A program made the position numbers and the translations under genes. Below the pieces are notes generated by a model. It saw only the letters and a list, made by a program, of their open reading frames with translations. It searched no databases and was not told where the DNA came from. A stretch of DNA of 46,782 nt from Acidobacteriota bacterium (GTDB taxonomy: Bacteria > Acidobacteriota > Terriglobia > Terriglobales > Acidobacteriaceae): the NCBI GenBank assembly GCA_021790995.1, contig JAJYFA010000012.1, forward strand, positions 1-46,782. Direction: 5' to 3'. Positions 1 to 46,782 of this stretch are shown one piece after another. The stretch's first letter is position 1. Each line of letters begins with the position of its first letter.

Positions 1-2
1 CG

Positions 3-746
3 GTCTTCGTCGAACCGCTGCTGGTTCCACTCTTCTACAAGCAGGAGCCGCTCCAGAAGCACCATGCCGCGCTGGTGTCCAGAATGGAAACGGTGGTGGC
101 ACGCACTGGGATCAACATCCCGCCCGATCGAATGTATCTCATCAAGGCCAGCGCGAAATCCAAAGGGATTAATGCCTTCGTTGCTGGAATCGGCGCGACC
201 AAGCGGTACGTCATGTGGGACACGGCGACCGATCAGATGCCGGACGACGAAATTCTCTTCGTCTTCGGCCACGAAAGCGGGCACTATGTACTGCACCACA
301 TTCCGAAGATCCTCGCTGGCTCGGCTATCGGCATGTTTTTCATTTACTGGGCATGCGCCGCTCTTGCCGCATGGCTGATCGCACGATACGGAGCCCGATG
401 GGGAGCTAACGTCCTGGCCTCGCGCACGGGCTTCGTGGTGCTTCTGTTTGCGATCTCGCTCGCCGGCTTTCTGACAGAGCCTGCGTCCAATGCCTTCAGC
501 CGCCACTTTGAGCACCAGGCCGATGTTTACGGGCAGGAGGCGATCCACGACATTGTGGCAGATCCACAAAAGACCGCCGTCGCCGCCTTCAACAAGCTGG
601 GCGAGTCGTGGCTTGAAGATCCGAATCCGAATCCGATCATCGAGTTCTGGCTCTTCAACCACCCCAGCGTCGAACATCGCGCCGAGTTCGCCGAACACTA
701 CAATCCGTGGGCGAACGGCGGGCACGGAGAGTTTTTCAAAAACTAG
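3..746 (+). CDS. M48-family (Ste24/HtpX-like) membrane zinc metalloprotease, 5' end missing
   Basis: The frame is open to the left edge, so the gene begins outside the window; 247 C-terminal residues are visible. A zinc-binding HESGH motif lies at about bases 270-284. The likely third ligand is the glutamate of HFEHQAD at about base 510, a spacing normal for M48 peptidases. Two hydrophobic stretches lie between them (about residues 106-129 and 143-157 of the visible part), as in integral-membrane Ste24/HtpX enzymes, which cleave membrane or misfolded proteins. The gene is convergent with rimM and separated from it by about 66 bases. The family call is firm; the substrate is unknown. A GTG at 75 is only an internal codon. 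Confidence 0.85.
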   Translation, partial: VFVEPLLVPLFYKQEPLQKHHAALVSRMETVVARTGINIPPDRMYLIKASAKSKGINAFVAGIGATKRYVMWDTATDQMPDDEILFVFGHESGHYVLHHIPKILAGSAIGMFFIYWACAALAAWLIARYGARWGANVLASRTGFVVLLFAISLAGFLTEPASNAFSRHFEHQADVYGQEAIHDIVADPQKTAVAAFNKLGESWLEDPNPNPIIEFWLFNHPSVEHRAEFAEHYNPWANGGHGEFFKN

Positions 747-812
747 CGATTGCATCGCGCGGTTCTGAAATCGTCGGAAGCAGGTGCGGGGCTCACCTCT
801 GACGTTGGCCCG

Positions 813-1400
813 CTACCGGACATTCAGGTCAATCAGCCCTTCGGGCAGCGCCATCTCCATGCGCCGGCCTTCGAGATCGATGTGGCGCAGATAACTTCTT
901 GCAAAAGGAATGAGCACCTCGCCACGCGCGCCTCGGACCACGAGAAGCGGGACGGGACCGACCGAACGGTCTACGTCCTCGATCTCGCCGATTTGGACCG
1001 GCTCCGGACCGGCAACGTCTACCAGAATGCAGCCGATGAGGTCGCCGACGTAGGCCTCGCCTTCGGCCAGTGGTGCACGCTCGGCGCGGGGAATGGCGAC
1101 AATCAGGCCATTCAACTCTTCGGCCGCGGAGATAGAGTCGACGCCGGCAAAATGCAGCACAATGCCGCCCTTGTGCAGCCAGTAGTTGGTGAGCTCGACG
1201 GGGCGAGATTGGGGAGAAGTAGGCTTGGTCTCCCGTGCCCCCAAAAGCAAAAGATCTGGAGCACCCAGAAGAAACAAGTGCCTGCGCTCCGCAAATTTTT
1301 CAGGGAAATCGGTGAGAATCTCTGCAAAGACCTCACCTTTACGGCCTTGTGGACTGCGAACGCGCGCCAGCCAGACCCAGGTTTCCGGCGCTGAAGTCAC
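813..1400 (-). CDS. rimM: Ribosome maturation factor RimM
   Basis: The 195-residue product has the RimM N-terminal barrel (WLARVRSPQGRKGEV, with the family's G-x-x-G-E pattern) followed by a PRC-barrel-like half (YVGDLIGC, then VLIPFARSY near the end). RimM binds ribosomal protein S19 and assists maturation of the 30S head. The start is taken as GTG at 1400 because a GGAGGGA Shine-Dalgarno sequence sits about five bases upstream; a TTG at 1412 would also keep the frame. It is the third gene of an rpsP-khpA-rimM operon. In most bacteria trmD and rplS follow, but here the next gene is a convergent protease. Confidence 0.93.
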   Translation of the reverse strand: MTSAPETWVWLARVRSPQGRKGEVFAEILTDFPEKFAERRHLFLLGAPDLLLLGARETKPTSPQSRPVELTNYWLHKGGIVLHFAGVDSISAAEELNGLIVAIPRAERAPLAEGEAYVGDLIGCILVDVAGPEPVQIGEIEDVDRSVGPVPLLVVRGARGEVLIPFARSYLRHIDLEGRRMEMALPEGLIDLNVR

Positions 1401-1448
1401 ATCTCCCTCCAACTCCGGAAGATGCGGCCGGTGCGCAGAACGGAGGCC

Positions 1449-1718
1449 CTACGCTTGCTCGTCCTCTTCCAGAATGTCGAGCGTGTAGCGATGGTGCAGC
1501 TTCATGCTGACCGCGCCAAGTATGGTGCGGATCGACCGCGCGGTCCGTCCCTGCTTGCCGATCACTTTGCCCACATCCTGCGCCGCCACGTGAAGCCGCA
1601 GCACCGTGCTCTCATCCCGGTTCACGGATTCCACTTCAACAGCTTCCGATTCATCCACCAAAGCCCGCGCGATTTCGCGGACCAGTTCGTCGACTTGCAC
1701 CATCTCAGCTTGGGCCAT
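1449..1718 (-). CDS. khpA: KH-domain RNA-binding protein KhpA (YlqC family)
   Basis: The 89-residue protein consists of a single KH domain, with the RNA-binding GxxG loop as GKQG at residues 54-57, followed by RTARSIRTIL. KhpA proteins bind RNA, often together with KhpB/Jag, and influence cell shape and division in Gram-positive bacteria; the role here is inferred from the family. The start is ATG at 1718, with AGAGG about seven bases upstream; an upstream GTG at 1736 would add six residues. It lies between rpsP and rimM, the classic position for this gene. Confidence 0.92.
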   Translation of the reverse strand: MAQAEMVQVDELVREIARALVDESEAVEVESVNRDESTVLRLHVAAQDVGKVIGKQGRTARSIRTILGAVSMKLHHRYTLDILEEDEQA

Positions 1719-1863
1719 GATCTTGCCTCTGACCATCTACTACAGTACGAAGATTGAAGCCTCTTGGACCGTGCGCGAATGGTAACACGTATGCCTGACC
1801 GGCGCAACGAGTTAGTGCTGCCCCGCGGCCCTTGATGCTGCGCGTTGACGTTGCGGGGACAGC

Positions 1864-2133
1864 TCAGGCTGCCGTTGGGTCCGGAACCGCAGGCGCCGAC
1901 GCCGGGTTCTTTTCGATCAGCTTTGCCAAAGTGGACGAAAGCTGGGCACCCTTGCTGCGCCAGTAGGCAATCCGCTCGTGCTGCAGATTGACTGTCGCAG
2001 GGTTGGTGCGTGGATTGTAGGTGCCCACCACCTCAATGGAGCGGCCGTTGCGGGCACGGTCCTTCTCGATGACGACAATACGGTAATAGGGCTGCTTGCG
2101 GGCGCCAACGCGCGCCAAACGAATCATGACCAC
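1864..2133 (-). CDS. rpsP: 30S ribosomal protein S16
   Basis: The 89-residue protein matches S16 from its first residues (MVMIRLARVGARKQPYYRIVV, then GRSIEVVGTYNP) through the RIAYWRSKGAQLS segment. S16 binds 16S rRNA early in 30S assembly. The start is taken as GTG at 2133 because S16 proteins usually begin MVxIRLAR; ATG at 2127 is the alternative. An AAAGGA lies about 12 bases upstream of the GTG. The C-terminal tail is rich in Ala and Pro. It is the first gene of the rpsP-khpA-rimM operon, with a candidate promoter about 165 bases upstream. Confidence 0.95.
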   Translation of the reverse strand: MVMIRLARVGARKQPYYRIVVIEKDRARNGRSIEVVGTYNPRTNPATVNLQHERIAYWRSKGAQLSSTLAKLIEKNPASAPAVPDPTAA

Positions 2134-2296
2134 AGTGGCTATCGTTCCTTTCCGGTTTACGAGCTTCTCGTGCGCTTCCGAGGAGAATTTTGCGCCGGAT
2201 CTGCGCCCACTTACAGACTTGCACGCGAGCGGCGGCCGATCTCCTGCGCAAGAACGGCCGGACAGATGCGCCCGGCCGCACAGATCGCAATACCTA

Positions 2297-2326
2297 AGTA
2301 TCGCCGAAATCGGGCCTGCGTGGCAA
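2297..2326 (-). promoter_or_regulatory. Candidate sigma70 promoter for the rpsP operon
   Basis: On the minus strand TTGCCA (2321-2326) is followed after 18 bases by GATACT (2297-2302). Each hexamer matches four or five of six consensus positions. It points toward rpsP and leaves a leader of about 155 bases. The IS end lies about 75 bases upstream, so the insertion appears to have spared it. This is by eye only. Confidence 0.4.
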
Positions 2327-2377
2327 ATCCGCTTTCGCTCGCGCGGAGCCTCGTTTTCGGAGATCAGCTTCCGGCTG

Positions 2378-2395
2378 GAGCCACTTGCAAAATTC
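2378..2395 (+). repeat. Degenerate second copy of the IS end
   Basis: GAGCCACTTGCAAAATTC resembles the IS terminus GAGCCTCTTGCAAAATTT that begins a few bases inside 2403, and is in the same orientation. It lies just outside the element. It may be a relic of an earlier insertion or a tandem end. Confidence 0.55.
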
Positions 2396-2402
2396 GAGAA
2401 TG

Positions 2403-3512
2403 TTCAGAGCCTCTTGCAAAATTTCTGAGCCGGGATGCTCGGATTGTTCAAGATTGAGTCGCAAACCGTGGTCTCAGCGGTATATCTGCCATTTGTTTGG
2501 GATCTGAGCCGGATTTTCGTTCTCCATCGGCATTTTCAGCCACGCCGCGACCGGGCTTGAGGATTTCTCTGCTCGATGAGTAGGAGCTACGCGGCGTGTT
2601 TACCGGATCAGCCGCAAGATCTGATCGGCGGCCAGTATCGGGATACCGAACATCAGGTGGCACATCACTTTTGCGTGGCCGCGCACGCGGACCATGCGGC
2701 CGCCGAACTCGTCCTTCAACCGCGCGTTGACCCGCTCGACGGTCGTCCGCTCGCGGTAGCGCACGTCTTCGGCGGCAGGCAGATGCAGCAGGCGGCGGCG
2801 TCTTTCCTCGGCCGCCAGCTGGGCCTTGCGATCCGAACTGCCGTGCGGATGTAGGTCGATAATCGGCACATGGCCCAGCGCGCGGCAGTGTGCGTGGATC
2901 GCCACCGCGTCGTAGGCCGAGTCCATCAAGTCGTAGAGATTGGTCACGCGGCGGGCGGTCATCTCGGCCAGCGGAATCGCCACCTGGCTGTCGTGCGCGG
3001 AGGCCGAAGTCAGAATGCAACTGACCGGAATCTGTCCGTCGGCGACATCGAGGTGCAGCTTGTAGCCGATCCAGCTTTCCTTGTAGCCCTGGCTGTTTTT
3101 CTTCGTGCCCACATTGCATGCGCGCGGCAGTTCGTCGAGCATCTCTTCCAGAGTCATCGTGCGCTGCCGCTCGATGCGCGTCGGCTCGGGCGCGCAAGCG
3201 GGTTCGCCTTTGGCCGGGCGGCCCACTCCCCCCATCCACGGAGCCACCAGCGACTCAATCTCGGCCAAGCCCAGGATCTCCACCAGTTGGCGATGCTTGT
3301 CCGATCGAGAACCCAGTTGCTGTTCGAGGGTGGGAAACAGCACGCCTTGCAGAAGACGCTCAAATGGCTTCAGTAGACCGGAAACGCTAAACTGCATACG
3401 GTGGCATCGCTACGCGAAAGAATGGGTGCTGGAAAACCGATTCTAAAGCAGACGATCCCCACCCTTATCAGCTAAATCAAATAAACGTAGGAATTTTGCA
3501 AGAGGCTCTGAA
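2403..3512 (-). mobile_element. Internally deleted insertion sequence with 21-bp terminal inverted repeats
   Basis: The element is bounded by perfect 21-bp inverted repeats at 2403-2423 (TTCAGAGCCTCTTGC...) and 3492-3512. It is 1110 bp long and carries one transposase reading frame on the minus strand. From memory, relatives of this transposase (IS1182-like DDE group) are 400 residues or more, so about 450 bp or more has probably been lost from the middle. No clear target-site duplication is visible at the flanks. It lies between the rpsP promoter and the cytidylate-kinase-like gene and interrupts no recognisable gene. Confidence 0.85.
2600..3397 (-). pseudogene. DDE transposase (IS1182-like) with internal in-frame deletion
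   Basis: The frame encodes 265 residues. The N-terminus (MQFSVSGLLKPFERLLQ) and the C-terminal catalytic half match long DDE transposases: YKESWIGYKLHLDVADGQI, the second aspartate in LYDLMDSAYDA, and the glutamate in TTVERVNARLKDEFGG. The segment that should carry the first catalytic aspartate (usually a DSTAI-like motif) is absent. The N-terminal part runs directly into the linker at about residues 55-65 (WMGGVGRPAKGE). The protein should therefore be inactive by itself, although the element might still be moved by a full-length copy elsewhere. Family placement is from memory. Confidence 0.82.
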
Positions 3513-3679
3513 GAGTCTACGATAGACGGATGGACGCGGCCGCGCGCCATCGCTACTCGGAGGCAGGAGGAATGCGCAGTGAAGGCAGGGTGCAGCTTTA
3601 CAGCGCGTGAAAGACTTTCCGCTGAGCGGAATTGATATGACTCGATGCGCCGCGAAGATATGCGGAGCGAGAGGGGACG

Positions 3680-4297
3680 ATGGACTATCGGGCGTTGACC
3701 ATCACGCGAGAGTTCGGAAGCGGCGGAGCGGGAATCGCGCGCATCCTGGCGAAGGAATTGGGTTGGAAGCTGCTCGACCGCGAGCTGATTGAAAATATCG
3801 CCTACACCGCACACGTAGATACCGACGTGGTAAAGCATCACGACGAATGTATTGAATCGATGCTCACCCGCATGAAGCAGAATGCGGTTCGCGCCGGCGC
3901 GGCGGTATCGATTGGCGTCGTCATCAAGGATAACTTCGACGACAAGCGCATGGCGGAGCTCACGCGGCAGATTATCAAACAGGCTTACGAAAACTGCCAA
4001 TGCGTGATTGTGGGCCGCGGCGCGCAGTGTATTTTGCGGTCGCGGCCGGATGTCTTTCATGTCTACGTCTATGCGCCGCTTGCCGACCGGATACGCCGCG
4101 TGCGCGAGCGGTCGGGCATGGACGAAAATGAAGCTGAGCGGCGCATCCACACCGTCGATGCGGAGCGGACGCATTACCTAAAGCGGATTTTTGGCGAGAA
4201 CTGGCGCGAACCGAATCTCTACAATCTGCTGATTTCTTCCCATGCGGGCGAAGAAAAAGCTGCCCGCGTGATTCGCTGCGCAATGACTGGGCAGTAG
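3680..4297 (+). CDS. Cytidylate-kinase-like family protein
   Basis: The 205-residue product opens with TITREFGSGGAGIARILAKELGW, a P-loop of the cytidylate-kinase-like family. VIVGRGAQCIL and FHVYVYAPLADRIRRV follow, as in P-loop nucleoside and nucleotide kinases. It is not the canonical Cmk, and its substrate cannot be told from sequence. The start ATG at 3680 is preceded by GAGAGGGGAC. It stands alone between the IS and a convergent VWFA gene 44 bases downstream. Confidence 0.82.
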   Translation: MDYRALTITREFGSGGAGIARILAKELGWKLLDRELIENIAYTAHVDTDVVKHHDECIESMLTRMKQNAVRAGAAVSIGVVIKDNFDDKRMAELTRQIIKQAYENCQCVIVGRGAQCILRSRPDVFHVYVYAPLADRIRRVRERSGMDENEAERRIHTVDAERTHYLKRIFGENWREPNLYNLLISSHAGEEKAARVIRCAMTGQ

Positions 4298-4341
4298 GCC
4301 AATCCCGTAAACAAAAAATCTCTCGCAATCCCTTGCTGGAT

Positions 4342-5958
4342 CTACTTCGGCGCGGGACGCACATAGGGCGGACGGAATGTGTCGCGGCGCTGTGGTGTGA
4401 TGAGCTTTGGTTCGGGGGTAGGCGCTGTGGGAGCGGCATCGATCAACTTGCGGTCCACTTCGGCGCTCCCCATCCGGCCGCCCAATTCCGTCTCCACGAC
4501 CACGCGCACCTTTTGCGTTTTGCGCGGGATGCGAACTGTAATCGGCATCGTTGTGAGCACATTGGCTACGTCATTGAGCGGAGCGCCGGCCTGGGATTCA
4601 CGCGGCGAAAGATTTTCCTCCAAAATCTTCGAGGCGAGCACATCGCGGTTTTTGTCGAAGCTGACTGCAGCGAGAATCAGATTGGCGGAGTTCTTGCCGC
4701 TGTTGCTCAGGAGCCAGTGGAGATCCATGGCCCGCAACTGCACTGTCAACTGCGCTGAATTGGTGTCGGGATGGCGCACAATGCTGGACACGTGAACGTC
4801 AAGCGCCTTGAATGGAATGCTGGATTGAGATGCCTCGACGAGGTTTGTCATGGTTTGCTGCCGGGGATCGTCGACCTGGTACCTTTGCGGAGCGTAGTAA
4901 CCAGCCTTGGTAACAACGCGCAGGCTCCGATCGCGGACCGTCACGCGGATGCGGCGGAATTTGCCGTTGTCTTCCCGATCCTGAGGCTGGTAGGTCAGCG
5001 TGTAATACTCCGAGCCTAGAAGCTCCGACCTTGCAATCAGCTTGTCGACGTCGTTGCGGTTGAAGAAGAGCTTACCGCCAGTCGCATTGGCAAAGACGCC
5101 GAAGTTGATATCGCCGCTGAAGGGGTCGTCGTCGCCAATGTCCATATCCGAGTCCATCATGCTGATTGTCATGTCCCGGTGCATTTTGAGGCCGGGATAG
5201 ATGACATAGAGCGTAATGCGCGAATCCACCAGCATGTTGGTGGTGTCATGCACATACTGCTTCAGGTCTGCGATGTCCTGGCCAGTAAAATCGGGTCCGA
5301 TGAGGGTGATATTGGGCCCGCCGTGGCCGACCCAGACAACATTCTTTCGCCCCGGCACGCCCTTGCTCTGCAGGGCGATCTGCTGCAGCGCGTCGATCGA
5401 CTGCTGAAAGCGATCCCAGAAGAAGAAACCGTTCATTTCCTTGTAAGGAATCGCCGGTGGAAGATGATGGAGAGCTTCAAGAAGGTCGGCGCGGTTGTAT
5501 GTAAATCCCTGTACCAGTTCCAGCGTATCGTTTCCGATGACCATCATCTCCGTCGGCGCGGGCAGTTGCTCGGGCTGCCTCATCAGAAATTCCTTCACCG
5601 AATAGCGAATGAACGCAAAGTCCGCGAAGCTGGAATTCAGCATGTCGAGGACAATGATCGTGGTGGGAGCCTTTCCACTCGCGTTATCCCCGGCGATTAT
5701 TCGATGCACCTGCGGCGCCTCAAAGGAAAAGATGCGCTGCGGTTTCTTGTCTTCGGTGATGGTGAAGTCGTTGCGGGTGAGTCCACTGACGACGGGATTG
5801 CCACGCTTGTCGAGCACCGTTACGTCAAGAAAGACCAGATTGGACGAGACGTGAAAGGTAGGTGTGGGCAAAGAACCGCCTTGCACTTGCGCTCGCGCTT
5901 CGGGGATAAAGATGAAGATCAGCAGCGCCGCACACAACTGCATTTGCGGGATCCGCAT
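4342..5958 (-). CDS. Secreted VWFA-related domain protein (acidobacterial family)
   Basis: The 538-residue protein begins with a signal peptide (MRIPQMQLCAALLIFIFIPEARA) followed by FHVSSNLVFLDVTVLDKRGNPV and LTRNDFTITEDKKPQ, the standard opening of the acidobacterial VWFA-related family. The VWA-like core starts at TTIIVLDMLNSSFAD. Its metal-site motif is DxLNS rather than DxSxS, so metal binding may be altered. The C-terminal region (IPFKALDVHVSS) looks like a beta-rich domain. The start ATG at 5958 is chosen for its GCGAGG Shine-Dalgarno; ATG at 5973 is the alternative. Likely exported to the periplasm or surface; function unknown. Divergent from the YwiC-like gene. Confidence 0.85.
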   Translation of the reverse strand: MRIPQMQLCAALLIFIFIPEARAQVQGGSLPTPTFHVSSNLVFLDVTVLDKRGNPVVSGLTRNDFTITEDKKPQRIFSFEAPQVHRIIAGDNASGKAPTTIIVLDMLNSSFADFAFIRYSVKEFLMRQPEQLPAPTEMMVIGNDTLELVQGFTYNRADLLEALHHLPPAIPYKEMNGFFFWDRFQQSIDALQQIALQSKGVPGRKNVVWVGHGGPNITLIGPDFTGQDIADLKQYVHDTTNMLVDSRITLYVIYPGLKMHRDMTISMMDSDMDIGDDDPFSGDINFGVFANATGGKLFFNRNDVDKLIARSELLGSEYYTLTYQPQDREDNGKFRRIRVTVRDRSLRVVTKAGYYAPQRYQVDDPRQQTMTNLVEASQSSIPFKALDVHVSSIVRHPDTNSAQLTVQLRAMDLHWLLSNSGKNSANLILAAVSFDKNRDVLASKILEENLSPRESQAGAPLNDVANVLTTMPITVRIPRKTQKVRVVVETELGGRMGSAEVDRKLIDAAPTAPTPEPKLITPQRRDTFRPPYVRPAPK

Positions 5959-6229
5959 GGGAAGCCTCGCCATGAGTGTACAGCGCACGGGAAAACCAGA
6001 GCAAATGCGACCTTGGAATGGCCGGAACATGAGGGTTCGGCAAACTTTGCGCGTGGCATGGCGGTCATTGAGCGGCAGCAAGCCGCGCATATCCTGGCAA
6101 ATCGCTCCGCGGCGGGATTTCTGTGACGAAAGTCGCTGTGATTGGAATCGGATTGCCGGTATTCTCATAACATCAGACGTCCGGCAGCGGAATAGGGCCG
6201 TGACACGCGTCAGGTCCTGAGAGTCAGCT

Positions 6230-7078
6230 ATGCAAACACTCGCGCAGACGATCCCGACAAAAACATCGAGCCGAACCAAAGTGTATCTTCCGCGCGAACA
6301 CGGGGCGACTGCGATGCTTCTCGCGCCGATTTTCAGCGCCGCTCTTCTGGCCCGCGCGTGGCGCTGGAGCGAGCTTGCGGTCTTTGCGGCAGCCTTTGCC
6401 GCGATGTCGGCAAAGGATCCTGCTGTCGTGGTGATGAGACAGCAATTTGTGTGGAAACAAAGAAGTCCTGAAACGCCCGCTGCCGTTCGATGGCTCATCG
6501 GCTGGAGCGCGGTTCTCATCGTGAGCGTTTCGGTCATGCTTGCGACCTGGCCGCTCAGAATTTTTCTCGCAGTAGGCACGGGCGTGGCAACGTTTGGTTG
6601 CATTGCGGTCGCCGTCAATCTCAAGAATCGTCAACGCTCGACGCTCTTCCAGATTGCGAGCGCAGCGGCGCTGACTTCGACCTCTGTGGCGACGTGCGCG
6701 TCTGCGATTGGCGCCATCGCGCCCTGGTGCTGGTGGCTTTGGGCTTTGATGGCGATGCAGGCAAGCGCGGGAATTCTGGTTGTCCATGCACGGCTGGACG
6801 CGCGGATTGCCCTCCGCAAGGCCATCGCCCTGAGCCTGCAGTTTCGCCGCGCAGCTCAGGCCGCGGTGGGGTTCCTGCTGTGCGCGGCTCTTGCTGCCGC
6901 GATCTTCAGGTATATTTGGATCGCTCTGGCCCTGGCGCTTGCCGCCGCCGGCTATGCCTACGACCTCAGGCGGCAGAAGAATTCCGCTTCGCTCCAGATG
7001 CCGCTGAAGACCGTGGGATTGCAGGCGCTGATGCTCTCGACGGTGTACGCCGCTCTACTGATCGCGGGCCTCTGGTAG
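6230..7078 (+). CDS. YwiC-like integral membrane protein
   Basis: The 282-residue protein has the YwiC-family signature LPREHGATAMLLAPIF at about residues 24-39, then roughly eight to ten hydrophobic segments to the C-terminus (last one ALMLSTVYAALLIAGLW). The family is widespread in bacteria but has no established function; it is probably in the inner membrane. The start ATG at 6230 follows CTGAGAGTCAGCT. It is divergent from the VWFA gene and convergent with glmS. Confidence 0.82.
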   Translation: MQTLAQTIPTKTSSRTKVYLPREHGATAMLLAPIFSAALLARAWRWSELAVFAAAFAAMSAKDPAVVVMRQQFVWKQRSPETPAAVRWLIGWSAVLIVSVSVMLATWPLRIFLAVGTGVATFGCIAVAVNLKNRQRSTLFQIASAAALTSTSVATCASAIGAIAPWCWWLWALMAMQASAGILVVHARLDARIALRKAIALSLQFRRAAQAAVGFLLCAALAAAIFRYIWIALALALAAAGYAYDLRRQKNSASLQMPLKTVGLQALMLSTVYAALLIAGLW

Positions 7079-7394
7079 TAGAAATCTGACGCTTCTGGCC
7101 TGGGCTTGTTGAACAGCGTCAACCCAACTCCATTCGCCGGATGATCCGATACAAATCGTCAGCAAAACGTCAGGGTTCATCCGGCTCCTGCACCGCGCCG
7201 CCGAGGATTGGAGTTGTTAATCCTGGGAAGCGCGGAGTGCTGTTCTGTTCGTGCCGCATCATGCGCGTGGAGTTGATGCGGCCGCCTGGGGTGAATCCGA
7301 ACGCAAGGGCGCAGGTAGACACTACCATGATGATCGCGGCCTCGAAAGGGGATGCAACTGCGATCTGGATAGCTGCCGGGCAGCGTGCAAACTC
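7079..7394. other. Gene-free interval between ywiC-like gene and glmS
   Basis: This 316-base convergent interval holds no convincing gene: the open frames lack codon bias and recognisable sequence. A short palindrome GCTGCCGGGCAGC at 7372-7384 lies just past the glmS stop and could help end transcription, but it has no T tract. Confidence 0.5.
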
Positions 7395-9278
7395 TTACTC
7401 CACCGTCACGCTCTTGGCCAGGTTGCGGGGCTGGTCCACATCGCAACCGCGGCGGACGGCGATGTAATAGGCGAGCAGTTGCAGTGGGACGATTTCAATA
7501 AGAGGCGAAAGCAACTCCGGCACTGGCGGAATGGCGATCACGTGCTCCACGAGGCCGCGGATCGTCTCGTCGCCCTGGGTGGCGATTGCAATCACACGCC
7601 CGCTTCGCGCCGTCACTTCCTGGATATTCGAGAGCGTCTTCTCATAGCGCAGCTTCGAGGCCGGATCGGCCTCATCGCGCGTGGCGAGTACGACGACCGG
7701 CAGCGCCTCGTCGATGAGCGCGTTGGGGCCGTGCTTCATCTCGCCCGCCGGATAGCCTTCAGCGTGAATGTAGGAGATTTCCTTGAGCTTGAGCGCGCCT
7801 TCGAGCGCGATCGGGAAGTGAATGCCGCGGCCGAGGTAAAGAAAATCGCGAGCGGTGGAGAATTCTTTGGCGAGCTGCTCGCATTGCGTGGAGGTCGAAC
7901 GCAATATCTCTTCGATCTTTGCGGGCAGGCGGCCGATCTCTTCGATATAGGCGACCGACTGCTCCTTGTCGAGGCGGCCGCGGAGCTGGCCGAGCTTCAT
8001 GGCGAGCAGAAACAGGGCGGTGAGCTGCGAGGTAAATGCCTTCGTCGACGCGACGCCAATCTCCGGGCCGGCGTGCGTGTAGATGGCGCCGTGCGCCTCA
8101 CGCGCCACCATAGCGCCGACCACGTTGCAGATGGCTACGGTCTTTGAGCCGAGCATCTTCATCTCGCGCTGCGCGGCGAGCGTGTCGGCAGTTTCGCCGG
8201 ACTGCGTGATGAGCAGGCCGAGGGCGTTGCGGTCGGGAATGGGATTGCGGTAGCGATATTCGCTCGCGTAGTCCACATCGACGGGCAGGCGCGCGAGGCG
8301 CTCAATCATGTATTTGCCGGTGAGCGCGGCGTGCCAACTGGTGCCGCAGGCGGCGATGTTGATGCTGGAAGCGGAGGCAAGCTCTTCATCCGGGATCTCC
8401 ATTTCGCCGAGGAAGATTTTGCCGGAGTCGAGCGAGACGCGGCCCAGCGTGGTATCGGTGATGGCGCGCGGCTGCTCCCAGATTTCCTTGAGCATGAAGT
8501 GCTTGTAGCCGCCCTTTTCCGCCTGGATCGGATCCCACTGCACGCGCGTCAACTCGCGCTTGACGGGCTGGCCATCGAAGTCGGTGAGCGTGACGCCCTG
8601 GCGCGTGAGGATGGCCATGTCGCCGTCGGCGAGGAAGTAGATGTTGCGCGTGTGGTGCAGGATGCCGGGCACATCGCTGGCGACAAACGCTTCACCCTCG
8701 CCCACGCCGATGATGACCGGCGGTCCCAGCCGCGCGGCCACAATCTTGTCGGGCTCCGCGGCGCTGAGAACGCCGAGAGCGAATGCGCCCGTGAGACGCT
8801 TGGCCGCGCGGCGTACTGCGTCTTCAAGCAGCAACGGCTTGCCTGCGGCTTCAGCTTCTTTCTGCATCTGCTCGATGAGGTGGGCGATGATCTCGGTGTC
8901 GGTCTCGGTGACAAACTTGTGGCCCTGCGCGATGAGTTCGCGCTTCAGATCGAGGTAGTTTTCAACGATGCCGTTGTGCACCACGACGATGCGGCCCGTG
9001 CAGTCGCGGTGCGGATGCGCGTTCTCTTCGGTGGGACGGCCGTGCGTGGCCCAGCGCGTGTGGCCGATGCCGAAAGTGCCTTCGGGCGGATGCTCGCGCA
9101 AGATGCCTTCGAGGTTGCCCAGCTTGCCCGGCGCGCGCCACACTTCCAGCTTCGCGCTTCCCGGCTTGCCCACGGCAATTCCAGCCGAGTCGTAACCGCG
9201 ATATTCCAGCCGCCTGAGCCCTTCAATGATGACGGGGACAACCTTCTTCGATCCGACGTAACCGACGATTCCACACAT
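7395..9278 (-). CDS. glmS: Glutamine-fructose-6-phosphate aminotransferase (isomerizing)
   Basis: The 627-residue enzyme starts [11 protein letters not shown], whose Cys2 becomes the N-terminal nucleophile of the glutaminase domain (residues 1 to about 240; RGYDSAG and TRWATHG are visible). Two SIS domains follow ([30 protein letters not shown] as [51 protein letters not shown]), and it ends LAKSVTVE as in GlmS proteins. It makes glucosamine-6-phosphate from fructose-6-phosphate and glutamine, the first step toward UDP-GlcNAc, peptidoglycan and LPS. It is divergent from trmO with a short gap of about 75 bases. No glmS ribozyme is recognisable upstream. Confidence 0.97.
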
Positions 9279-9352
9279 GCTTCGATTCTAAAGCCAGCAC
9301 GGCAAAGGACCATGCGCCATTCGCTGGGACGCTGATGGAGGAAAAAAGTAAG

Positions 9353-9886
9353 ATGGTGGTTGTGAGGCGGAGATTGAACGCGGACGGAAAAGACAGGACT
9401 GCGGCCATTGAATACAGGCCGATCGGCTGGATCGAAACTCCATTTGTGCGTGCGGATGGAACGCCGATTCAGAGTTGCTATGCCGATGGGGCTGAGGGCG
9501 TTGTGGTGGTGGCCGAGGAATATGCCGCTGGGCTTAAAGATATCGAGGCATTCGACCGGCTTTGGCTGGTCTATGCGATCGATCGCGCATGCGCACCACA
9601 GTTGACGGTAACGCCCTATCTCAGCGATGAGGCGCACGGGATCTTCGCAACGCGCTCGCCGGCGCGGCCGAACGCCATCGGCATTTCACCGGTACGGCTG
9701 CTTGCCGTGGAGGGCAATAGGATTCGCGTAGCGGGCGTGGACATGCTGGATGGCACGCCGCTCCTGGACATCAAGCCGTATGTGCCTGCGTTCGATGTGC
9801 TGCCCGCCGAGCGCATTGGCTGGTTTGAAGGCCGCTTGCGTGAGGGCGTCACGGCGGATGGGCGGTTCGAGCGGGATGGTGATTGA
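9353..9886 (+). CDS. trmO: tRNA (N6-threonylcarbamoyladenosine37-N6)-methyltransferase TrmO (TsaA family)
   Basis: The 177-residue protein has the TsaA/UPF0066 barrel: YRPIGWIETPF, FDRLWLVYAIDR, then FATRSPARPNAIGISPVRLL (the family's R-P-N-x-I-G-x-S motif) and VDMLDGTPLLDIKPYVP. Family members use S-adenosylmethionine to methylate t6A37 in a tRNA-Thr. The start ATG at 9353 is chosen because GGAGG lies 11 bases upstream; ATG at 9335 would add six residues. It is divergent from glmS and followed by a stem-loop. Confidence 0.88.
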   Translation: MVVVRRRLNADGKDRTAAIEYRPIGWIETPFVRADGTPIQSCYADGAEGVVVVAEEYAAGLKDIEAFDRLWLVYAIDRACAPQLTVTPYLSDEAHGIFATRSPARPNAIGISPVRLLAVEGNRIRVAGVDMLDGTPLLDIKPYVPAFDVLPAERIGWFEGRLREGVTADGRFERDGD

Positions 9887-9888
9887 CG

Positions 9889-9929
9889 GCCTGACGTAAA
9901 AGCGCGATTTGCGCTTGCTACGGTCAGGC
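9889..9929 (+). terminator. Stem-loop after trmO
   Basis: GCCTGACGTA at 9889-9898 pairs with a bulged complement ending GTCAGGC at 9923-9929, and AAGCGC at 9900-9905 pairs with GCGCTT at 9911-9916 around loop GATTT. It starts three bases after the trmO stop. There is no T tract, so termination strength is uncertain. Confidence 0.5.
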
Positions 9930-10169
9930 GTTCGATTCAACGGTGCCTGTTGTAACTGCGGCGAAGAGATCCGCGTCGGGTGCGGAGAGAATCTCATCGG
10001 CGCCGGTCCACGGCCGGTTGTTGATGCACAGCGTCACCTGCCGGCCCGGCGTCTCGATCCGCAATCGCTGCGTCAGCCGCCCCACGACCATCAAGCCATC
10101 TTGCTTCAGCGGCTCGGCCTGCAAATTCCTGCCCACATAGAATTTGCCGACTTGTCGTGAAGGCTTCAA
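9924..10169 (-). CDS. Possible small hypothetical protein downstream of ftsI
   Basis: An 81-codon frame starts at TTG 10169, with GCGGGGATA just before it, and ends inside the trmO stem-loop. The middle (MVVGRLTQRLRIETPGRQVTLCINNRPW) looks protein-like, but I recognise no family. ATG at 10091 would give a shorter version. It runs in the ftsI direction with about 67 bases between them. It could equally be chance; without it, 9887-10236 has no gene. Confidence 0.25.
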   Translation of the reverse strand: MKPSRQVGKFYVGRNLQAEPLKQDGLMVVGRLTQRLRIETPGRQVTLCINNRPWTGADEILSAPDADLFAAVTTGTVESNA

Positions 10170-10236
10170 TATCCCCGCAAAAAAGAAAAGACTTGTCTTT
10201 CCAACTGCGGAAGTTGGGTTAGCTCCCGGCGTGAGC

Positions 10237-12546
10237 CTACCGTGCGCACTTCACCACAATTTTGGTGCCAGCCGAGACCATCGCGCCAGGTGCAGGCGCC
10301 TGTTCGCGTGCCGTGCCGTTGCCCGCGATCTCCACTGCAAGCCCGGCGATTCCAGCCTTCTCAATTACCTGCCGAACCGACAAGCCGATGAGCGAAGGCA
10401 CGCGCATCTTGCCGGCTTGGGAGACAACCACAGTATTTGCGGATGACTGCGGCGAAGCCTGTGCTGTTGGCGCAGTCGCTCGCGAGGGAAGGGCATTGGA
10501 GTTGCCTGCGTGGGCGCCTGAGTTTGTCCCGACCGCTGCTTGACTCGTCTGGGCTGACGCCGCTGCTGGCTGCAAGGACTCGGCCGGCGCGTTGTTCGCG
10601 TCGCGCAGCGGATCGTCGTCCGGCAGTTCGTTCGCGGCTGCATAGAGCTCCTGAATGTCCTCACCCTGTGCCGTGGCTTCGTCCTCAGTGACAGGCGGTT
10701 CCTTTTTCGATGCCGTGGTCAGGGGGCGCACGTCGATGTCGTGCGGAACGCCGAGATATTCCAGAACCTGCTGCGCTACCTCGGTGAAAACCGGCGCTGC
10801 GACAGCTGTGCCGTAGTACGCGCCTCTGGGTGAATCGATCACCACGGCCACCGCGATCACCGGATTGTTCACCGGCGCAAAGCCCGCGAAGGATGCGATG
10901 TGCAGGGACTTGGAATACTTGTGCGTGGCCGGATCGATCTTTTGCGCCGTGCCGGTTTTGCCCGCGGAAGAGTAGCCGTCGAGTTGCGCGCTTTTGCCCG
11001 TGCCAAACAGCACCACGCCCTCCATCATCTTGCGCATCTCGGCTGCGGCCATCGTCGAAATCACGCGATGCGCGCCCTGCGGAAGCGGGTCGGGCAGCTC
11101 TTCTTCCGGCTTTACCGGCGCCCCCTGCGGCACCTGCGGTGCGGCAGACTCTTGGACGGAGCTTGTGGCAGGAGCAAGCTGATTCGGCAGCAGCACGTGT
11201 GGCGGCAGATACACGCCACCGTTGGCGATTGTCGAAACCATTGAGACCAGTTGAACCGGTGTAACTGCCTCTTCCTGGCCAATGGCAACGTAGCCGATCG
11301 AAGCCGGCTGCCAGTACTTGACCGGACGCAGCAGTCCACGCGTCTCGCCGGGCAGTTCAATACCCGTCTTCTGGCCGAAGCCGAAGGCGCGAATGTAGTT
11401 GTAAAGCTGATCTGGCCCCAGCTTGAGCGCCAGCTTGATGACGCCCACGTCGCTCGATCGCGCCAGTGCCGTCGCCACCGTCACCTTGCCAATACCGCGG
11501 TCACTCTTGTCGTCGTGAATCACGCGGCCGCCAAGCGTGATCTGGCCGCCCTGGCAGTCGATGATGTCGTCGGGTGTTGCTACATGCCGATCCATGGCCG
11601 CGGAATAGGTGACGAGCTTGAACGTCGATCCCGGCTCGTACACGTCGCTCACCGCATGATCGCGCAGCAGGGCGGGCGTGGTGTGCCGGAACTTGTTGGG
11701 ATTGAATGTGGGCCGGATCGCGAGCGCGAGAATCTGGCCGGTGTGTACGTCCTGCACCACGACGGTGCCGTTCAGCGCCTGGGTCTTCTCCATGGCGTGG
11801 TCGAGAGCGCGCTCGGCCATGAACTGAATGTTCTCGTCGATCGTCAGCACCAGGTTGCGGCCGGGCGAAGGCTCGCGCTCGGTCGATCCCAGCACCTTGC
11901 GCCGCGCATCCATGGCCGTGTACATCAGTCCCGGCCGCCCGTGCAGTTCGCTGTCGAACTTTTCCTCCAGGCCGCCCAGTCCGTCATCGTCCACGCCCAC
12001 GTAGCCCAGCACCTGCGCGGCAATTTCGTTGTCGGGATAAAAGCGTTCGAACTCCTTCTGAAAGTAGATGCCTTTCAGGTTGAGGGCCTTTACGCTCGCG
12101 GCCACCTGGGGCTTAACGCGGCGCGCGATCCAGGCAAAGTTGCGCCCGGCGTTCAGGCGCGCGGCGATCGCGTCCTCGGTCGTGCGCGAATCTTCCGGAT
12201 CGGCGTGCACGAGCGCGGCGAGCGTATGCGCCGCGGCCTTTTTGTCGGCAATCTCCGATGGATCGGCGTAGATCGAGTCGACCAGCACCGTCATGGCCAG
12301 CTCGCGCAGGTTGCGGTCGTAAAGAATGCCGCGGCGCGGAGCGACCTCGAAGGTGCGCTGCTGCTGGCGCGCGGCGCGCTCCATGTACTCCCGATGTTCA
12401 ACGATCTGCAGCCAGAAAAGGCGCCCAGCGATGGCGCAGGCCCACAGAAAAAAGAACAGGCAGATGATCCAGAAGCGCGACCGCCTCAAAGGCGCAGACC
12501 TGATGGTTCGCGTGCGGCTGCGGATGGGTTGGACGGTTGCCGCCAT
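10237..12546 (-). CDS. ftsI: Septal peptidoglycan transpeptidase FtsI (class B PBP) with C-terminal PASTA domain
   Basis: The 769-residue protein has a short basic cytoplasmic tail, one transmembrane segment (RFWIICLFFFLWACAIAGRLF), a PBP dimerisation domain (RRGILYDRNLRELA), and a transpeptidase domain with the SxxK serine in YEPGSTFKLV (about residue 307) and the KTGTAQ motif. After an Ala/Gln/Ser-rich linker comes one PASTA domain (MRVPSLIGLSVRQVIEKAGI), as in SpoVD-like PBPs. It cross-links septal peptidoglycan. The start ATG at 12546 has AGGAG 12 bases upstream; ATG at 12582 is an alternative. It is the last dcw gene here; murE and murF do not follow. Confidence 0.93.
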   Translation of the reverse strand: MAATVQPIRSRTRTIRSAPLRRSRFWIICLFFFLWACAIAGRLFWLQIVEHREYMERAARQQQRTFEVAPRRGILYDRNLRELAMTVLVDSIYADPSEIADKKAAAHTLAALVHADPEDSRTTEDAIAARLNAGRNFAWIARRVKPQVAASVKALNLKGIYFQKEFERFYPDNEIAAQVLGYVGVDDDGLGGLEEKFDSELHGRPGLMYTAMDARRKVLGSTEREPSPGRNLVLTIDENIQFMAERALDHAMEKTQALNGTVVVQDVHTGQILALAIRPTFNPNKFRHTTPALLRDHAVSDVYEPGSTFKLVTYSAAMDRHVATPDDIIDCQGGQITLGGRVIHDDKSDRGIGKVTVATALARSSDVGVIKLALKLGPDQLYNYIRAFGFGQKTGIELPGETRGLLRPVKYWQPASIGYVAIGQEEAVTPVQLVSMVSTIANGGVYLPPHVLLPNQLAPATSSVQESAAPQVPQGAPVKPEEELPDPLPQGAHRVISTMAAAEMRKMMEGVVLFGTGKSAQLDGYSSAGKTGTAQKIDPATHKYSKSLHIASFAGFAPVNNPVIAVAVVIDSPRGAYYGTAVAAPVFTEVAQQVLEYLGVPHDIDVRPLTTASKKEPPVTEDEATAQGEDIQELYAAANELPDDDPLRDANNAPAESLQPAAASAQTSQAAVGTNSGAHAGNSNALPSRATAPTAQASPQSSANTVVVSQAGKMRVPSLIGLSVRQVIEKAGIAGLAVEIAGNGTAREQAPAPGAMVSAGTKIVVKCAR

Positions 12547-12765
12547 TGCCGCTACTCGCTCCTGGCTTCCTCCTGCATGCATTTGCCGCGCTTCTTTTTC
12601 GTCCCCACCGGCATTGCCGGCTTGGTCATGAACGATACTGCCAACTCGCCAACCTGCCGCATTTGTTTTTCAACGTTCGTGCTATTGCATGCAGGTCTGT
12701 TTTTCAAGGATCGAGCGCTGTGCCTGTGGGGTTCTGTTCAGGACGGCAAAACTATAAGCTGGGAG

Positions 12766-13275
12766 CTAGAAGCCGCCCTTCTGTGCCGGAGCAACCACCT
12801 GCGCCATGACAGGAGCGCCGGAATCGGGACGGGCGCTGGGGTACACCACCTGCCCCGGTGCGGGCTCGACGAGCCCAAGCTGGTGGGCAAGTTGGTCGAT
12901 ACGGCCCGGCTGCGTCAGTTCAGCCTCGGTCAGACGAAGCTGCCGGTTCTCCTCGCGCAACTGCTTGAGCGTCTGCTTCTCGCTCTCCACGCGGTAGCTG
13001 CTCTCAATGGCCGAGAAGTGCTGCAAGCCATAAATCATGATCAGCGAGAACAGCACGGCAACGGCTCCGGAAAACACGCGCATCTGGCGCGCCCGTACAG
13101 GGTCCGGCGCCTTCACCAGCCGCGAGTTGTCGAAGTGATGGGTGAAGAAGACCTCCGGCGTGCGCATGCGGCGGCGCCGCTGGGCCTGTTGCGCCATCAG
13201 CGCGGTGTTGTGCTCGGCGATGCGTCCTTCCCAGCATCCACCCGACTCAAAATAGGTTGTTGCGCATGCCGCCAT
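12766..13275 (-). CDS. ftsL: FtsL-like cell division protein
   Basis: The 169-residue protein has a long basic N-terminus (QQAQRRRRMRTPEVFFTHHF), one transmembrane helix at about residues 70-90 (VFSGAVAVLFSLIMIYGL), a leucine-zipper-like coiled coil (SEKQTLKQLREENRQLRL) and a DQLAHQLGLVEP motif usual in FtsL/FtsB proteins. FtsL links the FtsQLB complex to FtsW and FtsI at the septum. The start ATG at 13275 has AAAGGAG eight bases upstream. The position between rsmH and ftsI supports the call, as FtsL sequences are poorly conserved. The tail is Pro/Ala-rich, and about 220 bases without a gene separate it from ftsI. Confidence 0.85.
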   Translation of the reverse strand: MAACATTYFESGGCWEGRIAEHNTALMAQQAQRRRRMRTPEVFFTHHFDNSRLVKAPDPVRARQMRVFSGAVAVLFSLIMIYGLQHFSAIESSYRVESEKQTLKQLREENRQLRLTEAELTQPGRIDQLAHQLGLVEPAPGQVVYPSARPDSGAPVMAQVVAPAQKGGF

Positions 13276-13305
13276 CGGTGTTCTCCTTTGGAGATCAGGG
13301 AACGT

Positions 13306-13377
13306 GCAATAGGGAGTAGGAAATAGGATCCAAAACCGAGACGATTGCGGCTGACCGCAGTAGCTACTCCCTATTGC
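13306..13377. repeat. 14-bp inverted repeat between rsmH and ftsL, made of ATAGGGA units
   Basis: GCAATAGGGAGTAG at 13306-13319 is perfectly inverted at 13364-13377. Related units (GGGAATAGGGACTAG on the minus strand at 13380-13394) continue into rsmH. The right arm supplies the rsmH stop codon and last codons. The pair could fold into a hairpin in the rsmH-ftsL transcript. Confidence 0.8.
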
Positions 13378-14282
13378 CTAGTCCCTATTCCCTGCTTTTC
13401 CGCCGCTCTCAGCTTCGCGCTACGCGAGCGCGGGTTACGACCAATCTCTTCTTCGCCGGCCGTCACCGGCTTCTTCGTTAAAACCTTCCAGATTCCCTGC
13501 TGCAAGCCTGCCCGGATGCTGTCTTTGGCGATGCGATCTTCGAGACTATGAAAACTGATGACCACGAGGCGTCCTGAGGGCTTAAGCAACTGCGGTGCGG
13601 CCTCGAACAACGCCCGGATTTCCTGCAACTCCCGATTCACAAAGATGCGCAGCGCCTGAAACGTCCGCGTTGCCGGGTGTATGTGTTTCATTGGCGGGAC
13701 GGCCGATGCAACGATCCGGGCCAACTGCCCCGTGCTCGTAACCGGCCGCCCCCGCACAATGGCTCTGGCGACTGTCCGCGACCTCCTTTCCTCACCGTAT
13801 TCGTAAATGAGATTCGCAAGCTCGCGCTCGTCCATCTCATTCACCACTTGTTCGGCGGTGGGCCCGGAGCGCGTATCCATACGCATGTCCAGCGGCCCAT
13901 TCGCCTGAAAACTGAATCCTCTGCGCGCCTCGTCCAGGTGCAAACTGCTCACGCCGAAGTCGGCCAGCATGCCATCGAGCGACGCCTGCCGGACGTGCTC
14001 GCCGATCCGGCTGAAGGACTCGCCGACGAACTCGATCTCGGGCGCCTGGCTTGCCATCTCCGCGGCGATCTTAGCCAGCCTTGCCTTCGCCAGTTCCAGC
14101 GCCTCGGGATCGCGATCGAATCCAATCAGCCGTCCCTTTGGTCCCAGCCGCCGTAAAATGCCTTCGGCGTGTCCACCCAGGCCCAGCGTGCAGTCCACGT
14201 AAGTTCCTTCCGGTCTCACGTGGAGAAAATCCAACGCCTCATCGAAAAGAACCGGCTCATGGCGTGCTCTAATCTGCGTCAT
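13371..14282 (-). CDS. rsmH: 16S rRNA (cytosine1402-N4)-methyltransferase RsmH (MraW)
   Basis: The 303-residue enzyme shows HEPVLFDEALDFL, the SAM-binding DCTLGLGGHAEGIL and IGFDRDPEAL motifs, MLADFGVSSLHLDEARRGFS, and the late LVVISFHSLEDR motif, all diagnostic of RsmH. It methylates N4 of C1402 in the 30S P site. The start ATG at 14282 follows AGGGGGC and lies 18 bases after mraZ, so the two are surely cotranscribed. The last residues (QGIGTRQ) are encoded by a copy of an intergenic repeat, which may have replaced the original stop. Confidence 0.96.
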   Translation of the reverse strand: MTQIRARHEPVLFDEALDFLHVRPEGTYVDCTLGLGGHAEGILRRLGPKGRLIGFDRDPEALELAKARLAKIAAEMASQAPEIEFVGESFSRIGEHVRQASLDGMLADFGVSSLHLDEARRGFSFQANGPLDMRMDTRSGPTAEQVVNEMDERELANLIYEYGEERRSRTVARAIVRGRPVTSTGQLARIVASAVPPMKHIHPATRTFQALRIFVNRELQEIRALFEAAPQLLKPSGRLVVISFHSLEDRIAKDSIRAGLQQGIWKVLTKKPVTAGEEEIGRNPRSRSAKLRAAEKQGIGTRQ

Positions 14283-14300
14283 GCGCGCCCCCTGAGGGGC

Positions 14301-14756
14301 TTACGACCCGCTCTCTCCGGCCAGAATCCCGCCCACCAGCTTGCGGTCCTCGGCAGTGAGCGCCTTGGCGGGCAGTTTCTGCTCAAAGTGCGTCCGGTTC
14401 AGCACTTCCAAATGCGTGATCTTGCCCATCACGACAAGATCGCCCTCCAGCCTGGCCGCCGTGCGCAGAATCTGCGGCAGCATGATCCTTCCCTGCGCGT
14501 CCATCTTCACCTGCTGGCCGTAGTAGCTGGTCATATCCAGGTACTTCGCGACTGCATCGTTCAGGGCGCTGTGTTTTGCCAGTTGCGCCTCGATCTTTTC
14601 CCACTCTGGCAGCGGCCAGATCTGCGCCCGCTCGCCATCCTCGCTCGTCACGTAGAGGTCAGCCACGTTTGCGGCATCCAGTTGCTGCTTGAAGGGCACC
14701 GGCAGCTTGAGCCGCCCGCTCTCCTCGACCTTCGCTGGATGGTTGCCGCGATACAT
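14301..14756 (-). CDS. mraZ: Transcriptional regulator MraZ
   Basis: The 151-residue protein carries two SpoVT-AbrB half-domains: one near the N-terminus (RGNHPAKVEESGRLKLPVPFKQQL) and one at about residues 80-120 (KMDAQGRIMLPQILRTAARLEGDLVVMG). In E. coli MraZ represses the mra/dcw promoter by binding short TGGGN direct repeats spaced 10 bp apart. A matching array of TTGGN lies about 175 bases upstream of this gene. The start ATG at 14756 follows GAGGCGGG. It is the first gene of mraZ-rsmH-ftsL-ftsI. Confidence 0.96.
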   Translation of the reverse strand: MYRGNHPAKVEESGRLKLPVPFKQQLDAANVADLYVTSEDGERAQIWPLPEWEKIEAQLAKHSALNDAVAKYLDMTSYYGQQVKMDAQGRIMLPQILRTAARLEGDLVVMGKITHLEVLNRTHFEQKLPAKALTAEDRKLVGGILAGESGS

Positions 14757-14930
14757 CTACCCGCCTCATTGCCGCCACGGCCGGTTCTTTCAGAACCGCG
14801 GCTTCAGTTCGCCATTCCCTTGGGCCTATCCGGGTTAGTCAGGCTGGTTCCCCAACCGCTTTAGCCTCCGGAATTCCGTTTCCACGGCCGGTAAGGGAGT
14901 ACACTTGGTGTGGTAATTCAGTTGGTTGGC

Positions 14931-14965
14931 TCCAAATTCTTCCAATCAACTCCAAAAATTACCAA
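14931..14965 (-). promoter_or_regulatory. MraZ operator: four TTGGN boxes at exact 10-bp spacing
   Basis: On the minus strand TTGGT, TTGGA, TTGGA and TTGGA occur with exactly five bases between each, at plus-strand positions 14961-14965, 14951-14955, 14941-14945 and 14931-14935. The layout copies the E. coli MraZ site (TGGGN repeats with 5-nt spacers) but with T in place of the first G. It begins about ten bases downstream of a candidate -10 hexamer, where binding would block initiation or early elongation. Confidence 0.8.
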
Positions 14966-14974
14966 CTCCAGACG

Positions 14975-15003
14975 ATAGTAACCCTCTTCTCTCGCTCCGC
15001 CAA
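14975..15003 (-). promoter_or_regulatory. Candidate mraZ (dcw) promoter
   Basis: On the minus strand TTGGCG (14998-15003), 17 bases, then TACTAT (14975-14980). Each hexamer matches four of six consensus bases. Transcription would start just before the TTGGN boxes, leaving a leader of about 210 bases. Confidence 0.5.
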
Positions 15004-15234
15004 GAGAAAAATTGATGGAAAGTGTCGAAAAAACAGGCTTTCTGTTGGAAAGCCAACTAATAGATAAAAAAAATCATTGACCACAAGATGTGGGGTTTAT
15101 CTCTTGGATTCCCCCACTGGACAGAGCTTCAGGCTTGTGATAGGCGAATAAAAAGCGAATATTGTTGATTTCTGGTGGGCGCGCAGGTTCCTGCTTGTTC
15201 AGATGCGGCAGTGGTTTAGGCCTTCAGAGACAAC

Positions 15235-15264
15235 ACGGCCCCGCGCTTGAGCGCGCGGGGCCGT
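15235..15264 (-). terminator. Strong GC-rich hairpin downstream of hppA
   Basis: A perfect 12-bp stem, ACGGCCCCGCGC at 15235-15246 with its complement at 15253-15264, encloses a six-base loop. It lies 22 bases beyond the hppA stop. On the minus strand it is followed by a moderately T-rich GTTGTCTCT, so it is probably an intrinsic terminator. Confidence 0.8.
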
Positions 15265-15285
15265 CTGGCTTTCAGGAGACAGCGG

Positions 15286-17847
15286 CTATTTGGATTCGAT
15301 TCTCATGCCATAGAACGACTTGTGCACGAAGAACACCGAGGTCAGGAAGAAGGCAGCAGCCAAAACCGTGGTCAGCGTACTGTGGAACTTGTCGAGGGTA
15401 ACGGCCAGTTCGACGGCCAGCAGGCCGAAGAGGGTGGTGAACTTGATGACCGGATTCAGGGCCACCGAGGAGGTGTCCTTGAATGGGTCGCCAACGGTGT
15501 CGCCGACGACGGTGGCGTCGTGCAGCGGCGTACCCTTCTGCTTCAGGTCGACTTCGACGATCTTCTTTGCGTTGTCCCAGGCGCCACCGGCGTTGGCCAT
15601 GAAGATGGCCTGGTAGAGGCCGAAGATTGCGATCGAGATCAGGTAGCCGATGAACAGGAACGGCTCCATGAAGGCGAAGGCGAGCGTGGCGAAGAATACG
15701 GCGAGAAAGATATTGAACATACCCTTCTGCGCGTACTGGGTACAGATCTCGACCACCTTCTTTGAGTCGGTGACCGAGGCCTTCTCCACGCCTTCGAGCT
15801 TGATGTTGGCCTTGATGAACTCGACGGCGCGGTAGGCGCCCGTGGTCACGGCCTGGGTGGAAGCGCCTGTGAACCAGTAGATCATCGCCCCGCCGCAGAT
15901 CAGCCCCAGCATGAAGGGGGCGTGCAGCAGCGAGAGGTTCTGCACGTTGTGGCTGAGGCCATCGGTCAGGGCCATGATGATCGAGAAGATCATGGTCGTG
16001 GCTCCGACGACGGCCGTGCCGATCAGCACGGGCTTGGCCGTAGCCTTGAAGGTGTTGCCGCATCCATCGTTGGCTTCGAGCAGGTGCTTGGCCTTCTCGA
16101 ACTGCACGTTGATGCCGAAGTCCTTCTTCAGTTCGGCTTCGATGCCGGGGATGTTTTCGATGAGCGACAGTTCATAGACGGACTGCGCATTGTCGGTGAC
16201 CGGGCCGTAAGAATCGACGGCGATGGTGACCGGGCCCATGCCCAGGAATCCGAAGGCGACCAGGCCGAAGGCAAAGACGGCCGGAGCCAGCATCAGTCCC
16301 GCGGGATTCGTCTGCAGGTCGGGAATGCCGAGGCTGAAGTAGTATCCGGTTCCCATGAGGGCGACCATGCAGAGGCCCAGCCAGTAGGCGGAGAAGTTGC
16401 CGGCCACGAAGCCCGAGAGGATGCCGAGCGAAGCGCCGCCCTCCTGGGCGGACTTGACGACTTCCTTGACGTGGGCGGACTTGGTGGAGGTGAAGGCCTT
16501 CACCAGCTCGGGAATCAGCGCGCCGGCCAGTGTGCCGCAGGAGATGATCGACGCCATCTTCCACCAGATGGAGCCGTCGCCAAGATTGGGAATGAGCAGG
16601 TAGGAGACGACGTAGGTGAGCGCGATGGAGACGATCGAGGTGATCCAGACCAGCGAGGTCAGGGGCTTTTCGAAGTCCATTTCGTCGGCGTTGCGATACC
16701 TGGCCTTGGTGATGGCGCCATTGAGGAAGTAGGCGCCGGCGCTTGACAGCAGCATGGCCACGCGCAGGACGAAGATCCAGACCAGCAGTTGCACCTTGAC
16801 GGCCGGATCGTGAACGGCCAGCAGGATGAAGGTGATCAACGCCACGCCGGTGACGCCGTAGGTTTCAAAGCCATCGGCCGAAGGCCCGACCGAGTCGCCC
16901 GCGTTGTCGCCCGTGCAGTCGGCGATCACGCCCGGGTTGCGCGCGTCGTCTTCCTTGATCTTGAAGACGATCTTCATCAGGTCCGAGCCGATGTCGGCGA
17001 TCTTGGTAAAGATGCCGCCGGCGATACGCAGGGCCGCGGCTCCCAGCGACTCGCCGATGGCGAAGCCGATGAAGCATGGTCCTGCATAATCGCCTGGAAT
17101 CACCAGGAAGATGCCCAGCATGATGAGCAGTTCGACGGAGATCAGCATCATGCCGATGCTCATGCCGGCCTCGAGGGGAATCGCCAGGCAGGGATACGGC
17201 TTGCCGGGCAGCCCGGCAAAGGCCGTGCGCGAGTTGGCGAAGGTGTTCACGCGGATGCCGAACCAGGCCACGCTGTAACTGCCGAGGATGCCGAGCAGCG
17301 AGAAGCCCAGAATGATGGGCAGCGTGACCGCAATGGATTTACCGGGCACCGGCGCCAGATAGCCGAAGTAGAGCGCGATGATGGCCGCAATAAAGGCCCA
17401 AAGCAAAAGGATGAACTTGCCCTGCGTGACAAGGTAGGTCTTGCAGGTCTCGTAGATCAGCTCGGAGATCTCGCGCATCGAGCGATGCACGGGCAGGTTC
17501 TTCAGTCTCACAAAGATCCACAGGCCGAACAGCAGGCCGCCCACGCAGAAGATCAATCCATAGGCCAGCAGGTCGTGCCCGTTGATGCCGAGAAAGGATA
17601 CGCTGGTCAGATCGGGCAGCTTGAGGCTGGCCTCGCCGCCGCCCGTGGGGTCCGACTGGGCGCTGGCCAATGCGGGAAGCAGGAGGCCCAAAACCGCGGC
17701 CATCGCAGTCGCGGCCACCCTCGCATGATGCTTCAGGAAGCCTCCCGCGCTCTGCCCAATGGCTGAAAAGCCCTTCAAAAGAGCGGCCGCAAGCAACGCG
17801 AGCGCGCCTGTGCCGAGAAAGAAATACACCCAAGCCTGTACAGTCAC
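15286..17847 (-). CDS. hppA: Membrane-bound ion-translocating pyrophosphatase, divergent and long
   Basis: The 853-residue polytopic protein couples pyrophosphate hydrolysis to H+ or Na+ pumping. Catalytic motifs are present in variant form: GIFTKIADIGSDLMK (canonical D-V-G-A-D-L-V-G-K), KEDDARNPGVIADCTGDNAGDSVG, and near the C-terminus GDTVGDPFKDTSSVALNP. GNTFKATAKP carries lysine at the position that in this family marks K+-independent enzymes. Most family members have about 670-770 residues; the extra length is mainly an N-terminal region with a second hydrophobic, signal-like stretch (AVLGLLLPALASAQ). GTG at 17847 is chosen because GGAGG lies six bases upstream; GTG 17853 directly abuts it. 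Na+ versus H+ cannot be settled by eye. Confidence 0.9.
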   Translation of the reverse strand: MTVQAWVYFFLGTGALALLAAALLKGFSAIGQSAGGFLKHHARVAATAMAAVLGLLLPALASAQSDPTGGGEASLKLPDLTSVSFLGINGHDLLAYGLIFCVGGLLFGLWIFVRLKNLPVHRSMREISELIYETCKTYLVTQGKFILLLWAFIAAIIALYFGYLAPVPGKSIAVTLPIILGFSLLGILGSYSVAWFGIRVNTFANSRTAFAGLPGKPYPCLAIPLEAGMSIGMMLISVELLIMLGIFLVIPGDYAGPCFIGFAIGESLGAAALRIAGGIFTKIADIGSDLMKIVFKIKEDDARNPGVIADCTGDNAGDSVGPSADGFETYGVTGVALITFILLAVHDPAVKVQLLVWIFVLRVAMLLSSAGAYFLNGAITKARYRNADEMDFEKPLTSLVWITSIVSIALTYVVSYLLIPNLGDGSIWWKMASIISCGTLAGALIPELVKAFTSTKSAHVKEVVKSAQEGGASLGILSGFVAGNFSAYWLGLCMVALMGTGYYFSLGIPDLQTNPAGLMLAPAVFAFGLVAFGFLGMGPVTIAVDSYGPVTDNAQSVYELSLIENIPGIEAELKKDFGINVQFEKAKHLLEANDGCGNTFKATAKPVLIGTAVVGATTMIFSIIMALTDGLSHNVQNLSLLHAPFMLGLICGGAMIYWFTGASTQAVTTGAYRAVEFIKANIKLEGVEKASVTDSKKVVEICTQYAQKGMFNIFLAVFFATLAFAFMEPFLFIGYLISIAIFGLYQAIFMANAGGAWDNAKKIVEVDLKQKGTPLHDATVVGDTVGDPFKDTSSVALNPVIKFTTLFGLLAVELAVTLDKFHSTLTTVLAAAFFLTSVFFVHKSFYGMRIESK

Positions 17848-18058
17848 ACACACCCTCCATACTCAGTTTTGAAGCCGAATGAACCATAGAACTGGATCAA
17901 CATTGAGAGCATCTAAGGAAATCGCCACCGGAAGCCTATCATCTGGATACGAGGCTGTCGAGTGATTGCTGTCACCCATCTTCCGCCGTCCATCGACCGC
18001 CAGCGTGCGCTTCCTGCCGCGAAGCGTGTAAGGTATTCATCGAAAAGGAGTCTGTCCC

Positions 18059-18451
18059 ATGGCTTCCGTAAATCTACTCACCCCTCGCCAGGCCGCTGAA
18101 AAGCTTGGCATGAGCTATCCCGCCCTCAAGCACTGGATCCTCGCCGGCCGCATCAAGACCATCAAAACTCCCGGCGGCCATCACCGCATTCCCCAGGGCG
18201 AGCTCAACAAATTGCTGCCCCCATCGCAGGCGCTCGCCGCAGGCCCTCGTATCAGCGGCCGCAATCAACTGATCGGCATCGTCACCCAGGTCAAAATCGA
18301 AGGACTGCTCGCCAAGGTGGTCCTCGCCATCGGCGATCAGCGCATCACGTCCATCATCACCGCTGACGCAGCCCGCGAACTTGTCCTCAAAAAAGGCGAC
18401 ACCGCGGCCGCTCTCATCAAAGCCACTGAGGTCATGATTGTCCGGCCGTAA
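18059..18451 (+). CDS. MerR-type helix-turn-helix plus Mop (TOBE) domain regulator
   Basis: The 130-residue protein joins an N-terminal MerR/excisionase-like HTH (LTPRQAAEKLGMSYPALKHWILAGRI, then a GGHHRIP wing) to a C-terminal Mop/TOBE barrel (RNQLIGIVTQVKIEGLLAKVVLAIG, ending KATEVMIV). Mop domains bind molybdate or tungstate oxyanions, so it is probably a molybdate-responsive DNA-binding protein, simpler than ModE. The start ATG at 18059 has AAAGGAG about eight bases upstream. It is divergent from hppA over about 210 bases. No molybdate transporter or cofactor genes lie nearby. The stop is followed at once by a repeat. Confidence 0.85.
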   Translation: MASVNLLTPRQAAEKLGMSYPALKHWILAGRIKTIKTPGGHHRIPQGELNKLLPPSQALAAGPRISGRNQLIGIVTQVKIEGLLAKVVLAIGDQRITSIITADAARELVLKKGDTAAALIKATEVMIVRP

Positions 18452-19077
18452 GAACAGTGGTCAGTGAACAGCGATCCGGGAAAAGCTGTCCCTGGCGAAG
18501 ATTGGATTCGCGGATGGGCACGGCTTTGTCTCGCATCCGCCGCGGGCAGATCCACCGGCGATAGGGCAGGATTCCCTTGCAGCGCCGGTTTCCAGACCCG
18601 CACTCCGTCCCTCCAAATTACCCCGCTCCGGGGCAGGGCAAACGCATTTCAATTCGCTGGACGCTTTACGAACCACGCATTTTGCGCTGTCATTCTGAGC
18701 AGCCCGACTCGCTTTCAGTGAGTTACGGATGAAATGACACATCGCAAAAACGATTGATTCCGCTATTGTTATGCGCTGTGTCATGAGGAGGAATGCAGCG
18801 ACGAAGAATCCGCGGTTGCTTTTCAGGTCTATTTCTCGCGCATACCTTCGGTTTGGCGGGCTGATTTCACCCGACGACGCCGCAAAGGGCGAAAGACAAC
18901 TGCAGATCCCTCACTCTGCTCGGGATGACACTGCTCGATGAGTGGAGTCGGGATGCAAGGAAAGCAGGACTCCTATCCAAATGCGTTTGCCCTGCGCTTC
19001 GGAGTTGGCCATCTCGATTTAGTACGGTATTTAAGATAAAATCAATCCGAATCGTTCTTTTTTCGGATGGATTAGTC
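18452..19077. repeat. Repeat mosaic with nested inverted repeats
   Basis: This 626-base gene-free interval contains several repeats. GAACAGTGGTCAGTG at 18452 resembles the unit before rpiB at 43240. A perfect 16-bp inverted pair CAGGGCAAACGCATTT lies at 18634-18649 and 18979-18994. Nested inside it is a 13/15 inverted pair TGTCATTCTGAGCAG at 18688-18702 and 18916-18930. A small palindrome CCCCGCTCCGGGG sits at 18621-18633. The last 50 bases become AT-rich and probably hold the promoter of the next gene. Confidence 0.75.
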
Positions 19078-19905
19078 TTGAGCTTCCCCAAAACTGTCTT
19101 TTCCCTTGTCGTCTGGTCTGTCGCTTCATCGCTGCTCGCCGCGCAGGACCAATCCGCAACCGGCCTGTGGATCGAGCGCGTTGCCGCCACGCAGGCCGCA
19201 CAGCCGCACTGGATGACGCCGCTGGTCACCGTCACCCCTCGCCTTGAACAAGAGTTTCGCTTCGATGTCCTGCACCAGGTGACGCCCACGGGCAACGTGA
19301 CCAGCGTCGATAACGGCAAGGGCCTTGAGCTGATTCCCACGCGCCGTACCGAGCTGCTCATCAACGCAACGCCCTACTTTTTTCACCAAAACGCGCAGTC
19401 CCCGAATGGCCCCGGCGACGCCTCGTTCATGATGAAGTACCGATTCTTCGCGCGCAACGAGCAGAAGGGGAATGCGATTCTCACGGGCTTTCTGGCCGGG
19501 AGCATTCCTACCGGCACTTATAAGAATGGCGCAGCGAGCGCCCTTGTCACACCCACGCTCGCAGCCGGCAAGGGCTGGGGCAAATTCGACGTCCAATCCA
19601 CACTCGCCGGCGCACTTCCCGTCAACAGCGTCAACACGCTGGGGCGGGCCATCCTCTCCAACACCGCTTTTCAGTACCACCCCCAGCGCTTCCTCTGGCC
19701 TGAGGCCGAAATCAACTCGACTTTCTGGAATGGCGGCACCAACGACGGCAAAAAGCAGACCTTCGTTACGCCCGGCCTCATCTTTGGCCGCTTCCCCATT
19801 CGCCGCCGCATGGCTCTCGTTGCCGGCGCGGGCTTCCAGATCGCCACCACGCACTACAACCAGTACAACCACGCCGTCACGGCAACCATCCGCATTCCGT
19901 TCTGA
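19078..19905 (+). CDS. Putative outer-membrane beta-barrel protein (transporter-like), unknown function
   Basis: From the TTG at 19078 the 275-residue product has a signal peptide (SFPKTVFSLVVWSVASSLLAAQ) and a body rich in alternating beta-strand pattern, ending in phenylalanine (TIRIPF), as outer-membrane barrels often do. Phrases such as SFMMKYRFFARNE, GFLAGSIPTGTY, and FVTPGLIFGRFPI resemble the phenol-degradation/transporter-like barrel family found in many Gram-negatives. The frame is open back to ATG 18925, but that extension runs through repeat DNA, so TTG 19078 (GGATGG upstream) is preferred. Function is not assigned. Confidence 0.65.
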   Translation: MSFPKTVFSLVVWSVASSLLAAQDQSATGLWIERVAATQAAQPHWMTPLVTVTPRLEQEFRFDVLHQVTPTGNVTSVDNGKGLELIPTRRTELLINATPYFFHQNAQSPNGPGDASFMMKYRFFARNEQKGNAILTGFLAGSIPTGTYKNGAASALVTPTLAAGKGWGKFDVQSTLAGALPVNSVNTLGRAILSNTAFQYHPQRFLWPEAEINSTFWNGGTNDGKKQTFVTPGLIFGRFPIRRRMALVAGAGFQIATTHYNQYNHAVTATIRIPF

Positions 19906-20186
19906 AGGGCATCGATTGAGAGTGAGCGGCACTGTGGCACGACGAGAACAGCGGGCGTAACCCGCTTCTCGGAACTCCGGCCTGCCGCGATCGAAGGCGC
20001 CCCAGATTCCGCCTTTGGAATCCGGGAGACTCCAAACCAGCACTCGCCCGCACACTCGACTGCCAACTCGTTCCCTCGCCTTCTCGTTCCCTCGTTTGCT
20101 GCCTTTTACCCGGTTCATGTTTTTCGGCAGCCCGCCGATGAAGGGTATGTCGGACCAGAGCAGCATCCCGGCATGAGAGGCGAGGC

Positions 20187-21203
20187 ATGTTGAGATCTAT
20201 GCAAAGCTCGGCTCAGTTTCAGACGCAGGCTTCCGTTTCCGGCCTCACGCTGGTGGAGTTGGACTCGCCCGCGGCTGCCGTCCAGGTGGTTGGCGTAAGC
20301 GCGGCGTGGCGCAAGCTTCTGATGCAGGTAGAGATGGCAGCGCCGCATCTGCAGGTAGCGGCCATCGAGGGCGAACACGGAAGCGGTAAGTACACGCTCG
20401 CGCGCCATCTGTTCAGCCGATCGCCGCTGGCCTCGACGACCTTCGAGCGCCGCGACGCGCGCGAGTGGCTGGCCACCGATGCCGATCCCTCGACGCTCGC
20501 CGGGTTTATTTATCTGGATCGCGTGGATCTGCTGGCGCCTCCAGGGCAAGGGCTGCTGCTTGGAGTCCTCAAAACTTTGCAAGATCGCCCGCAGGGCCGG
20601 GCCGTTGTCCTTGCGTCTTCGCAAATCCCGCTGCGCCAGATGGCCGGGCAGGGACTCTTGCTGCCGGAACTTGCCTTTCGGCTCACCGCCATTCGTTTCG
20701 CCATTCCGCCGCTGCGTCAGCGCCGTGAAGACATCGCTCCGCTGGTCCAGTTCCTGCTTGACCGGCTCTGTGCCCGTTATCAACAGCGGCCTATTGTACT
20801 GGGCCCCGGCACGCTCGCTCGTCTCCTGCAGCACTCCTGGCCGGGCAACGTGCGCGAACTGATGAACGTTCTGGAGAACGCGATGCTCGAGGCTGAAAAC
20901 GGGATCATCCGTCCGCTCGACCTGGCTCTGCCCGACAGCGCGCAATCGTTTTTCGATCCGCAAATCGGCATGCACCCAACCATCGCCGCAGACATGGCGC
21001 TCGGAGCCGGCTTCGACACAGGGCTCGACCGCCAACCCTACCCTCACACCGTCAATCTAGCCCTGGATGCGGTGATCCGGCGCCACGTGCAGTACGTGCT
21101 TGACCTCAACCGCGGAAACAAGCTGCGCACCGCGCGTCAGCTCCAGATCAGCCGCTCGACCCTCTACCGCATCCTCGCCGACGAAAGCCTGCTCGCACGC
21201 TGA
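20187..21203 (+). CDS. AAA+ protein related to sigma54 activators, lacking the GAFTGA loop, with Fis-type HTH
   Basis: The 338-residue protein has a P-loop GEHGSGK at residues 62-68, a Walker-B-like FIYLDRVD at about 107-114, the RLTAIRFAIPPLRQRREDIAPL region, WPGNVRELMNVLENAML, and a C-terminal Fis HTH (LRTARQLQISRSTLYRIL). Two hallmarks of sigma54 activators are absent: the GAFTGA loop that contacts sigma54, and the Walker B glutamate (D-R in place of D-E). The Walker A to B distance is about 20 residues shorter than usual. It probably binds DNA without driving sigma54 open-complex formation. The start ATG at 20187 follows AGAGGCGAGG. 19906-20186 upstream holds no gene. Confidence 0.82.
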   Translation: MLRSMQSSAQFQTQASVSGLTLVELDSPAAAVQVVGVSAAWRKLLMQVEMAAPHLQVAAIEGEHGSGKYTLARHLFSRSPLASTTFERRDAREWLATDADPSTLAGFIYLDRVDLLAPPGQGLLLGVLKTLQDRPQGRAVVLASSQIPLRQMAGQGLLLPELAFRLTAIRFAIPPLRQRREDIAPLVQFLLDRLCARYQQRPIVLGPGTLARLLQHSWPGNVRELMNVLENAMLEAENGIIRPLDLALPDSAQSFFDPQIGMHPTIAADMALGAGFDTGLDRQPYPHTVNLALDAVIRRHVQYVLDLNRGNKLRTARQLQISRSTLYRILADESLLAR

Positions 21204-21321
21204 TCGTGGCGTTGCCTGGCCTCCACCTTTGGGTTCCGTGAGACTTGGAAGCTACGGCGGGAGATTCGCGCAGTCAGAGAATGATCTCGTGGGATGCAGT
21301 CCGCATCTGGGTACGGCGCAG

Positions 21322-22518
21322 TCACTGCTCTCGCGTGGCAACCGTGCCCGATGGATCGGGAGTCTCTTGCGGCTGCGTGCCCGAGTCTTTGTTCCCAGCC
21401 TGTGTCGCGGGCCCGTCCGCGCTCGACGGCCCGTAGCTCTTGTATACGGTGATGTGGAAGCAGGCTTGCCGGAACTCCTCTTCCACATCGATCTTACCCG
21501 CAGACTCCAGCGTCTGCAGGCGCGAGCGCATCCAGGCGACCTCTCTACGGTTGAGGCCCTTTTTGGCAATGTCAATGGTTGCGCCGGTCAGGTGCGGGCT
21601 GGCAATGTCGCCCTCGGCCGGAGCCGCGTTGCCGTTGATCCTCATGAGGCGCTTCTGGTATTGGATCGTGCGCACCGCAGAACTGACTTCGAGTGGGCTG
21701 CGAAAGGTGGCGAAGTGCGCCTGGGCCAGATCGGCAAGAAAATGCGCCGTCCATGGCCGGCAGTAGCGATGAGTTTCCGGCAGCTCGGGATTTACCGTGA
21801 GCGCGTCCGAGAGCGGGACGGGGACCAGCAGATTGTGCGCGATGCGATCCTCCAGGTCGGAGTCGTCCTGTATCCGTTCCAGACCCTCGGCATCGAGGCG
21901 CTGGTTCTGCCGCTCCAGCGATTCAAGCGAACCGCGCAACGGAGGCGGCATGGCGCCTCTGGGAGTTCGCAGAGACGCATCTTCGGTCTCCGCGGCCGCA
22001 TCTGGCGCGGAGGTTTGCATCTGTTCTGAATGATCGGTATTGGCTGGCCCTACCTGAAGCGCTGATGAGGCTGCGGCCGAGTCTATTGCGGAGGCAGTGT
22101 GATCCTGACTTCTTGAGTGGAGCGTTCGCACGTAGGCTGCCCGCGAGAGCCGGATCGAGCGCCTTCTTCGGAGTGCTACGGTGCTCCGCGCGGAGCGCTG
22201 TGGCGCAGGATGGCGTCGGGGGGCAACTGCTGCTGCGGATCTGCTGCTGTGGCGTGATGAATGATGCGCGGCTGCCGCCCGGCTGTGCACAGGCGTGTGC
22301 GACTTCGCCGCGTGATGCCTGCGGCGCGCGCGCGCCCTGGTTTGCGCGTGGTGCGCTGTAGCCCCAGCTTTGGGATGCACCCCCGCTGAGGCAGAGTGCT
22401 CCGCTGCATGAGCGCCACCCGCGGCGAGCACCGCAAGCGCGAGACCGAGAATGAGCGTCCGGCACATGAGGGGGAGTGCGGACAATCGAGAGCTTCTCCA
22501 GTGTACGTCGATTCGCAT
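21322..22518 (-). CDS. DUF5715-like exported protein, putative M15-like zinc peptidase
   Basis: A signal-like segment (LILGLALAVLAAGGAHA) precedes a long low-complexity stretch rich in His, Arg, Ala and Ser (about 22130-22380), then a folded domain with SPHLTGATIDI and, later, FRQACFHITVY. The spacing and form (S-x-H-x-x-G-x-x-x-D, then a late His) resemble the zinc ligands of M15/VanY-type D,D-peptidases, so peptidoglycan cleavage is a reasonable guess. The preceding RPWTAHFLADLAQAHFATFRSPLEVSSAVRT region matches such enzymes. Start ATG 22518 is tentative; 22467 is possible. Neither has a good ribosome site. DUF5715 placement is from memory. Confidence 0.7.
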   Translation of the reverse strand: MRIDVHWRSSRLSALPLMCRTLILGLALAVLAAGGAHAAEHSASAGVHPKAGATAHHAQTRARARRRHHAAKSHTPVHSRAAAAHHSSRHSSRSAAAVAPRRHPAPQRSARSTVALRRRRSIRLSRAAYVRTLHSRSQDHTASAIDSAAASSALQVGPANTDHSEQMQTSAPDAAAETEDASLRTPRGAMPPPLRGSLESLERQNQRLDAEGLERIQDDSDLEDRIAHNLLVPVPLSDALTVNPELPETHRYCRPWTAHFLADLAQAHFATFRSPLEVSSAVRTIQYQKRLMRINGNAAPAEGDIASPHLTGATIDIAKKGLNRREVAWMRSRLQTLESAGKIDVEEEFRQACFHITVYKSYGPSSADGPATQAGNKDSGTQPQETPDPSGTVATREQ

Positions 22519-22703
22519 CTGTTTCAGAGTATCAAGGCGGATTCGGATGTGTCCGATAATGGATGTTCTGGCCCCACACACAATGGAGATTTCCGGATCG
22601 CGGAGATTGCACACCCCATGCCGAAGGACTTTCACGCGTATCCCATCAGAGGGTCCAGCCGGGATTGTGCAATCAGTCACGGATTCGGCCATGGCGGGTC
22701 GAC

Positions 22704-23537
22704 TCAATTCGATGCCGGCCCCGGCGCGGTCTGCTGCTGGGCCGGCGCAGTCTGTTGCTGAGCAGGTGGCGGCGGAGGCGGCGGAGCAAGCGGCTTGGCA
22801 GGTGGCTTCAGGACAAAGCCGGTGCGGACGAGCGCAAATCCCTCCTGCGGCAACTCAGCCTGCAAGAGCTGGTTCTCCGGCCCGGAAAAGAGGTCGGTAT
22901 TCATTCCTGAGATGGTGGCAACCAGATGATGCACCACGATGGCACTGCCGTTGAGCGTTCCCTGCTGGTCAGGATAGGTGGCGAGTTGCACGGGATTGAT
23001 GGTGACCGTGTTTTTGGGCAGAATCACCCAGAGGCCGCGATTGTTGTGCTGGGCCGCCAGTGTGAGAAGCGTCTGCAGCGCTCCGGGATCGAAGTCGGAC
23101 ATCAGCACGGTCTCCGGATGATAGGCCAGCCGCGCGGTGATGCTCTTGCCATTGGCCGAGATGTTGACCAGGAACTGCGCCGAATCGGGCGACGCGACCA
23201 CAGTCACCGCCTCGCCGTTCACCGTTGCGCTCACCAGCGCGTGCTTAAGATCGTCTGCCGGTGAAAGCTGCTCCGTCTTCGAAAGCGCGTAGTTGAGGCC
23301 CTGCATGGCTACCTTCACGAGAGCGATTGAATCGTAGCCTCCCTTTGTGCGGGCGAATTGAAAGCTGGCTGTGCCAACCACATGACCGTGCTGCGCAATT
23401 TCGAAGCTGCCGGACTCAGCAGCCGCCGACACGCTTCCGTCGCCGAGAACTGCCTGCTGCCTGAGCAAAACGGCCACCAAAACCGCAAGGATTAAGACGA
23501 GAAGTCCCACACTGAGAGAGAAACGCAAGGAACGCAT
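22704..23537 (-). CDS. Membrane-anchored or exported hypothetical protein with proline-rich tail
   Basis: The 277-residue protein begins with an uncleaved-looking hydrophobic segment (LRFSLSVGLLVLILAVLVAVLL), followed by an extracytoplasmic beta-rich region (GSFEIAQHGHVVGTASFQF). The C-terminus has an LAPPPPPPP run and repeated QQQTAP units, likely disordered. I recognise no family. GAGTAAGGAGG lies about 11 bases before ATG 23537. It is upstream of the DUF5715-like gene in the same direction (about 185 bases between) and divergent from the PrsW-like gene. Confidence 0.7.
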   Translation of the reverse strand: MRSLRFSLSVGLLVLILAVLVAVLLRQQAVLGDGSVSAAAESGSFEIAQHGHVVGTASFQFARTKGGYDSIALVKVAMQGLNYALSKTEQLSPADDLKHALVSATVNGEAVTVVASPDSAQFLVNISANGKSITARLAYHPETVLMSDFDPGALQTLLTLAAQHNNRGLWVILPKNTVTINPVQLATYPDQQGTLNGSAIVVHHLVATISGMNTDLFSGPENQLLQAELPQEGFALVRTGFVLKPPAKPLAPPPPPPPAQQQTAPAQQQTAPGPASN

Positions 23538-23818
23538 TGGTGGTATTGCCTCCTTACTCAAATTAAACACGAAGAATGTCGAAGAGTTACGGGAAACATG
23601 AGAGAAGTCCTTTGAGACGATGTGCATGGCCTGTGGCTTTTCCACCGTTCGAGGCTGACAGTCTTGCGGAACCGCTGCGTTCGGTTCGCCACTGTGCAGG
23701 GAAATCTGGGAGCCGGCAGGAGCGGTTTAGCGAAGACCTCGTCAGGTGCAGCCGCAGGCCCCCGAAGATCTTCTTTCGTTTTCTCCATGCATTCAGTCTT
23801 TACTCTGTGGATGGTGAA

Positions 23819-23837
23819 ATGCTAATTTCCTTAGCAT
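23819..23837 (+). promoter_or_regulatory. Hairpin in the leader of the PrsW-like gene
   Basis: ATGCTAA (23819-23825), five-base loop, TTAGCAT (23831-23837). It lies about 20 bases before the AGGAGG ribosome site. It could be an operator or an RNA hairpin; the sequence alone cannot say which. The rest of 23538-23867 shows no gene. Confidence 0.4.
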
Positions 23838-23867
23838 CCCCTCGGCTCTTCACATCAGGAGGTCCTC

Positions 23868-25205
23868 ATGTATTGCCCCCGGTGCGGAACAGCAATCGAT
23901 CCGGGCCACAAATTCTGCAAGAATTGCGGCGCCCCCGCCAGAGCTGTTGCCGGCGCGCAGGCAGCGGCTGCGCAACCGGCCGCATATCCGGGTATTCCGG
24001 CGCCGCCGCCGGGCATGGTGGCCGTGCTTTATCAGGCCTACCCCGGCGGACCCCAACAGTTGTATTACGTTCCTGCTCAAGGCATGCAGGCGCAAGCGGG
24101 GGGCGGACTTCTTGAGGGCGTACGTTCCAAAATCAGGGATCTGGCCTCGACCGACAAGCTGGAAGGGTTCAGCCTGAGCCAGACCTTCAGCCAGGCTTTT
24201 TCCAGACACACTCCGGAGGAGACTGAAGAGTACATCATGGTGGGCTCTTCACGCACCACACCGCCTCTTGAACTGGTGGAGACAGGCTGGCCCAAACCGT
24301 GGATGTTCTTCCGCCTGCTCGCACTCTTTGTGGTTGCGACCGCGGCCTTGTATGGGGTTTGGGAGTTCACCGGCAATCTTCCCCTGGTGCCCGCAATCCT
24401 GATCATGGGAGCGTTTGCGGTGCCGCTGGCGACGATGGTGCTCATCTTTGAAATGAACACGCCGCGCAACGTCTCGATCGCGGTGGTGGGCAAGCTGTTC
24501 GTGATGGGGGGCCTGGCCGCGCTCTGTGCGGTTTCGTTCGAGTACATGCTTTCGATCGCGGGGCAATTGCCCGGCGTGGTGGAAGAGACCGCCAAGTTTG
24601 CTGTGGTGCTGCTGGTAATACGCAGCGTCCGCTACAAGTATCAATTAAACGGAATCCTGTTTGGCGCAGCGGTGGGCGCTGGATTTGCCGCTTTCGAGAC
24701 GACCTTTTACGGCCTGATCGATGCCTTCCTTCCCACGTTGATCCACGGGTTGCAGCAGGCGCCGGCCCAGCAGGCGATTGACGCGGCGATGCAGGCGATG
24801 GTGAACAACCTGATCGTGCGCGGGGCTCTGGCTCCGTTTGGGCATGTGGTGTGGACGGCGATTGCGGCGGGCGCTTTCTGGCGCGTGAAGGGCGCGCAAC
24901 CGACTCGCTTGAGCATGCTGCTGGATCCACGTTTTTTCAAGGCCTTTCTGATTCCCGTAGGTCTGCATTCGCTCTGGGACATCGGGGTGGATTTCCCGCA
25001 CAGCGCACTGTTGAATTCGCTTCCCGTGCAGGTTTTCGGCTGGTTCGCCGCAGGGTCGATCTCATGGTATGTTCTCTTCGGTTTGGTGCAGCAGGGCCTG
25101 CGCCAGGTCAGGGATGAGCAGAAGGCCCAGTTGCAAAGTACACTGGCCAATGTGGAGGCTACGCTTGGGCTGGGAACGAGAAACTTTGCCGCGCAGCCTC
25201 AGTAG
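23868..25205 (+). CDS. PrsW-family intramembrane protease with N-terminal zinc ribbon
   Basis: The 445-residue protein starts with a zinc ribbon (Cys 3, 6, 17 and 20: CPRCG and CKNCG), a proline- and alanine-rich linker, then about eight membrane segments. PrsW-type motifs are visible: VEETAKF (the E-E-x-x-K pair), GFAAFETTFYG, GHVVWTAIAAGAFW and LHSLWDIG, with the conserved H and D. PrsW in Bacillus cleaves an anti-sigma factor, but the target here is unknown. A near-ideal AGGAGG lies five bases before ATG 23868. It is followed by a second zinc-ribbon gene. Confidence 0.88.
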   Translation: MYCPRCGTAIDPGHKFCKNCGAPARAVAGAQAAAAQPAAYPGIPAPPPGMVAVLYQAYPGGPQQLYYVPAQGMQAQAGGGLLEGVRSKIRDLASTDKLEGFSLSQTFSQAFSRHTPEETEEYIMVGSSRTTPPLELVETGWPKPWMFFRLLALFVVATAALYGVWEFTGNLPLVPAILIMGAFAVPLATMVLIFEMNTPRNVSIAVVGKLFVMGGLAALCAVSFEYMLSIAGQLPGVVEETAKFAVVLLVIRSVRYKYQLNGILFGAAVGAGFAAFETTFYGLIDAFLPTLIHGLQQAPAQQAIDAAMQAMVNNLIVRGALAPFGHVVWTAIAAGAFWRVKGAQPTRLSMLLDPRFFKAFLIPVGLHSLWDIGVDFPHSALLNSLPVQVFGWFAAGSISWYVLFGLVQQGLRQVRDEQKAQLQSTLANVEATLGLGTRNFAAQPQ

Positions 25206-25285
25206 CCGGCGAGCGATTGAGCGCCAGCCGACCGAGACGGCCTGGCGCTTAGAATCATTTCGGATGGAGAAAAGAGGGTAAAGGT

Positions 25286-25900
25286 ATGGCATTCTGCAGC
25301 AATTGTGGCGCCCAGTTGGAAGGTACTGAACGCTTCTGCGTGAGATGCGGAGTTGAACAGACGACAAAGACAGGAGGCGCAGCGGCTGCGACTCCCTCGG
25401 CGGCAACCCCGCCCGTGGCCATGCCGCCGCAGCCGGTTCAGCCGTTCGCGGGCGTGCCACCTCAGCATCCTCCTGCGCCATTACCCATTCCGATCATGAT
25501 GCCGCCGCCGGCACCCGCCAAGGGCAGCAGTCTGAAATGGATTGTGATGGTTATCGTCGTGGTCGCGGGCGGCTTCTACTACAACCACAGTCGCCATCAT
25601 CAGCATCAGGCCCTCGCGCAGGCGCAGCAATTCATTGGCAACTGGGATAACGTGAACGGGATTGTTCAGATTTCCCAGGGACAATGGCGGAATGGCTCCG
25701 ATGTGGCCATTCAATCGGCGACGCTTGAATGCAAGCAGTTTGCACAGAACGGCCAGACGATCTCGAGCCTCGATACCAAACTGAATGGTCCGGCTCAGCC
25801 GGGACAGACAGTGATCTTCAGTCCATTCCAGGTGGGGCAGATGGCTCAGGGGGTATCCAAGTTGCAATGTAACGTCGTGGATGTGAATCCGGCGCAGTGA
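25286..25900 (+). CDS. Zinc-ribbon, single-pass membrane protein of unknown function
   Basis: The 204-residue protein has a zinc ribbon (Cys 4, 7, 18 and 21), a proline-rich linker, one transmembrane segment (LKWIVMVIVVVAGGFYY), and an extracytoplasmic domain (IQSATLECKQFAQNGQTIS, FSPFQVGQMAQGV) that resembles the FxLYD-like beta domain. It lies 80 bases after the PrsW-like gene in the same direction and shares the ribbon-plus-linker design, so the two may work together; that is inference. Confidence 0.75.
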   Translation: MAFCSNCGAQLEGTERFCVRCGVEQTTKTGGAAAATPSAATPPVAMPPQPVQPFAGVPPQHPPAPLPIPIMMPPPAPAKGSSLKWIVMVIVVVAGGFYYNHSRHHQHQALAQAQQFIGNWDNVNGIVQISQGQWRNGSDVAIQSATLECKQFAQNGQTISSLDTKLNGPAQPGQTVIFSPFQVGQMAQGVSKLQCNVVDVNPAQ

Positions 25901-25924
25901 CGGCGACGGGAATGCGTGTCGCCG
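25901..25924 (+). terminator. Stem-loop directly after the zinc-ribbon gene
   Basis: CGGCGAC (25901-25907) and GTCGCCG (25918-25924) form a perfect 7-bp stem beginning immediately after the stop. There is no T tract behind it. Confidence 0.45.
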
Positions 25925-26234
25925 GCATCCTTCACCAGCGGATGCTGCCACTGAAATCGCGATGTGACGCTTCAGGCTGGGCGGCCGCCTGCTTTTGCCC
26001 CCAATGTCCACAACTCGCACAGTTTTGCGGGTAAACTGCACCAATTCTGCGCCTTGTGACGGAGCCCGTAAAGGTCTACGCTTAGTCCTTGGAACATGAG
26101 TTGGGCAGGAATCTCAGCCTGCCTCGATTCCGGTGCAAAATCAACCGCGAAAACGCGCGCCAGGCAAGGGCCTTTCGAGCTTTTCACAGGCAAATGGCGG
26201 CATTTGGCGATTGGGTTCGGGGAATACCAACAAA

Positions 26235-26250
26235 ATACAATATATTGTGG
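26235..26250 (+). promoter_or_regulatory. NrdR-box-like palindrome upstream of nrdJ
   Basis: ATACAATATATTGTGG contains the perfect palindrome ACAATATATTGT and matches the NrdR consensus acaCwAtATaTwGtgt closely. It lies just before a TTGACA -35 hexamer and 225 bases upstream of nrdJ. NrdR represses ribonucleotide reductase genes in response to ATP/dATP. Only one box is seen, whereas tandem boxes are usual. Confidence 0.75.
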
Positions 26251-26257
26251 TTTGTTC

Positions 26258-26286
26258 TTGACATCCACCATGGACAGCGGTATTTT
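26258..26286 (+). promoter_or_regulatory. nrdJ promoter
   Basis: A perfect TTGACA (26258-26263), 17 bases, then TATTTT (26281-26286, four of six). It directs transcription into nrdJ, with a leader of about 180 bases. Confidence 0.65.
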
Positions 26287-26290
26287 TTCA

Positions 26291-26474
26291 TCTGCGGCTT
26301 TCATTGGACTGTAACGAAATAGTGGCCGGAGGGGCCTAAGGCTCCTGAGATGAACGGTCTTTTTTTGATCCCCATTTTCCTTCGCTTTTGAAGGCCTTTT
26401 GAGCAGATCCATTCTTCGGCACTATTGCCGGAGTCCAGTTTTTTTCACCGACTTTGCCTATGGAGAGGACCAAG
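26291..26474 (+). other. Long nrdJ leader with possible attenuator hairpins
   Basis: The leader contains AGGGGCC-TAA-GGCTCCT (stem of about seven pairs), an isolated T7 run at about 26361, and CCTTC-GCTTTT-GAAGG followed by CCTTTT, a weak terminator-like arrangement. I see no cobalamin-riboswitch B12 box. The upstream part of the gap, 25925-26234, shows no gene. Confidence 0.4.
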
Positions 26475-29400
26475 ATGAACGAGGCTCAGCTTCACACTTC
26501 AGCGGTTGCCTTTCAGTCGACCCCACGCACCCAGCAAGGGCTGACCTTTACACGCCGTTTTTCGACCGAGGGAGTTTCGCCCTACGACGAGCTCGAGTGG
26601 GAGCGCCGGACGGCGGTGATCACAGACACCAAAGGCAATACGATCTTCGAACAGAAGGACGTGGAGGTTCCGGCCGACTGGTCGATGACGGCCACCAACA
26701 TTGTGGCTTCGAAGTACCTGCACGGGCGGCTGGGAACGCCGGAGCGTGAGGGAAGCGTGCGCCAGTTGGTGGGACGCGTGGCCGAGACGGTTCGCGACTG
26801 GGGTATCGCAGGCGGTTACTTTGCCACATCGACCGATGCGGCCATCTTCTACGATGAACTGGCCCATATGCTGCTGACGCAGAAGGCAGCTTTCAACTCG
26901 CCTGTATGGTTCAACGTGGGCTGTGACCGGCTGGAGCCGGATGCCGTCGGCCAGAACTGGCACTGGGATCCAATGACGGGTGGCGTGCACTACGCGGCAA
27001 CCGGCTACAGGAACCCGCAGTGTTCGGCATGTTTCATCAACTCCGTCGACGATTCGATGGAGGGGATTATGGACCTGGCCCGCACGGAGGCGATGCTCTT
27101 CAAGTTCGGTTCCGGCACAGGAACCAACTTCAGCTCGCTGCGCTCCAGCCGGGAGCCCGTGACTGGCGGAGGAACGGCCAGCGGCCCGTTGAGCTTTATG
27201 CGTGGTCTCGATGCCTTTGCCGGTGTCATCAAGAGCGGCGGCAAGACCCGGCGGGCGGCCAAGATGGCCATTCTGAATGTAGACCACCCTGACATCGTCG
27301 ATTTCATTGAGTGCAAAGCCAAGGAAGAGGCGAAGGCATTCACGCTGATCCGGGCCGGCTACGACGGCTCAGGTCCTGATTCCGAAGCCTACTCGTCCAT
27401 CTTCTTTCAGAATGCCAACAACTCCGTGCGTGTCAGCGATGAGTTCATGCATGCGTACGAGGCCGACGGCGACTTCAGCACGCATACGGTGAAGGGCAAC
27501 CAGCCGGTCGAGAGCCTCAAGGCGCGCGAGATCATGCACAAGATCGCCGAGTCTACATGGCTCTGCGGCGATCCCGGCATGCAGTTTGACGACGTCATCA
27601 ACAAGTGGCATACCTGCAAGAACACGGCGCGCATCAACGCATCGAATCCCTGCTCGGAGTACATGTTCCTCGACAACTCGGCCTGCAACCTGGCGAGCCT
27701 GAATCTGATGCGCTTCGTCACGCCGGCGGGCGTGTTCGATATCGCGGCCTACCGGCACGCCATCTCGGTGCTGATCACGGCCATGGAGATCCTGGTTGAT
27801 AACTCCGGCTACCCGACCGAGGCCATCGCGCGCAATTCGCACGACTACCGGCCGCTGGGTCTGGGCTACGCGAACCTGGGCGCGATGCTGATGTCCTTCG
27901 GCCTGCCCTACGACTCCGAGGCTGGGCGCGACCTGGCCGCGGCCATGACCGCAATCATGTGCGGACAGGCGTACCTGCAGTCGGCAATTATCGGCGCGCA
28001 GTGCTCGCCGATTGCCTCGGCTACGCCGCTGACGGTTTCGGCGGAGCATCAGGGCGGAGCCTGCCCCGGCTTCTACGTCAATCGCGAGCCGTTCCTCGAC
28101 GTGATCCGCATGCACCGTGCCGAGGTGAACAACATCGGCAAGTCACGCTCGTCAGGCGAGCCGTTCATGGTGCCGCAGCTTGAGGCTCTTATCGACGCCA
28201 GCCGTGAGTGCTGGGATATGGCGCTGCTCTACGGCGAGCGTTACGGCTACCGCAACTCGCAAGTGACGGTGCTGGCGCCCACGGGGACGATCGGCTTCAT
28301 GATGGATTGCGACACCACGGGGATCGAGCCCGATCTGGCGCTGGTCAAGTACAAGAAGCTGGTCGGCGGCGGCATGATCAAGATCGTCAACAACACCGTA
28401 CCGGCCGCGCTCTTCAAGCTCGGCTACTCGAATGACGATGTGAACGCGATTGTCAGCTACATCGACGCCACGGGCACCATCGAGGGCGCGCCCGGCATCA
28501 AGCCGGAGCACCTGGCCGTCTTCGATTGCAGCTTCAAGCCGGCCAAGGGCACGCGCTCCATTCACTATATGGGGCACATCAAGATGATGGCGGCGGCGCA
28601 GCCGTTCCTTTCGGGCGCGATTTCGAAGACGGTCAACCTGCCGCACGAAGCGACCGTGGAAGATGTAGCCGAAGCCTACGTGGCCAGCTGGCGGCTGGGC
28701 AACAAGGCCATCGCGATCTACCGCGACGGGTCGAAGGGCACGCAGCCGCTGAACACCAGCATCGACACGAAGAAGGAACCTTCAACGCTCGATGTTGTGG
28801 GCAGCCGCGTGCTGAGCCATCTGTCTGCCTCGCAGCCGGCCGCGGAATCCGATCTGAAAGCGATGGAAGCGCATGCCGCCGAGAAACTTGAAGTGAGCGC
28901 AAAGCAGGTGCTCGCGGCCTCGCAGGCTTTCCAGAAGGCGCTCGATGAGATTGCCGCGGCAGCTGCGGTTCCGGTGCTCTCGGCAGCGCCCTTGCTTGAC
29001 GCCATCGAGGCGGGCAAGCAGGGCCAGGATCTGAACGCGCCGCCACGCGCCGTGCGCCACCGGTTGCAGGAAGAGCGTGCGTCTGTCACGCACAAGTTCT
29101 CCATCGGCGGTCACGAGGGCTACATTACGGTGGGTCTCTATCCCAACGGGCAGCCGGGCGAGATCTTCATCCGCATGGCCAAGGAGGGTTCGACCGTATC
29201 GGGCCTGATGGACGCCTTTGCCACGTCGGTTTCGCTCGCACTGCAGCACGGCGTGCCGCTCAAGGTGCTGTGCGAGAAGTTCGCGCACACGCGCTTCGAG
29301 CCTTCGGGCTGGACCGGTAACGAGCAGATCGGCTACGCGAAGAGCCTGATGGACTACATCTTCCGCTGGCTCAACCTGCGCTTTCTTTCGGGCGAGCAGT

Positions 29401-29798
29401 TGACGCTCTTTGCAGGTCTCGCGCCCAAGGCGCCGGAACTGCCCGCCTCCCCGAGCTTGCTCGATAACGACATGGAGCAGGAGCAGGCAGCCACATCGCA
29501 GGAGCACCTGGCGCGCCTGGCCGAAGAGGTGGCCAAGCGGCTCAATCAAGTGAGCGGACACGGCAACATGGCGGGTGGCGGCATTGCCCCCGAGGTGCAG
29601 CCACGATCCACACAGCCGGCGAACTCCGCGCAGATGCCAGTCCTCCAAGACCGCGGTGTTTACCATGCAGCAGACGCCATGCGCAGCATGTACGACATGG
29701 GCGACGCGCCAAGCTGCAACGTCTGCGGCGCCATCATGGTTCGCAATGGCAGTTGCTACCGCTGCATGAGCTGCGGCTCGACGAGCGGATGTTCATAA
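26475..29798 (+). CDS. nrdJ: Adenosylcobalamin-dependent (class II) ribonucleotide reductase
   Basis: The 1107-residue enzyme has the class II hallmarks: QKAAFNSPVWFNVG near residue 145, the N-terminal redox cysteine in NPQCSACFINSVDDS, the finger-loop N-P-C-S-E motif at about residues 391-395 (thiyl-radical cysteine with its Asn and Glu partners), and GLGYANLGAMLMSFGLPYDS. The C-terminus ends in a cysteine-rich ribbon (CNVCGAIMV, CYRCMSCG). It reduces ribonucleotides to deoxyribonucleotides and works with or without oxygen. ATG 26475 is chosen because GGAGAGG lies six bases upstream; ATG 26460 is less likely. It stands alone with its own promoter and NrdR-like box. Confidence 0.96.
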   Translation: MNEAQLHTSAVAFQSTPRTQQGLTFTRRFSTEGVSPYDELEWERRTAVITDTKGNTIFEQKDVEVPADWSMTATNIVASKYLHGRLGTPEREGSVRQLVGRVAETVRDWGIAGGYFATSTDAAIFYDELAHMLLTQKAAFNSPVWFNVGCDRLEPDAVGQNWHWDPMTGGVHYAATGYRNPQCSACFINSVDDSMEGIMDLARTEAMLFKFGSGTGTNFSSLRSSREPVTGGGTASGPLSFMRGLDAFAGVIKSGGKTRRAAKMAILNVDHPDIVDFIECKAKEEAKAFTLIRAGYDGSGPDSEAYSSIFFQNANNSVRVSDEFMHAYEADGDFSTHTVKGNQPVESLKAREIMHKIAESTWLCGDPGMQFDDVINKWHTCKNTARINASNPCSEYMFLDNSACNLASLNLMRFVTPAGVFDIAAYRHAISVLITAMEILVDNSGYPTEAIARNSHDYRPLGLGYANLGAMLMSFGLPYDSEAGRDLAAAMTAIMCGQAYLQSAIIGAQCSPIASATPLTVSAEHQGGACPGFYVNREPFLDVIRMHRAEVNNIGKSRSSGEPFMVPQLEALIDASRECWDMALLYGERYGYRNSQVTVLAPTGTIGFMMDCDTTGIEPDLALVKYKKLVGGGMIKIVNNTVPAALFKLGYSNDDVNAIVSYIDATGTIEGAPGIKPEHLAVFDCSFKPAKGTRSIHYMGHIKMMAAAQPFLSGAISKTVNLPHEATVEDVAEAYVASWRLGNKAIAIYRDGSKGTQPLNTSIDTKKEPSTLDVVGSRVLSHLSASQPAAESDLKAMEAHAAEKLEVSAKQVLAASQAFQKALDEIAAAAAVPVLSAAPLLDAIEAGKQGQDLNAPPRAVRHRLQEERASVTHKFSIGGHEGYITVGLYPNGQPGEIFIRMAKEGSTVSGLMDAFATSVSLALQHGVPLKVLCEKFAHTRFEPSGWTGNEQIGYAKSLMDYIFRWLNLRFLSGEQLTLFAGLAPKAPELPASPSLLDNDMEQEQAATSQEHLARLAEEVAKRLNQVSGHGNMAGGGIAPEVQPRSTQPANSAQMPVLQDRGVYHAADAMRSMYDMGDAPSCNVCGAIMVRNGSCYRCMSCGSTSGCS

Positions 29799-29827
29799 GA
29801 GCGGCTGCCACCGCAGTCGCTTCTTAT
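29795..29827 (+). terminator. Terminator hairpin overlapping the nrdJ stop codon
   Basis: ATAAG-AGCG-G-CTGC pairs with GCAG-T-CGCT-T-CTTAT (one bulged T) around loop CACC, giving about 14 pairs from 29795 to 29827. The stem includes the TAA stop. The downstream GGTTTTCGG is mildly T-rich. It may serve both convergent genes. Confidence 0.6.
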
Positions 29828-29862
29828 GTCGGTTTTCGGTACGCAGCGATTCCGGAGATGCC

Positions 29863-31170
29863 TTACGTGCGGGCGCAGCAGTGTTTGAACTTCTTCCCGC
29901 TTCCGCATGGGCAGGGATCGTTGCGGCCGGCGCTCTCAAACGCCTTCTGCGTATCCTGCGCCGCCGCCCATTGCATTACGTTTGCGGGAGCGCGGCGGGC
30001 AGCCAGCTCGGCCGCCATGAAGCGCATGTAGGGGTCTACATGATGGAAGAACATCTTGTAGCCGGCGCAAAGATAATTCAGGCCGGGCTCGCCGTCAGGA
30101 GTGGTGGCGAATCTGTGCTTAGGGCACTCGCCGTTGCAGGCAAAGCGCACATCGCACGAACGGCAGTAGTTTGGTAGAGCAGTTTCCTTGGCCTCGCCGA
30201 ATTTTTGCTGCTGCTCGGAGTTGACCAGAGCTTCAAGCGGCGACTCCATGATGTTGCCCAGCCTGTTCTGCGGATAGACAAAGTGATCGCACGAATAGAC
30301 GTCGCCGCAATGTTCGATGGCCATCGCCGCGCCGCATTGCCGCCGGAAAACACACAGGCTGGCCTCCATGCCGGTCCACATCTCCAGGCTCACGTCGAAG
30401 ATCTGGACAAAATACTTGCCCACATCGTTGCGCACCCACTCGTCGAAGATGGTGCACAGGAAGCGCCCGAACTGCCGCGGTTCAATTGACCACGGAGTGA
30501 CCTGCGCGGCTCCGTCAAAGGTAGGCGAAATCAGGTGCAGGCCATCCGCGGTTGTCTGCTGCGCAAGGCGCTCCACGATGGGAATGAACTGCATAAAGCC
30601 GCTGCCGTTTTCCTTCAGAAACCGGTAGACCTCCAGCGGAAAATCACCATTGCCGCGATGCACAGTGGTGAGCGTGTTGAACTCCACGCCGTTGCGCTTG
30701 AGCGTTTCCATGCCGCGCACCACGCGATCGAAGGTCGACTGTCCGCCCTTGTCGACGCGATAGGTGTCGTGGAGCTGGCGCGGGCCGTCGATCGAAAGCC
30801 CGATGAGGAAGTTGTTCTCTTTGAAAAGTGCGGCCCACTCATCGTTGAGCAGTACGCCGTTGGTCTGAAAGGCGTTTTCGATGTGCTTGCCGTTTGCGTA
30901 CTTCTTCTGGATCTCGACCAGCCGCCGGAAATAATCCACGCCCAGCAGCGTCGGTTCGCCTCCCTGCCAGGCGAAACTCACCGACTGTGCATCCTGCGCC
31001 TCGATGTACTCGCGGATATAGCGATCGAGTACCTCGTCGCGCATGGCCCACTTTGAAACCTGGGGATAGAGCGATTCCTTTTCCAGGTAAAAGCAGTACT
31101 TGCAGTCCAGATTGCAGATCGGACCGATAGGCTTGGCGATCACGTGAAAACTAGTTAGAGGCATGTTCAT
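29863..31170 (-). CDS. Anaerobic sulfatase-maturating-enzyme-like radical SAM/SPASM protein with SEC-C tail
   Basis: The 435-residue protein has the radical-SAM cluster motif CNLDCKYC at about residues 20-27, then WQGGEPTLLG and TNGVLLNDEW, and GLSIDGPRQLHDTYR, all as in AnSME. A SPASM region follows with CDHFVYPQNRLGNI and CRSCDVRFACNGECPKHRF, binding auxiliary clusters. It ends in a SEC-C motif (PCPCGSGKKFKHCC) that probably binds zinc. AnSMEs convert a Cys or Ser of sulfatases to formylglycine, but no sulfatase lies in this window. Start is ATG 31170 (a second ATG follows at 31164). Confidence 0.88.
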   Translation of the reverse strand: MNMPLTSFHVIAKPIGPICNLDCKYCFYLEKESLYPQVSKWAMRDEVLDRYIREYIEAQDAQSVSFAWQGGEPTLLGVDYFRRLVEIQKKYANGKHIENAFQTNGVLLNDEWAALFKENNFLIGLSIDGPRQLHDTYRVDKGGQSTFDRVVRGMETLKRNGVEFNTLTTVHRGNGDFPLEVYRFLKENGSGFMQFIPIVERLAQQTTADGLHLISPTFDGAAQVTPWSIEPRQFGRFLCTIFDEWVRNDVGKYFVQIFDVSLEMWTGMEASLCVFRRQCGAAMAIEHCGDVYSCDHFVYPQNRLGNIMESPLEALVNSEQQQKFGEAKETALPNYCRSCDVRFACNGECPKHRFATTPDGEPGLNYLCAGYKMFFHHVDPYMRFMAAELAARRAPANVMQWAAAQDTQKAFESAGRNDPCPCGSGKKFKHCCART

Positions 31171-31394
31171 TTCCGCCGGAGAAGAATGCGATGAACGAGC
31201 TGATGGCTTGCTTGGTCGGACTGCTTCAGTCTTACTCGATTGTACAGGCCTGCCGCAAGCGTGCCATCGGCGCGAACGGTTGGCAGGCGGCAATCACAGC
31301 GATTCGCAACGCCGAACGATTGAGTTACCCAAATGGACGGAGAGCAGAGTTCGGGAGGCGTCGTGATAGCATTTGCGGAGACTGCGGGGAGACG

Positions 31395-32717
31395 ATGACG
31401 GAACCCGTTCCGCAACACGCCGGAATGTCGCGCAAGGAATGGGTCGTCGTCGGCCTCCTTGTTCTTTCTGTCCTCGTTAATTACGTCGATCGCAGCAACC
31501 TGTCGCTAGCGGTGCCGCTTCTGGAGCGGCAGTTTGCGTTTTCGTCGCTGCGTGCGGGCGAACTCCTCTCGGCATTCTTCTGGACCTATGCGCTGGTGCA
31601 GGTCTTTGGCATTGCGGGATGGCTGACCGATCGTTTTCCGGCTGGCTGGGTGCTGTTCGGCGGATACCTGCTGTGGTCGCTGGCCATGGCGGGCTTTGGT
31701 CTGGCGCCAAACTTCGCCGCGCTCTTTGCGCTGCAACTCGTGCTGGGCATGGGCGAATCCGTGGCCTATCCCTGCTACTCGCGCATCTTTGCCGCCATGC
31801 CGCAGGAGCATCGCGGGCGAGCCAATGCGTTCATCGATGCAGGAACCAAACTGGGACCGGCGGGCGGCGCTTTTCTGGGCGGGCTGGTGCTGGTGCACTA
31901 CGGCTGGAGAGTGCTTTTCCTGGCGTTTGGTGCGGGCGCTCTCATCTGGCTTGTGCCGTGGTATTTCGCGATGCCGCGTGGCGAGCAGGCGAAGTTCCCT
32001 GCATTTGGCGAGCAAGCAAAGAGCCGCGATGCCGTTACGCGGGAGCAGGGATCGGCGAGTCCCGATGGGGAACCAACCGTTGCGAAGATGCTGCGTTTGC
32101 GCTGCGCCTGGGGCGTGTTCATCGGCCACTTTTGCGGCAACTACTTTTACTATCTGGTGTTAGCGTGGCTGCCCACGTATCTTGTGCAGGAACAGCACCT
32201 CTCGATACGCGACATGTCGCGGCTCACAGCGGCGGTGTTTCTCCTGATTGCCTCGACGACGGTGCTTGCCGGATGGATCTCCGATCGACTGATCGCGCGC
32301 GGCAGTTCGCCGACTACGGTGCGACTGACCATGGTTGCCGGCGGGCAGTCGATGGCCTCGATTCTGCTTGCATTGACGGTGGTGCACGGTCACCCGTTGA
32401 TTGCGTTGAGCCTCCTGGCAGTCGCTTGCATTGGACACGGCGGCTACGCGTCAAACCATTGGGCGATTGCACAGACGCTCGCGGGGCCGAAGATGGCCGG
32501 CCGCTGGTCAAGCGTGCAGAATGGATTCGCGAACTTCTCAGGAATCGCAGCGCCGTGGCTCACGGGACTGATTGTCCAGACTCGGGGCAGTGCGCGCCTG
32601 GCTTTCGCGGTTTCCGGCGCTGTGGCGCTGATTGGCGCGCTGTCTTGGATCTTCGTTGTACGCCGCGTCGAGCCGGTCAGGTGGGAGACTTTGCCGCAGG
32701 GATGGCAGAGAGCGTAA
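31395..32717 (+). CDS. MFS transporter, probably of the anion:cation symporter type
   Basis: The 440-residue protein has about 12 transmembrane segments and MFS signatures: NYVDRSNLSLAVP and GWLTDRFPAGW after helix 2, and the LGMGESVAYPCYSRIFAAM segment of ACS-family carriers, which import organic anions such as sugar acids. A charged central loop (MPRGEQAKFPAFGEQAKSR) separates the halves. The start ATG at 31395 follows GGGGAG. Substrate is unknown. It is divergent from the radical SAM gene and convergent with the marR-like gene, 15 bases away. Confidence 0.85.
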   Translation: MTEPVPQHAGMSRKEWVVVGLLVLSVLVNYVDRSNLSLAVPLLERQFAFSSLRAGELLSAFFWTYALVQVFGIAGWLTDRFPAGWVLFGGYLLWSLAMAGFGLAPNFAALFALQLVLGMGESVAYPCYSRIFAAMPQEHRGRANAFIDAGTKLGPAGGAFLGGLVLVHYGWRVLFLAFGAGALIWLVPWYFAMPRGEQAKFPAFGEQAKSRDAVTREQGSASPDGEPTVAKMLRLRCAWGVFIGHFCGNYFYYLVLAWLPTYLVQEQHLSIRDMSRLTAAVFLLIASTTVLAGWISDRLIARGSSPTTVRLTMVAGGQSMASILLALTVVHGHPLIALSLLAVACIGHGGYASNHWAIAQTLAGPKMAGRWSSVQNGFANFSGIAAPWLTGLIVQTRGSARLAFAVSGAVALIGALSWIFVVRRVEPVRWETLPQGWQRA

Positions 32718-32732
32718 AGGACGCCGCAGCCT

Positions 32733-33176
32733 CTATCGCGCCGCGGCGCGCGCCTCCAGCTTGCAGATTGACTGGATCATTTCCGCGAGCGCGGTCTTTC
32801 CGATCTCGTCTTCGAACTCCTTCTGCATGTAGTCGAGAGCGGCAATCGCGCGGAGGGCCGAGCGCCTGCCCTGCGGCTTGAGCGCCAGCAGGTAGGCGCG
32901 CGCGTCGTTCGGGTCGATTTTGCGCAAGAGGAACCCTTTTGCCTCCAGTGAAGAAATGCAGTGGCTCAGGTTGCCTCGCGTGGTGGAGAAGGTTTCTGCC
33001 AGTTGCGAGGGCTTGACCTGGCGCGGCGCCTCGAAGAACAACGCGGCCAGCACCAGGGCTTCAAGAAAGCCGAGATCGTCCGCGGCGAACGCCTGTGCCG
33101 CGAGCGATTCGAAGCGCCGCGCCGCGCGATTCACGGCGAACATGGGACTTTCGCGAAGAAAGGCGTCGATGCGCAT
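32733..33176 (-). CDS. MarR-family transcriptional regulator
   Basis: The 147-residue protein fits MarR: LGFLEALVLAALFFEAPRQVKPSQLAETFSTTRGNLSHCISSLEAKGFLLRKIDPNDARAY, that is helix-turn-helix plus wing (about residues 40-95), with helices at both ends for dimerisation. ATG 33176 is taken as the start; no strong ribosome site is visible. The divergent TonB-receptor gene begins about 80 bases away across two palindromes, which suits control of that gene and of itself. The effector is unknown. Confidence 0.85.
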   Translation of the reverse strand: MRIDAFLRESPMFAVNRAARRFESLAAQAFAADDLGFLEALVLAALFFEAPRQVKPSQLAETFSTTRGNLSHCISSLEAKGFLLRKIDPNDARAYLLALKPQGRRSALRAIAALDYMQKEFEDEIGKTALAEMIQSICKLEARAAAR

Positions 33177-33200
33177 GGCTGCAAGGTAGTTTAGCACCTC

Positions 33201-33221
33201 AACTATTTTAGTTTGTACAAA
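33201..33221. promoter_or_regulatory. Overlapping palindromes between the MarR and TonB-receptor genes
   Basis: AACTA-TTT-TAGTT at 33201-33213 and the perfect TTTGTACAAA at 33212-33221 overlap in the divergent promoter region, the AT-richest spot nearby. They are the obvious candidates for a MarR operator. Confidence 0.5.
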
Positions 33222-33255
33222 ATCTTCATTGAAGAGGCTGAGCCTGGCCGCGATC

Positions 33256-35157
33256 ATGATGAAGATGCAAGGACATGCCCCCCTTGGAAACGCAAGATTC
33301 CTGCTGCTGGCCGCTCTGCTGTCCCCGGCCTTTTCGCAGGACGCGGCAACTCCGCCGGAAGCTTCCGTCAAAGGGCGCGCAGAAACCATGGTCGTGCTCG
33401 GCACAGCAACTCCAGTGCCTCTGGCCGAGTCTCAACGTTCCGTCGAAGTGATTCCCGTGCGAGGGCAGGCGCTGGCTGCCGAGTCGCCGCAGGATTTTCT
33501 GCGCCAGGACTCCTCAATTTTTCTGGAAGAGCGCGGTGCGGGCGGCGGCCAGGCCGACATCGTGATGCGCGGCGGCAGCTTCGAGCAGACGTTAGTGCTG
33601 CTCAATGGCTTCCGCATCAATGACGCGCAGACCTCGCACCATAACCTCGATCTACCCATCCCGCTTGACGCCATCGACTCCATTCAGGCGCTTGCCGGCG
33701 CGGGATCTACGCTGCATGGTGTGGATGCGCTCAGCGGAGTCGTCGATTTCCTCACCGCCGCGCCCGACCACGACTCGTTGTTTCTGCGCGCGGGAGAGGG
33801 GAGTTTCCAGTCGAACGAAGAAACGTTGATGGCAGGCGCCATGCGCGGCCCGTGGAGCGGGCGTGTGACGGCGGAGCGCAACTTCTCTACGGGCTTCATG
33901 GCCGATCGCGACTACCGCAACGAAGACGCCTCCGGTGAAAACTGGATCGGCTCGCGGCTCGGCGTCACCGATCTGCTTGTTGCCGCAAGCGATCGCGCCT
34001 TCGGCGCCAACCAGTTCTACGGCAATTTTCCTTCGTGGGAGCGGACCAAGGGCTGGTTTGCTGCGGCGCGACAGGAACTCGGCCCGCGAACCGTGGCAGC
34101 CTTCGGCTATCGTCGCCACAGCGACGAATTTGTGCTCTTCCGCAGCGATCCCGCGATTTACGAGAACAACCATATCGACGGCTCGTGGCAGGCGTCGCTG
34201 CGCGAAACGCTCGCGGTGCGCAAGAGTTCGGCGCTGCTGATGGGGCTTGAGGCAGACGGCGACAGCATCCGTAGTTACAACTTTTCCGGCGGTGTGCGCA
34301 CGTTTGCTCTTGGCATCCACGCACGCAATCGCGGTGCAGGCTACGTGGATCTCGATCTGCGTCCGGCCCGGCGGCGCTGGAGTGTGTCTGCTGGCGCGCG
34401 CGAAGAGATTTTTTCGGGCGGACCACTGGCTGTATTCTCGCCGGAACTGGCCGGAAGTCTGCGCGTGGCGAAGCGCGTAAAGCTGCGCGCGAGCGGTGGC
34501 TACGGATTTCGCATTCCCACCTACACCGATCTCTACTACTCAGATCCTTCGACGCGTGGCAACGCCAGTCTCAAGCCGGAGTCGGCCTGGTCGAGCGATG
34601 CAGGCGTGGATTGGGCGCCGTCGGCAAAGCTCATGCTCTCGGCCACCGGATTCTACTCACAGCAGCACGACACCATCGATTACGTGAAGAGTGCGATGCT
34701 GCCGAATCCGTATCTCCCCTTGGGCTGCCCAGCCAACATCTGGTGCGCAACCAATCTGAACGGCTTGCATTTTGTCGGTATCGAATCCAGGCTCACATGG
34801 ATTCCGAAGCCGTCGCAAGTCGTGCGCGTTGAGTGGACCGGCCTGCACGGGGCGCAAAGCGCGCTGCATGGACTCGAGTCGGAGTACATTTTCAACTACC
34901 CCGTTCAGAATATTCACGCCTCGTGGAGTTGGGGGCTGGGTCACGATTTTGTTCTGTTGAATGCCGTGCAACTTGCCCAGCGTTACCAGCAGACGATGTA
35001 TCCCGTGTGGAACGCAACCCTCACGCACAACGCCGGCAGGTTCCGTCCGTATCTGCGGCTCACGAACCTGAGCAATACAGGCTACCAGGAGATTGCCGGC
35101 GTCAACATGCCGCCGCGCATCATCATGGGCGGCTTCGCGTTCGAACTCGGGCGTTGA
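33256..35157 (+). CDS. TonB-dependent outer-membrane receptor (BtuB-like size)
   Basis: The 633-residue protein has a signal peptide (LLLAALLSPAFSQ), a TonB-box-like ETMVVLGTATP, a plug domain (DIVMRGGSFEQTLVLLNGFRIND, LAGAGSTLHGVDALSGVVDF), a 22-strand-type barrel with GYGFRIPTYTDLYYSDP and NASLKPE, and a short C-terminal strand ending FELGR. At about 630 residues it is near the size of BtuB and smaller than most siderophore receptors, but no substrate motif is certain. ATG 33256 is chosen; TTG 33229 has no ribosome site. It is divergent from marR. Confidence 0.85.
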   Translation: MMKMQGHAPLGNARFLLLAALLSPAFSQDAATPPEASVKGRAETMVVLGTATPVPLAESQRSVEVIPVRGQALAAESPQDFLRQDSSIFLEERGAGGGQADIVMRGGSFEQTLVLLNGFRINDAQTSHHNLDLPIPLDAIDSIQALAGAGSTLHGVDALSGVVDFLTAAPDHDSLFLRAGEGSFQSNEETLMAGAMRGPWSGRVTAERNFSTGFMADRDYRNEDASGENWIGSRLGVTDLLVAASDRAFGANQFYGNFPSWERTKGWFAAARQELGPRTVAAFGYRRHSDEFVLFRSDPAIYENNHIDGSWQASLRETLAVRKSSALLMGLEADGDSIRSYNFSGGVRTFALGIHARNRGAGYVDLDLRPARRRWSVSAGAREEIFSGGPLAVFSPELAGSLRVAKRVKLRASGGYGFRIPTYTDLYYSDPSTRGNASLKPESAWSSDAGVDWAPSAKLMLSATGFYSQQHDTIDYVKSAMLPNPYLPLGCPANIWCATNLNGLHFVGIESRLTWIPKPSQVVRVEWTGLHGAQSALHGLESEYIFNYPVQNIHASWSWGLGHDFVLLNAVQLAQRYQQTMYPVWNATLTHNAGRFRPYLRLTNLSNTGYQEIAGVNMPPRIIMGGFAFELGR

Positions 35158-35186
35158 GCGAGGGGCGCGGTTTCTGTTTGCGCGCT

Positions 35187-35729
35187 TCAATTTACGTGCG
35201 GCGGCAGCTCGAATGGCGTGCGCGGCCCAATCTCTTCGCGCAGCAACGTCAATCCCAGAAGCCAGCGCTCAAAGCCGTCAGAAAGGCGCGCAAAGATGGG
35301 CGCCTCCTTCTCGTACTCGAAGAGGTTGAACTGGCTGACGATGAAGTAGCTCTCTTTGCCTGCGCGGATCAGCTCGGCAAGGCTGGGGGAGTGATGACGC
35401 AGGTGGCGCGGTGATCCGGCGGCCTCGGGGTACATGCCGGCCACAAACAGCGCGTAGTCTCCGATATGTTTGCGGAGCGCGCGCTCGGCATCGAACGACG
35501 GCGCCGTGCCGTTGACCGGATCGGCGGCCAGCTCCATCTCCTCAAGATTTTCGATCGGGCGGCCTGATTTATCGCGCATGCTGTAAAGCCTTCGCGAATC
35601 GGAGAACTCGCAGAGCAGGTTTGCTACGTAGCTCATTACGCCGGGATCGTGAAGGCCCAGCTTGCCCTCGTAGCTGTTGCGGACTGCCTGTTGAAAGAAG
35701 GGTTCGAGGGGATGAGTCTGCGACTTCAT
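35187..35729 (-). CDS. Conserved-looking hypothetical protein
   Basis: The 180-residue soluble protein has no signal peptide and no recognised family. It has blocks that look conserved: FFQQAVRNSYEGKLGLHDPGVMSYVANLLCEFS, RLYSMRDKSGRPIENLEEM and IGDYALFVAGMYPE. ATG 35729 has GGAGG five bases upstream, so translation is credible. It ends 29 bases from the convergent TonB-receptor stop. I cannot assign a function. Confidence 0.75.
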   Translation of the reverse strand: MKSQTHPLEPFFQQAVRNSYEGKLGLHDPGVMSYVANLLCEFSDSRRLYSMRDKSGRPIENLEEMELAADPVNGTAPSFDAERALRKHIGDYALFVAGMYPEAAGSPRHLRHHSPSLAELIRAGKESYFIVSQFNLFEYEKEAPIFARLSDGFERWLLGLTLLREEIGPRTPFELPPHVN

Positions 35730-36051
35730 ACACACCTCCGGTGCGCGGAATCGTCGAGATTGGTCCGTGCCTTCGTGCTGTGGCTGAGCGCGAACAGCCG
35801 CGTTCACTTGGAGGGTCAGGCTGTTCCAGGTCGTGCTGCGCGGGGAAGTTACCAGCCGTGGCCCGATTTCATCTGCTGTAACACTGAGCTTATCGGAAAT
35901 GTTGCGCTTGGCAAGAGGGCGTATCAAATTTGTTGGCACTCGCGTGCTTCGATTGCAAAGGGAGTGGCACGTTGCACGCGGCACTCTTCCGCACAGAAAA
36001 AGGCAGCCGCGCGGGCTGCCTTTGTGCACTCCATGAAAGCCGAAATTCTGC
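35730..36051. other. Gene-free interval between hypothetical gene and tal
   Basis: This 322-base stretch has no supported gene. It contains the promoter region of the hypothetical gene to the left and the tal terminator at its right end. Confidence 0.6.
35999..36023 (-). terminator. Intrinsic terminator of tal
   Basis: AAAGGCAGCC (35999-36008) and GGCTGCCTTT (36014-36023) form a perfect 10-bp stem with a five-base loop. On the minus strand the stem is followed by a T run (CCTTTTTC), the classic form, 28 bases after the tal stop. Confidence 0.9.
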
Positions 36052-37065
36052 TTAGACCGTCGCTGGTGCGCGCGATTCAAGCTCGGCCAGCCTCTTGGCC
36101 AGGAGCGTTTCCAGCTTGACCAGCGCAGACGCAAAGCCGTCGATGCCTTCCTTCAGCTTGTCGCTGGCCATGCGGTCGGCAGAGTGCGTGCGATCGAAGG
36201 CCGCCTTGTCCACATGGATCTTTTCGATCTGCATATTCTTTGCGGAGTCGGCTGAGAGCTTGCGCGGCAGGTCGGCCTGTGTGGCTTCGAGCTCGGCCAG
36301 CAGTTGCGGCGAGATGGTGAGCAGGTCGCAACCGGCAAGTTCGCAAATCTCGCCGATATTTCTGAAGCTCGCGCCCATGACCACGGTCTTGTAACCGAAT
36401 TTCTTGAAGTAGTTGTAAATGTGCGTGACCGACTGCACTCCGGGATCTTCAGCGCCGTGGAAGTCTTTGCCGGTGTCTTTCTTGTACCAGTCGAGAATGC
36501 GACCGACAAAAGGCGAGATAAGCGTCGCGCCGGCATCCGCGGCGGCGATGGCCTGGTGCAACCCGAAGAGCAACGTCAGGTTGCAGTGAATACCTTCTTT
36601 TTCGAGCACCTCGGCGGCGCGAATGCCCTCCCATGTTGACGCGATCTTGATCAGGACGCGATCGCGCCCAATGCCCGCGGCGTCATACTGCTTAACGATG
36701 CTGCGCGCCTGCGCAATGGTGGCTTCGGTGTCGTAGGAGAGGCGCGCGTCCACTTCGGTGGAGACGCGGCCCGGCACGATGCCGAGAATTTTTTTACCGA
36801 AGGCGATGGCCAGCCGCTGAAAGGCAAGATTGGCGATCGCCTGGTCGGTAGCGCGTGCGCCGAGCTCTTTGCGCGCATCGATTTGCGCCTCAAGCAGCAC
36901 GCCGTCCACGATGGGCTGATACTGCGGCATCTGCGCTGCGGCCGTGATCAGCGATGGGTTGGTGGTGGCGTCCTGTGGATGAAACTTCTCCATCGCCTCC
37001 ATATCGCCGGTGTCGGCGACAACGACTGTGTATTGGCGTAGCTGTTCAAGCAAATTCTGCGGCAT
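36052..37065 (-). CDS. tal: Transaldolase
   Basis: The 337-residue enzyme has the transaldolase barrel: [25 protein letters not shown], the Schiff-base lysine in [13 protein letters not shown], and [13 protein letters not shown] and [12 protein letters not shown]. It exchanges three-carbon units between sedoheptulose-7-phosphate and glyceraldehyde-3-phosphate. Length and N-terminus match the TalB type. ATG 37065 has AGGAGG five bases upstream. It follows the FAH-family gene in the same direction (about 100 bases apart) and ends at a strong terminator. tkt and rpiB lie 6-8 kb away. Confidence 0.96.
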
Positions 37066-37167
37066 AATTCCTCCTTCGGGGGTTCTGGCGAATCGTTCAC
37101 GGCACCAGTGTATCTCTTCTTTAAGATGCAGAAAGGGCAGCGCATGGTTACAATCCCGCGCCGCGAA

Positions 37168-37986
37168 CTAGGCAATCTCAGATTTCACCGTATTCTGGAG
37201 TACCCCCAGCTCCGCCACAGATACTTCCACGCGATCGCCGGGCTTGAGTGCTCCCACGCCCGAGGGAGTTCCGGTCAGCACCACGTCTCCCGGCTCCAGC
37301 GTGAAGGCCGCGGAGATGTAGCGCAGCAGAACCGGAATCGGGAAGATAAGATCCCGTGTCGAAGCCTGCTGACGCAGTTCGCCGTTGACTCGCGTCTCGA
37401 TGGTAACGCCCGCATCCGGGTCCAGTTCTCCGCTCACGATGGGGCCGATGGGGCAAAATGTGTCGAAGCCCTTGGCGCGTGTCCACTGTCCGTCTTTCTT
37501 TTGCAGGTCGCGTGCGGAGATGTCGTTGGCCAGCGTGAAGCCGCGTACAACGGACCGCCAATCGTCATCAGTTCGGAGGTTGCGCGTGCGGCGGCCAATG
37601 ACGAGCGCCAGCTCGCCCTCAAAATCCACGCGCTCCGACACGGCGGGCAGCACCACTGCCCCACCTGGCGGCAGCAGCGACGATGGGGGCTTGAAAAACA
37701 GCAGCGGCTCGGTGGGGATCTCATTGCCCAGCTCGCGCGCGTGTTCGCGATAGTTGCGGCCCACACAAACGATCTTCGACGGCGTGACCGGGGGCAGAAG
37801 ATCTGCTTCGCTGAGGGGAATCGGTTCAAAGGACGAGCTGACGGGAGTCGCGCTCCCGCGCTCAATGCGGAAGCGAAGGTCTTCCTCGGGCGCATCCATC
37901 AAGCCGACGATTTGCATTTCACTTCCACGGCTTTCTACGGCGCCGTACTGAACCTGGCCGCCGTAGAGGAATCGACAATATTTCAT
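37168..37986 (-). CDS. Fumarylacetoacetate hydrolase (FAH) family protein
   Basis: The 272-residue protein carries the FAH-fold motifs: KIVCVGRNYREHARELG, FFKPPSSLL, DFEGELALVIGR (metal-binding E-x-E), FTLANDISARDLQ, and VLTGTPSGVG. Family members are Mg2+/Mn2+-dependent hydrolases, decarboxylases or isomerases acting on 2-oxo acids or acylpyruvates; the exact reaction cannot be read from sequence. ATG 37986 has GAGGAG just upstream. It follows the FN3 lipoprotein gene with 23 bases between. Confidence 0.9.
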   Translation of the reverse strand: MKYCRFLYGGQVQYGAVESRGSEMQIVGLMDAPEEDLRFRIERGSATPVSSSFEPIPLSEADLLPPVTPSKIVCVGRNYREHARELGNEIPTEPLLFFKPPSSLLPPGGAVVLPAVSERVDFEGELALVIGRRTRNLRTDDDWRSVVRGFTLANDISARDLQKKDGQWTRAKGFDTFCPIGPIVSGELDPDAGVTIETRVNGELRQQASTRDLIFPIPVLLRYISAAFTLEPGDVVLTGTPSGVGALKPGDRVEVSVAELGVLQNTVKSEIA

Positions 37987-38009
37987 TTTCTCCTCGTTCC
38001 GGATCAAAG

Positions 38010-39149
38010 CTATGGCGCGGGCACTGTTTCCTCGGCCTCAGTCGACCGCGCGCTTTCATGTCCCTGTTCGTCGACGGCGCTTACCGCATACGCATAGGTG
38101 TGGCCCGGCAGCACGCTAGCATCGTGATAAGCGGGCCCGGCGACGGGCTGCGAAGGCGAGATGCGCTGCCAGGCGATTGCGGTCTCATTCGCATCGCGCC
38201 GGTAAACAATGTACCCTGCCAGGTCGGCCTCGGTATTCGGTTGCCAGTTCAGGTCAATCGCCGGTCCCGAGCCCTCCGTGCCGGCCGTTGCTACCGCTGC
38301 CAGTCCTCTGGGCGCGTGAGGGGGATACACGTTCACGGCCACAATGCGCACCGGCGCAGAGAGCGGCCCGACGAGTTCCAGTGTCTTGCCGCCGATGGTC
38401 GCGTGCGCCACGCGCTGCGCGCGATACTCGTAGGTCGCGCCAAACTCGATGCTGTTGTCGAGAGCATGATCCAGATGCGGTGCAGGCGCAACGAGCAGGG
38501 TGCGTTCCGGCGGCTCAGGGCGCGGAGCAAACGGTCCCTCAGCGGTCTTTGAGGCTGCTGGCTGGCTGGCAGGTTCTGCAATCCGCTTGCGCACAAACCG
38601 CACAGCAACAGGCGCTGCCTGGACCGGCGCAGGCGTCCAGCGCAGCAGAACGCCGTTGCGGCGCATCTCCGCGTGCAAACCGCCGATTGCAGAAGGCGCC
38701 TCGCCGGCCAGAACCTGCGCGCCGTTCGAGAGTCCGGCGGAACGGCCTTTGTTGTTGTCCAGCTCCACGAAATAGCTGACGACGCGGGGCGCGCCTTCGG
38801 TGAGGGGTGGCGGCAAGGTATCAGTGAACGCGCTGTTTGCGCCGGGAGCTAGCTGCACCGCCGCCACCTTGGAGCAGTTGGCGGCAGTGGTCTCCGTCCG
38901 GCAGATGTGCACCGTCACGCTGCCCTTCAACGGTACTTTTTCGGTGTCTTTCATGGGCATCGTCCATGCAAGCGCCACCTGGTTGCCGGTGCGCACGGCG
39001 GAGAGATCGCTGACAGGTACGGGCAAATGCAGCGAGGGAGGCTGTGGCGCTGCCAGCATTCCGCAGCCGGCGAGAGCGAAAGGCGCCGCCAACGCGGCAG
39101 CAAGCGCGGCGAAGCGCAGTTGTGCACCGGAATTTCTTGCACATTGCAT
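38010..39149 (-). CDS. Lipoprotein with fibronectin type III domains
   Basis: The 379-residue protein has a lipoprotein signal (ALAAPFALAGCGM, lipobox with Cys at about 29). The mature part has FN3-like modules: DLSAVRTGNQVALAWTMP, then IGGLHAEMRRNGVLLRWTPA, and a C-terminal module ending DLAGYIVYRRDANETAIAWQRIS, and HTYAYAVSAVDEQGHES. It is probably anchored in the outer or inner membrane; function unknown. The C-terminus lies 23 bases before the FAH-family gene, and pcrA is about 50 bases upstream, so cotranscription is likely. Confidence 0.82.
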   Translation of the reverse strand: MQCARNSGAQLRFAALAAALAAPFALAGCGMLAAPQPPSLHLPVPVSDLSAVRTGNQVALAWTMPMKDTEKVPLKGSVTVHICRTETTAANCSKVAAVQLAPGANSAFTDTLPPPLTEGAPRVVSYFVELDNNKGRSAGLSNGAQVLAGEAPSAIGGLHAEMRRNGVLLRWTPAPVQAAPVAVRFVRKRIAEPASQPAASKTAEGPFAPRPEPPERTLLVAPAPHLDHALDNSIEFGATYEYRAQRVAHATIGGKTLELVGPLSAPVRIVAVNVYPPHAPRGLAAVATAGTEGSGPAIDLNWQPNTEADLAGYIVYRRDANETAIAWQRISPSQPVAGPAYHDASVLPGHTYAYAVSAVDEQGHESARSTEAEETVPAP

Positions 39150-39198
39150 GGCGCTTTCAGTCTATCGGAGCCGCGCGAGCGCGTGCCCGCGCTAGCGG

Positions 39199-41949
39199 TT
39201 AAATCTTTTTCAGATTCGCGAACTTTTCCATCAGCTTTTTGATGCCGTGGCGGGCGAAGAGAACAGTGAGCTTGGCGTCTTCGCCTTCGCCTTCGCGCGT
39301 GAGCACCGTGCCTTCGCCGTACTTCGTGTGCATCACGCGCTGGCCCTTCTTCAGGCTCGTAGCGCCGCTCGGCGCGGAAATCTCCATCGTCGACCGCGCC
39401 AACGCACCGGGGCGGCCGCCCGATTTCCACCCCACGGACGAAGACCTGCCCGTGGGGACCACGGATTTGCCGCCGAAGAAACGTGCGATATTGTCCAGCG
39501 AATTCGGCTGTGCTTGCGGCGCCGCTGCGCTTTGACCTTTTGGAGTAGCGCCTGAGCGGGACGAACCTTTGGCCGCAAAGCTGCGCGGAGTCTCCTGGCT
39601 CTCGTCCTCGTAATTGAAGTGTCCGCCGTCAAATTCGCCATGCCGGTGCCGGCGGCCTGCTCCGTAGCCGGGCGAGTAGGCCGGAGTGGACCACGCCGGA
39701 CTTCGGCCACCGAGATTTTCGACAAGCTGGGAAGGAACCTCTTCGAGAAAGCGCGAAGGAATACTCATCTCCGGCATATCGTTGCCGTAGCGGCGGCGAT
39801 AGTGCGCGCGCGTCAGGATGAGCGTGTTCATGGCGCGTGTCATGCCGACGTAGCAGAGACGCCGCTCCTCTTCGAGTTCCTCGGGATTGTTCAGCGTGCG
39901 CGAGTGCGGGAACAGGCCCTCCTCAAGTCCGGAGAGAAAGACCAGTGGGAACTCCAGTCCCTTGGCGGCGTGGAGCGTCATGAGCGTGACGCGCGCGTTG
40001 GGATCGAACTGATCGGTGGCGGAGGCGAGCGCCGCGTGGTCCAGAAATTCGGCCAGTGTCTCGCCGCGCGCCTCGGCGTCGTGCGCGGCGTTGGCCAGTT
40101 CCTTCAGGTTCTCGATGCGGCTGATGGCCTCCGGTGTGCCCTCGGTTTCGAGCGCCTTGATGTAGCCGCTGCGATCGATGAGGAAACGGATCAGCTCTGG
40201 CAGCGTGGCGGAGTCGCCGGCAGCTCGGAAGGCGGGTCTTTCATCCGGGTTTTCTGCTTCGTCTTTCGCTACCGTGTTTCCCTCAGGGGCTGAAGCCCCG
40301 GTAATTTGCAGGCTTCTTTCGGCACGACTGAAGTCGTGCCCTTTCGAAGCGTCAAATGCGAATCCTGTCTGCGCATTTTCTTGCGCCCTTGTTCCCTTGG
40401 GATCTTGTTCACTGTCTTCCGCGCCGAAGCCGAAACTCGTATCCGCATCGTCTGCCGCGGCTTCCGCTACGTCCGCTGCGAGTTTGCCGGCAAAATCCGG
40501 ATCCATCATGGCCTGCGCATCGAGGATCAGCCGGCGAAAGCTGTCGAGCGCCATTGAAGCGCGCGTGGGAATCAGCCGGTTCTCAATCGCCGCTGCTGCC
40601 GCATCCCACGTTGAAACGCCGGTTTCGAGGGCCAGCCGCTCCACGGTTTCGAGCGTCGTCTTGCCGATGCCGCGCGCCGGTGTGTTGACGACGCGCCCGA
40701 ACGCCATCGAATCATGCGGATTCCGTACGAGGCGCAGGTAGGCGAGCAGATCCTTGATCTCGGCGCGCTCGTAGAAGCTGAAACCGCCTACCATCGTGTA
40801 GCTGATGTTGTAGCGGCGCAATGCCTCTTCCACCAGGCGGGACTGCGCGTTGGTGCGATACAGCACAGCACAGTGCTGTCCGCCTGTGGCGTCAGAGCCG
40901 GGCGAGTTGCGCAGAAATGTCTGAATCTTGTCGGCGATGAACAGCGCCTCGTTTTCGCCATCGGGCGCTTCATAGTAGCCGATTGGCGAACCGCCCTGGC
41001 GCTGGGTCCAGAGTTTCTTGCCCTTCCGTCGCAGGTTGTTCGCCACCACCGCGCCGGCAGCCTCCAGAATCACCTGCGTCGAGCGGTAGTTCTGCTCCAG
41101 ACGAATGATCTTCGCGTCGAGAAAATCCTTCTCGAACTCGAGGATGTTGCGAATATCGGCGCCGCGCCACGAATAGATGCTCTGGTCCTCATCTCCCACC
41201 GCGCAGACGTTCTTGCCTTCGCTGGCCAGCAGTTTCATCATCTCGTACTGTGGGCGGTTCGTGTCCTGGTACTCGTCGACGAGCAGGTAGCGCCAGCGGC
41301 GCTGGTAGCGGTTGCGCACCTCGCCGGAAGCCTTGAGCACGCGCACGGCTTCGAGCAGCAGATCGTCAAAGTCCATGGCGTTGCTCTTGCGCAACTCGTT
41401 CTGGTAGGCCTTGAAGATGTGCGCCACGCGCTCGCTCGTGGGGTCCTTCGAGCTGAGGAAATACTCCTGCGGGTCGACCATATGGTTCTTTGCCCACGAG
41501 ATGCGGCTCAGCACGTTACGCGGTGTGAGCTGCTTCGAGTCGAGCCCCATGCGCTTCATGATCTGCTTCACGATGCTCTGCTGGTCGTTTTCGTCGAAGA
41601 TCGTGAAGTCGCGCGTCAGCCCCTGGCCCGCGATTTTCAGCACCTCGACGTCGCGGCGCAGGATGCGCACACAGAGCGAATGGAAGGTCGAGATCAGCGG
41701 CTTCGCCAGAGACGCGTGGCCCAGCAACTGATCCACGCGCTCGGCCATTTCGCCGGCGGCCTTGTTGGTGAAGGTGACGGCCAGAATCGCGTCAGGTGCT
41801 ACGTTTTTCTCCCGGATCAGCCAGGCGATCCGGTGAGTGATCACGCGCGTTTTGCCCGATCCTGCACCAGCCAGGATCAGCAGCGGGCCATCCGTGGCCT
41901 CGACAGCGGCGCGTTGTTCGGGATTGAGATGGGCGAGAAGCGAGTGCAA
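39199..41949 (-). CDS. pcrA: UvrD/PcrA/Rep superfamily-1 DNA helicase
   Basis: The 916-residue 3'-5' helicase shows NPEQRAAVEA (Q motif), GAGSGKT (Walker A), AVTFTNKAAGEM, DEYQDTNRPQYEM (Walker B), GDEDQSIYSWRGA, LEQNYRST, and LMTLHAAKGLEFP and YVGMTRA, all superfamily-1 motifs. It unwinds DNA in repair and replication-fork rescue. Typical members have about 720-780 residues; the extra length includes an acidic 2B-region insert with a repeat-encoded piece (about 530-560, KGHDFSRAE ... ASAPEG) and a long low-complexity segment before the C-terminal KKGQRVMHTKYGEGTVL domain, itself usual in PcrA. Start is TTG 41949; no ATG is available upstream. Confidence 0.93.
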   Translation of the reverse strand: MHSLLAHLNPEQRAAVEATDGPLLILAGAGSGKTRVITHRIAWLIREKNVAPDAILAVTFTNKAAGEMAERVDQLLGHASLAKPLISTFHSLCVRILRRDVEVLKIAGQGLTRDFTIFDENDQQSIVKQIMKRMGLDSKQLTPRNVLSRISWAKNHMVDPQEYFLSSKDPTSERVAHIFKAYQNELRKSNAMDFDDLLLEAVRVLKASGEVRNRYQRRWRYLLVDEYQDTNRPQYEMMKLLASEGKNVCAVGDEDQSIYSWRGADIRNILEFEKDFLDAKIIRLEQNYRSTQVILEAAGAVVANNLRRKGKKLWTQRQGGSPIGYYEAPDGENEALFIADKIQTFLRNSPGSDATGGQHCAVLYRTNAQSRLVEEALRRYNISYTMVGGFSFYERAEIKDLLAYLRLVRNPHDSMAFGRVVNTPARGIGKTTLETVERLALETGVSTWDAAAAAIENRLIPTRASMALDSFRRLILDAQAMMDPDFAGKLAADVAEAAADDADTSFGFGAEDSEQDPKGTRAQENAQTGFAFDASKGHDFSRAERSLQITGASAPEGNTVAKDEAENPDERPAFRAAGDSATLPELIRFLIDRSGYIKALETEGTPEAISRIENLKELANAAHDAEARGETLAEFLDHAALASATDQFDPNARVTLMTLHAAKGLEFPLVFLSGLEEGLFPHSRTLNNPEELEEERRLCYVGMTRAMNTLILTRAHYRRRYGNDMPEMSIPSRFLEEVPSQLVENLGGRSPAWSTPAYSPGYGAGRRHRHGEFDGGHFNYEDESQETPRSFAAKGSSRSGATPKGQSAAAPQAQPNSLDNIARFFGGKSVVPTGRSSSVGWKSGGRPGALARSTMEISAPSGATSLKKGQRVMHTKYGEGTVLTREGEGEDAKLTVLFARHGIKKLMEKFANLKKI
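40286..40340. repeat. Paired REP-like palindromes inserted in frame within pcrA
   Basis: GGGGCTGAAGCCCC (40286-40299) and GGCACGACTGAAGTCGTGCC (40321-40340) are perfect palindromes with the same CTGAAG centre, 21 bases apart. The whole repeat probably spans about 40264-40350. Read on the minus strand it is open in the helicase frame. Confidence 0.85.
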
Positions 41950-42116
41950 GGTGTCGAGTCCGGCGGGAAGGTTCCTGTGTCTAGTTTATCGTTTGGGCGC
42001 GCGGTGAATCTGTGGAGTTTTCCGCCACGAAGTTGCGCGCTGCGCGAAACAGCATGACGAGAAAATCTTTGAGGATTGGCTCCATGAGGAATGCAGGCCG
42101 GCGCCGCAGGTTCTCG

Positions 42117-42746
42117 CTAGAGGTTTGCGCTCGACTTCAGGACTCCCAGTTTGTCCAGCTCTTCGCGCAATGCGCTCTCGCCCGCAAACCGAATCGCCGT
42201 CATTCCGGCCTTCAATCCTCCGGCCACGTTTTCCTCGCGATCGTCTATAAACAGGACGCGTTCCGGCGCGCAGTTGAGAATGTCGAGGGTCCGGTGGTAC
42301 ATCGCCGGCTCGGGTTTTCGCAGCCCCATGTAGCAAGAACTGAAAGCAACCCTGAAATACCGGCGCAGGCCAAAACGGCTGAAGCGATATTCGTTGGTCT
42401 CGCGCGGTTCGTTGTTCAGGGAGCCTATCAGGCACGGGTTTGATGCGGCCAGCTCCGCAAGAATAGGTAAAGCCCCGTTAGGGATTGGCTGCGATTGCGC
42501 GAGCATGAACACAGAGAACTCTTCGTGCGAAAAGCTGCGCGGTTCACAGAAGACTGTCGCGTCCAAATATTGGTTGAGATCGATCTGACCGCGATCCCAG
42601 GCATCCATCGCCTTCGCGTTCCGGGCTTCAAGCGCCTCTCGATCCAGACCGAAGTGCGCTGCCGCGGCCGCACGTTCCCCATGGTCCCATCCGTTGGTCA
42701 GCAGGACTCCGCCAATGTCGAAGAGAATCGCGTCGAAGGGGAACAT
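42117..42746 (-). CDS. HAD-superfamily hydrolase (subfamily IA-like)
   Basis: The 209-residue protein has HAD motif I as DAILFDIGGVLLTNG (nucleophile Asp; the second Asp replaced by Gly, as in several IA phosphatases), motif II in IGSLNNEP, motif III Lys in GLRKPEPAMY, and motif IV VLFIDDREENVAGG. It probably dephosphorylates a small sugar phosphate. ATG 42746 is seven bases after the rpiB stop, so it is translationally coupled in a tkt-rpiB-HAD operon. Substrate is unknown; 41950-42116 to pcrA has no gene. Confidence 0.85.
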   Translation of the reverse strand: MFPFDAILFDIGGVLLTNGWDHGERAAAAAHFGLDREALEARNAKAMDAWDRGQIDLNQYLDATVFCEPRSFSHEEFSVFMLAQSQPIPNGALPILAELAASNPCLIGSLNNEPRETNEYRFSRFGLRRYFRVAFSSCYMGLRKPEPAMYHRTLDILNCAPERVLFIDDREENVAGGLKAGMTAIRFAGESALREELDKLGVLKSSANL

Positions 42747-42753
42747 GGAGGAC

Positions 42754-43224
42754 TTAGGAGCCGCTCCCGCTTTGATACTTGGCTTCGATGGCCAGCACCT
42801 TTTTGAAACGCCGCTCGAACCTGCCCTCTTGCCCCTGGAACTTCGCGCCAATATAGGTGCGCGCAAGATCGATGGCCAGCGCGCCGCCAATGATCCTTGC
42901 GCCCAGCACCAGCACGTTCATGTCGTCGTGCTCCACGCCCTGGTGCGCTGAGTAGACATCGTGGCAGATGCCGGCGCGGACGCCGGGAATCTTGTTGGCC
43001 GCGATGCACACGCCCACGCCCGAGCCGCAGATGAGGATTCCGCGCGGGGCGACGCCTGCCTTGATGGCCTCACCCACGCGCTGAGCAAAGTCGGGGTAAT
43101 CGTCTTCGGGCTCGACCTTGAAGGCGCCGAGGTCGACGATCTCATGGCCGTCCTTGCCGAGGGTCGCGCGCAACTCTTCTTTCAGGGCGAATCCGGCGTG
43201 GTCGGATGCGATAACGAGTTTCAC
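42754..43224 (-). CDS. rpiB: Ribose-5-phosphate isomerase B
   Basis: The 156-residue protein fits RpiB/LacAB: IASDHAGFALKEEL, the DLG segment, GILICGSGVGVCIAANKIPGVRAGICHD (catalytic Cys in CGSGVG), and NVLVLGARIIG. It interconverts ribose-5-phosphate and ribulose-5-phosphate. The start is GTG 43224 with AAAGGA about seven bases upstream. It lies downstream of tkt, separated by an inverted repeat, and just before the HAD gene. The C-terminal tail is longer than in some homologues. Confidence 0.94.
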   Translation of the reverse strand: MKLVIASDHAGFALKEELRATLGKDGHEIVDLGAFKVEPEDDYPDFAQRVGEAIKAGVAPRGILICGSGVGVCIAANKIPGVRAGICHDVYSAHQGVEHDDMNVLVLGARIIGGALAIDLARTYIGAKFQGQEGRFERRFKKVLAIEAKYQSGSGS

Positions 43225-43242
43225 GGTGTGTTCCTTTCGGAA

Positions 43243-43321
43243 CAGTGGTTAGTGATCAGTGTCCGAACCGAACAAAACAATCCATCCGCAGGCAAAACTG
43301 ATCACTGACCACTGATCACTG
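43243..43321. repeat. 18-bp inverted repeat between tkt and rpiB (AGTGATCAGTG units)
   Basis: CAGTGGTTAGTGATCAGT (43243-43260) inverts 43297-43314 with one mismatch. The right side also has ACTGATCACTG twice directly (43297-43307 and 43311-43321). The tkt stop at 43316-43318 lies inside it. The left unit resembles the repeat after the HTH-Mop gene at 18452. Confidence 0.85.
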
Positions 43322-45316
43322 CTTTACCAGCTTCTTCGCCCGCGCCGCAACGTTCTCCGGGCTGAAACCGAGTTCCTTCATCGCGACTGGTCCGGGCGCA
43401 GAGACGCCGAAACGGTCGAGCCCCAGCACGTCGCCGTTCGAGCCCACATACTTCCACCAGCCCAGCGACGAGCCAGCCTCGATCGCCAGCTTGGGCACGC
43501 CTGCCGGAAGCACGCTAGCCTTGTACTCTGCCGATTGCTCGTCGAAGAGCTTCCAGCTTGGGAAGCTGACCACACGCGCGCGAATCCCTTCGGCGGCGAG
43601 CAGTTTGGCCGCTTCCACCGCCGGCCAAACCTCGGAGCCGCTGCCGACGAGAATCACCTGCGGACTGGTCACGTCTTCCAGCACGTAGGCGCCCTTGCTC
43701 ACGCTTGCGTAAATGTCGCGGTTCGTTACGTCGATCACCGGCACATTCTGCCGCGTCAACGCGAAGATGCACGGACCCTTCCGCTCGAGCGCCAGCCGCC
43801 ACGAGGCCGCTGTCTCGTTGGCGTCGGCGGGGTGGAAATCCGCGATGTGCGGTACCGCGCGCAGCGCCATCAACTGCTCGATGGGCTCGTGCGTGGGGCC
43901 GTCTTCGCCCACGCCGATCGAGTCGTGCGTGAAGACGAAGAGCGAATGCACCTCCATGATCGCCGCCATGCGCAGCGCCGGTTTGGCGTAGTCGGAAAAC
44001 ACAAAGAACGTCGATCCGAAGGGCCTCAAACCACCGTGCGCCGCCATGCCGTTCACTGCCGCGCACATGGCCAGTTCGCGCACGCCGAAGAAAACATTGC
44101 GCCCGGCCGGATCGTCGGCAAAATGCGGGCTTGACTTGAAGATGGTCTTGGTCGAAGCTGTCAGATCCGCCGCGCCGCCGAACAACTCCGGCACCGTGTC
44201 GAAGATCGCGTTCATGACCTGTTGGCCTGCATTGCGCGTCGCAATCGGCTTTTCGGCGCCGAAGCTGGGAATCGACTTCTCCCATCCGGCCTTCAATGTG
44301 CCCGCTTGCGTACGTTCGAACTCCGCCGCCAACTCGGGGAATGCGGCCTTGTAGCCGGCAAAGAGCTTGTTCCACTCGGTCTCGGCCGAGGCTCCGCGCT
44401 TCTGCGCCTGACGCCAGTTGGCCAGCGCATCGTCGGGCACCACAAAGCTCTGGTCCTCGGGGAAGCCGAAGAATTTCTTGGTCGCTGCCGCGTCGGCCGC
44501 GCCCATGGCTTCGCCATGCACCTTGTTGGTCCCGGCTTTGGGGCTGCCGTAGCCGATCACGGTGCGCACCCCGATCAACGAGGGCTTGTCGTCAACGGCC
44601 TTCGCGGCCGCGATCGCGGCTTCAATGCCGCCCAGGTCGTTGCCGTCGGCTACGCGCTCGACGTGCCAGTTGTAGGCCTCGAATCGCTTGTAAACGTCCT
44701 CGGTGAAGCTCCAACTAGTGGGGCCGTCGAGCGAGATCAGATTGTCATCGTAAAGCACGATCAGCTTGCCCAGCTTGAGCGTTCCGGCCAGCGAAGCCGC
44801 CTCGTGCGACAGGCCCTCCATCAGGTCGCCGTCGCCGCAAAGCACGTAGGTATGATGATCTACCACATTGAAACCAGGCCGGTTGTAAACGGCGGCCAGA
44901 TGCTTCTCCGCCATGGCCATGCCGACGCCCATGGCGAATCCCTGGGCCAGCGGCCCGGTCGTCGCCTCCACGCCATCGGTGACGCCAAACTCCGGATGGC
45001 CCGGCGTCAGCGTCCCAAACTGGCGGAAGCCCTTCAGGTCGTCGAGCGTCAGCTTGTACCCGGACAAGAACAGCGACCCGTACAGCAACATGGACGCATG
45101 TCCGCCGGAGAGCACGAAGCGGTCGCGGTCAGCCCACTTGGAGTGCGCCGGGTTGTGCTTCATGATCTTGCCAAAGAGCGCATAGGCAATGGGCGCGCAG
45201 CCCAACGGCGCGCCTGGATGGCCGCACTTGGCGTTTTCAATAGCGTCCACTGCGAGCAGACGCAGCGTGTTGATCGAAAGCTGGTCGAGAGAGACTGAAG
45301 CGGTGCTGGAAGCCAT
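43316..45316 (-). CDS. tkt: Transketolase
   Basis: The 666-residue ThDP enzyme has [57 protein letters not shown], the ThDP-binding [18 protein letters not shown] with [16 protein letters not shown], and the PYR-domain [27 protein letters not shown]. It transfers two-carbon ketol units in the non-oxidative pentose phosphate pathway and makes erythrose-4-phosphate for aromatic synthesis. ATG 45316 is the start. The stop codon sits within an intergenic repeat that spans to rpiB. Confidence 0.97.
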
Positions 45317-45398
45317 GATTGTCTTTGGAAATCCTTTTTGTTGAAATAGGAGTGCGTGGGCCCGGACGGCGATCCATTGCGTCTACCTTGACCCCTCT

Positions 45399-45426
45399 AT
45401 TGTATCGAAGCCGAGTGGCCTGACCA
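45399..45426 (-). promoter_or_regulatory. Candidate tkt promoter
   Basis: On the minus strand TGGTCA (45421-45426, four of six), 16 bases, then TACAAT (45399-45404, five of six). It gives a leader of about 75 bases before tkt. Confidence 0.5.
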
Positions 45427-45459
45427 CCTGCCTCTCGCGCCGCGCCGCTGACTTGCTCC

Positions 45460-45483
45460 TCAGTCCCTCAGTCCCTTAGTCCC
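45460..45483 (-). repeat. Three tandem 8-bp GGGACTRA units ending aroB
   Basis: On the minus strand GGGACTAA, GGGACTGA, GGGACTGA form three direct copies that encode the last residues of AroB and its TGA stop. They resemble the GGGACTAG unit near the end of rsmH. Confidence 0.75.
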
Positions 45484-46587
45484 TGTTGTTCTCGCCCGCT
45501 CCAGCATGTACTTCACCGCCGCGTCGAGTTCTGTGGCCGTCACGTCTTCCACCACGCCTGCGTCGCCGATGCCGATGGGCAGCACGAACCGCCGCACCCC
45601 GCCGACGTTCTTTTTATCGCTTCCCGTGGCGGCGAGCACACGCGCCGCGCTCACCTTCAACGCCGGCAGCGGACCGTAGCGATAGATGAGCTTCTCCATC
45701 CGCTCCATCTGCGCGCCGGTAATGGTGTTGCGCCGCCGCGCCACAGCCAGAGCCGCCACCATGCCCCAGGCGACCGCCTCGCCGTGCAGCATGGCCTTGT
45801 AGCGCGTGGCCTGCTCGAGCGCATGGCCCACCGTGTGGCCAAAGTTCAGGATCATGCGCAGCCCGCCTTCGCGCTCGTCGCGCCGCACCACGTCGGCCTT
45901 CATCCGGATCGAGGCCACAATCACGCGTTCCAGCGCCTTCGGTTCGCGGTTGAGGATCGCGTCCGCGTGCTCTTCCATGAAGCGCACCAGGCCGCGGTCG
46001 CGAATGATGCCCGCCTTCACGCTCTCCATCAGCCCCGCTCGCAGTTCGCGGTCCGGCAGCGTGCCCAGCACGCCGATGTCGGCGAAGACGGCCCGCGGCT
46101 GCAGGAAGTTGCCGACAAGATTCTTGCCCTCGGGCAGGTTCACACCCACCTTGCCGCCCACGCTCGAATCCACCTGCGAGAGGAAGGTCGTTGGCGCCTG
46201 CACGTAGGGAATGCCGCGCATGAAGATCGCCGCCACGAACCCGCCAACGTCGCCCACGATGCCGCCGCCAAAGGCGATCAGGAACGATCCGCGGTCGCCC
46301 CCGGCGCGAATCATCTCGCGCGTCAGCCGCTCCACGTTTTTCATGGTTTTGTGCTGCTCGCCCTGGGGAAGGAACAGCGCGATCGGCGGCTCAATCCGCG
46401 ATCGCACGAAAGACGAGCAAAATGTCTCGCCCCACAAGGCCCAGATCTCCGGCGAGGTCAGCACGAAGACCCGCCGCGGAAGACGCCCCGCCGCCCGCTC
46501 GATGCGCGCGGCCAGAGTCTCCAGCAAGCCACTGCCAGTGATTACGTCGTACTTCGCCGATGGTGTTTCCACTCGAATGGTCTGCAC
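45460..46587 (-). CDS. aroB: 3-dehydroquinate synthase
   Basis: The 375-residue enzyme matches AroB: LPQGEQHKTMKNVERL, IAFGGGIVGDVGGFVAAIFMRGIPYVQAPTTFLSQVDSSVGGKVGVNLPEGKNLVG (NAD and metal site), FADIGVLGTLPDRELRAGLME, and ILNFGHTVGHALEQ with its zinc-ligand His. It converts DAHP to 3-dehydroquinate, step two of the shikimate pathway. The start is GTG 46587. The last residues (TKGLRD) are encoded by tandem 8-bp repeats and may not be native. tkt, which makes the erythrose-4-phosphate for this pathway, is next. The 195 bases to the window edge show no gene. Confidence 0.95.
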   Translation of the reverse strand: MQTIRVETPSAKYDVITGSGLLETLAARIERAAGRLPRRVFVLTSPEIWALWGETFCSSFVRSRIEPPIALFLPQGEQHKTMKNVERLTREMIRAGGDRGSFLIAFGGGIVGDVGGFVAAIFMRGIPYVQAPTTFLSQVDSSVGGKVGVNLPEGKNLVGNFLQPRAVFADIGVLGTLPDRELRAGLMESVKAGIIRDRGLVRFMEEHADAILNREPKALERVIVASIRMKADVVRRDEREGGLRMILNFGHTVGHALEQATRYKAMLHGEAVAWGMVAALAVARRRNTITGAQMERMEKLIYRYGPLPALKVSAARVLAATGSDKKNVGGVRRFVLPIGIGDAGVVEDVTATELDAAVKYMLERARTTGTKGLRD

Positions 46588-46782
46588 AATGACTTCATTT
46601 TAGTGGGCCGCCGCGAAGATCGGGCAGTTGCCGCCGTCCCGCTTTCCGGAGAGGCAGTGTTCAATCGAGTGCTCCCCGCTGCCTGTCTCTGTTTGACACT
46701 GATTGTCTCTGCGCTTGACACAACCGCCCGCTCCCTTGATTCTTAACAGTTCCGCTATTTTCTTGAGATTGTTTCCCGGGAG

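Follow-up and report, generated by a model that had tools for sequence, protein, structure and literature searches.

A probable REP-type two-hairpin repeat translated in frame in a PcrA/UvrD helicase gene and other core genes of an acidobacterial genome

Results

Helicase gene and repeat unit

The window, which is the whole stretch of 46,782 nucleotides that was analysed, carries a PcrA/UvrD helicase gene with a palindromic repeat unit inside its coding frame (Table 1). The helicase ORF matched the UvrD-helicase family of Pfam at 2.2e-95 and showed the features of PcrA/UvrD membership, namely UvrD N- and C-terminal domains and a tudor domain. The match to the NCBIfam pcrA model TIGR01073 was 6.6e-255 with 847.9 bits, which is below the model cut-off of 911.2. 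The sole match of the helicase in the source genome at E ≤ 1e-150 was the helicase itself, and its named database relatives were Terracidiphilus MAGs, the nearest with 94% identity.

Table 1. Coordinates of the helicase gene and of the parts of the repeat unit in the window.
Feature	Position	Strand	Basis
PcrA/UvrD helicase gene, 916 aa, TTG start	39199..41949	-	ORF list, Pfam, NCBIfam
Whole repeat unit: GCTTCGAAAG tag, hairpin 1, spacer, hairpin 2, TGAGGGA tag	40279..40350	-	Alignment with genome copies
Hairpin 1 (GGCACGACTGAAGTCGTGCC; 8-bp arms, TTCA loop in coding sense)	40321..40340	-	
Spacer of 21 nt between the hairpins, a length that keeps both in an open sense frame	40300..40320	-	
Hairpin 2 (GGGGCTGAAGCCCC; 5-bp arms, TTCA loop in coding sense)	40286..40299	-	
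Translated repeat, 22 codons, KGHDFSRAERSLQITGASAPEG, helicase residues 536-557 (K536-G557)	40279..40344	-	

On the minus strand the unit reads GCTTCGAAAG-GGCACGACTTCAGTCGTGCC-(21 nt)-GGGGCTTCAGCCCC-TGAGGGA. The first-pass annotation had described two perfect palindromes 21 nt apart in the helicase frame. The distance was correct and the segment is translated without a stop, but each repeat is a hairpin whose arms (5 bp in one, 8 bp in the other) pair perfectly around a 4-nt TGAA loop, with two mismatches against its own reverse complement. A profile match at 40273-40353 (6.1e-16) covered the translated segment, the helicase copy itself being among the nine rows from which the profile was built. 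The paired pattern occurred once in the window and in 0/100 dinucleotide shuffles. Folded as single-stranded DNA, the 76-nt segment showed -17.2 kcal/mol compared to a shuffle mean of -10.4 (z -2.97), and none of 200 shuffles was equally good.

The insert had been placed in the 2B region, which agrees with the alignment to 1pjr, where helicase residues 473-581 fall in the gap between PcrA residues 466 and 478, a position that we take to be in the 2B subdomain. These bacteria have a long helicase linker overall, of which the repeat forms one part. An AlphaFold model of the helicase was dropped for its mean pLDDT of 47 (45 sequences, all close); coil was predicted for residues 502-582.

Copies in the genome, genus and phylum

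A search of the 4.15-Mb source genome with hairpin 1 at up to three mismatches produced 39 forward and 40 reverse matches, near-symmetric sites matching both strands, and the reversed control pattern gave no match on either strand of the same genome. One DNA-pattern rule identified 47 oriented copies in the source genome (the window copy among them; a few symmetric sites contribute one copy per orientation) and 59 in genome G030. A copy in the source uvrC was missed by the tag rule and brings the source set to 48; for G030, 58 sites were listed first with C78, at a contig edge, left out, and a looser rule gave the 59. Alignment of the copies showed a common unit of TTTGAAAG, hairpin 1, a spacer of about 20 nt, hairpin 2 and TGAGGGA, which is a composite of two opposed tagged hairpins. 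Tail-to-tail (BIME-like inverted) pairs were found at three loci (L006, L010 and L027). Generally, the copies were extragenic and most lay outside long sense frames: named genes, a count by which short or unnamed genes could be missed, held 5 of the 48 source copies and 5 of the 59 G030 copies, the latter figure leaving out a transposase tail (L279) and a doubtful case (L312).

The tagged hairpin at up to one mismatch was present in 35 of 40 genus genomes with up to 103 copies per genome, and the control gave 0. In a sample of 396 genomes of the phylum, with kinship tallied by the analyst, it was found in eight, comprising four of five genomes of the own genus (source included) and four of 39 assigned to the family's other genera; the remaining 352 genomes of the sample gave 0.

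In-frame copies and empty sites in orthologues

The source genome has five in-frame copies, in pcrA and, in support of the first-pass reading, in hemD (L007), alaS (L015), uvrC (L121, diverged) and argS (L123). All five share the frame LKGHDFSRA...APEG with a long open frame on both sides, and all have a 21-nt spacer between the hairpins. Its presence in frame in unrelated genes together with its absence from orthologues gives the repeat the pattern of coding palindromes of the kind of the Rickettsia palindromic elements (RPE).

HemD is the cleanest case of an empty site. Among 30 hemD loci, 25 of which were parsed, the stretch was 27 aa long in 20 and 36 aa in one, and four carried the element (57, 57, 62 and 78 aa). 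For UvrC (30 genus loci, 25 parsed), the loop had 8 aa in 11 loci and a plain copy in four, and others were long and held other or decayed repeat pieces.

Comparison of the helicase with its orthologues showed that most homologues lack the segment, a clear or decayed copy being found in eight among 120 listed. Five of these have it at one site (P0001, which is the window's own cluster, P0002, P0003, P0006 and P0010) and three at other sites (P0040, P0079 and P0094). In the same list of 120, P0103 has a sister element and P0097 a doubtful remnant. In the genus helicase loci (26 of 30 parsed) the element occurred in the source helicase only, and in helicase loci from named genomes (80 fetched, 59 parsed) the window's element was found in none, one of them (L082) having a sister element read as KGTGFSPY...GALAPEG. 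The copies in P0002 and P0003 are decaying by missense changes. Judged from these sequences, the PcrA insertion seems to have occurred before a few close lineages diverged, some of which now carry it in decaying form. The insert-free relatives P0004 and P0005 are proteins only, and an empty site exact to the base was not obtained for the helicase. Overall, the proposal that a repeat had moved into the gene with its frame kept was supported; neither conserved protein over divergent DNA in distant genera nor a lack of further genome copies was found.

Spacer length and orientation

In the pattern-based sets (47 source and 59 G030 copies), seven of the eight sense copies in named genes had a 21-nt spacer. 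The exception was a penicillin amidase (L304), an in-gene sense copy with a 22-nt spacer, whose Pfam match (79-860) spans the insert. PBP2 (L208), a sense copy with 21 nt, has the element in its C-terminal tail beyond the family match. The source UvrC copy, which is outside the tag-rule set, has a 21-nt spacer too. When all 12 copies in long sense frames were taken, named or not, nine had 21 nt, one 20 and one 22, with one uncalled. Outside long sense frames, a spacer was called for 66 copies, of which 16 had 21 nt, 29 had 20 and 15 had 22; another 28 were uncalled. The frequency of the 21-nt spacer in named-gene sense copies (7/8) compared to the others (16/66) gave a Fisher value of 0.00086. 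A 21-nt spacer leaves one sense frame open through both hairpins, and this signature is expected where selection has kept a gene intact.

Sense copies in genes outnumbered antisense copies by 9 to 2 (p 0.033; pattern-based sets plus the source UvrC copy), or by 9 to 3 (p 0.073) if a doubtful SPOR-domain ORF is included. The excess seems to go beyond what stop codons alone account for. Among the matches listed, stop-free open frames of at least 250 aa were found at 61 sense places (57 fetched and four of the source; profile A1) and nine antisense places (profile A3). As A1 derives from in-gene copies and both counts cover the matches listed, this contrast does not serve as a test. Among the antisense loci viewed, L405 and L408 do not appear to be the gene, L379 resembles by eye the C-terminal tail of YbeY, and L398 and L406 showed no match to the text pattern.

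Classes of host genes

The nine-row profile A1, made from in-gene copies, gave matches in 80/80 genus genomes at a lax E ≤ 1, some of them weak (best 0.03 in G027). Host genes were sampled as the 57 non-source rows among the A1 matches listed, score-ranked, with a stop-free open frame of at least 250 aa, and are no census. NCBIfam was applied to 56 of the 57 and named 46, the other ten having no match at 1e-12; the 57th (L218) had no Pfam match. Many names, for hosts and background alike, came from matches under the curated model cut-off.

In this sample from the matches listed, 32 of the 46 named hosts were genes for DNA replication, repair or segregation, tRNA ligases or RNA modification, with functional classes assigned by the analyst. 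The 19 replication, repair and segregation hosts were six uvrC, one UvrC-like, two recN, addA, dnaE2, three RarA-like, three YoaA/DinG and two scpA; the six tRNA ligases were three alaS, two leuS and metG; and the seven tRNA or rRNA modification genes were mnmE, mnmG, two tsaD, miaA, rlmB/trmH and rsmB. There were 14 other named hosts. Orthologues recur among the hosts (six uvrC, three alaS) and may stem from one event. The background was a random draw of 30 ORFs of at least 250 aa from 129 in the same loci, of which 16 were named, and the 14 unnamed may include spurious frames. Two of the 16 (Nfo, TatD) fell in those classes, or four when Der and release factor 2 are counted. By ORF, the Fisher test for 32/46 produced 8.7e-5 (against 2/16) or 0.0024 (against 4/16); by distinct family, 16/30 produced 0.0069 or 0.061, respectively. 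Counted by ORF the class excess is thus clear, and counting by family weakens it. In nine of the 46 named hosts (L166, L170, L186, L188, L196, L202, L208, L210 and L216) the family match does not span the element but is confined to one side of it, and the element may be in a terminal extension or upstream of the true start. Among the remaining 37 hosts, 28 were in the repair, tRNA and RNA-modification classes, with Fisher values of 2.5e-5 (against 2/16) and 7.8e-4 (against 4/16).

REP-associated tyrosine transposase

The REP-associated tyrosine transposase (RAYT) suggested as a search target was present in the source genome (NF047646, 112 bits, cut-off 80), located between copies of the element in opposite orientation. 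It contains an HFH motif and YIHLNP, which we take to be motifs expected of a RAYT. Close orthologues (at least 72% identity) were found in 16 of 80 genus genomes. In 15 of these, inverted copies of hairpin 1 bracket the gene upstream and at its 3' end at near-constant distances, and the 16th starts 78 bases from a contig end. The 3' copy overlaps the end of the RAYT frame in the bracketed close orthologues; in the source genome and G030 (L031, L279) the repeat supplies the final stretch of the frame. Among 14 distant RAYT loci viewed, three were bracketed on both sides (L335, L342 and L343). The median copy number was 21 in the 10 genomes with a close RAYT compared to 3.5 in the 30 without (p 0.0086, or 0.016 without the source). 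Several copy-rich genomes have no close RAYT (G003, 46 copies; G039, 41; G036, 36), which leaves room for other transposases or for ones since lost.

Discussion

With many copies in the genome, in-frame insertions in several genes, empty sites in orthologues, a frame and spacer signature and a RAYT bracketed by copies, the segment in the helicase very probably represents one copy of a non-autonomous, REP-type element with two hairpins from one acidobacterial family. Its cognate RAYT, a single-strand transposase of the HUH/Y1 type that is itself bracketed by inverted copies, is most likely the mover of the repeat, as we infer from the sequence context. A copy would have inserted into the linker of the PcrA 2B region and would have survived because its 21-nt spacer leaves a single sense frame uninterrupted across both hairpins and because additional residues are tolerated in the linker. 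Similar landings would have occurred repeatedly in other core genes. The insert is presumably disordered, and near-neutral tolerance is the probable cause of its retention.

The linkers of PcrA and UvrC also contain a second palindromic repeat (GGTGCCCCAGGTCTCG..TGAGACCTGGGA), which is read as RVPQVSPLRPG in PcrA (e.g. L038) and as GAPGLDSETWE in UvrC (e.g. L262). That these are unrelated peptides was rejected, as they are one DNA repeat in two frames. In addition, the penicillin amidase of G030 holds one sense and one antisense copy within a single frame. These two observations indicate that the DNA and not the peptide spreads, and the two frames of the second repeat argue that the translated peptide is a tolerated by-product. 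Random tolerance alone fails to predict the repair and translation bias and the in-gene sense excess. Alternatively, the 22-residue peptide could be a domesticated module, kept adaptively in repair and tRNA-linked enzymes for a putative role as flexible linker or interaction motif, or for mRNA hairpins that tune expression at a low level; the host counts (32/46 against 2/16), the over-representation of the sense frame in genes and the like gene classes named for other REPs in the account of intragenic REPs in PMC3733652 speak for it. However, the insertion is missing from most homologues examined, the copies in P0002 and P0003 decay by missense changes, the second repeat is read in two frames and the amidase carries its element both ways in one frame, which together make adaptive retention unlikely.

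Dispersal by a MITE or IS transposase acting on terminal inverted repeats, and not by a RAYT, is a good deal less probable still. At least eight source copies do form part of a larger element that is bounded by 18-bp terminal inverted repeats (GAGCCACTTGCAAAATTC), and six of these are flanked by 4-bp duplications, but the terminal repeats were absent (at least 7/18 mismatches) near the five source in-gene copies, and 0/57 sampled in-frame copies had one nearby at up to three mismatches. MITE-type dispersal of the in-gene copies was thus rejected, the terminal inverted repeats being found round a larger composite that carries the unit. That the segment is ancestral, lineage-specific helicase sequence merely resembling the repeat is scarcely credible and was rejected: P0002, P0003, P0006 and P0010 do share the site with the window's cluster, so that the insertion predates their split, but the source genome has 47 oriented copies, and the motif is at other sites in P0040, P0079 and P0094 and missing from most of the 120 listed helicases.

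The RAYT-driven repeat preferred here is characterised by a short, many-copy imperfect palindrome, mostly extragenic, with inverted pairs and a RAYT flanked by the repeat, as in REP and REPIN systems with a RAYT. Mobile palindromes that insert in frame in many unrelated genes, and that the proteins tolerate, have their classic case in the Rickettsia palindromic elements (RPE; Ogata, Claverie). The present repeat is in another host phylum, with a free-living host in contrast to that of RPE, and the bracketed RAYT suggests a mover here; the likeness to RPE is one of description.

The section on intragenic REPs in Di Nocera et al. (2013, PMC3733652) describes REPs wholly inside ORFs, the grouped ones encoding 20-30 aa, with hosts that are often DNA synthesis or repair genes (UvrD/REP helicase, uvrA, dnaE2, recB) and include some tRNA synthetases. 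These GTAG/CGTC REPs, as presented there, resemble the present repeat as short hairpin repeats inside ORFs of repair and tRNA synthetase genes. In contrast, the present unit is a two-hairpin composite from an acidobacterial family and has no GTAG or CGTC tetranucleotide at the hairpin foot, its tags being TTTGAAAG and TGAGGGA. REPtrons and REPINs, in the part of PMC6006769 that concerns them (also Bertels and Rainey, Nunvar), likewise have a RAYT with inverted copies of a high-copy hairpin repeat on both sides, whereas the present unit has two unlike hairpins with conserved outer tags and encodes the end of the RAYT frame. Acidobacteria come into the relevant portion of PMC3733652 through RAYT-like genes, which are placed among TIRYTs flanked by inverted repeats. 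The TIRtrons of Koribacter, Terriglobus and Granulicella described there share with the present system an acidobacterial tyrosine transposase and flanking, partly palindromic inverted repeats, and one repeat set of the Koribacter TIRtron belongs to a repeated family; the TIRtron passages of that source describe no coding insertions, and the likeness is again by description. No report of translated acidobacterial repeats was found in the open literature searched.

The first-pass annotation had considered that a repeat working as a protein linker would be an unusual route to new protein sequence. This goes too far, as translated REP-type repeats are already published, in the intragenic-REP section of PMC3733652 and for the Rickettsia palindromic elements. 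The present element belongs to a known kind, that of intragenic REPs, of which it is a new acidobacterial case that has no GTAG/CGTC tag; the event is likewise of a known kind, unusually rich and well resolved in this genome.

The strongest new point is that a bias to repair and tRNA genes is seen again. As a tentative and on balance doubtful proposal, translated REPs may gather non-randomly in the same classes across unrelated phyla (excision repair, recombination, tRNA ligases and tRNA modification), either through exposure of these genes to RAYT-mediated insertion, for example as single-stranded DNA in transcription or repair, or through inserts that tune dosage or linkers of genome-maintenance enzymes. 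If true, REPs would repeatedly give rise to new protein sequence that is under selection. Since the bias recurs in a further phylum, and with a repeat that lacks the GTAG/CGTC tag, what was long a curiosity can now be put to the test. The 80 genomes available for the genus contain enough translated mobile repeats to estimate the rate at which selfish DNA is converted into protein, to identify the proteins that accept it and to ask how general the published repair and tRNA bias is.

Larger element and transposase frame

The two-hairpin unit was also found within a bigger MITE-like element of about 165 bp (length estimated by eye) in the genome that holds the window. The terminal inverted repeats of this element were 18 bp long (GAGCCACTTGCAAAATTC / GAATTTTGCAAGTGGCTC), and 4-bp duplications flanked six of its loci. 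In two genomes, the flanking two-hairpin repeat itself encoded the end of the frame of the REP-associated tyrosine transposase (RAYT).

Loci and frames associated with the two-hairpin repeat
Feature	Locus	Strand	Remarks
MITE-like element with the unit	L004, L008, L009, L012, L014, L019		Own genome; duplications TTCC, CACT, CAAT, GGAT, CCAT, CCTT
MITE-like element with the unit, less exact	L013, L016		Own genome
RAYT frame with repeat-encoded end	L031:1246-1866	minus	Own genome
RAYT frame with repeat-encoded end	L279:2584-3318		Genome G030
Penicillin amidase, inverted pair of copies inside one open frame	L304:1526-5101		Genome G030
YbeY-like frame (named by eye only), closed by antisense repeat peptide	L379:880-1905

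Inserts within coding frames

In the linker of the PcrA helicase where the window copy sits, five homologues (P0018, P0032, P0089, P0100 and P0113) carried an insert of about 200 residues in place of the repeat, and this insert (CEHCKKRRIRNN...CIHEFLGD) resembles a complete domain. In the genus, the linkers of UvrC and PcrA (e.g., loci L165, L193, L265 and L038) combined fragments from several repeat families, and one palindromic repeat among these was translated in two different frames. The antisense peptide that closed the YbeY-like frame formed a long tail of FKAESWPFKAEPRT units. Finally, at least two copies of the repeat lay near each other in a single frame in RecN (L190), AlaS (L201), ScpA (L188) and HemD (L355), as if a tolerant site gathers further copies.
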